Origin: a virus
Virus record (IMG/VR): IMGVR_UViG_3300049737_000163
Span: 1 to 28,458 of that record
DNA: 28,458 nucleotides
Direction: 5' to 3' (one strand)
Position numbers and translations under genes: made by a program. The notes under the pieces are model-generated. The model had not been told where the DNA came from. It did no database searches and worked only from the letters and a program-made list of their open reading frames with translations. Shown piece by piece: positions 1 through 28,458 of this stretch (position 1 is its first letter; the number at the start of each line of letters is the position of its first letter).

Positions 1-200
1 ATTTTGCTGATGAGCTTCATAAAATAAATGATATGTTAACGTGCAGTAAAGATGATTTTTTATATTCTTACAGTTATTTAGATGAAAATGATTATGAGGA
101 AACTAGAAAATTTATTATAGAACTTATGAAAAATTACTATAAACAAAATAATATTAAAGCTGATATTAAAACTTATAAGGAGGTGTCAGATGAAATATAA
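1..200 (+). CDS. hypothetical protein, 5' end cut by window edge
   Basis: The reading frame is open from base 3 to a TAA at 198-200, giving 65 visible C-terminal residues; the start lies left of the window. The visible part is hydrophilic and rich in D, E, K, Y and N, with no motif I recognise. Its end overlaps the next start by 11 bases, so the ribosome binding site of the next gene (AAGGAGG near 177-183) lies inside this gene. This coupling and the open frame are the reasons to call it coding. Function unknown. Confidence 0.6.
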   Translation, partial: FADELHKINDMLTCSKDDFLYSYSYLDENDYEETRKFIIELMKNYYKQNNIKADIKTYKEVSDEI

Positions 201-372
201 AGTAATAGAACATTTAACTCATGTAAATTCTGTAGTTGTTGAAGCAGATAATAAAGAAGAAGCGTGGAGCAAAGCTATGGAAGGTGGTTTGATGTCAAAG
301 TCTAGCAAACTTGATGATATGTATGTTAATAAGTTTGAAGTAGAGGAGGTAAAAAATGCATATATGGAATGA
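190..372 (+). CDS. small hypothetical protein, 60 aa
   Basis: A 60-residue soluble protein. The start is supported by AGGAGGTGTCAG immediately upstream. It has the pattern of a small beta-alpha unit: an N-terminal strand pair (VIEHLTHVNSVVVEA) followed by a helix beginning NKEEAWSKAM, and a C-terminal strand ending FEVEEV. The next gene shows the same layout (VKIAIKLEAETEDEAIEEL and a final FFLEEV), so the two look like diverged paralogues. The gene overlaps both neighbours and is part of a small-protein operon. No function can be assigned. Confidence 0.65.
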   Translation: MKYKVIEHLTHVNSVVVEADNKEEAWSKAMEGGLMSKSSKLDDMYVNKFEVEEVKNAYME

Positions 373-511
373 AAACTATATTGTAAAGATAGCAATAAAA
401 CTTGAAGCTGAAACAGAAGATGAAGCAATAGAAGAACTGGAAAATAAATTAGACAAGGGAAAAGTTAATTTAAATAGAATGGAGTTTTTTTTAGAGGAGG
501 TGTCAGAATGA
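356..511 (+). CDS. small hypothetical protein, 51 aa, paralogue-like
   Basis: A 51-residue protein starting at the ATG at 356 behind a strong AGGAGGT (345-350) and ending TGA at 509-511. It overlaps the previous gene by 17 bases and the next start by 4 (ATGA). Its pattern V.I.I.LEAE..DEAIEELE matches the strand-helix pattern of the 190-372 product, including a closing LEEV, which suggests tandem duplication. Acidic; no signal peptide or membrane segment. Function unknown. Confidence 0.6.
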   Translation: MHIWNENYIVKIAIKLEAETEDEAIEELENKLDKGKVNLNRMEFFLEEVSE

Positions 512-609
512 ACTTATTTGAAATACTAATATTATCTGTTCTAGCCTACTTTGTTGTAGGCAGTATTGTTGGATTTATATATGCTTATTACAAAGGCTTC
601 TTTGATTAA
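508..609 (+). CDS. 33-aa single-pass membrane peptide
   Basis: The ATG at 508 sits in an ATGA overlap with the previous stop and has GAGGAGGTGTCAGA before it, nearly the same start context as the gene at 190. The 33-residue product is almost wholly one hydrophobic helix (residues about 3-27) with a short YYKGFFD tail, so it should be a small inner-membrane peptide. Its stop (607-609) overlaps the stop of the convergent small terminase gene by 2 bases. Function unknown; small phage membrane peptides often affect host membrane proteins or lysis, but nothing here shows which. Confidence 0.6.
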   Translation: MNLFEILILSVLAYFVVGSIVGFIYAYYKGFFD

Positions 610-1181
610 TTCTTATCTTTTTTAGATACAGCTCCCGACTTGTTTTCAATAACATTTGCTCCCGACTTATTATCTAAAGCTTTAGTTCCTAGCAACTGTT
701 GTAACCTTCTTTCTACTTCGTCCCGACTCATCTGGTCAATCTTTCCGTGTAGAACTTCTCTCCTATCAACAATAAGTCCCCCGACCTTTAACAATAAACC
801 TTGTGCTTGAATAGCTGCGTTATAGGCCCCAGACCCCCAGGCATCATCTCTAAGTTTATATAAGTCTTCAACTGCCTTATCGTGTGTAAGCTCAAACTTT
901 TTCTTAGCTTCCGACATCAGTCTTTCATACTCACGTCTAACATGTGCATACTTATTACCTTCATGCATATATCTACCTATGACTATAGGATTTTTATATC
1001 CTGCTTTCTTGGCTGCTTCCGCCCAAGTAAGCTGTGGGTCGTTAGCTGCGTTCCAGACTAATAACCTTTGTCTTTTAGTTAAATGTTTTTCATCGTGATT
1101 GACATACTCAATAGGCATGTCATCTGTATTCTCTAATGTTTTTTCAACCTTAATACTTTTTCTTATCGTATGATTTCGCAT
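606..1181 (-). CDS. terS: terminase small subunit (DNA packaging)
   Basis: A 191-residue protein of the size and layout of phage small terminase subunits, which recognise the packaging start on phage DNA and load the large subunit. After a basic start, residues about 35-70 include TKRQRLLVWNAAND and LTWAEAAKKAGY, the helix-turn-helix typical of TerS. A charged, helical middle (HVRREYERLMSEAKKKF) would form the oligomerisation core, and the C-terminus is basic and low in structure. No large terminase gene follows; downstream on this strand are opposing genes, so the large subunit is probably outside the window. The repeat cluster at 1286-1587 just upstream could be its recognition site. Confidence rests on the HTH and overall pattern. 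Confidence 0.7.
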   Translation of the reverse strand: MRNHTIRKSIKVEKTLENTDDMPIEYVNHDEKHLTKRQRLLVWNAANDPQLTWAEAAKKAGYKNPIVIGRYMHEGNKYAHVRREYERLMSEAKKKFELTHDKAVEDLYKLRDDAWGSGAYNAAIQAQGLLLKVGGLIVDRREVLHGKIDQMSRDEVERRLQQLLGTKALDNKSGANVIENKSGAVSKKDKN

Positions 1182-1296
1182 TTAATAATCTTGCTCCTGG
1201 ATATTTCTTTATAAATTTTACTACATCTGGTGTTTCAAGCAAATTTACTACATATTCTGGTAATTTATCTCTTAATTCTTTTTTTAGTTTTGTCAT
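1150..1296 (-). CDS. small basic hypothetical protein, 48 aa
   Basis: ATG (complement of 1294-1296) to TAA (1150-1152) encodes 48 residues beginning MTKLKKELRDKLPEYV and containing TPDVVKFIKKYPGARLL, a plausible small helical basic protein. It overlaps the start of the small terminase gene by 32 bases in another frame. There is no clear Shine-Dalgarno before its start, and the start overlaps the first copy of the 10-bp repeat. It could be a real leader gene for terS or a chance frame; the amino acid composition favours real. Confidence 0.4.
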   Translation of the reverse strand: MTKLKKELRDKLPEYVVNLLETPDVVKFIKKYPGARLLNAKSYDKKKY

Positions 1297-1587
1297 GTTA
1301 ATTTTAGTTTTGTCAGACTTTTGTCATACATTCCCTGACAAAACTCTAAACCCTGTAACAGTAGGCTCTCTAGAGTAATATATATATATAAATAAGAGTA
1401 TATATATAGTTTTGTCATATATTCTTATACCTACCCTTACACATATCTCATACTGTTAGGAACATTTCCGACCCTTTTACCACTTAGACCAAAACCCTGA
1501 CAAAACTGACAAAACGCCAAAACCTTGCGCAGTAAGGCTTTCAAGCCAATAGTTTTGTCATTCAGGTTCATCATCTTTGACAAAACT
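1286..1587. repeat. iteron-like cluster: nine copies of AGTTTTGTCA
   Basis: The 10-mer AGTTTTGTCA or its complement TGACAAAACT occurs, with at most 1-2 changes, at 1286-1295, 1306-1315, 1317-1326, 1336-1345, 1408-1417, 1498-1507, 1507-1516, 1551-1560 and 1578-1587. Both orientations are present, and two copies (1498-1516) share a base. The copies flank an AT-only tract at about 1377-1395 and fill the longest non-coding stretch of the window (1297-1557). Such a cluster fits initiator-protein iterons at a replication origin, or a recognition site for the small terminase encoded next door. I cannot separate these two roles from sequence. Confidence 0.75.
1372..1409. other. AT-rich tract inside the repeat cluster (possible DNA unwinding element)
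   Basis: The tract is a run of alternating TA with two direct copies of AGAGTA followed by TA repeats (1372 and 1396 onward). It lies between the fourth and fifth copy of the 10-bp repeat. An AT tract flanked by iterons is the usual layout of a replication origin. An alternative is a promoter region: the complement contains TATACT at 1397-1402 but I see no good -35 for it. Confidence 0.45.
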
Positions 1588-1851
1588 ACCCGTAAATAGA
1601 ACATCTAGGTCCTTTTTTATACCAAAACAGTTATATAAAACCTCGTCAATAACTTCCGAACCTTCGTTAGGTGTTTCTGCGTAGCTCAATAACTCACATA
1701 CTCCGTAAGTAAATATGAGGCTTGCCGTTTCTTTGGGGGAAGCGCCCCTAGTAACAAAGTCTTGAAAAAAATTATCAAGTCTTTTTTTTGCTTCCAGGTG
1801 GGAGGGTTTGGGACGCTTTGATTCAAAATCTATAATCTTTAGGTGTGTCAT
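1558..1851 (-). CDS. hypothetical protein, 97 aa
   Basis: I place the start at the ATG at 1851 (MTHLKIIDFE) rather than the in-frame ATG at 1932, because the 27 extra residues are hydrophobic, Cys-containing and unlike the rest. The 97-residue protein is mixed alpha/beta with ASPKETASLIFTYGVCELL and an acidic C-terminus (VKDDEPE). Its last codons and stop overlap two copies of the TGACAAAACT repeat. No family recognised. The bases just upstream include TATACT (1858-1863 on the complement) so close to the ATG that a transcript from it would be nearly leaderless. Confidence 0.5.
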   Translation of the reverse strand: MTHLKIIDFESKRPKPSHLEAKKRLDNFFQDFVTRGASPKETASLIFTYGVCELLSYAETPNEGSEVIDEVLYNCFGIKKDLDVLFTGSFVKDDEPE

Positions 1852-1972
1852 ATTAAAAGTATAACAAAGATTAAAACTAAGTGGGGCGTTTCGTTGCAAG
1901 CCACACCCCAAAGCTAAGTAAAGCAACAGCACGTCTATTGTTTATACAAGCCGAGTGATTGCCTGTTCCGGA

Positions 1973-2182
1973 TTATTCAGGGCCATACTTATACCAATCC
2001 ATCTCCCTTAGTTCGGTCCATGCTTGTTCTAAGTATTTATCATCTTTGATTATCCAATTCTGATTTGCATGTCTAAGCTTTTTCATTTCAGAACTAAACT
2101 CCTCAAAGTCTTCGCAGCCGTTATGTATAACTTCTTCTGCAAAACTATCAGCTTCTATAAGTAAGTCTTTTAATCTACTCAT
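1973..2182 (-). CDS. small acidic hypothetical protein, 69 aa
   Basis: A 69-residue helical, acidic protein rich in E, D and W (SFAEEVIHNGCEDFEEF; LEQAWTELREMDWYKYG). The start is in a TAATG overlap with the stop of the upstream gene and is preceded by AAAGGTGTCATA, close to the GGAGGTGTCAGA start context used at 190 and 508. It is co-transcribed with the 2182-2454 gene. No family recognised. Confidence 0.6.
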   Translation of the reverse strand: MSRLKDLLIEADSFAEEVIHNGCEDFEEFSSEMKKLRHANQNWIIKDDKYLEQAWTELREMDWYKYGPE

Positions 2183-2454
2183 TATGACACCTTTCTTGAT
2201 TTGTTAAGCTTGTACTCAGCATCATCTATAGCGTCTTTTAAAATAGCTATAACCTCTTGCTCGCAACCCTCAGCTGTAAACAACAGACCTATAGATAAAT
2301 TGTGTACTAATAAGTAAGCTCCCAATACTGGGTCCATCTTCTTTTCACTTTTATCATCAAGACAATTCTTAACATAGTCTTTCATTAATCCAAGAGAAAG
2401 ATTAAATGCTAAGTCGTTGTTGTGTTCTATGTATTTTTTTTTGTTTTTTTCCAT
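2182..2454 (-). CDS. hypothetical protein, 90 aa
   Basis: First gene of a leftward operon. Two in-frame ATGs exist, at 2466 and 2454. I choose 2454: the sequence GGAGAAGAGT lies directly before it as a ribosome binding site, and the promoter at 2479-2506 would put the transcript start near 2472, leaving almost no leader for the 2466 start. The product is helical with a basic start (MEKNKKKYIEHNND) and segments LGAYLLVHNLSIGLLF and EQEVIAILKDAIDDAEYKL. Function unknown. Confidence 0.55.
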   Translation of the reverse strand: MEKNKKKYIEHNNDLAFNLSLGLMKDYVKNCLDDKSEKKMDPVLGAYLLVHNLSIGLLFTAEGCEQEVIAILKDAIDDAEYKLNKSRKVS

Positions 2455-2478
2455 ACTCTTCTCCATAAATATACATTT

Positions 2479-2506
2479 AGTATAGCTAAATATGTAGACA
2501 AGTCAA
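2479..2506 (-). promoter_or_regulatory. sigma70-type promoter for the leftward genes
   Basis: On the minus strand TTGACT (2506-2501) is followed after exactly 16 bases by TATACT (2484-2479); each matches the sigma70 consensus at five of six positions. The -10 lies in an inverted repeat, ATTTAG (2475-2480) and CTAAAT (2486-2491) separated by 5 bases, which could be an operator. The rightward gene at 2549 starts from the same gap and only has weak promoter boxes (TAGACA at 2495-2500 and TAGTAT at 2518-2523). Confidence 0.6.
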
Positions 2507-2548
2507 ACAATTTAATATAGTATTTAATTTTAACTTTTGGAGAAGTAA

Positions 2549-2803
2549 ATGAAACAATCAAATAAGACTGAGATGTCTACCATAATTGATAACTCTATGG
2601 CCTTGATTATGGAAAGTGTAAACAACCATAACAAAGCTCTTGCAAATGTAAAGCCAGAGCCAAAGTTTTCTAATGCATTCTTAGATGATTCTATGTGTAT
2701 AAACAGAATTAAGGCCTTTGTAGAATATGTTAGGCAACACCACCCAAAGCTATTTGAAGATGCTTATAGCTATGCTGATAAGTCTGTTGTAGACAATGAG
2801 TAA
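2549..2803 (+). CDS. hypothetical protein, 84 aa (first gene of early operon)
   Basis: An 84-residue protein with GGAGAAGTAA directly before its ATG, a start context nearly the same as that of the divergent gene at 2454. Helical and hydrophilic, with a conserved-looking C-terminal part (MCINRIKAFVEYVRQHHPKLF). Its 3' end overlaps the next start by 8 bases. It heads the rightward run of genes leading to the exonuclease. No family recognised. Confidence 0.6.
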   Translation: MKQSNKTEMSTIIDNSMALIMESVNNHNKALANVKPEPKFSNAFLDDSMCINRIKAFVEYVRQHHPKLFEDAYSYADKSVVDNE

Positions 2804-3191
2804 TAAAATAAAATTCTACCCATTCGTTTCTGATGGAGACCCTTATGGCGTAAGGTTTGTACCTTATGACGCTACCAAGTTTGAGCTGAAAGCCATAAGG
2901 GATAACTTTGACTCAAAGGCTTTGTTCAATAGATTTAAACAAAATACCGAAGGATATGTTCCGACGTATAATCCAAATAAAGACTATGCAGAAAATCTTA
3001 ATGACTTGCATACTAAGCTTGGATATTGGCCTGTTCCCTTGACGCATCAATTTGTATATGAAGATATACCTATAGAGTATGATGATGAGTGGACCGAAGA
3101 AACATCACAACCAAACTATAAACACCGTTGGGAGTTAGAGGACCGTAAAGAATATTACGAACCGCCCAAAGACGACGAACCACCATTTTAA
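2796..3191 (+). CDS. hypothetical protein, 131 aa
   Basis: A 131-residue protein rich in aromatic residues (KIKFYPFVSDGDPYGVRF; LGYWPVPLTHQFVYEDI) with an acidic, proline-rich end (PPKDDEPPF). It overlaps the preceding gene by 8 bases and is followed after 9 bases by the exonuclease gene, so it may have a DNA recombination-related job, but this is only context. No catalytic motif seen. Confidence 0.6.
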   Translation: MSNKIKFYPFVSDGDPYGVRFVPYDATKFELKAIRDNFDSKALFNRFKQNTEGYVPTYNPNKDYAENLNDLHTKLGYWPVPLTHQFVYEDIPIEYDDEWTEETSQPNYKHRWELEDRKEYYEPPKDDEPPF

Positions 3192-3200
3192 GGAAATAAT

Positions 3201-4040
3201 ATGAAACCAATACAAGAATTAAGTGAATACGATTGCGAACAAAGGGGAGATGCATTTATATATCCAGATATACCCAACGAGCTATATCATTCCGAAGTAG
3301 GAATAAGCAGTAGTACCTTGCGTAAGTTTGGACATTCGCAGCTACATGCAATCAATGAAGAGCAAAAGACTACAGATGCTATGAACTTTGGAACAGCGGC
3401 CCACTATATGTTAGTAGAAGGGGAGGTTGTATTTAATCAAGAAGTAGCTGTGCTTATGGGCAGTCCTTATACCAAAGCTTATAAAGAAAACAAAGCTGAC
3501 ATGTTGGAAAGATACTCATGCGTTATAAAAGAAACAGAACTAAATCATATAAAAGGTATGAAGGAAAACATTATAGATGAGGCCAACATGTATTTGCAGG
3601 CAGATGATAAATTGCCAGAAGCTAGTTTCTTCTGGTATGAAGATAAGGTTCTTTGCAAGTGCAGGCCTGACTTAATATGTCCGCCTTTCAAAGGTTTACA
3701 TAAGCCTGGAGAAATTTATGTTGTTGATTACAAGACAACCAAATCATGCGACCCAAAACAATTTGCTGATTCAGTTAAATACTGGGGCTATGATATGCAG
3801 GCAGCTTGGTATAGAAGGGGTATGGAGAAAGCTGGATATAATGTTAAAGAGTTTGCTTTTGTAGCTCAAGAGAAATTTCCGCCTTATGCTAGTAAAATAT
3901 TTATTATTACTGACGAACAAATGGACTCTGCTTGGAAAAATATGCAAATATTTTTAGATGATTATAATAAATATTTACATACTGGGAAGGTAAGCATTTA
4001 TAACTCGGACAGCATTGTTACGCTGGATTTAGATGAATAA
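3201..4040 (+). CDS. RecE/exonuclease VIII-like PD-(D/E)XK exonuclease (DUF3799-type)
   Basis: A 279-residue phage exonuclease that would resect double-stranded DNA to single strands for annealing-type recombination. Visible hallmarks in order: YHSEVGISSSTLRKF near residues 29-43 (the start typical of this family); NFGTAAHYMLVEG near 63-75 (G-H motif); CKCRPDLI near 153-160 with the first catalytic Asp; VVDYKTT near 175-181 with the D-x-K core; and GYDMQAAWYRRGM near 195-208 with the following Q and Y. Start: ATG after AAGGAAATAAT. It would work with the annealing/RecA-fold protein (5972-6679) and the DUF669 protein (5454-5972) as a recombination-replication set. Confidence 0.85.
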   Translation: MKPIQELSEYDCEQRGDAFIYPDIPNELYHSEVGISSSTLRKFGHSQLHAINEEQKTTDAMNFGTAAHYMLVEGEVVFNQEVAVLMGSPYTKAYKENKADMLERYSCVIKETELNHIKGMKENIIDEANMYLQADDKLPEASFFWYEDKVLCKCRPDLICPPFKGLHKPGEIYVVDYKTTKSCDPKQFADSVKYWGYDMQAAWYRRGMEKAGYNVKEFAFVAQEKFPPYASKIFIITDEQMDSAWKNMQIFLDDYNKYLHTGKVSIYNSDSIVTLDLDE

Positions 4041-4221
4041 AAATTTAATAGAAGAAGTTATCGCTGAAATCAAAAGAGATATTGATATGAACAATCTTAT
4101 GGCCTTACGTGAATTGTTATCAAAGCTAGTAGACAATAAAGAGACGAGAAGTATGTTAATTATGTTTTTAAGCGAGTTTCCAGAACTAAGAGAGAAATAC
4201 AAGGAGAAACCTGGTGAGTAA
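4033..4221 (+). CDS. small helical hypothetical protein, 62 aa
   Basis: A 62-residue all-helical protein overlapping the exonuclease end by 8 bases and the next start by 8 bases. Segments IEEVIAEIKRDIDMNNLMAL and LRELLSKLVDN suggest a helical bundle. No family known to me. Confidence 0.55.
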   Translation: MNKNLIEEVIAEIKRDIDMNNLMALRELLSKLVDNKETRSMLIMFLSEFPELREKYKEKPGE

Positions 4222-4408
4222 ACCCTGGCACGGCGGTAAAGGCGACAAACCTAGAGCCAAAAGCCCAGATAAATGGGATAAAGGTTGGGAAAGAATATTT
4301 AACAAAGCCAAAAAGAAAGTTACAAAAGAAAAAATAGACATAACCAAACTTAAGAATGTTTGGGAAGAGAAGTCTACAAAGAAGGAGAAACAAAATGAAC
4401 AAAGCTAA
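4214..4408 (+). CDS. small basic protein with PWHGGKGD start
   Basis: A GTG start at 4214 is well placed behind AAGGAG (4201-4206). The 64-residue product opens with SKPWHGGKGDKPR and continues KWDKGWERIF, a start I recognise from many small uncharacterised phage proteins in early regions; no function is established to my knowledge. Strongly basic, ending EKQNEQS; those last codons are also the ribosome binding site and start of the next gene. Confidence 0.6.
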   Translation: MSKPWHGGKGDKPRAKSPDKWDKGWERIFNKAKKKVTKEKIDITKLKNVWEEKSTKKEKQNEQS

Positions 4409-4632
4409 ATTAAAAGAAATATGTATTGATGCTTTTGAAGAAGCAGAAAAAGAATCTATGGAACGAACAAAGCAGTATTATGTGTGTCAAGTGGCTAGAA
4501 AAATGTGGTTAGCTCTTGGAAATCCTAACTCCTCTGACAAATTACATACTAATTTAAGAGATAGTTTGTTTGTATTAATTAGAGAATCTTTTGATGAAAT
4601 GTTGGAGAAACAAAATGAACAAAGCTAAATTA
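4384..4632 (+). repeat. 29-bp direct repeat pair carrying RBS and first codons
   Basis: Bases 4384-4412 and 4604-4632 are identical over 29 positions, 220 bases apart. Each copy spans GGAGAAACAAAATGA, the ribosome binding site and start of a gene, and its next four codons (MNKAKL). A shorter third copy lies at 4855-4870 and a fourth, changed at one base, at about 5043-5057, again exactly at gene starts. This fits tandem gene duplication with the start region kept. Confidence 0.85.
4395..4628 (+). CDS. small hypothetical protein, 77 aa (tandem paralogue 1)
   Basis: The start is the ATG at 4395 behind GGAGAAACAAA; an in-frame ATG at 4356 lies inside the previous gene and has no such site. The 77-residue protein (MNKAKLKEICIDAFEEAEK) resembles the next gene product: the same first six residues, an E/K-rich helix, a V/M-C..A-R segment and a similar C-terminal helix. 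It ends EKQNEQS because its last codons overlap the next start signal. Function unknown. Confidence 0.65.
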   Translation: MNKAKLKEICIDAFEEAEKESMERTKQYYVCQVARKMWLALGNPNSSDKLHTNLRDSLFVLIRESFDEMLEKQNEQS

Positions 4633-4869
4633 GTAGAACTAGCGGAAGAAGTATTAACTGATATTGATGAAGCATCAAAGGATTCATTAAGACAAGAATT
4701 AGAACCGAATATGTGTTATGCACTTAGTAGAAGATTTTTACATGCTTATTATTATTCAAGAGATACATCAAAAGAGGGTATAGACAGAAAAAACTATGCG
4801 TATGCTTATGACTCTGTAAAACCAATACTTGATGATTGTATAGATAAATATCTTGGAGAAACAAAATGA
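4615..4869 (+). CDS. small hypothetical protein, 84 aa (tandem paralogue 2)
   Basis: The ATG at 4615 lies within the second copy of the 29-bp repeat. The 84-residue protein begins MNKAKLVELAEEVLTDIDEA and can be aligned along its length with the 4395-4628 product (EASKDS with EAEKES; NMCYALSRRF with YVCQVARKM), so it is probably a diverged duplicate. Tyr-rich centre (HAYYYSRD). Overlaps the next start by 4 bases (ATGA). Function unknown. Confidence 0.65.
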   Translation: MNKAKLVELAEEVLTDIDEASKDSLRQELEPNMCYALSRRFLHAYYYSRDTSKEGIDRKNYAYAYDSVKPILDDCIDKYLGETK

Positions 4870-5063
4870 AAAAAACATTTAGTTGGAAAGATATTGACAT
4901 AATGAATAGAGAACAAAAATTAATATATTTTAAAAACTCACTTAAATCGTACAAAAAACGTGATAGTGCTTTTGTTAATTTTTTAAATAGTGATGTGTAC
5001 AAAAAACATATTGCTTGGTACAAAAAAACAATTAATGAACTGGAGAAACAGAATGACAGATAA
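4866..5063 (+). CDS. small basic hypothetical protein, 65 aa
   Basis: A 65-residue Lys-rich protein (KTFSWKDIDIMNREQKLIYF) starting behind the third copy of GGAGAAACAAAATGA. The C-terminus (LEKQNDR) is encoded by the overlap with the start signal of the DUF3310 gene. The two KKxxAWYKKTINEL-like segments suggest helices that could bind nucleic acid, but no domain is recognised. Confidence 0.55.
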   Translation: MKKTFSWKDIDIMNREQKLIYFKNSLKSYKKRDSAFVNFLNSDVYKKHIAWYKKTINELEKQNDR

Positions 5064-5262
5064 CGTAAACCACCCCCCACACTATCAAGGCGATATAGAA
5101 TGTATTGATGCTATAGAAGCCAGTATGACTCCGGAAGCTTTTGCAGGGTATTGCAAAGGTAACATTCTTAAATACATGTGGCGTTATGAAAAGAAAGACC
5201 AGCTTGAAGGCCTTTTAAAAGCAAGATGGTATTTAAATAAATTGATTAGTCTTCAAGACTAA
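5053..5262 (+). CDS. DUF3310 protein (phage nucleotide kinase-like family)
   Basis: A 69-residue protein starting at the ATG at 5053 (MTDNVNHPPHYQGDIECID) behind GGAGAAACAG; an upstream in-frame ATG at 4990 lies in the previous gene. The motifs NHPPHY, IECIDAIE, YCKGNILKYMWRYEKK and LLKARWYLNKLI are those of DUF3310, a very common small phage protein of early regions often labelled nucleotide kinase without proof. The family is sure, the activity is not. Its stop overlaps a convergent small gene inside a perfect palindrome. Confidence 0.85.
   Translation: MTDNVNHPPHYQGDIECIDAIEASMTPEAFAGYCKGNILKYMWRYEKKDQLEGLLKARWYLNKLISLQD
5246..5262. repeat. 17-bp palindrome holding two convergent stop regions
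   Basis: TTAGTCTTCAAGACTAA is a perfect inverted repeat around one central base. On the plus strand it ends the DUF3310 gene (LQD then TAA) and on the minus strand it ends the small gene at 5246-5383 (LED then TAA). As RNA the arms meet almost without a loop, so it would be a poor classical terminator unless the innermost pairs stay open. Confidence 0.6.
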
Positions 5263-5383
5263 CTTCTAATTCTTTTTCAATATTTAATAAAAACAAAATA
5301 TTTTTTTTAACTTCAAAATATTCTTTTGCTGTTTCTAATTCTGTTTCTGCTTTTTTAATTTGTTCGTCAATAGTTTCTGTCAT
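5246..5383 (-). CDS. 45-aa coiled-coil-like small protein
   Basis: ATG (complement of 5381-5383) to TAA (5246-5248) gives 45 residues starting MTETIDEQIKKAETELETAK, a charged heptad-like helix, then a short hydrophobic stretch (NILFLLNIEKELEVSLED). The composition is that of a real coiled-coil peptide rather than chance sequence. No good Shine-Dalgarno; it lies downstream of the DUF669 gene on the same strand. Its end overlaps the DUF3310 gene by 17 bases in the palindrome. Confidence 0.5.
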   Translation of the reverse strand: MTETIDEQIKKAETELETAKEYFEVKKNILFLLNIEKELEVSLED

Positions 5384-5390
5384 ATTAAAA

Positions 5391-5441
5391 TGCTAGGCAG
5401 GGAGTTATGGATTAACGGAGGTTCCCTTGAGGCCCCTAGCA
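5391..5441. other. structured intergenic element with 7-bp closing stem
   Basis: TGCTAGG (5391-5397) can pair perfectly with CCTAGCA (5435-5441), and inside this GGGA (5400-5403) can pair with TCCC (5423-5426). The element fills the gap between two minus-strand genes and is much richer in GC than its surroundings. It might be a terminator after the DUF669 gene, a small RNA or a regulatory leader of the 45-aa gene. No T-run follows, so intrinsic termination is doubtful. It does not fold as a tRNA. Confidence 0.4.
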
Positions 5442-5453
5442 AGCCTGTAATAT

Positions 5454-5972
5454 CTATAAAGTAGGTTTCGCAGGTTTGTTTTCTTCTGCTTTTGCCATAC
5501 TTGGAGGTACGCTTACCTTTTTAGGTGGCGCAATTCCATTATCTTTTGGAGTACGAAACGCAACTATCTCATTTGTAGTGTCTGGATAGCTTTCGTTATC
5601 ACTCTCTCTTTCTGAAAAAGTACAAACCAATTGTTTGCCCTGTAATTCAGAAGCATCATCTGGTGGTGTTTCTAAACCAACAGAGTTTAACAAGCGTTTA
5701 AAATCAGAAGCAGCGTAGCCTCTAACTTGTTCTTGTTTTTCAGCATCATCATTTGTATACCAAAGACTAAAGTATTTTCGAACAATCCAACCATTATATT
5801 TAGGTTCGTTATGTACTTTAACCTCTAGCTTAATGCTTTTATTACCAGCAGCAGACATGTGTGGCACGCATTCGCTAATAATACAATTATAATCACCTTT
5901 CGGTATGTAAGAGGAAGATTCCTCTTGTTCTGATTCTACGTTAGTAAAATCAATTCCTTCAAAGTCAGACAT
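5454..5972 (-). CDS. DUF669 protein, candidate ssDNA-binding/recombination helper
   Basis: A 172-residue protein of the phage DUF669 type: PKGDYNCIISECVP near residue 24, KSIKLEVKVHNEPKYNGWIVRKYFSLW near 46-72, then an acidic, proline/lysine-rich tail. Members are usually found directly after a RecA-fold NTPase in phage early operons and behave in context as OB-fold-like single-strand DNA-binding partners. This is genomic inference, not proven. The start overlaps the stop of the NTPase gene as TAATG and has GGAGAAGCATA before it, so the two are translationally coupled. Confidence 0.7.
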   Translation of the reverse strand: MSDFEGIDFTNVESEQEESSSYIPKGDYNCIISECVPHMSAAGNKSIKLEVKVHNEPKYNGWIVRKYFSLWYTNDDAEKQEQVRGYAASDFKRLLNSVGLETPPDDASELQGKQLVCTFSERESDNESYPDTTNEIVAFRTPKDNGIAPPKKVSVPPSMAKAEENKPAKPTL

Positions 5973-6679
5973 TATGCTTCTCCTGTAAATCCTAACTTGT
6001 TAATAATATGTGATAAATTAGGTTCTTCTAGGTCATCTAGTTTACCACTCCTATCCTTAGCAATATAATTTGCTCCGAGAGTTGTTTGCAACCACCTTTC
6101 AGTAGCTTTCTTTCCTTTCTCGTCTTCCGTATCAAATGTTCTCAAACATAACACCTCATCAAAGAAGTAAGGAATCTGTGTAGGCAGCTTTGTACCAACC
6201 ATCATAGGTTGATAATGCAACATACCTGTAGCGTCATCTCGTATCTCTTGCTGTTTAGCAATAAATACAACATGTATTGGAAGGTCCCTGAACCTACGCA
6301 TAGTTTTAGTCATTATCTGAATGACCTCACCATAAGCTTTTCTTGGGTCCTTGCTTTTCTTTAACTCATTTGCCAAAACAATTTCAGACATTTCTGTAAC
6401 GCTGTCTAAACAAACGGTATCATAATCTAACTCACCACTTTCTAGTAGCTGTGCTATTTCTTCTATCTCGGCAGCTTCTTTTACTTCAATAGCAGTAACA
6501 TTTTTAGCGTCCTTAATAGATAACAAACCAGCTTCCATACTTACGACAAGTGTTTTACCTGGAACAGTTTTACAGAGAGTAGTTTTACCTGCTCCTGAAA
6601 TACCATATACAAGTAATTTAGCGCCTTGCAATTCAACTAAATCACTTGGGCTTTTTATACGACTTAATATATCGCTCAT
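5972..6679 (-). CDS. RecA-fold phage NTPase (AAA_24, Sak4-like)
   Basis: A 235-residue ATPase. Walker A is GISGAGKT at residues 26-33, following LVY in a beta strand; Walker B is in the segment LDYDTVCLDS near residues 88-97, and VVFIAKQQE near 147 would be the sensor strand. This matches the short RecA-like proteins of phages (AAA_24; Sak4 is the best studied), which promote single-strand annealing and replication with an SSB. The ribosome binding site is AGGAGAAAAATT before ATG 6679. First gene of a leftward pair with DUF669, transcribed from the divergent promoter at 6706-6736. The opposite early operon supplies the exonuclease. Confidence 0.8.
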   Translation of the reverse strand: MSDILSRIKSPSDLVELQGAKLLVYGISGAGKTTLCKTVPGKTLVVSMEAGLLSIKDAKNVTAIEVKEAAEIEEIAQLLESGELDYDTVCLDSVTEMSEIVLANELKKSKDPRKAYGEVIQIMTKTMRRFRDLPIHVVFIAKQQEIRDDATGMLHYQPMMVGTKLPTQIPYFFDEVLCLRTFDTEDEKGKKATERWLQTTLGANYIAKDRSGKLDDLEEPNLSHIINKLGFTGEA

Positions 6680-6705
6680 AATTTTTCTCCTAAAGATAAA
6701 ATAAG

Positions 6706-6736
6706 AGTATACATCAGAAAAATATAACTGTATACT
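6706..6736. promoter_or_regulatory. symmetric divergent promoter pair and candidate operator
   Basis: AGTATACA (6706-6713) and TGTATACT (6729-6736) form a perfect inverted repeat. On the plus strand it reads TATACA, 17 bases, TATACT; on the minus strand it reads exactly the same. So each half-site acts as the -10 of one promoter and the -35 of the other, and the two face opposite ways. Rightward transcription leads to the HTH gene (6772), leftward to the NTPase gene (6679). The two half-sites, each holding the palindrome GTATAC, are natural binding sites for the HTH protein; a dimer bound there would shut both promoters. Confidence 0.65.
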
Positions 6737-6771
6737 TTTAGTTCAAAAAAAATTTATTACAAAAAGCAACT

Positions 6772-7107
6772 ATGAGCGAAGTAAATAAAAACCAATGGAA
6801 AGTGAATTACTTATACAGGTTACAAGAAATTTGTAAAAAAGACATACAAGAGTTTTATGATAACAAATTAGAGCCTGAATTAAAGGAGAGAGAAGTGAAT
6901 AGAATATCTTTAAAAGATTATATTGCCTATATAGGCAATGCTGGTGCAGCAAAATTATTTGAGTGTACCGAAAATACTGCCAAGTCTTGGAGGTATGGCC
7001 GAAGACAGCCATCAATAAAACAGGCCAAAAAAATAATCAAAGCAGCCGACGGAAAGCTGGACTTTGAATCTATTTATGGGCCACTTGAAACTAATTTTGA
7101 AGATTAA
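6772..7107 (+). CDS. HTH transcriptional regulator, Cro/CI-like
   Basis: A 111-residue protein with a helix-turn-helix at about residues 62-92 (NAGAAKLFECTENTAKSW then YGRRQPSIKQAKKI), the pattern of Cro/CI-type regulators. The N-terminal half is helical and charged. It is the first gene after the divergent promoter/operator at 6706-6736 and is followed after 5 bases by the primase-helicase gene, so it probably controls its own operon and the divergent recombination genes. I see no Shine-Dalgarno before the ATG. No lysogeny genes are present here, so an early/late timing switch is more likely than a lysogenic repressor. Confidence 0.7.
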   Translation: MSEVNKNQWKVNYLYRLQEICKKDIQEFYDNKLEPELKEREVNRISLKDYIAYIGNAGAAKLFECTENTAKSWRYGRRQPSIKQAKKIIKAADGKLDFESIYGPLETNFED

Positions 7108-7112
7108 TACAA

Positions 7113-9233
7113 GTGTTCAACGTCAAAGCAACAGCAGAAGACTCTGCGTTGGATTTAGCACTTGCGTATGCAGAATCAGGTTTCAGCGTAGTACCGCTAC
7201 AACGCCATAACAAAGTTCCGCCCAAGGAACTAGGCAGTTGGGAAAGATTCAAAAGCGAGCAGCCAACAACAGAGGAAATAACTAGATGGTTTAAAGGCCG
7301 TGATGATTTAGTCGTAGCTTTAGTAACTGGTAAATTTTTGGTCGTAGATGCAGATACACCAGAAGCCGTCATATGGGCAGCAAATAATTTACCAGTTACC
7401 CCCTTAAAGGTAGCTACTGGCAAGGGTATGCACTACTACTATAACAATCCAGAAAATTTTACGACTTATGTAGCAAGAAGGGTAGCAGATTATGACCCCG
7501 ATAAGCTTATAGACATAAGAGGCGTTGGTGGTCTAATTATAGCCCCCTATAATATACATGCCACCGGCGTCATTTATGAGCCTCAGTTAATAGAGGACTG
7601 GGAGTTACATGATACAAACGATTTGCCAGACTTTACAAAGGACCATTGGGTTAAAGTAACTGGCGCAGATAAAATAAATGGTAAGCCTATATCAACACCA
7701 CTATCTCTTGAGTCTGTAAGTGAGGGAGGCAGAAATGATACTGCAGCAAGAATAGCTGGTTATTTAATAGCAAAAGGTTTAAATGTAGATTTTGCTAGAT
7801 TCTTTTTGCAGTCTTGGAATACAAAAAATAAACCTCCATTAGATGATACTGAAATAGATACGATAGTAAATTCTATAATGAAGACCCATGAAAGAAAAAA
7901 TCAAGCTGCTCCAACTTATATATCTAAAAACAAAACAGTATCTGAACCAAAAGAACTTTATAACCCTCCAGGAATATTAAAAGACATATATGAATATTCA
8001 GAAAAGATAGCTCAAATACGTCAACCAGCTTTAAGTATGCAATCCGCTCTTGGTCTTGGTTCTGTGGTTGCGGGAAGAATGTATAGGTCAGATATGAATA
8101 ATTATTCATCTTTGTATTTTATGTGTATTGCCAAATCGGGGCAGGGTAAAGAGAATACTAAGACAGTTGTTGAGTCTATTCTAGATAATGCTGGCCATAT
8201 AGACCTTATGGCTGGAGATGGTTATACATCAAGTGGTGCTGTATATAGTTTGCTACGTCATAAACCAACACATATTACTGTAATGGACGAGTTTGGCAAA
8301 AGATTAGAGAGTATAGCTAAGTCATCAAACTCCAACAAAGAAGACGCTCTGCAGGTTCTTATGGAGTCCTGGGGCCGTTGTCATGGAACTATTAGACCAG
8401 ATAACTACTCTCTTATGAATATGTCTAGCAAACAACAACAAGAAGCTATGGATAGGTCAACAATTAAGCCAGCAATAACTCTTATGGGTATGAGTGTTCC
8501 TAAAAATTTTTACGGCGCTTTGTCTACAGGCAGAATTGTAGATGGATTTTTAAATAGATTTATTGTCGTAGAATCTAAGTTACCTAGAGTGGTAGGTAAG
8601 ATGGTGCCATTTTTAGAACCGTCTGATGCAATATGTGAATGGGTAAGAAAGGTTAGAGAAACAAAGAATGAAATGGAGGAGCTTGCTAAAAATAATTCTG
8701 AATTAGATTTTAAACAAAGAGTTTTAAACTTTGATAAAGATAGTAAAGAGTTGCTTACTAAATTAGCCTACAAGTTAATAGAAGAACAGGACCAGCTAGA
8801 AAAAACAGGGTTGGAGGTTTTATTATCTAGAACCAGAGAGAAAGCTATGCGATTAGCTTTGATATGTGCCTTAGCTGACAATCCAAAAACAAATATTATT
8901 AGAGGAGATATAACTAAGTGGGCAATTGATTATGTTTATTACTATGACCAGTTGCTTGTAGATAATTGTGAAGACAAGGTGGCAGGCTCAGAAACAGAAA
9001 GCAAGATAAAACAAGTATTAAGTTTTATAAGGTCCCAAGGAGATATAGGTATAAGCAAGCGTGATATTGATAGAAGAGAAATATTTAGAAGTATGAAGTC
9101 ATACGAAGTAAAAGAAATTATAGAAAGATTGAAAAATTCTGGAGAAATACAAGAGAAAGATGTCAAAGTAAAAACAACTGGTAGACCTACCAAACGTATT
9201 GTTGCTATTGACCCCGAGTTTTTTGATGACTAA
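7113..9233 (+). CDS. primase-helicase: Prim-Pol, PriCT and DUF3987 domains
   Basis: A 706-residue replication protein with a GTG start 5 bases after the previous stop. N-terminal archaeo-eukaryotic-type Prim-Pol domain (about 10-165): VVDADTPEA gives the D79-x-D81 metal site, TGKGMHYYY gives His107, and DIRGVGGLIIAP gives the third acidic residue. A PriCT-like segment follows near 205-260 (GGRNDTAARIAGYL). The C-terminal half resembles the DUF3987 helicase-like part, with AKSGQGKEN as a Walker A in which the final S/T is E, and ITVMDEFGK as Walker B. A winged-helix-like end (ISKRDIDRREIFRSM) closes it. It would make primers and perhaps unwind DNA; the altered Walker A leaves helicase activity open. 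Confidence 0.8.
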   Translation: MFNVKATAEDSALDLALAYAESGFSVVPLQRHNKVPPKELGSWERFKSEQPTTEEITRWFKGRDDLVVALVTGKFLVVDADTPEAVIWAANNLPVTPLKVATGKGMHYYYNNPENFTTYVARRVADYDPDKLIDIRGVGGLIIAPYNIHATGVIYEPQLIEDWELHDTNDLPDFTKDHWVKVTGADKINGKPISTPLSLESVSEGGRNDTAARIAGYLIAKGLNVDFARFFLQSWNTKNKPPLDDTEIDTIVNSIMKTHERKNQAAPTYISKNKTVSEPKELYNPPGILKDIYEYSEKIAQIRQPALSMQSALGLGSVVAGRMYRSDMNNYSSLYFMCIAKSGQGKENTKTVVESILDNAGHIDLMAGDGYTSSGAVYSLLRHKPTHITVMDEFGKRLESIAKSSNSNKEDALQVLMESWGRCHGTIRPDNYSLMNMSSKQQQEAMDRSTIKPAITLMGMSVPKNFYGALSTGRIVDGFLNRFIVVESKLPRVVGKMVPFLEPSDAICEWVRKVRETKNEMEELAKNNSELDFKQRVLNFDKDSKELLTKLAYKLIEEQDQLEKTGLEVLLSRTREKAMRLALICALADNPKTNIIRGDITKWAIDYVYYYDQLLVDNCEDKVAGSETESKIKQVLSFIRSQGDIGISKRDIDRREIFRSMKSYEVKEIIERLKNSGEIQEKDVKVKTTGRPTKRIVAIDPEFFDD

Positions 9234-9242
9234 GGAGGGATT

Positions 9243-9725
9243 ATGTGTCCAAAACCAAAGATGGAAACTATTAGCGACCAGAAACGTGAAGAGCGTGTGG
9301 CCGGATTTATTGAGGGGCTATGGGATGTAAGGTGTAATAAACTTCCTGTATCTTATGGGTTAGATTATTGGTGCGAAAGTCAGGAGTCATGTTTTTGGCT
9401 TGAGGTAAAATGCAGAAGTTTTGGTATAGATAAGTATGACACTTTGCTTCTTAGCACCTCAAAGCTAAGAATGGGAGCTGCCTTATCTTTAGCAACAGGA
9501 CATCCTTTTGTATTAGTGTTTGCTATGACAGATAGCGTTTATTCGCATACCTGGCAATCAGGTAAAGAATATGATGTTAGGTTTGGAACAATTGCAGAAC
9601 CTATCTATGAAGAAGATTCAGAACCTTATGTTCATTTAAGTAAAGATGATTTAATTTGTTTGTCTGATAAACCCTTGGGTTTTGATAGAGAAGAGATGGG
9701 ATTAATTTACAATAAAAAATCTTAA
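9243..9725 (+). CDS. PD-(D/E)XK-like nuclease or resolvase, hypothetical
   Basis: A 160-residue protein with a very strong AAGGAGGG ribosome binding site. Residues 39-58 read GLDYWCES followed by CFWLEVKCR: Asp41, then Glu54-x-Lys56, the D...E-x-K core of PD-(D/E)XK nucleases, with a helix bearing Glu16/Glu17 before it. Position after the primase-helicase gene suggests a replication-linked nuclease such as a Holliday junction resolvase or end-trimming enzyme. The motif is short, so this is moderate. Its stop overlaps the stop of the convergent ejection protein gene at TTAA (9722-9725). Confidence 0.5.
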   Translation: MCPKPKMETISDQKREERVAGFIEGLWDVRCNKLPVSYGLDYWCESQESCFWLEVKCRSFGIDKYDTLLLSTSKLRMGAALSLATGHPFVLVFAMTDSVYSHTWQSGKEYDVRFGTIAEPIYEEDSEPYVHLSKDDLICLSDKPLGFDREEMGLIYNKKS

Positions 9726-12700
9726 GCTATTTGATTTAAACTTCTTGCAATGTCTTCATTTGCAGGAGAACCTAACAAACTTCTGCTTATATTTTGTCTG
9801 TTTATTGGCGGAGCTGCAGTAGGAATTATGTCTGGTAAATCTGGTACTGTAGTAGGTATTTGATTTGTTATACCTTGAACTTGCTCTTTAATTTTAGTAT
9901 TTCTTTCTTGATTGCCTTCACCTTCTAGTTGCTCTCTTAATTGCTCCATTATAATTGATTGAGCATCTTCTGATTGTTGAGCTACAGCTTGAGCTGATGC
10001 TAGTCTTGCAGCCTTTTCAAAAGCATCTATTACCATCATGGTTGATGATTGGTCTGTATTGGCCATTAATTTTACAATTCTAGGATTTGCAAATACATTA
10101 CCAAATATTTTAAGAGCTACAATAGTAGGCAGTAATGAAATATTTAGAGCTTGCGCACCTATAGCTCCAGCAACAATACCACCAGCCGTTAGTCCTTGTG
10201 CAGCACCAACTTGTAAATCTAAAGATTGCTGTAGCGCTTTTAATGCAAGAGTTTGTTCTTTACCAAACATAGCTATCAAAGTGTCATCGCCGTATGATTC
10301 TAATGTATTTCTTAAAACGTTTGGTTTAAATATATCTGCAAGTTTTCCAGAACTACTTAGCTTGCCTGTGCTGACAGCTTTAGTTAAAAGTTGACCCATA
10401 GCATTTTCTTGTATTTGTTTAAATGTTTCTGGTGTATCTGCAAGAGCAGCTTTTAAATAATTAATTTCTTTTGCAGAGCCTGGCCCGAATACATTTGCAA
10501 CAATTCTTTCAGGCGTATCATTCAAAGCATTTTTCATAAAAGTCTGTTTGTTTAAATCATCAAGTGATGATTGTATTTTTGCTTTTTCTAATATTGTTTT
10601 TAATATTTGATTCCCGGTATCTACTTGCAATACTTTTGTTGTTTCTTTTCCTGGAGCAACATTTCCTGTTTTTACTACGGGGTCCATGCCTAATCTAAAC
10701 ATACTAGGATTAGTTTCTATATTATTAATTAGTGCGTTTAAGTCTTTTTTTGTTATTTTAGGGTTTAGAATATTAATTTCTCTAAGCAATCCCATGTTTA
10801 CGTTATACCCAGGACCAAATAATTCTTTAAGAGTAGACTTGCCAAACTCTTTGGAATCATACTTCATAATGTTAGTAGTAAATTTAACTGGGTTAATTAA
10901 TTTAGTTACTGGGTCAATACTATCTGTTATTACGTTTTTAAATAATAAAGCTGTTAATTGACCTCTAGCTGCATCTGCTTTTGGCCCAAGTGCTGTAAAA
11001 ATTTCTTGTAATTTTGTTGCAGAAGTTGGATTGTCTATAAAACCAAAAACTTCGTCTACATCAACTTTACCAGTTGTTTTGGCTTGCCTTATTATATTTT
11101 GATATAAAGTTCCAGAAAATTTATCAATGTTTTTAGCAAAATCATTATCAGCTTGTGCAAGTAATTTAAAAGCTTTAGAAGCCTCATTTATGTCTGTTTT
11201 TGTTATATCATCCATACCAACAAAAGCTTTTTTATTTATAATATCTTTTTGCAGTTGGTCTATCTCTTCTATGACTTCTTTCGCAAGCCTATAGGTAGTT
11301 CCTCCTGTTTTACCACTTACTGTAGCGTCTTTTAAAACAGCTCTAAATTCCATTTTTGCATTTTTTAACTGTGTTAAATTATCTATCTGGCCGTCTGCTA
11401 AATCTTTTAATTTTACGTAAGCTCCAGAATATTGTGCAAAAACATCGTCAGAATCAAATTTATTTTGCAAGTCTTTAAATCTAGATGCGCTATTTTTTAA
11501 AGCTGCACTTATTCCTGCATTTACTTTTGTTCCTTGTAAAGCCGCTGTAGCACTCTCATACATTTTATTATTTGATGTATTCCATGCATCCCATATTTTT
11601 TTCATTTCATCTGACAAAGCTCTTCTAAGAGTTTCTGATGATTGTAATTGTCCGTTAGCCATTAGACCTTTTGAAACTCCCATTTCATCAACCATCATCC
11701 TTAATAAAGCATCTAATTTTTCATCAGATACTTGTATTCCTTTTTGCATATTTGATTGTATATCTAACAATTCTTTTTTTGCTATTTGTCCTACAGCTCC
11801 AGATTCAATAAAATCGTCTACGGTTGCATTTTTTCTACCAAGAGATTGAAAAAAGCTATTCATCATTTCAACTAGATTTGCTTGAGACCTATTCTCTCTT
11901 GGCTTTGCACCTGTTACAGCTTCAGCGATTGATTGTCCTCTAGAAGGAATAGTTCTACCCAAGGCTGCTTGAGTAACAATACCAGGAGTAAACTTAGGTT
12001 TAATTTTTTGTTTTTTAATTTCTTTCATTACCTGACTTGCAGATGCCTTATAGTTTGTTGGGTCTAATCCTTCACGTGCTGCTATTTGTGCATCTATTTT
12101 AAAAATGTCAGTAAGGTCATAACCCTGCATCAAGAACTTAGAATCTCTTATGGCTCCATGTGATGCAGTTTTACCAAAGTAGGTAGAAAAAACTCCTCCT
12201 AAAACTTCACCTGCGCCCTGTGCAATACCACCAATTAAAAACTCTCTTTTATATAAATTGGCAAGTTCTTCTTCGTTTTGTAATTGAACACCTCTTGCTA
12301 TTTCATTTGCTTCTTCTACACCTTTACCTGCTGCAGAACCAGCACCTACTAATAAAGGCCTACCAACTCTAGAGCCTAACAAACCTCTTAAATACTTTAT
12401 ACCTCTTAAATATGGATTAACTGCTGCAATAGCTCCCAATATAGGGCCTGCATATCCTGCCATATCTGCAAAATCTCCAGATGTGAAAGCTTTGTTTTCA
12501 TCTATAACAATATTTTTATTTGATGGCTCTAAGCCTAACCTGGCTTGACCAATAGGAGTAAGGGCAATGCTACCTTTTGAATCTCTTATAAAACCGTCAG
12601 AACCAACTTCTTGTTTTAAATAATTTTCTTTTTCGGATATAAACTCGCCATCTTCATTCATATAATCTTCTGCAACAGAAAGGCCTGCTCTGAGTCTATT

Positions 12701-12862
12701 ATCTTGTATACCTGTATCGTAATCAAAATATACTTTGTCGTAAGCTATAGAGCCTTGTCTTTTTGCAATTTCTGCTTTTGCTTTTGCGGTAGCGTCTTCT
12801 GGATTATCTGCGTTTACTTTTACAAAAACTCCTTCGGCTAGTTTTACGTTATAAGTTTGCAT
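9722..12862 (-). CDS. large internal virion (ejection) protein, 1046 aa
   Basis: Last gene of the late operon and the longest in the window. N-terminus: a short beta-alpha unit (NVKLAEGVFVKVNADNPED). Then come hydrophobic, Gly/Ala-rich segments near 130-180 and 210-235 (EFLIGGIAQGAGEVLGGVF), a long helical, charged middle, and another hydrophobic stretch near 895-940 (GLTAGGIVAGAIGAQAL). The end is Gln- and Pro-rich. Helical bulk with membrane-active segments, placed among virion genes at the operon end, fits ejection proteins of T7- or P22-like phages that enter the envelope with the DNA. I see no transglycosylase motif. Start in TAATG overlap with the preceding gene. Confidence 0.6.
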   Translation of the reverse strand: MQTYNVKLAEGVFVKVNADNPEDATAKAKAEIAKRQGSIAYDKVYFDYDTGIQDNRLRAGLSVAEDYMNEDGEFISEKENYLKQEVGSDGFIRDSKGSIALTPIGQARLGLEPSNKNIVIDENKAFTSGDFADMAGYAGPILGAIAAVNPYLRGIKYLRGLLGSRVGRPLLVGAGSAAGKGVEEANEIARGVQLQNEEELANLYKREFLIGGIAQGAGEVLGGVFSTYFGKTASHGAIRDSKFLMQGYDLTDIFKIDAQIAAREGLDPTNYKASASQVMKEIKKQKIKPKFTPGIVTQAALGRTIPSRGQSIAEAVTGAKPRENRSQANLVEMMNSFFQSLGRKNATVDDFIESGAVGQIAKKELLDIQSNMQKGIQVSDEKLDALLRMMVDEMGVSKGLMANGQLQSSETLRRALSDEMKKIWDAWNTSNNKMYESATAALQGTKVNAGISAALKNSASRFKDLQNKFDSDDVFAQYSGAYVKLKDLADGQIDNLTQLKNAKMEFRAVLKDATVSGKTGGTTYRLAKEVIEEIDQLQKDIINKKAFVGMDDITKTDINEASKAFKLLAQADNDFAKNIDKFSGTLYQNIIRQAKTTGKVDVDEVFGFIDNPTSATKLQEIFTALGPKADAARGQLTALLFKNVITDSIDPVTKLINPVKFTTNIMKYDSKEFGKSTLKELFGPGYNVNMGLLREINILNPKITKKDLNALINNIETNPSMFRLGMDPVVKTGNVAPGKETTKVLQVDTGNQILKTILEKAKIQSSLDDLNKQTFMKNALNDTPERIVANVFGPGSAKEINYLKAALADTPETFKQIQENAMGQLLTKAVSTGKLSSSGKLADIFKPNVLRNTLESYGDDTLIAMFGKEQTLALKALQQSLDLQVGAAQGLTAGGIVAGAIGAQALNISLLPTIVALKIFGNVFANPRIVKLMANTDQSSTMMVIDAFEKAARLASAQAVAQQSEDAQSIIMEQLREQLEGEGNQERNTKIKEQVQGITNQIPTTVPDLPDIIPTAAPPINRQNISRSLLGSPANEDIARSLNQIA

Positions 12863-15207
12863 TATTTTGTAGCGTCTATTTGTATTGCATCATCTCCGCC
12901 TGCAGGAGAGCCAATAGACTGACTGGGTGGAGCAAACCCTAATTCATCAACATAAATACTAAATAGTTCGCTATCTCTACTTAAAATGTTCGCATCATAC
13001 GGAGCTAAAAACATAACTGAACTTTTTATATTTCTTTGCGAATTATTTTTCTTTGTAGTTATTGACCTTAAATTTTCGTTTAATTTTAATTTCATAGTTG
13101 CAACGTCATCTTCTAACTTAAACAATTCTAAACTACTTATTATTCTTTCAGCTATCTGTCTATCAATATTAGATATGGTTCTTCCTGATTCACCAAGTAT
13201 TTCTTTAATATTTCTATTAGTAAGAACTTTTAACATTACTTTTGCTCTTTTACCAGGTTTCATATTTGCAATTTCAGTTTCGCTCTTAACGCCAGCTGCA
13301 TTTAAAAATTCATCTACTCTAATACCTATTTTGTTTGCAAAAGTTGTAATGTTTCCAGAAGAAGGTTCTGCTAAAATATTTAAAACTCCATTTGTAAGTT
13401 CTTCAGCTGCAACGGCATTATTATAATCAGCAATACTATCGTTCATTGCGGTTTGTACGTCTAATATTTTTTTTCTATCTGTAACGTCTGCTGCACCACT
13501 ACCAGCTAAGTCAAATAATCTTTTCTTAGCAAGCTCTTCTTCAAGTTTTCTTTCTTCCGCAGCTGCAGCGGCTCCAATACCTATACCGGTTAAATCACCT
13601 GTTGCAGTAAGAGCTTTACCAACATTTCTAGCCATTCTTAAATTTTCTTCGCTATTAAAAAAGTTAGCAAAATTACCAAACAATGAATTAGAAATTTCTT
13701 GAGCGCCATCGTTGTCATCTTGATTTACAACTTCTATACCGCCAGGTGCATCATCCTTATCATCTTTATCGTCATCTTCTTTTTTTGGGTCATCAGATGC
13801 CGCTGGGTCTGCAGATGTTCCTGTTGTATCTCCTGCTGCTTCATCTATTGTTTCTTGTTGTTCTTCAGTTGTTTTTTCTTCGTTAGCTATATCTGTTAAA
13901 GATTGTGTAGTATCTTGTCCGATAGATGACTCTAATACAATACTATCAAGTGTTCCTGCTGTTTCTCCTCCAGTTGCTCCATAACCACTTATTTCAGCTA
14001 AATTTTCTGCAATAGTTCCTTGAGATGATAAAGGTGTATCAAAGAGGTCCACATACTCATCTCTGCCTGCTTCTTTAGCTTTTTGGCCGGCTTCTCTTCC
14101 TCTAAATATACCAACCATTCTTGAACCGCCTAAGCTTCTTAAAGTATTATATATACCCTCTACACCCTCTTTCCCAACATCAACTATAAGTTTTAAAGTT
14201 TCATCTCCAATTGATTCTGGATTTAAAATAACATTTTCTCCGCCAACTTTTATTTTTTCTTGGTCTACTAAAGTTGACGACCTTCCTAAAGCCTCGGCCT
14301 CAATAATGTCTATTAAGTCTTGTCCATATTCTACATTTGGGTTTAACAAAATTCCTTGAATAATTCTTGAAGACTCTTTTGATAACAATTCTTTAAATGC
14401 AGCAGGGTCTATATTATGAATTATTCCATCACTTGTTTTGTATTGATTTCCAGACAAATCAGAAACACCAACATCAGGCAAACCATCATCTTTTTGTTTA
14501 TCTTCTTCAACAGTAGTATCAACTTTATCTTTTAAAAACTCAGAAATAGTTGGAGTTTCAACTTCTATTGGTATATCTGGAGTTGAGGGAGCTGGAGGAT
14601 TTTTCTTATAGTATTCAATACTTTGATTTATTTGGTTTATGGATTGTCTTTTCTGCTCTATTGCTTCGTCATTGGCCATTATTGGCTCACCATCCATAGT
14701 CATAGTTATTCCTAAACGTTTTTTTGGTTTATTGTTTTCTATAAGTTCAGCTAACTCTTTTTCTAAATTTGTTCTTACCTCTTGTAACTCAGCTACAGCT
14801 GAATTAATTTGAGCAGGTTGAGAAATATCTTCTATAGTTGGTAGCTCTGGTGCTGTTGGTTGTACTGTGGGCAAACCTCCAGATGGTGTTACTACTGTCT
14901 CTGCTTGCGGCTCAGGTACAAATACTGCGTCTGGGTCAATTACTGCTGGTGTGTTAACGCTAGGATTTATACTACCACCTGACTCTAAAATTAACTGTTC
15001 AATATCTTTCATTGATATTCCAGTTAAAGGACTAATTCTTTCTTGAATATCAATAGAATTTAAACCCTGCGATACGTAAAACTCAATAAGTCTACGTACA
15101 TCTCCAGATGTGTATGTAGGCATGTTAGGACCTATATCTACAGTAGCACGTGAGCCTACATTAGCCACGTCTCCTTTTGCAAACATTTTTCTGCTTAAAA
15201 CACTCAT
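12862..15207 (-). CDS. internal virion/structural protein, 781 aa
   Basis: Begins SVLSRKMFAKGDVANVG, then YTSGDVRRLIEFYVSQGL. The middle (about 430-500) is a low-complexity acidic linker ending in DDPKKEDDDKDDKDDAPGG. The C-terminal third is helical and Ala/Glu-rich (GIGAAAAAEERKLEEELAK) with a likely globular end (FLAPYDANILSRDSELF). Translationally coupled by TAATG at both ends to other virion proteins. Best read as a second internal or ejection protein; no enzyme motif seen. Confidence 0.55.
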   Translation of the reverse strand: MSVLSRKMFAKGDVANVGSRATVDIGPNMPTYTSGDVRRLIEFYVSQGLNSIDIQERISPLTGISMKDIEQLILESGGSINPSVNTPAVIDPDAVFVPEPQAETVVTPSGGLPTVQPTAPELPTIEDISQPAQINSAVAELQEVRTNLEKELAELIENNKPKKRLGITMTMDGEPIMANDEAIEQKRQSINQINQSIEYYKKNPPAPSTPDIPIEVETPTISEFLKDKVDTTVEEDKQKDDGLPDVGVSDLSGNQYKTSDGIIHNIDPAAFKELLSKESSRIIQGILLNPNVEYGQDLIDIIEAEALGRSSTLVDQEKIKVGGENVILNPESIGDETLKLIVDVGKEGVEGIYNTLRSLGGSRMVGIFRGREAGQKAKEAGRDEYVDLFDTPLSSQGTIAENLAEISGYGATGGETAGTLDSIVLESSIGQDTTQSLTDIANEEKTTEEQQETIDEAAGDTTGTSADPAASDDPKKEDDDKDDKDDAPGGIEVVNQDDNDGAQEISNSLFGNFANFFNSEENLRMARNVGKALTATGDLTGIGIGAAAAAEERKLEEELAKKRLFDLAGSGAADVTDRKKILDVQTAMNDSIADYNNAVAAEELTNGVLNILAEPSSGNITTFANKIGIRVDEFLNAAGVKSETEIANMKPGKRAKVMLKVLTNRNIKEILGESGRTISNIDRQIAERIISSLELFKLEDDVATMKLKLNENLRSITTKKNNSQRNIKSSVMFLAPYDANILSRDSELFSIYVDELGFAPPSQSIGSPAGGDDAIQIDATK

Positions 15208-16649
15208 TAAGCAGTTCCATATCCAGGATTATAGCCATACCCTTGTCCATACCCTTGGCCATACCCTTGGCCATACTGGTAAGTACCTGGCATACCGTAA
15301 CCTGTATTTTGTTGTCCGGTTCCTTGTTGTTGACCTTGCTGTTGTCCTTGTTGTTGACCTCCGCCTTGTTGCTGTCCAGTATAAGGGTTAGCATAATTAC
15401 TATAAGAACTTAAAAATGTACCTAATCCTGCTGATAGTGGGTCTCTAGGCATACCGTATGTAGTTCTAACATCTGAACCACCACCAACGTATTGAGGTGT
15501 AAATCCTTTTACATATTCTAAGGCTTTCATTGGAGCAAACCTGTTTCTTTCATCTGCAGCGTATCTAGCATCTATTCCTCTTTGCTTCATATCTCTGGAC
15601 ATTCTATCGTAGTCCATCAATTCTTTTCTTTCATCCCTGCCATACTGTTGATATAAGCCACCAAGACTACCCATATCTCTACCGTAAGCAGCATAATCTC
15701 TTGCAAGTCCACCTAAGTCTCCAGATACACCTCTTATATCTCCTGCTACAGTTCTAGCTATATCGCCTCTTCTAGCTCCTAATCCCATTATATCGCTAGC
15801 AAAACCTCTTCTTGCTCCTGACATATCTCTACCAAGCCCAGCTTCAAAACTTCCAGCCCTTTCTAAAGCACCTCTGCCAAATTGAGATTCAGCTATAGCT
15901 CTGCTTTGAGCTGTGTCAAATCCACCAGAACGTATACCAGCTAATGCTTCTCCCAAACCTCTTCCAAGTGCAGCTCTTCTTTCTTCAGCACTTAATTTAG
16001 CTCTAGAACCAAAAGCAGACTCTCCGCCTGTACTTATGTCTCTTGCTCTTTGTCCTATGTCAGCTATTTCTCCCTGTTTAAATACGTCATCTATTGTTTG
16101 TTGTACTACTTGTTGCTCAAACGGATTGTAATAAGCAGCTGAAGAACGTGGGTCAAACCCTTTTAAAGAAGCTCTTTGAAAGTCTCTAGCAGATGGCCCT
16201 TGTCTACCAAAACTTGATTGCAAGTCCATTAACCCAGTTCCGTATTGTCGTTGAGCTTGAGATAAATATGGCTGTTGCATTTCTCCAGCTCTTCTATAAG
16301 CACCTAAAGCTTCATTTGTTAAGCCTCTTTGAATACCAAGAGTTCCCATACCTTCTAATAAAGCATCTTGTTGGAAATCTAAAAACGGCTTATAACCACC
16401 AATACCAGAATAAACAGATTCCATAGCTCTGTTAGCAAATGGTGAAAATCCTGCTACGCCTTTAGCTTGAAACGGGTTGTCTAAAAAACCTTTTTGAGCA
16501 GCTTTGTAAGCCTGATTAATCATTCCAGGACTATCTGGACCTCCAAAGTAAAGTTCTCTTACAAATGGGTCGCTTGTTCTATCATCTCTTGTAAAGCCAG
16601 TAACTATTGGAGAAACTTGATTTGATGGATTAAAATTTTGAACTGCCAT
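15207..16649 (-). CDS. glycine/glutamine-repeat structural protein, 480 aa
   Basis: The N-terminal part contains DPFVRELYFGGPDSPGMI and a long Arg/Gly-rich helical region with repeated RDM, RGAL and DIRG-type motifs (about 190-340). The C-terminus (about 410-480) is low complexity: GQQQG repeats followed by GYGQ repeats. Such tails in virion proteins can be flexible, adhesive or phase-separating; none is proven here. The protein sits between two internal-virion-type proteins and shares TAATG coupling, so a virion component is likely. Confidence 0.5.
   Translation of the reverse strand: MAVQNFNPSNQVSPIVTGFTRDDRTSDPFVRELYFGGPDSPGMINQAYKAAQKGFLDNPFQAKGVAGFSPFANRAMESVYSGIGGYKPFLDFQQDALLEGMGTLGIQRGLTNEALGAYRRAGEMQQPYLSQAQRQYGTGLMDLQSSFGRQGPSARDFQRASLKGFDPRSSAAYYNPFEQQVVQQTIDDVFKQGEIADIGQRARDISTGGESAFGSRAKLSAEERRAALGRGLGEALAGIRSGGFDTAQSRAIAESQFGRGALERAGSFEAGLGRDMSGARRGFASDIMGLGARRGDIARTVAGDIRGVSGDLGGLARDYAAYGRDMGSLGGLYQQYGRDERKELMDYDRMSRDMKQRGIDARYAADERNRFAPMKALEYVKGFTPQYVGGGSDVRTTYGMPRDPLSAGLGTFLSSYSNYANPYTGQQQGGGQQQGQQQGQQQGTGQQNTGYGMPGTYQYGQGYGQGYGQGYGYNPGYGTA
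15235..15375 (-). repeat. coding tandem repeats (GYGQ and QQG units)
   Basis: At 15235-15279 the 12-base unit CCATACCCTTGG is repeated about four times with one change; on the coding strand it encodes GYGQ. At about 15309-15375 a degenerate CAA/CAG/GGT repeat encodes the Gln-rich QQG stretch. These are in frame inside a gene and prone to slippage, so repeat number may vary between relatives. Confidence 0.8.
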
Positions 16650-18154
16650 TAAACTGCCTCAAATATATTCATTAATTCACGCATGTTTTTTACACCTTCT
16701 TCTCTAGATGGGCTACCGCCTTTAACAAGCTCAATGCCTGATTTTGTTTTGTTTAAATCAAAAGCACCAGCTCCTTTAGTTGCTTTAGCAGTCATAACAA
16801 ACTCACCATCGCTTAACATAGCTGGTATATCATCTGAGGTTCCCGTACCTGGTCCGGCAGATTCTCCTCCTTCCCGCATATCCAATTCTTTAACACTTGC
16901 TAAACCACCAGTTGCAAATTTTAAAAATGCTGGGGCATTTCCTAAACCAAACTCTTGTCTATTTCCACCAGTTCCCAAAGCTTTTGAAAGCTGGTATCTA
17001 CCTAGTGAATCCATTGTTACTGCTGGAGTTGCAGCTAAACCACCTTGTCTATCTTTTGCTGCGTCGTATACAACTTTACCAAGCAAAGCGCTTATACCAG
17101 CTGCTCCCATGTTTGGTCTTTTTAAAAAATCTTCAACTCCTTTTATTGCTCCTGGAGTTTCTCTACCAAAAAAACTTCCTCCGCCTTGATTGTTGGTAGG
17201 TCCAGAACTTCCTCCAAATCCAAATAAATCTCCTATAAATTTTATAAATTGAGGCGTTCTTCCTTTATCCTTAGGGTCTCTTCTAAAAAAACTTCCTAAA
17301 CCACCCATTTGTCCACTAGAAGATGAACCTCCAAAAGCATTCATCATTTCATTCATCATTGTAGATGGGTCGTATAAATTACCAGCTGAGTCTTGCATAA
17401 GTCCTGGAAAATCTGGGCTATCTTTAAAAAAGCTGTTAAAGGCCTGTTGTTGCTCAGAATTCATTTGAGACAAAGCTTGATAAGCAGCATCTTGATTCCC
17501 TCCAGAAGTAAACATAAAACCACCTTGATTTGGCATACCTCCAGTCATGCCGCCAGGCATACCACCAGGCATACCGGGTTGTTGACCCATTTGCCCACCG
17601 AAGAATTTTCCTATACCACTTCTTAAATTTGGACCAAAAGTTCCTCCAAAAACACCTTTTGTTCCAACGGCAGGGTTGAAGAAATTTTTTAAACGAGAGA
17701 ATCTGCCAGTTGCTGCTGCACCTGCTCCGCCAGCTGCTCCGCCAGCTGCACCTGCTCCAGTAAGAAGATTAAAACCACCAGATAAAGCTCCTCCTATACC
17801 TGGAACTGCTTTAAGCGCTCCACTAATAGCAGGTCCTATACCTGGTATAAACATACTTGCAACTCCTAAAACAGGAGCTGCTTTTTTAACTACTTTTTTA
17901 ATTGATTTAAAAGCTTTTTTTAGAAAGCCAAATTCAGGCATACCTGTAATTGGATTAATGGACATGCCAGACCCTACTGTATATTCGCTTGGGTCTAATC
18001 CTGCAGCTATCATTTCCTGTCTTATTTTTGCCTGAGTTTCTGGTTTTAGTACAGGTGGTACAACCATTTCTCCTTTAGCAACGTGAGCCATGTAATTATC
18101 TTCATCACGTCCTAATGTAGCTATTCCTTTTCCGCTGTTGTCTATTCTATTCAT
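16649..18154 (-). CDS. virion protein with duplicated DGEFV-type motif, 501 aa
   Basis: Starts with GIATLGRDEDNYMAHVAKGE and contains PITGMPEFGFLKKAFK. Hydrophobic Gly/Ala-rich segments at about 95-145 (VLGVASMFIPGIGPAISGAL) could be membrane-active. A MPGGM-type repeat lies near 195-210. The C-terminus has GTSDDIPAMLSDGEFVMTAK near 445. HVAKGEMVVP at the N-terminus and LSDGEFVMTA at the C-terminus are two versions of one motif that recurs in phage internal-virion and tape-measure-like proteins. Position at the head of the internal protein block supports an internal or ejection role. Function in detail unknown. Confidence 0.55.
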   Translation of the reverse strand: MNRIDNSGKGIATLGRDEDNYMAHVAKGEMVVPPVLKPETQAKIRQEMIAAGLDPSEYTVGSGMSINPITGMPEFGFLKKAFKSIKKVVKKAAPVLGVASMFIPGIGPAISGALKAVPGIGGALSGGFNLLTGAGAAGGAAGGAGAAATGRFSRLKNFFNPAVGTKGVFGGTFGPNLRSGIGKFFGGQMGQQPGMPGGMPGGMTGGMPNQGGFMFTSGGNQDAAYQALSQMNSEQQQAFNSFFKDSPDFPGLMQDSAGNLYDPSTMMNEMMNAFGGSSSSGQMGGLGSFFRRDPKDKGRTPQFIKFIGDLFGFGGSSGPTNNQGGGSFFGRETPGAIKGVEDFLKRPNMGAAGISALLGKVVYDAAKDRQGGLAATPAVTMDSLGRYQLSKALGTGGNRQEFGLGNAPAFLKFATGGLASVKELDMREGGESAGPGTGTSDDIPAMLSDGEFVMTAKATKGAGAFDLNKTKSGIELVKGGSPSREEGVKNMRELMNIFEAV

Positions 18155-18169
18155 ATTACAATTTTACCC

Positions 18170-18904
18170 TTAATTTAACTTGCTGTTAATATCTTCATCT
18201 ATAGATGTTAACCAAAAAACCAATAAATATCTATCTCCTTGCTCTACTGATAGTCCTCTGTGCATGTGTGTGTAACTAGGAAATATAAGACCGTTGCCTG
18301 TAGGTAATGGTTTTATTACTCCTTTTTTCCAAAATTCTGTTCCCCCACCTTTGTAATCTCCTGTATTTAAAGGTACTACTATGCTTACATCTGAGCTGCC
18401 GTCGTGATGCCAAGCACCTTGTTTTTTATCTTTTAAATTATAATTAGCTATTTGAATATTCCCACCTGTAACATGTCTGTTCCAAATTGTAAGCAAAATA
18501 GGGTTTATAAAAGAATCTACTACATTCATTAACGAATCGTACAATTCAGGACATTTTTCATTCAATACTATTTCTGGTATTTGTCTTAAGTTATCTTCAT
18601 CTGGATTAGGTGTAAAAGAAAAATGTTTTTCCATATTTTTTATTTCATCTAACAATATTTTACAAAAACTTTCAGAAAACAAAGGAACTGTATAAACATC
18701 TTTTAAAGGTTCTTTTATAATTTTATATAGAGGAATGTCTTTTGGATTATTAACACCCATGTTTTTATAAAAATCTATTATATTTGGTAAAGACTTTTTA
18801 GCTAACTTAAGTGTTTTTTTGTTAACAAACCAATCAGAAGGAAATCCAAGCAATAAGTTTTTAAGCTTGTATGATTCTTCTTGTATTTTTTGTTTTGCAA
18901 ACAT
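18170..18904 (-). CDS. 2OG-Fe(II) oxygenase, prolyl 4-hydroxylase-like
   Basis: A 244-residue protein whose C-terminal half (about 140-240) is the double-stranded beta-helix oxygenase domain. GAWHHDGS gives the metal ligands His166 and Asp168; THMHRGLS gives the distal His215, and GDRYLLVFW gives Arg225 for 2-oxoglutarate. GGGTEFW precedes the distal His as in prolyl hydroxylase relatives. The N-terminal 130 residues are helical and of unknown role. Such enzymes are common in marine phages; substrate unknown (virion protein, lipopolysaccharide or nucleic acid). It lies among virion genes, so hydroxylation of a structural protein is possible. A second such gene is cut by the right edge. Confidence 0.85.
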   Translation of the reverse strand: MFAKQKIQEESYKLKNLLLGFPSDWFVNKKTLKLAKKSLPNIIDFYKNMGVNNPKDIPLYKIIKEPLKDVYTVPLFSESFCKILLDEIKNMEKHFSFTPNPDEDNLRQIPEIVLNEKCPELYDSLMNVVDSFINPILLTIWNRHVTGGNIQIANYNLKDKKQGAWHHDGSSDVSIVVPLNTGDYKGGGTEFWKKGVIKPLPTGNGLIFPSYTHMHRGLSVEQGDRYLLVFWLTSIDEDINSKLN

Positions 18905-18922
18905 ATAAAAATATCCTAAATT

Positions 18923-19261
18923 TTAAGTTACTGTTATATTTACTGCTATATCACCTTTTGTTATAACAGAAACAGCACCTAAAAAAGCTGTAGCTTTAAA
19001 ACCATTATTGGGTGAGTTAGGTGTATGTAGTTGAGTCCAACTGTTTCCTATATAAACTTGCAACACTCCTTGAGAAGTATTCCAAATTACATCACCTTCT
19101 AAAAAGTTTAATTGCGCAATTTCTGTTTCGTTGAACTGCGGCGTCCGATTTGGGTCGAACTGTCCTAAGTTTAACTCAAGAATCCTAACTAATCTATTAA
19201 AAATTTCAGAAGACATGTCTCCTTGAGCAAGGGGAAGACTTGTTGGTAGTAATTTTGCCAC
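18923..19261 (-). CDS. small structural or tail-associated protein, 112 aa
   Basis: The GTG start at 19261 forms a TAGTG overlap with the stop of the 619-residue structural protein. Residues 1-40 are helical (SSEIFNRLVRILELNLGQF); the rest is beta-like, with NFLEGDVIWNTSQGVLQVYIGNSW, a phrase seen in short tail or fibre-associated proteins. No membrane segment. Virion role inferred from neighbours. Confidence 0.5.
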   Translation of the reverse strand: MAKLLPTSLPLAQGDMSSEIFNRLVRILELNLGQFDPNRTPQFNETEIAQLNFLEGDVIWNTSQGVLQVYIGNSWTQLHTPNSPNNGFKATAFLGAVSVITKGDIAVNITVT

Positions 19262-21120
19262 TATCTTCTGCCGTCTGGTTTAATATCTAACCTAGTAGCT
19301 CCTAGTCTCCAACCTACATTATCATTACCATCCGCATCATCATCTGACTCTACTCTTAATACGGCCTGACGGCTTCTAGCCCTAAGACTTACCTGTCCTG
19401 TAGTTGAGCCTATAGAAGATGTAGAGTTTGTTGACAAAGTTTCACCTGAATTATTTCTAGTCTTTAAAACCACATTAACTTTACCTGCTTCAGAATTAGA
19501 TAAAAATTTAAAATCTGGAAACATTCTTTGTATGTACGCAAACTGTTGACCTTCTCCAACCTCAAAATCTGAACTTTCTATAAATACTCCAGTCATAGGA
19601 TTACCGTCATTGTTAAAACCATTTTCTTGTTCAAATAAATAGCCTCCAGAAGTAGCTCTTGGGTAGTCTTCAATACCACTATCTAACCAAGCGTGTCTTT
19701 CTAATTGTCCGTAGTACCATATATTATCTTCATAATTATAAATAACGTATCTATCTATTTCGCTTGCGCTTGCAGAGCAATAAAACCAACCTACTTCAGA
19801 TTTTTCAGTAATAGTAAAAGCATGAATTTTAAATGATTGACTAAAGTTTATATCGCCATACACGTAATTATGAACGCTACAAGGTATTTTTTTAACGCTA
19901 CCTGTATATGCGTAAAAGTTTGTTGAAGACATCCAATATATAGATTCCGCTGAAGTAACTACAGCTTTTGGTCCTATAAGACCAGTACCTTCATTAATAA
20001 GATTAACTGCAAATGTAAAAGGTGGCCCAACAAACTGCATACTGTATAAAGCAGTATCAGTCCAAACGAGTATTTCTTGTCTAGATTTGGTAGCGCCAAT
20101 AATAGAAGAGCCAGATGATAGTCTTAAATCTCCAGCAGTATTAGTAATTAAAGATTCAAACTCTAATTCATTTTCTTGGTCGCTAAAAGCTATAAGCATA
20201 GGGTCTATAGTTCCAGTTCTTGCTCCACTTGATATTGGGTCTGCTCCTAAAACTATTAAATGCCTATCAATTTCTGATGTAATAACTTGCAAACCCTTTG
20301 TTGGTACTAAATTAGCACCAGATACAGTAGAAAGATTTACAGCTCTTGTTGTAAGGCCATTATTTTCTACCCATCTATATATACCTCCAGCTCTAGGATT
20401 TATTATAATGTTTTCGCCAAAGTGGTCATGTGTCCAAAGTCTTAATTGGTTTATTTCGCTTAAAGCGCTAATACTTCCAAAAGTTCCTTCTCCCCAAGTA
20501 CCAGAACTCCAACCACTTGAAGGCACATAAACATCTAATCCTACATTGACTTGATATGCTCCATCTCCTCCAGACCCTCCGTTACCTGTATCAGAGCTAT
20601 TTGCTGTAACAGTAACACCAGAAGTATTTTTTGCTTCTATAGTATAGCTATTTTCATTAATTTTAGTTGCTATTTGATATTCTTGATTTAATACATTTGA
20701 GTTTACATTGCCACCTAATGATACAGCGCCTGAAAATGTTACAAAATCATTCTGAACAGCGCCATGAGCAGTATCAGTTACAGTTATAGTAGAGCTGCCA
20801 TCACTAGCAGAAAAAGTAACACTATTAGTTGTAGTCTTTCGTATGGGGGTAACATCTGAATAACCGTCTCCTTCTTTAATATAATATTTAAAAGTAGTTC
20901 CTAATCCTAAATACTTTGTACCTTCTAAAGAGTTCCAAGCATGTAAAGCCCTTGCAGTTCCTAAAAAACTATTAGGACTATCTTTTGACCAACCGCCAAA
21001 CTTTTCTGGTCTACCTTTTCTAAAACGTACAAGATTTACGTCAAACCAACCTCCAGTATTATCGTATTCAGTCCCTTCTCTGTTAATACCTGGCTTAAAT
21101 AAAATCTTGTTAAGTGGCAT
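19261..21120 (-). CDS. P22 gp10-like tail/head-completion structural protein, 619 aa
   Basis: Begins NKILFKPGINREGTEYDNTG and continues FDVNLVRFRKGRPEKFGGW, the start I associate with phage stabilisation or tail hub proteins related to P22 gp10. The remainder is almost all beta strand with many G, S, T and N, including a Gly/Ser linker near 170-180 and tryptophan-rich repeats (LRLWTHDHF; FYCSASASEID; IWYYGQLERHAWL) that suggest a beta-propeller or beta-sandwich. It is longer than P22 gp10. First virion gene after the lysozyme gene, which ends 3 bases upstream. Confidence 0.6.
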   Translation of the reverse strand: MPLNKILFKPGINREGTEYDNTGGWFDVNLVRFRKGRPEKFGGWSKDSPNSFLGTARALHAWNSLEGTKYLGLGTTFKYYIKEGDGYSDVTPIRKTTTNSVTFSASDGSSTITVTDTAHGAVQNDFVTFSGAVSLGGNVNSNVLNQEYQIATKINENSYTIEAKNTSGVTVTANSSDTGNGGSGGDGAYQVNVGLDVYVPSSGWSSGTWGEGTFGSISALSEINQLRLWTHDHFGENIIINPRAGGIYRWVENNGLTTRAVNLSTVSGANLVPTKGLQVITSEIDRHLIVLGADPISSGARTGTIDPMLIAFSDQENELEFESLITNTAGDLRLSSGSSIIGATKSRQEILVWTDTALYSMQFVGPPFTFAVNLINEGTGLIGPKAVVTSAESIYWMSSTNFYAYTGSVKKIPCSVHNYVYGDINFSQSFKIHAFTITEKSEVGWFYCSASASEIDRYVIYNYEDNIWYYGQLERHAWLDSGIEDYPRATSGGYLFEQENGFNNDGNPMTGVFIESSDFEVGEGQQFAYIQRMFPDFKFLSNSEAGKVNVVLKTRNNSGETLSTNSTSSIGSTTGQVSLRARSRQAVLRVESDDDADGNDNVGWRLGATRLDIKPDGRR

Positions 21121-21123
21121 TAG

Positions 21124-21573
21124 TTACACCTCATGCCATTCTTTGCCTTCAAATAGCAAAGCTTCTGCTTCTCTACGTCTAACAAGGCCTTGAAGTGTTT
21201 TTCCCCCAGCTTTATTCCACCTACGTATTTGTGCTGGTATGTCATTCCAATCTGGATGTGAAGTATTTAAAACTTTTAATAAAGTTGAATTTTTTAAATT
21301 AGATGGCCCAAGGTTAAAAACCCATGAAACTAATGCATCAAATTCGTGTTGTTTAAGATTACATTCAACCATATCATTAATGTAACCTTCGTATTCTTCC
21401 ATTTCGTTTAATAACAATTCATCGGCTTCTTCTTGGGTAATAGTATCACCTTCTTTTACACCCTTAGTTGAACCATAACCTATTGTTAAAACATTAGCTG
21501 CACAACGATAAGCCTCTAGTTCACAACCTTCAAACTTTTTAATTAGGGATAAACCCTCTTTTGATATTTTCAT
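21124..21573 (-). CDS. endolysin, phage lysozyme (GH24)
   Basis: The start is ATG 21573 with AAGGAG 8 bases before; a longer in-frame start at 21630 would overlap the holin gene by 56 bases. The 150-residue enzyme cleaves peptidoglycan. The family signature Glu-(8)-Asp/Cys-(5)-Thr is complete: Glu15, Cys24, Thr30, inside KKFEG and TIGYGST. ALVSWVFNLG near 80 and GLVRRREAEALLF near 130 are also typical. No signal or anchor sequence, so it needs the holin encoded just upstream. Cys in place of Asp in the second catalytic position is known in several phage lysozymes. Confidence 0.92.
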   Translation of the reverse strand: MKISKEGLSLIKKFEGCELEAYRCAANVLTIGYGSTKGVKEGDTITQEEADELLLNEMEEYEGYINDMVECNLKQHEFDALVSWVFNLGPSNLKNSTLLKVLNTSHPDWNDIPAQIRRWNKAGGKTLQGLVRRREAEALLFEGKEWHEV

Positions 21574-21574
21574 A

Positions 21575-22054
21575 TTACTCCTTTTTGTCGCTGGTATTAG
21601 ATGCTCCAAAATAGAACGAAATAATTGCACTTGCTAATCCTCCAAGATAACCAAGCACTAAATTAATAAGTGCTTCGCTGTTTTGTTCTGGTGGTTGAAT
21701 AGTTACTAAAAATATGTAACCCATAAAACCACCTATAGTAAATAATCCGATAATTCTAGCAGTCCAATCTTTACTAAACATACCTCTAGCGTGTTGTTTG
21801 TCTGCTACTTCTAGCTTAAAGACATCCACATCAAGCTCTTTCATTTGTACTTCAAACTCTTGTTCAGCTTTTTTAAGCTCCATCATTTGTTCTGGTGTAG
21901 CATTTTGTATTGCTTGCTGTATAGATTTTTGGTCGTTAGAAACACCTAAAACTTCCGCTATTTTACCCATAGCCATATTACCAAGAGGTCCACCCATTGC
22001 TGAACCTATTGTAGGTGCTACTGCTCCTACTATGTTTTTTAGTAATCCCTTCAT
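21575..22054 (-). CDS. holin, GTA-type 3TM holin family
   Basis: A 159-residue protein with an N-terminal hydrophobic Gly/Met-rich part (PTIGSAMGGPLGNMAMG), a charged coiled-coil middle (about 45-95), the conserved KDWTARIIGLF and two C-terminal membrane helices near 100-125 and 133-152 (GGLASAIISFYFG). This is the pattern of the three-helix holins of gene transfer agents and marine phages (PF11351). It would form the inner-membrane pore that releases the lysozyme encoded 1 base downstream. Confidence 0.8.
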   Translation of the reverse strand: MKGLLKNIVGAVAPTIGSAMGGPLGNMAMGKIAEVLGVSNDQKSIQQAIQNATPEQMMELKKAEQEFEVQMKELDVDVFKLEVADKQHARGMFSKDWTARIIGLFTIGGFMGYIFLVTIQPPEQNSEALINLVLGYLGGLASAIISFYFGASNTSDKKE

Positions 22055-22266
22055 ATTAAAAACCTCGTTAAAACTGCAATACCTATAGCACCAATAAAAC
22101 CAAACACTCCAAAGGTAGCTGCTTTTATAGTTGAATTAATATAAGTTATTTCTTGTTTGATGTCAGCAAACTCATTAAAAGCAGTTTTCCAACGTTCATG
22201 CGATATTGTTTCTAGTTTTGTAAGTCTTTCTGCAACATCATTTACTGTCATTTTTTTATTATCCAT
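22051..22266 (-). CDS. small coiled-coil plus C-terminal membrane helix protein (XhlA-like)
   Basis: A 71-residue protein with a heptad-like N-terminal helix (VAERLTKLETISHERW; FADIKQEITYINSTI) and one C-terminal membrane helix near 49-70 (FGFIGAIGIAVLTRFL). This resembles XhlA-type haemolysin/holin helpers. It overlaps the holin start by 4 bases and the cyclase end by 8. A lysis role is inferred from neighbours and layout. Confidence 0.55.
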   Translation of the reverse strand: MDNKKMTVNDVAERLTKLETISHERWKTAFNEFADIKQEITYINSTIKAATFGVFGFIGAIGIAVLTRFLI

Positions 22267-24013
22267 TTTGTAATGTATATATTTTAATTGGTTTTTCTTT
22301 ACCTTTTACAAAAATACTATCAAGTTCTTTCAACAATACCTCGTTGCTAAAATTACTTGAACTGATAGTATCATAACCTATTACAATATCTTCTCCAACT
22401 TCCTTAGTTGAGCTTTCTAGTCTAGCTGCAAGGTTTACCGCATCCCCTATAGCCGTATAATCAAACCTATCTTCAGACCCACAGTTACCTAACAATGCAA
22501 AACCTGTGTTAATTCCCACGCCTATTTCAACATTAATATCTGCTTTCTTAATGTTTTCTTGAATATCTCTAGCACATAATACTGCGGCAGTTTCATGTCC
22601 TGGTAAGTCAATAGGGGCATTAAATACGGCCATCATAGCGTCGCCTATATATTTATCTACCATACCTCCATACTCTTTTACTGCATTAGCTTGTATTGTT
22701 AGAGCTTTGTTCATAATTTTAGTAACTTCTTCTGGCTCTAGTTTTTCAGACATAGCAGTAAAGCCTCTTACGTCAGTAAAAAGAAACGTGCAGTATCTAC
22801 GCTCACCACCAAGCACTAAAGAATCCGGGTTATCTTGTAATTTTTTAACTTGTCTTGGGTCAAGATAATGTTCAAATTGTTTTTTAATTTGCAATCTAAG
22901 TTTAAATTGTTCTCTAAATCTTAAATAAAAAGCTATTGCACTTGTAATAAATTGTGAAATTAATGTCCATGTAACATCAATAAGATAGCCACTTTGTATC
23001 AAAGAGTTACCGCCAAACCCTACACAACACATTAGAAAAATACCCATACTTACACCATAGGTAATACCTAAATAATGCAACACAAGCCACGACAGGCTTA
23101 CAAAAAATAAAAAAATAGCTAATTCTGCAGATAAACTCCAATCTGGAATAGTTGGTGAGTTTTGTATTAAAATTGATTCTGCTAATGCAGCTTGAATTTT
23201 ATGTGGTTCCAATAAACCGACAGGGGTTGCAATTTGTGGCATTACGCCATTTGCAGTAACACCTACAAAAACAAACTTACCATTTACATTCATTTCTTGT
23301 AAATTAGTTTCTTCTGTATTTACCCAACTAATCCATTTACGACCAAAACTATCTGTTTTTACTGGTGGCAAACCTCTAACAGCTATTTCTTGTATACCAT
23401 TTTCGTTTGTTGTAAGTATATATGTTGGTGTGTTTGTTAATGTTTTAAGAACTTGTGTACCGAATGAAGCTGACCAACCATTAGGGGTTTTTAATATTAG
23501 AGGAATCCGCCTTACTAATTGGTCAACTTCTGTTGGTGCTATCGCAACACCCTGTATAACTTTATCATAAGTAGAATAATTTTGTTTTATTCCTGTTGAT
23601 TGTAACCCACCAACATCCGGGCCTCTAATAACTGTACCTGTGGTTTTAGGATATACGCCTTTACCGTTTTCAAACGTAGCTATTACACTTGGAGCATAAC
23701 CTAACGAACTGGCAAATCTTGCATCTCCTCCCATTCTATCTGCTTGTGGAAAACTTATTACCCATCCGACACCTAACGCACCCTTGCCTAATATTTCTAG
23801 TTGTATATCTGCTAATCTTTGTCTAGGTAAAGGCCAGCCTCCCTCACGCTCTACATCTTCTTCTGTAATGTTTAGTATTACAAAATTTCCTGATGCCTCT
23901 GGTGTTTTAATAAAAGTATCAAAGGTTTTAAGTTTTAATATTTCTGTAGGCGTGCTTTGAAACAATAATGGTAAGCTTAATAATATAAGTATAGGTAATA
24001 ATAGTCTTTTCAT
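22259..24013 (-). CDS. CHASE2-domain class III adenylate/guanylate cyclase
   Basis: A 584-residue membrane sensor cyclase. Residues 1-19 are a signal/anchor helix; about 25-290 are a periplasmic CHASE2 domain (KTFDTFIKTP, ILNITEEDVE, GGWPLPRQRLADI); three membrane helices follow near 298-316, 320-338 and 345-365; the cytosolic cyclase domain is about 400-584. Catalytic residues are all present: metal-binding Asp414 (FTDVRGFT) and Asp458 (KYIGDAMMAVF), base-selecting Lys454 and Asp518 (FDYTAIGDAVN), transition-state Asn527 and Arg531 (NLAARLE). Lys plus Asp favours ATP, so cAMP. The gene begins right after the fecR-like stop. CHASE2 cyclases next to FecR genes are known in bacteria, so this pair was probably captured as a unit. 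Very unusual in a phage. Confidence 0.92.
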   Translation of the reverse strand: MKRLLLPILILLSLPLLFQSTPTEILKLKTFDTFIKTPEASGNFVILNITEEDVEREGGWPLPRQRLADIQLEILGKGALGVGWVISFPQADRMGGDARFASSLGYAPSVIATFENGKGVYPKTTGTVIRGPDVGGLQSTGIKQNYSTYDKVIQGVAIAPTEVDQLVRRIPLILKTPNGWSASFGTQVLKTLTNTPTYILTTNENGIQEIAVRGLPPVKTDSFGRKWISWVNTEETNLQEMNVNGKFVFVGVTANGVMPQIATPVGLLEPHKIQAALAESILIQNSPTIPDWSLSAELAIFLFFVSLSWLVLHYLGITYGVSMGIFLMCCVGFGGNSLIQSGYLIDVTWTLISQFITSAIAFYLRFREQFKLRLQIKKQFEHYLDPRQVKKLQDNPDSLVLGGERRYCTFLFTDVRGFTAMSEKLEPEEVTKIMNKALTIQANAVKEYGGMVDKYIGDAMMAVFNAPIDLPGHETAAVLCARDIQENIKKADINVEIGVGINTGFALLGNCGSEDRFDYTAIGDAVNLAARLESSTKEVGEDIVIGYDTISSSNFSNEVLLKELDSIFVKGKEKPIKIYTLQNG

Positions 24014-25126
24014 TTAATCACTTTGCCTTATAGTTATTACAGAATCTCCTCCGCCGTTAATTTTTACGATATTAGAAACTCCATCCTGTATGAGTATAAC
24101 TGTATAACCACTTGCTGTATTTAAATCTAGTCGTACAGATTCACTTACGTTTCTTCTCAAACTTATCGTTTGACCTGTAACAATAGTGGTTATTTGTGTA
24201 TTTGCATCCTGGCCAATTAATGTTCCTGTTATGTTTACCCCAGTATTTGAAACAAGCTGGTCCTCTTCTTTTTCAACAGCTAAAGCATCTAACACATCTA
24301 ATAAATCTTCTAAAAAATTTATATCAAGATAATTTATATCTAACTCGGTAAATTCTAAACTGCTATCTTCTAAAAAATCTTCTGCTAAATAATCAATATC
24401 AAGGTCGTTAAAATCTAATAAATTTACTGTTTTGGTGCTTGTAGTTTCATCTTGCGTAAATTGCTCTTCTTTTGGTGGTGTAACAATTAACATATTATCT
24501 ATAATATCTAGCGTCAAATCTAATATTACAGGTTTTGAAGGAGCATTTTCAAATACGTTTACAGTAGTAGCTTGATATGGTTTGTTAAGTAAAACACTAC
24601 CTGTAGCTGTAACTACTTCTATTTCTCCACTAGAAAACCCTAAAGCGTCTGGTAACAATATTATAAGGCTGCGCCCTAATTCGTCTACTGTAGCCGTAAA
24701 ATCAGTACCACGTATCGCTATATTGGCCGTGGGTGTTTTAAGAGTTATATTTTGTTTGTCTATACGGTTAAGATTGCCTGTGATAAACCTTGCTGTACCT
24801 AAGCCAAAGGTAAGAGCCATTTTAGATTTACTAGGGTCAGGGTCATAGATGTATTCATCTATCAGTAGTTGTGAGTGTTCGGTAAGTTTTACTGTAGATT
24901 CATCTAAAAAGGTGATAGCCATTCTACCATTAGTAGTAATAGCTTCATCATTGCTTTGAATAGCAAATTCTAAATTAGCATCGTAAGGCTTGTCTCTTAC
25001 TATTTGTGCTGAACCGTTTAGTTCAGATATGTCTCCAATATCAGCAGCTTGTGCTTGTACCTTGGTCGTTTTGAATGACGCAAACAGTACCACTATTACC
25101 GATAGATATAATTTTAAGCCAGTCAT
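24014..25126 (-). CDS. secreted FecR-domain protein with acidic repeats
   Basis: A 370-residue protein with a signal peptide (residues about 1-26, ending KVQAQA). The FecR domain (about 35-180) shows NDEAITTNGRMAITFLDEST and the hallmark LKTPTANIAIRGTDF near 130-144. Residues about 235-290 are an acidic segment with two related units (LDIDYLAEDFLEDSS; LDINYLDINFLEDLLD). The end has IQDGVSNIVKINGGGDS, which resembles a curlin repeat. Periplasmic or exported. The start lies 86 bases inside the curlin-like gene without a Shine-Dalgarno, so translation is probably coupled; no later start keeps the signal peptide. This type lacks a TonB/sigma partner here, so a scaffold or sensor role with the adjacent CHASE2 cyclase is more likely than iron signalling. 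Confidence 0.85.
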   Translation of the reverse strand: MTGLKLYLSVIVVLFASFKTTKVQAQAADIGDISELNGSAQIVRDKPYDANLEFAIQSNDEAITTNGRMAITFLDESTVKLTEHSQLLIDEYIYDPDPSKSKMALTFGLGTARFITGNLNRIDKQNITLKTPTANIAIRGTDFTATVDELGRSLIILLPDALGFSSGEIEVVTATGSVLLNKPYQATTVNVFENAPSKPVILDLTLDIIDNMLIVTPPKEEQFTQDETTSTKTVNLLDFNDLDIDYLAEDFLEDSSLEFTELDINYLDINFLEDLLDVLDALAVEKEEDQLVSNTGVNITGTLIGQDANTQITTIVTGQTISLRRNVSESVRLDLNTASGYTVILIQDGVSNIVKINGGGDSVITIRQSD

Positions 25127-25757
25127 TATCTAATGTGCTTGATTGTGTTATGTTAAAGGTTCTGCTGTTACCAGTTTGGTCTAAATAAAAATAACCTCCG
25201 GCATAACCAGACCCAGTAAAGTTTAAAGTATTACTGTCACCATCAACATCAACATAGTTAGTAGCACCATCATAATTAATATCAAAGTCAAAAGTGTTGC
25301 CATCACCCTGTATTATCCAATCTAAATCAAGAGTCGCAGCTAAAGCAGTTGTGCCGTGGTCTAATGTAAATGTGTTGGTACTACCTGTAACATCAACATT
25401 ATAGTCTGTATTGTCAATACCATAAGTATTTGTAGGGTCGCCTTGAATAGTAAAAGTATTACTATCGCCATCAAATTCAAAAAATCCTGTGACAGTATCG
25501 CCAAGAATATCTCCTAAAAACTTATTAGAATCGCCAATTTGGTTAATATCTAATGTCATAGTTGTACCATCTAAATCTAAAGCAGTTAACGTTCCTGCAA
25601 CAGAATTTAAACCTCCAATTATATTCCCAGAACCAAGTTGTTCTAAATCTATATTAGCTGTTGCCCCGCTTTGGTCCACATAAATTTCGCTATCAGCCGC
25701 GTATGTCGTCAATGCAGTCAGCATCACAATTAAGCTTATCAATTTTAATTGATTCAT
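25041..25757 (-). CDS. curlin-like secreted repeat protein (CsgA/CsgB-type candidate amyloid)
   Basis: The start is ATG 25757 with GGGAG 9 bases before; an in-frame ATG at 25784 lacks this. 238 residues: signal peptide about 1-20 (ending TTYA), then 25-30-residue beta repeats centred on G-D/S-x-N: GSGNII, GDSNKF, GDSNTF, GSTNTF, GDGNTF, GDSNTL, TGNSRTF, IGNSGTV, often with a nearby Q-x-G (VDQSG, LEQLG, INQIG, IIQGDGN, LDQTG). This is the periodicity of curlin repeats, though with more Asp and fewer Gln than CsgA. Two cysteines lie at the end. Directly follows csgG-like gene, overlapping it by 65 bases. The natural reading is the substrate of the CsgG channel. A different beta-solenoid surface protein is possible. 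Confidence 0.75.
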   Translation of the reverse strand: MNQLKLISLIVMLTALTTYAADSEIYVDQSGATANIDLEQLGSGNIIGGLNSVAGTLTALDLDGTTMTLDINQIGDSNKFLGDILGDTVTGFFEFDGDSNTFTIQGDPTNTYGIDNTDYNVDVTGSTNTFTLDHGTTALAATLDLDWIIQGDGNTFDFDINYDGATNYVDVDGDSNTLNFTGSGYAGGYFYLDQTGNSRTFNITQSSTLDNDWLKIISIGNSGTVCVIQNDQGTSTSC

Positions 25758-26562
25758 CTTTAATCTCCCAAAAACCTTTATCATAACCTATTTTTACTAT
25801 TTCCAAAACTGCTTGCTCAATAGCTTTTTGTAAAGCTAATGTAGCTGGTTCGTTTTCAGCATCTCCCATTTCTATTTCTACAAGTTCTGTGCCTACCTCT
25901 ATAAATTTAAAAACATCTTGTGATTGGCCATAACTATAGATTTGTTTACTTACTAAAACATCAATTAATACTTCTCCTGTAGCTATAGAAATCATACGTA
26001 AAGCAACTGTTATATTATCTATACGATATTGTTTGCTTGTACCTATTCCTAAATATCTAGCACCGATACCACCACTTTTTATATTTGTATCATAGCCAAT
26101 GACAGCACCTTCCATAAGCACACCTGCAAACAATAAAGGCATAATAGGTTTAGGTCCATCTTTTGCTTCATTTTGTTCTCTAGCAGAACGTATAAGTTGT
26201 CTTTCTTTAGTTAGGTTATCTAACCCAACTCTTTCAGCTACTCTAAAAAACTTACCATTTGCTGTATGTTTTAAACTTCTAATTAATAAATGACTGGGAG
26301 CTTGTGTAAGCGCTGTAGAAAATAAAGCAAACTCACTATTGCTTTTTCTTTGTCCTGTTTGGTCAGTAAAACTATTAGGATATACTGCTACAACTATAGG
26401 TATTTTAGGTTGTGATACATTTAATAATTCTTCAGATTGTATTTGTAAAATACTAGGTAAAATTTTACCTTTTTGTAAGTTAGTATCTACTGGAGATAAA
26501 CTACAACTAGAAGCTAAAATCACCAATAGGCAGCTGTATTTGAGTGACATTTCCGTTTTCAT
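25693..26562 (-). CDS. csgG: CsgG-like outer-membrane curli secretion channel
   Basis: A 289-residue lipoprotein (E. coli CsgG has 277). A signal sequence ends in ILASSC, a permissive lipobox, with Cys20 as the lipidated residue. Conserved CsgG phrases in order: VAVYPNSFTDQTGQ, LIRSLKHTANGKFFRVAER, GLDNLTKERQLIRSARE, GAVIGYDTNIKSGGIGARYLG, NITVALRMISIATGEVL, FKFIE, and NEPATLALQKAIEQAV near the end. CsgG forms the nonameric pore that exports curlin. In the constriction loop the Phe of LFSTAL aligns with E. coli Phe56, but Asn55 and Tyr51 are not kept. An alternative start is ATG 26550. It overlaps csgF by 56 bases. Very sure of family. Confidence 0.95.
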   Translation of the reverse strand: MKTEMSLKYSCLLVILASSCSLSPVDTNLQKGKILPSILQIQSEELLNVSQPKIPIVVAVYPNSFTDQTGQRKSNSEFALFSTALTQAPSHLLIRSLKHTANGKFFRVAERVGLDNLTKERQLIRSAREQNEAKDGPKPIMPLLFAGVLMEGAVIGYDTNIKSGGIGARYLGIGTSKQYRIDNITVALRMISIATGEVLIDVLVSKQIYSYGQSQDVFKFIEVGTELVEIEMGDAENEPATLALQKAIEQAVLEIVKIGYDKGFWEIKDESIKIDKLNCDADCIDDIRG

Positions 26563-27007
26563 CCGTAATAATTAGAGTGATAACGCCATCTTCAATACTA
26601 TATTGAATAGTGTTTCCCTCAAGTGTTAAAGTTCCTTCTGTGCTTGGTGTCTCCCCAAATAAATTTTCTACAAGCTGTCTTGATAGTTGTGCGTATATTC
26701 TTGATTCTAAATTTCTTATAAACCTTGCTAGTGTTGTGTTTTCTTTATCTCTTTCTAGCTGTTCTTGAATAGCTTTTATTTCTTCTTTAATACTCATTTT
26801 TCTATTAAACTCTTGGTTTTCAATAGTTAAATAATGAGAAGAGGTATTAATACCACTAAAAGATGGGTTTTTAAATTTATGAGTTATAGTATCTGCTTTT
26901 AAATTTACAGCAATAATTCCAAAAAATAATACAAAACCTATAAAAACTATAGTTATTGTAAGTCTGTATTTTTCTAATTCTTCTTTATTAATCTTTTCTT
27001 TGGTCAT
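26507..27007 (-). CDS. csgF: CsgF-like curli assembly factor
   Basis: A 166-residue protein (E. coli CsgF has 138). A 15-residue charged start and a long hydrophobic segment (about 16-37) lead to a likely cleavage before DTITHKFKNPSFSG, matching E. coli GTMTFQFRNPNFGG, the part that inserts in the CsgG pore. A charged helical middle (EEIKAIQEQLERDKE), longer than in E. coli, is followed by the helix LESRIYAQLSRQLVENLFG, and the C-terminal strands IQYSIEDGVITLIITDENG match the CsgF beta domain (YIVDIANRDGQLQLNVTDR). CsgF caps CsgG and couples secretion to nucleation. Overlaps the upstream gene by 20 bases and csgG by 56. The hydrophobic segment is long enough to be an uncleaved anchor. Confidence 0.9.
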   Translation of the reverse strand: MTKEKINKEELEKYRLTITIVFIGFVLFFGIIAVNLKADTITHKFKNPSFSGINTSSHYLTIENQEFNRKMSIKEEIKAIQEQLERDKENTTLARFIRNLESRIYAQLSRQLVENLFGETPSTEGTLTLEGNTIQYSIEDGVITLIITDENGNVTQIQLPIGDFSF

Positions 27008-27338
27008 CTCTATCTGCCTTTGCTAATCTGTCAGTATGCATAAGTTGTGGTACACCAAGTATAGTCTTTAGCAAAGTATCTTGTCTAATTATCTCATTGT
27101 CTACAGACCGCACCCTGTCTATAAGAGCAACCAAGATACCGTGTTGTGAGTCTAGTTTTTGACCTAATCTTTGTTCTATTTCTGATATTTGAGCAGATAC
27201 TTTTTCATCAAGTACATCTACTTTAGTTTCCATACCATCAATAATTTTATTAATTAATTTCCAAATAAATAGACCTAGTCCTATTGCTGCTGCTATAGGA
27301 AAACCAACTTCATTAATTAATTGAACTGCTGATTCCAT
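26988..27338 (-). CDS. small membrane plus coiled-coil protein, holin-like
   Basis: A 116-residue protein with one N-terminal membrane helix (about 9-34, VGFPIAAAIGLGLFIWKLI) and then a long charged coiled coil (KVDVLDEKVSAQISEIEQRL, about 40-100). The layout is like BhlA-type or other single-pass holin-associated proteins, the mirror image of the 22051-22266 product. It overlaps the csgF start by 20 bases. Its role may be in lysis or in the curli cassette itself; sequence does not decide. Confidence 0.55.
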   Translation of the reverse strand: MESAVQLINEVGFPIAAAIGLGLFIWKLINKIIDGMETKVDVLDEKVSAQISEIEQRLGQKLDSQHGILVALIDRVRSVDNEIIRQDTLLKTILGVPQLMHTDRLAKADRDDQRKD

Positions 27339-27343
27339 TTGGG

Positions 27344-27724
27344 TTAGTAATCACCCCAAACTTTAGTTTTTGTACCTCCATGATACTCAACTGCATGACC
27401 TTCTTTAATAAGAATTTGACAAATATCTTCACCATTTTCCGTGTACGGTATACCTATTATTCTACCGTACTTTCCTTTGCCTAATGATTTAATTTTGAAC
27501 TTACCAAAGCAAAGTTCTTTAAGTCTTTCTTTTGCAGCTAATCCAAGTTTTTTTTCAGCTAAGTCTCTTGTTCTAGATTCAGGGGTATCAATTCCTGCTA
27601 ATCGCACTCTTTGTTTGTGTAACTTTACATCAAAGCCTAAATCTAAAATGCAATCAAAAGTATCACCATCTACAATTCTATCTAGCGTAGCATTATATAC
27701 AAACGCATCTGGAGATTTGGCCAT
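27344..27724 (-). CDS. thermonuclease-like (SNase-fold) nuclease
   Basis: A 126-residue nuclease of the staphylococcal nuclease fold: DRIVDGDTFDC (Asp21), VRLAGIDTPES (Arg41, Asp46, Glu49) and GKYGRIIG (Arg88) keep the calcium-binding and catalytic residues (equivalent to Asp21, Arg35, Glu43 and Arg87 of the S. aureus enzyme). No signal peptide is visible, so it would act in the host cytoplasm or after lysis. Its start overlaps the previous stop as TAATG. Confidence 0.88.
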   Translation of the reverse strand: MAKSPDAFVYNATLDRIVDGDTFDCILDLGFDVKLHKQRVRLAGIDTPESRTRDLAEKKLGLAAKERLKELCFGKFKIKSLGKGKYGRIIGIPYTENGEDICQILIKEGHAVEYHGGTKTKVWGDY

Positions 27725-27885
27725 TATTTTTTAGATGTCTTCTTAACTCTTTTAGTAGTCCAAGCTTCATTTACATCTGGTGTAGATTTATCATCAGCTA
27801 CAAACTTACCCTTTTTAGTTCTAGTCCTTACTTTAACCTCTTCTGTACCAGTAAGGTTGCCCCAAAATCTTTTTAAAAAACTCAT
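27724..27885 (-). CDS. small basic hypothetical protein, 53 aa
   Basis: ATG (complement of 27883-27885) to TAA at 27724-27726 encodes 53 residues, starting MSFLKRFWGNLTGTEEVKVR and ending in a run of Lys (KRVKKTSKK). AAGGAT lies 8 bases before the start. It ends with TAATG shared with the nuclease start. Strongly basic, so possible nucleic-acid contact. No family recognised. Confidence 0.6.
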   Translation of the reverse strand: MSFLKRFWGNLTGTEEVKVRTRTKKGKFVADDKSTPDVNEAWTTKRVKKTSKK

Positions 27886-27886
27886 G

Positions 27887-28048
27887 TTATTTATCCTTAG
27901 CCTTTAAAACATTTAAAGCACACCAATCAATAACTTTGTAAAGTTTTGATAACCACCAGTTACCTTGTGGTGTTGGTGTGATAGCCGCAACTAATGATGC
28001 GATAGCTACTATAGTTGTTATCCATGAAAATATATTAAGTATTGTCAT
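27887..28048 (-). CDS. small membrane protein, 53 aa
   Basis: ATG (complement of 28046-28048) behind a strong AAGGAGAAACTAA; 53 residues. An N-terminal membrane helix (about 5-24, FSWITTIVAIASLVAAI) is followed by PTPQGNWWLSKLYKVIDWCALNV, a conserved-looking amphipathic part. Such PTP-x-GxW small membrane proteins occur near phage lysis genes; holin-like role possible, not shown. It ends 1 base before the next gene start. Confidence 0.65.
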   Translation of the reverse strand: MTILNIFSWITTIVAIASLVAAITPTPQGNWWLSKLYKVIDWCALNVLKAKDK

Positions 28049-28119
28049 TTAGTTTCTCCTTTAATTTAATCTGCATTTACAGAGTTAATATTATTATAGT
28101 ATATAAGTGTAAAAAACGC
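28049..28119 (-). promoter_or_regulatory. intergenic gap with -10-like boxes before the lysis/curli operon part
   Basis: The 71-base AT-rich gap holds, on the minus strand, TATACT (28103-28098) running into TATAAT (28098-28093), about 30 bases before the ribosome binding site of the 27887-28048 gene. TATACT is the same -10 used at 2479 and 6706-6736. I find no good -35 at 16-18 bases, so promoter activity is uncertain. If real, it would let the lysis and curli genes be expressed separately from the upstream late genes. Confidence 0.35.
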
Positions 28120-28458
28120 CTAATCGTTTAAGAAGTTGAACCAACCTGTAATAATATACTTCTCTTGGTTTTCAGATATTTGTCCTCTATGAGCATGTGT
28201 CCAACCCGCAGGAAAAATAATCGTTGAGCCTTTTTTAGCTTTTGTAACACAATCTTGATATAAGAATTCTGTTCCTCCATTTTTAACATTGTTTAAATAT
28301 GTGCTAAAAACCAAGTGTCTGTTTATAACACTAGGATTACCATCGTTTTCTATATGCCATTTATAAAAACCCCATCCTTTATCATAATATTGTATTTTAG
28401 GACGGTGATTAATACCATAAAACTCTACATCATCTGCAAATTTATATTTTGAAGTGTA
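28120..28458 (-). CDS. 2OG-Fe(II) oxygenase, N-terminus cut by window edge
   Basis: The frame is open to the right edge, giving 112 C-terminal residues. GFYKWHIENDG carries the first metal ligands as His-x-Glu, then NRHLVFSTYLNNV, NGGTEF, and GWTHAHRGQ with the distal His, and EKYIITGWF where a Lys stands in place of the usual Arg that binds 2-oxoglutarate (HAHRG keeps an Arg next to the His). It is a short member of the prolyl hydroxylase-like group and different from the 18170-18904 protein. Substrate unknown. Confidence 0.8.
   Translation of the reverse strand, partial: YTSKYKFADDVEFYGINHRPKIQYYDKGWGFYKWHIENDGNPSVINRHLVFSTYLNNVKNGGTEFLYQDCVTKAKKGSTIIFPAGWTHAHRGQISENQEKYIITGWFNFLND

Follow-up and report, generated by a model that had tools for sequence, protein, structure and literature searches.

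A conserved repeat cluster inherited with the small terminase gene in SAR11-type marine phages, a probable pac-like site

In a marine phage of SAR11 type, a cluster of short repeats lies upstream of terS, the gene for the small terminase. The cluster is a conserved cis element, and the type of repeat goes with a cassette made of terS and a small gene, p97, rather than with the genes for replication. A preliminary description of this DNA had offered two candidates for the cluster, a replication origin and a terminase recognition site. Comparison with relatives points to the second, of the pac kind, and makes the first less probable. As dozens of relatives share both the repeated word and its spacing, and as these travel with the terminase and not with replication genes, packaging recognition is the most likely role, and we consider that the cluster is probably a pac-like site for the adjacent TerS. 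As far as we are aware, few phages have a known pac site, and such sites, being short and poorly conserved, are rarely recognisable from sequence. Here metagenomic data would suffice to reveal a packaging signal, one that dozens of contigs share and that natural swaps separate from the replication genes. This offers a route to the packaging sites of phages not yet in culture, and a system for testing how a helix-turn-helix (HTH) terminase reads repeated words. No description of such an array was found in the literature searched.

Nine sites around an A/T tract

The DNA analysed, called the window in what follows, is an entire IMG/VR record of 28,458 bp, classed as linear. Its cluster holds nine near-identical sites in both orientations within 302 bp, as had been noticed at the outset: seven are exact copies of AGTTTTGTCA and two have a single mismatch, near the 5′ end in both (Table 1). 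A motif scan of the cluster shows that the exact 8-bp core TTTTGTCA is common to all nine, mostly with AG directly before it. When one mismatch is allowed, the record contains 12 matches where 4.2 are expected (at most 9 in 100 shuffles), and nine of these 12 fall inside the cluster. The densest 8-mer reaches nine copies per 302 bp, against three to five in 60 order-3 Markov genomes. A check proposed with the preliminary description shows that the 10-mer is not common genome-wide: exact AGTTTTGTCA is absent from the record outside the cluster.

Read on the minus strand, the order is p97, sites, A/T tract, sites, a 48-aa ORF and terS. The tract is present and flanked by sites, as described, but it is made of two AT-only runs with GAG between them. 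Likewise, the p97 gene does end within the cluster, one site lying across its stop codon and another inside it, while the idea that the region is the longest non-coding stretch has to be corrected, since these two sites and the one at the start of the 48-aa ORF leave it not wholly non-coding. A search of positions 900-2500 against Rfam gave no RNA family match.

Table 1. Position, strand and basis of the features discussed, in window coordinates
Feature	Position	Strand	Basis
TerS (small terminase), proposed site binder	606..1181	-	weak PHROG match, homology to annotated TerS
Conserved 48-aa ORF between cluster and terS, overlapping terS start	1150..1296	-	conservation
Iteron cluster, nine TTTTGTCA/TGACAAAA sites; proposed pac-like TerS recognition region	1286..1587	.	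motif scan and relatives
Site, exact AGTTTTGTCA; at start codon of 48-aa ORF (ATGACAAAACTA on - strand)	1286..1295	+	
Site, exact AGTTTTGTCA	1306..1315	+	
Site ACTTTTGTCA; one mismatch, outside 8-bp core	1317..1326	+	
Site, exact AGTTTTGTCA	1336..1345	-	
A/T tract; AT-only runs 1376-1395 and 1399-1408, GAG between	1376..1408	.	
Site, exact AGTTTTGTCA; at A/T tract edge; place shifts by about one helical turn among relatives	1408..1417	+	
Site, exact AGTTTTGTCA; first member of 9-bp tandem pair	1498..1507	-	
Site CGTTTTGTCA; one mismatch outside core; second member of 9-bp tandem pair	1507..1516	-	
Site, exact AGTTTTGTCA; across stop codon of 97-aa gene	1551..1560	+	
Site, exact AGTTTTGTCA; within 97-aa gene; third codon positions invariant, 9 relatives	1578..1587	-	
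p97, conserved 97-aa helical protein, cassette part	1558..1851	-	no known family or fold match
Small 111-aa HTH protein (Cro-like, weak), adjoins primase; other candidate initiator	6772..7107	+	profile matches
PrimPol/DUF3987 primase-helicase, candidate initiator if the cluster is an origin	7113..9233	+	profile matches

The identity of the adjacent gene as terS, already proposed, is supported indirectly, by a weak PHROG match to small terminases and by homology to the annotated TerS of the phages HTVC023P and HTVC027P. The window's own protein has no Pfam match. Members of its family match Terminase_2 (PF03592) just under or near the cut-off, 18 of the 38 aligned relatives doing so with a best E value of 5e-6 and, for the scores shown, 23.5-25.7 bits against a cut-off of 26.1. 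A profile search with TerS returned only a weak match to a Pam5 small terminase (E 0.014). Helices are predicted at residues 36-47, 53-59, 65-71, 79-117 and 120-133, a placement that would resemble an HTH followed by long helices in a model of low overall confidence (pLDDT 64, with 77-91 in most blocks of residues 31-130); compared with the PDB, this model has no significant fold match, to a TerS or to any other structure. The small ORF opens at an iteron and runs across the terS start codon; it matches no family, and in relatives it is 43-57 aa long. As for p97, it stands upstream of the iterons in both of the TerS lineages considered below, and the idea that it is a known DNA-binding protein was dropped, as it matches neither a family nor a fold.

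Conservation of the array and its inheritance with terS

Relatives of TerS number 234 in viral contigs, 80 of which were fetched for comparison. In every one with enough upstream sequence (about 70), seven to ten cores lie at about -520 to -114 of terS, and cores are few elsewhere in these contigs. About 105 bp separate the window's cluster from the terS start, and this location is constant in the same number of relatives, about 70. In two long relatives, of 52 and 45 kb, it is the densest 8-mer cluster of the whole record, and outside it only isolated single copies are found. The order, orientation and spacing of the sites are nearly fixed. In terS orientation the commonest array reads >24<47>9>78<84>17<11<20<, and the central site is separated from its left neighbour by 88 or 78 bp and from its right one by 74 or 84 bp, the sum of the two distances being held at 162 in several groups, which amounts to a shift of about one helical turn. 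When the window is aligned with six distant relatives, identity reaches 99.1% at site columns and 48.5% between sites, while shifted masks in the same alignment give at most 82%. Constraint extends into coding sequence: none of the three third codon positions under the site in p97 varies, against a gene average of 0.54 mismatch.

Core count shows a strong rank correlation with the identity of TerS and another with that of PrimPol, because the genes for packaging and replication usually travel together. The normal partner of a second PrimPol lineage (about 58% identity to the window's protein) is a second TerS lineage (about 50%), which has zero to three TTTTGTCA cores and a short TTGTCA array in their place. 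Co-occurrence was tabulated in 44 rows that have both TerS and PrimPol, a few contigs occurring twice. With a window-type TerS (72-100% identity), seven to nine cores are present in 31 of 31 rows, whether the PrimPol is 59% or 99% identical, and with the TerS of about 50% identity there are zero to three cores in all 13 rows. In L317, L324 and their relatives, which belong to the second TerS lineage, a strongly conserved TTGACT-N17-TATCCT promoter-like block followed by ACTTTAGGGTAAAGTGGGGG lies about 30-120 bp upstream of terS.

It is the recombinants that separate linkage to TerS from linkage to PrimPol, and they stand for one event, or a few. Three contigs from two metagenomes (L113, L116 and L023) carry window-type p97 and iterons, along with a window-type TerS in L113 and L023, and in L113 and L116 this cassette is joined to the replication module of the second lineage. 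L116 is 99.2% identical to L299 across the replication module and again 99.2% identical to L020 across the cassette side; the TerS of L299 is only 49% identical, and that contig has a single TTTTGTCA core and lacks the array. Since L023, which comes from another metagenome, matches L113 on either side of the junction, a chimeric assembly is argued against. The array is co-inherited with terS. A cis site and terS being physically linked, p97 or the small ORF could nevertheless be its partner, and as the TerS lineage of about 50% identity keeps a reduced TTGTCA array, the change there is one of degree.

Replication origin, operator and cos site

Repeats beside an A/T-rich tract are the architecture of phage and plasmid origins, as in SPP1 oriL and oriR, where gp38 repeats accompany an AT-rich unwinding element (PMC6316719), and the cluster has both components. 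As an origin, it would have its iterons bound by the PrimPol/DUF3987 helicase or by the small HTH protein, which would melt the A/T tract. Three genomes do have clusters of TGACAAAA immediately downstream of primase genes, which are a PrimPol in L114, a PrimPol-D5 helicase pair in L170 and a Toprim/AAA primase-helicase in L100; these stretches were selected by the motif itself and come from unrelated phages, so that they speak for the possibility of such arrays near primases, not for kinship. No TerS of the window's family was found in the stretches searched, and the L114 PrimPol, used as a probe for further primase-linked clusters, retrieved only L114 itself. In another case, L165/L130, the cluster adjoins an 805-aa gene and an integrase-like gene.

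We find an origin unlikely, on grounds of place and of descent. The cluster is 5 kb from PrimPol and abuts terS. Unlike an iteron origin, which would be inherited with its initiator gene, it goes with terS: in the recombinants it stays although PrimPol and the HTH gene have been swapped, and a replication module nearly identical to theirs is found without it. In the 24-41 kb covered of each isolate with a related PrimPol (Loktanella pCB2051-A, Pseudoalteromonas H40/1 and C7, Roseobacter CRP-902 and two Vibrio phages), no TTTTGTCA cluster is present. The GC skew, a check proposed with the preliminary description, gives an origin no support. It tracks gene direction only, as it does in both long relatives, where its strand-corrected minima disagree, and it speaks neither for nor against an interpretation.

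Still less probable, though worth stating, is an array of operators at which p97, TerS or another phage regulator would control the operon of p97, the small ORF and terS. Sites lie beside and across the starts and ends of genes, p97 accompanies the cluster, and in the TerS lineage of about 50% identity the promoter-like block stands between the TTGTCA sites and terS. Yet nine bidirectional sites over 302 bp are more than operators usually have, the cluster yielded no sigma-70-like promoter, and p97, short and helical, matches no DNA-binding family or fold.

In its position upstream of terS the cluster resembles the cosB of phage lambda, and 9 of 68 contig starts fall at most 300 bp upstream of terS, a local peak equalled by one other bin. 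A cos-type site with fixed physical ends, in which cosB-like iterons would stand beside a cosN, is very improbable all the same: 70 of the 80 relatives' contigs run through the cluster, so that unique ends of the lambda type are not supported there (an indirect, assembly-based observation), the 52-kb relative overlaps itself at its ends (1,383 bp at 87%) far from the cluster, and genomes of the HTVC023P type were circularised through terminal overlaps (PMC9599517).

Packaging, and the arrays of other phages

We return to the pac-like site, for which the position next to the small-terminase gene is the one expected. TerS, a predicted HTH protein presumed to form a ring as it does in other phages, would bind several iterons at once, the A/T tract would let the DNA bend, and TerL would be recruited, cut nearby and start the headful packaging of concatemers; these three steps of binding, bending and cutting we infer. 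Most of the relatives' contigs have no fixed end at the cluster, and genomes circularise, as seen for the 52-kb relative and for phages of the HTVC023P type.

Among known systems, the pac site of P1, with its TGATC-containing hexamers and its PacA/PacB terminase, has seven hexamers either side of the cut and an IHF site, and is comparable to the cluster in its short repeats, their two groups, a bendable middle and a place at the small-terminase gene (PMC10028697). It differs in that the hexamers hold a Dam site and that the whole, of 161 bp, is inside pacA, whereas the cluster lies upstream of terS, extends over about 300 bp and has words of 8-10 bp, in either orientation, that contain no GATC. 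In the headful-packaging phages SPP1 and SF6, pac (pacL-pacC-pacR, with gp1) also contains repeats and takes in the start region of the small-terminase gene (PMC6316719, PMC4737164), and that of SPP1 overlaps the promoter and start of the gene (PMC6316719). The direct repeats of SPP1 form three sets, and it is doubted that they serve TerS binding; the cluster has a single, strongly conserved repeat type, present in 7-10 copies. The DNA-binding domain of SF6 TerS discriminates little in favour of the pac repeats of SPP1 (PMC4737164), and repeats at a pac site therefore need not be TerS sites.

Closer at hand is the Pelagibacter phage HTVC023P. Its TerS is 33% identical to that of the window (about 30% for HTVC023P and its relatives taken together), its TerL is 59% identical to that of the 52-kb relative, and its replication set, with primase, helicase and PolA, is different. 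No TTTTGTCA cluster was found in the 24 kb around its terS. Directly upstream of its terS, ACTAGGAAA repeats of either orientation surround a poly-A/T tract, in an array kept in most of the relatives examined. In the alignment of this type, identity is 81.5% at site columns and 66.1% between them, both values being lowered by one row (L248) cut at a wrong coordinate. Homologous terminases and conserved bidirectional short repeats around an A/T tract are thus common to the two groups, while the repeat, ACTAGGAAA and not AGTTTTGTCA, and the replication genes set them apart; different TerS lineages appear to keep different iterons in the same place. The presumed recognition-helix segment also differs among three TerS lineages in the alignment (PIVVGRYM, PRQMANKLM and GPTEIASRLT). 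It is plausible, if somewhat short of likely, that SAR11-type phages use a lineage-specific packaging code, in which each TerS would have its own word of 8-10 bp (AGTTTTGTCA, the reduced TTGTCA or ACTAGGAAA), repeated in both orientations around an A/T tract, and the p97-iteron-terS cassette would be exchanged as a unit between phages that differ in replication module, thereby determining whose DNA is packaged during co-infection.

Not all of the superfamily has the feature, since HTVC027P and DSL-LC04, which have related TerS and TerL, lack an obvious array in the 600 bp or so that precede terS. Farther along, still upstream of terS, HTVC027P (L084, 10025-11272) has two CAAGC-type arrays, separated by about 1 kb and built of 7/14-bp repeats. 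In the Planktothrix cyanophage Pag-Yong1, whose TerL is 42% identical, about nine TGTCATAC repeats in two groups (L292, 18100-18460) come after a TerS-like gene and before terL. This placement fits packaging, and the repeats are a possible pac site of the cyanophage; the TerS-like gene has no profile match to a terminase, and its assignment is a reading of the sequence. Tandem arrays of TGACAAAA with a period of 11-12, in an unrelated phage group, lie near TerS and TerL genes in L117 (6898-6975 and 9933-9998, in opposite orientations and bracketing the TerS-TerL region) and in L136 (7016-7058). As unrelated tandem arrays, they were not counted as support.

Elsewhere in the window, positions 22259-27007 of the minus strand hold a curli (type VIII secretion) set with CsgF, CsgG, FecR and a CHASE2 adenylate cyclase, which is already known, the same set having been reported in HTVC023P-type pelagiphages (PMC9599517).
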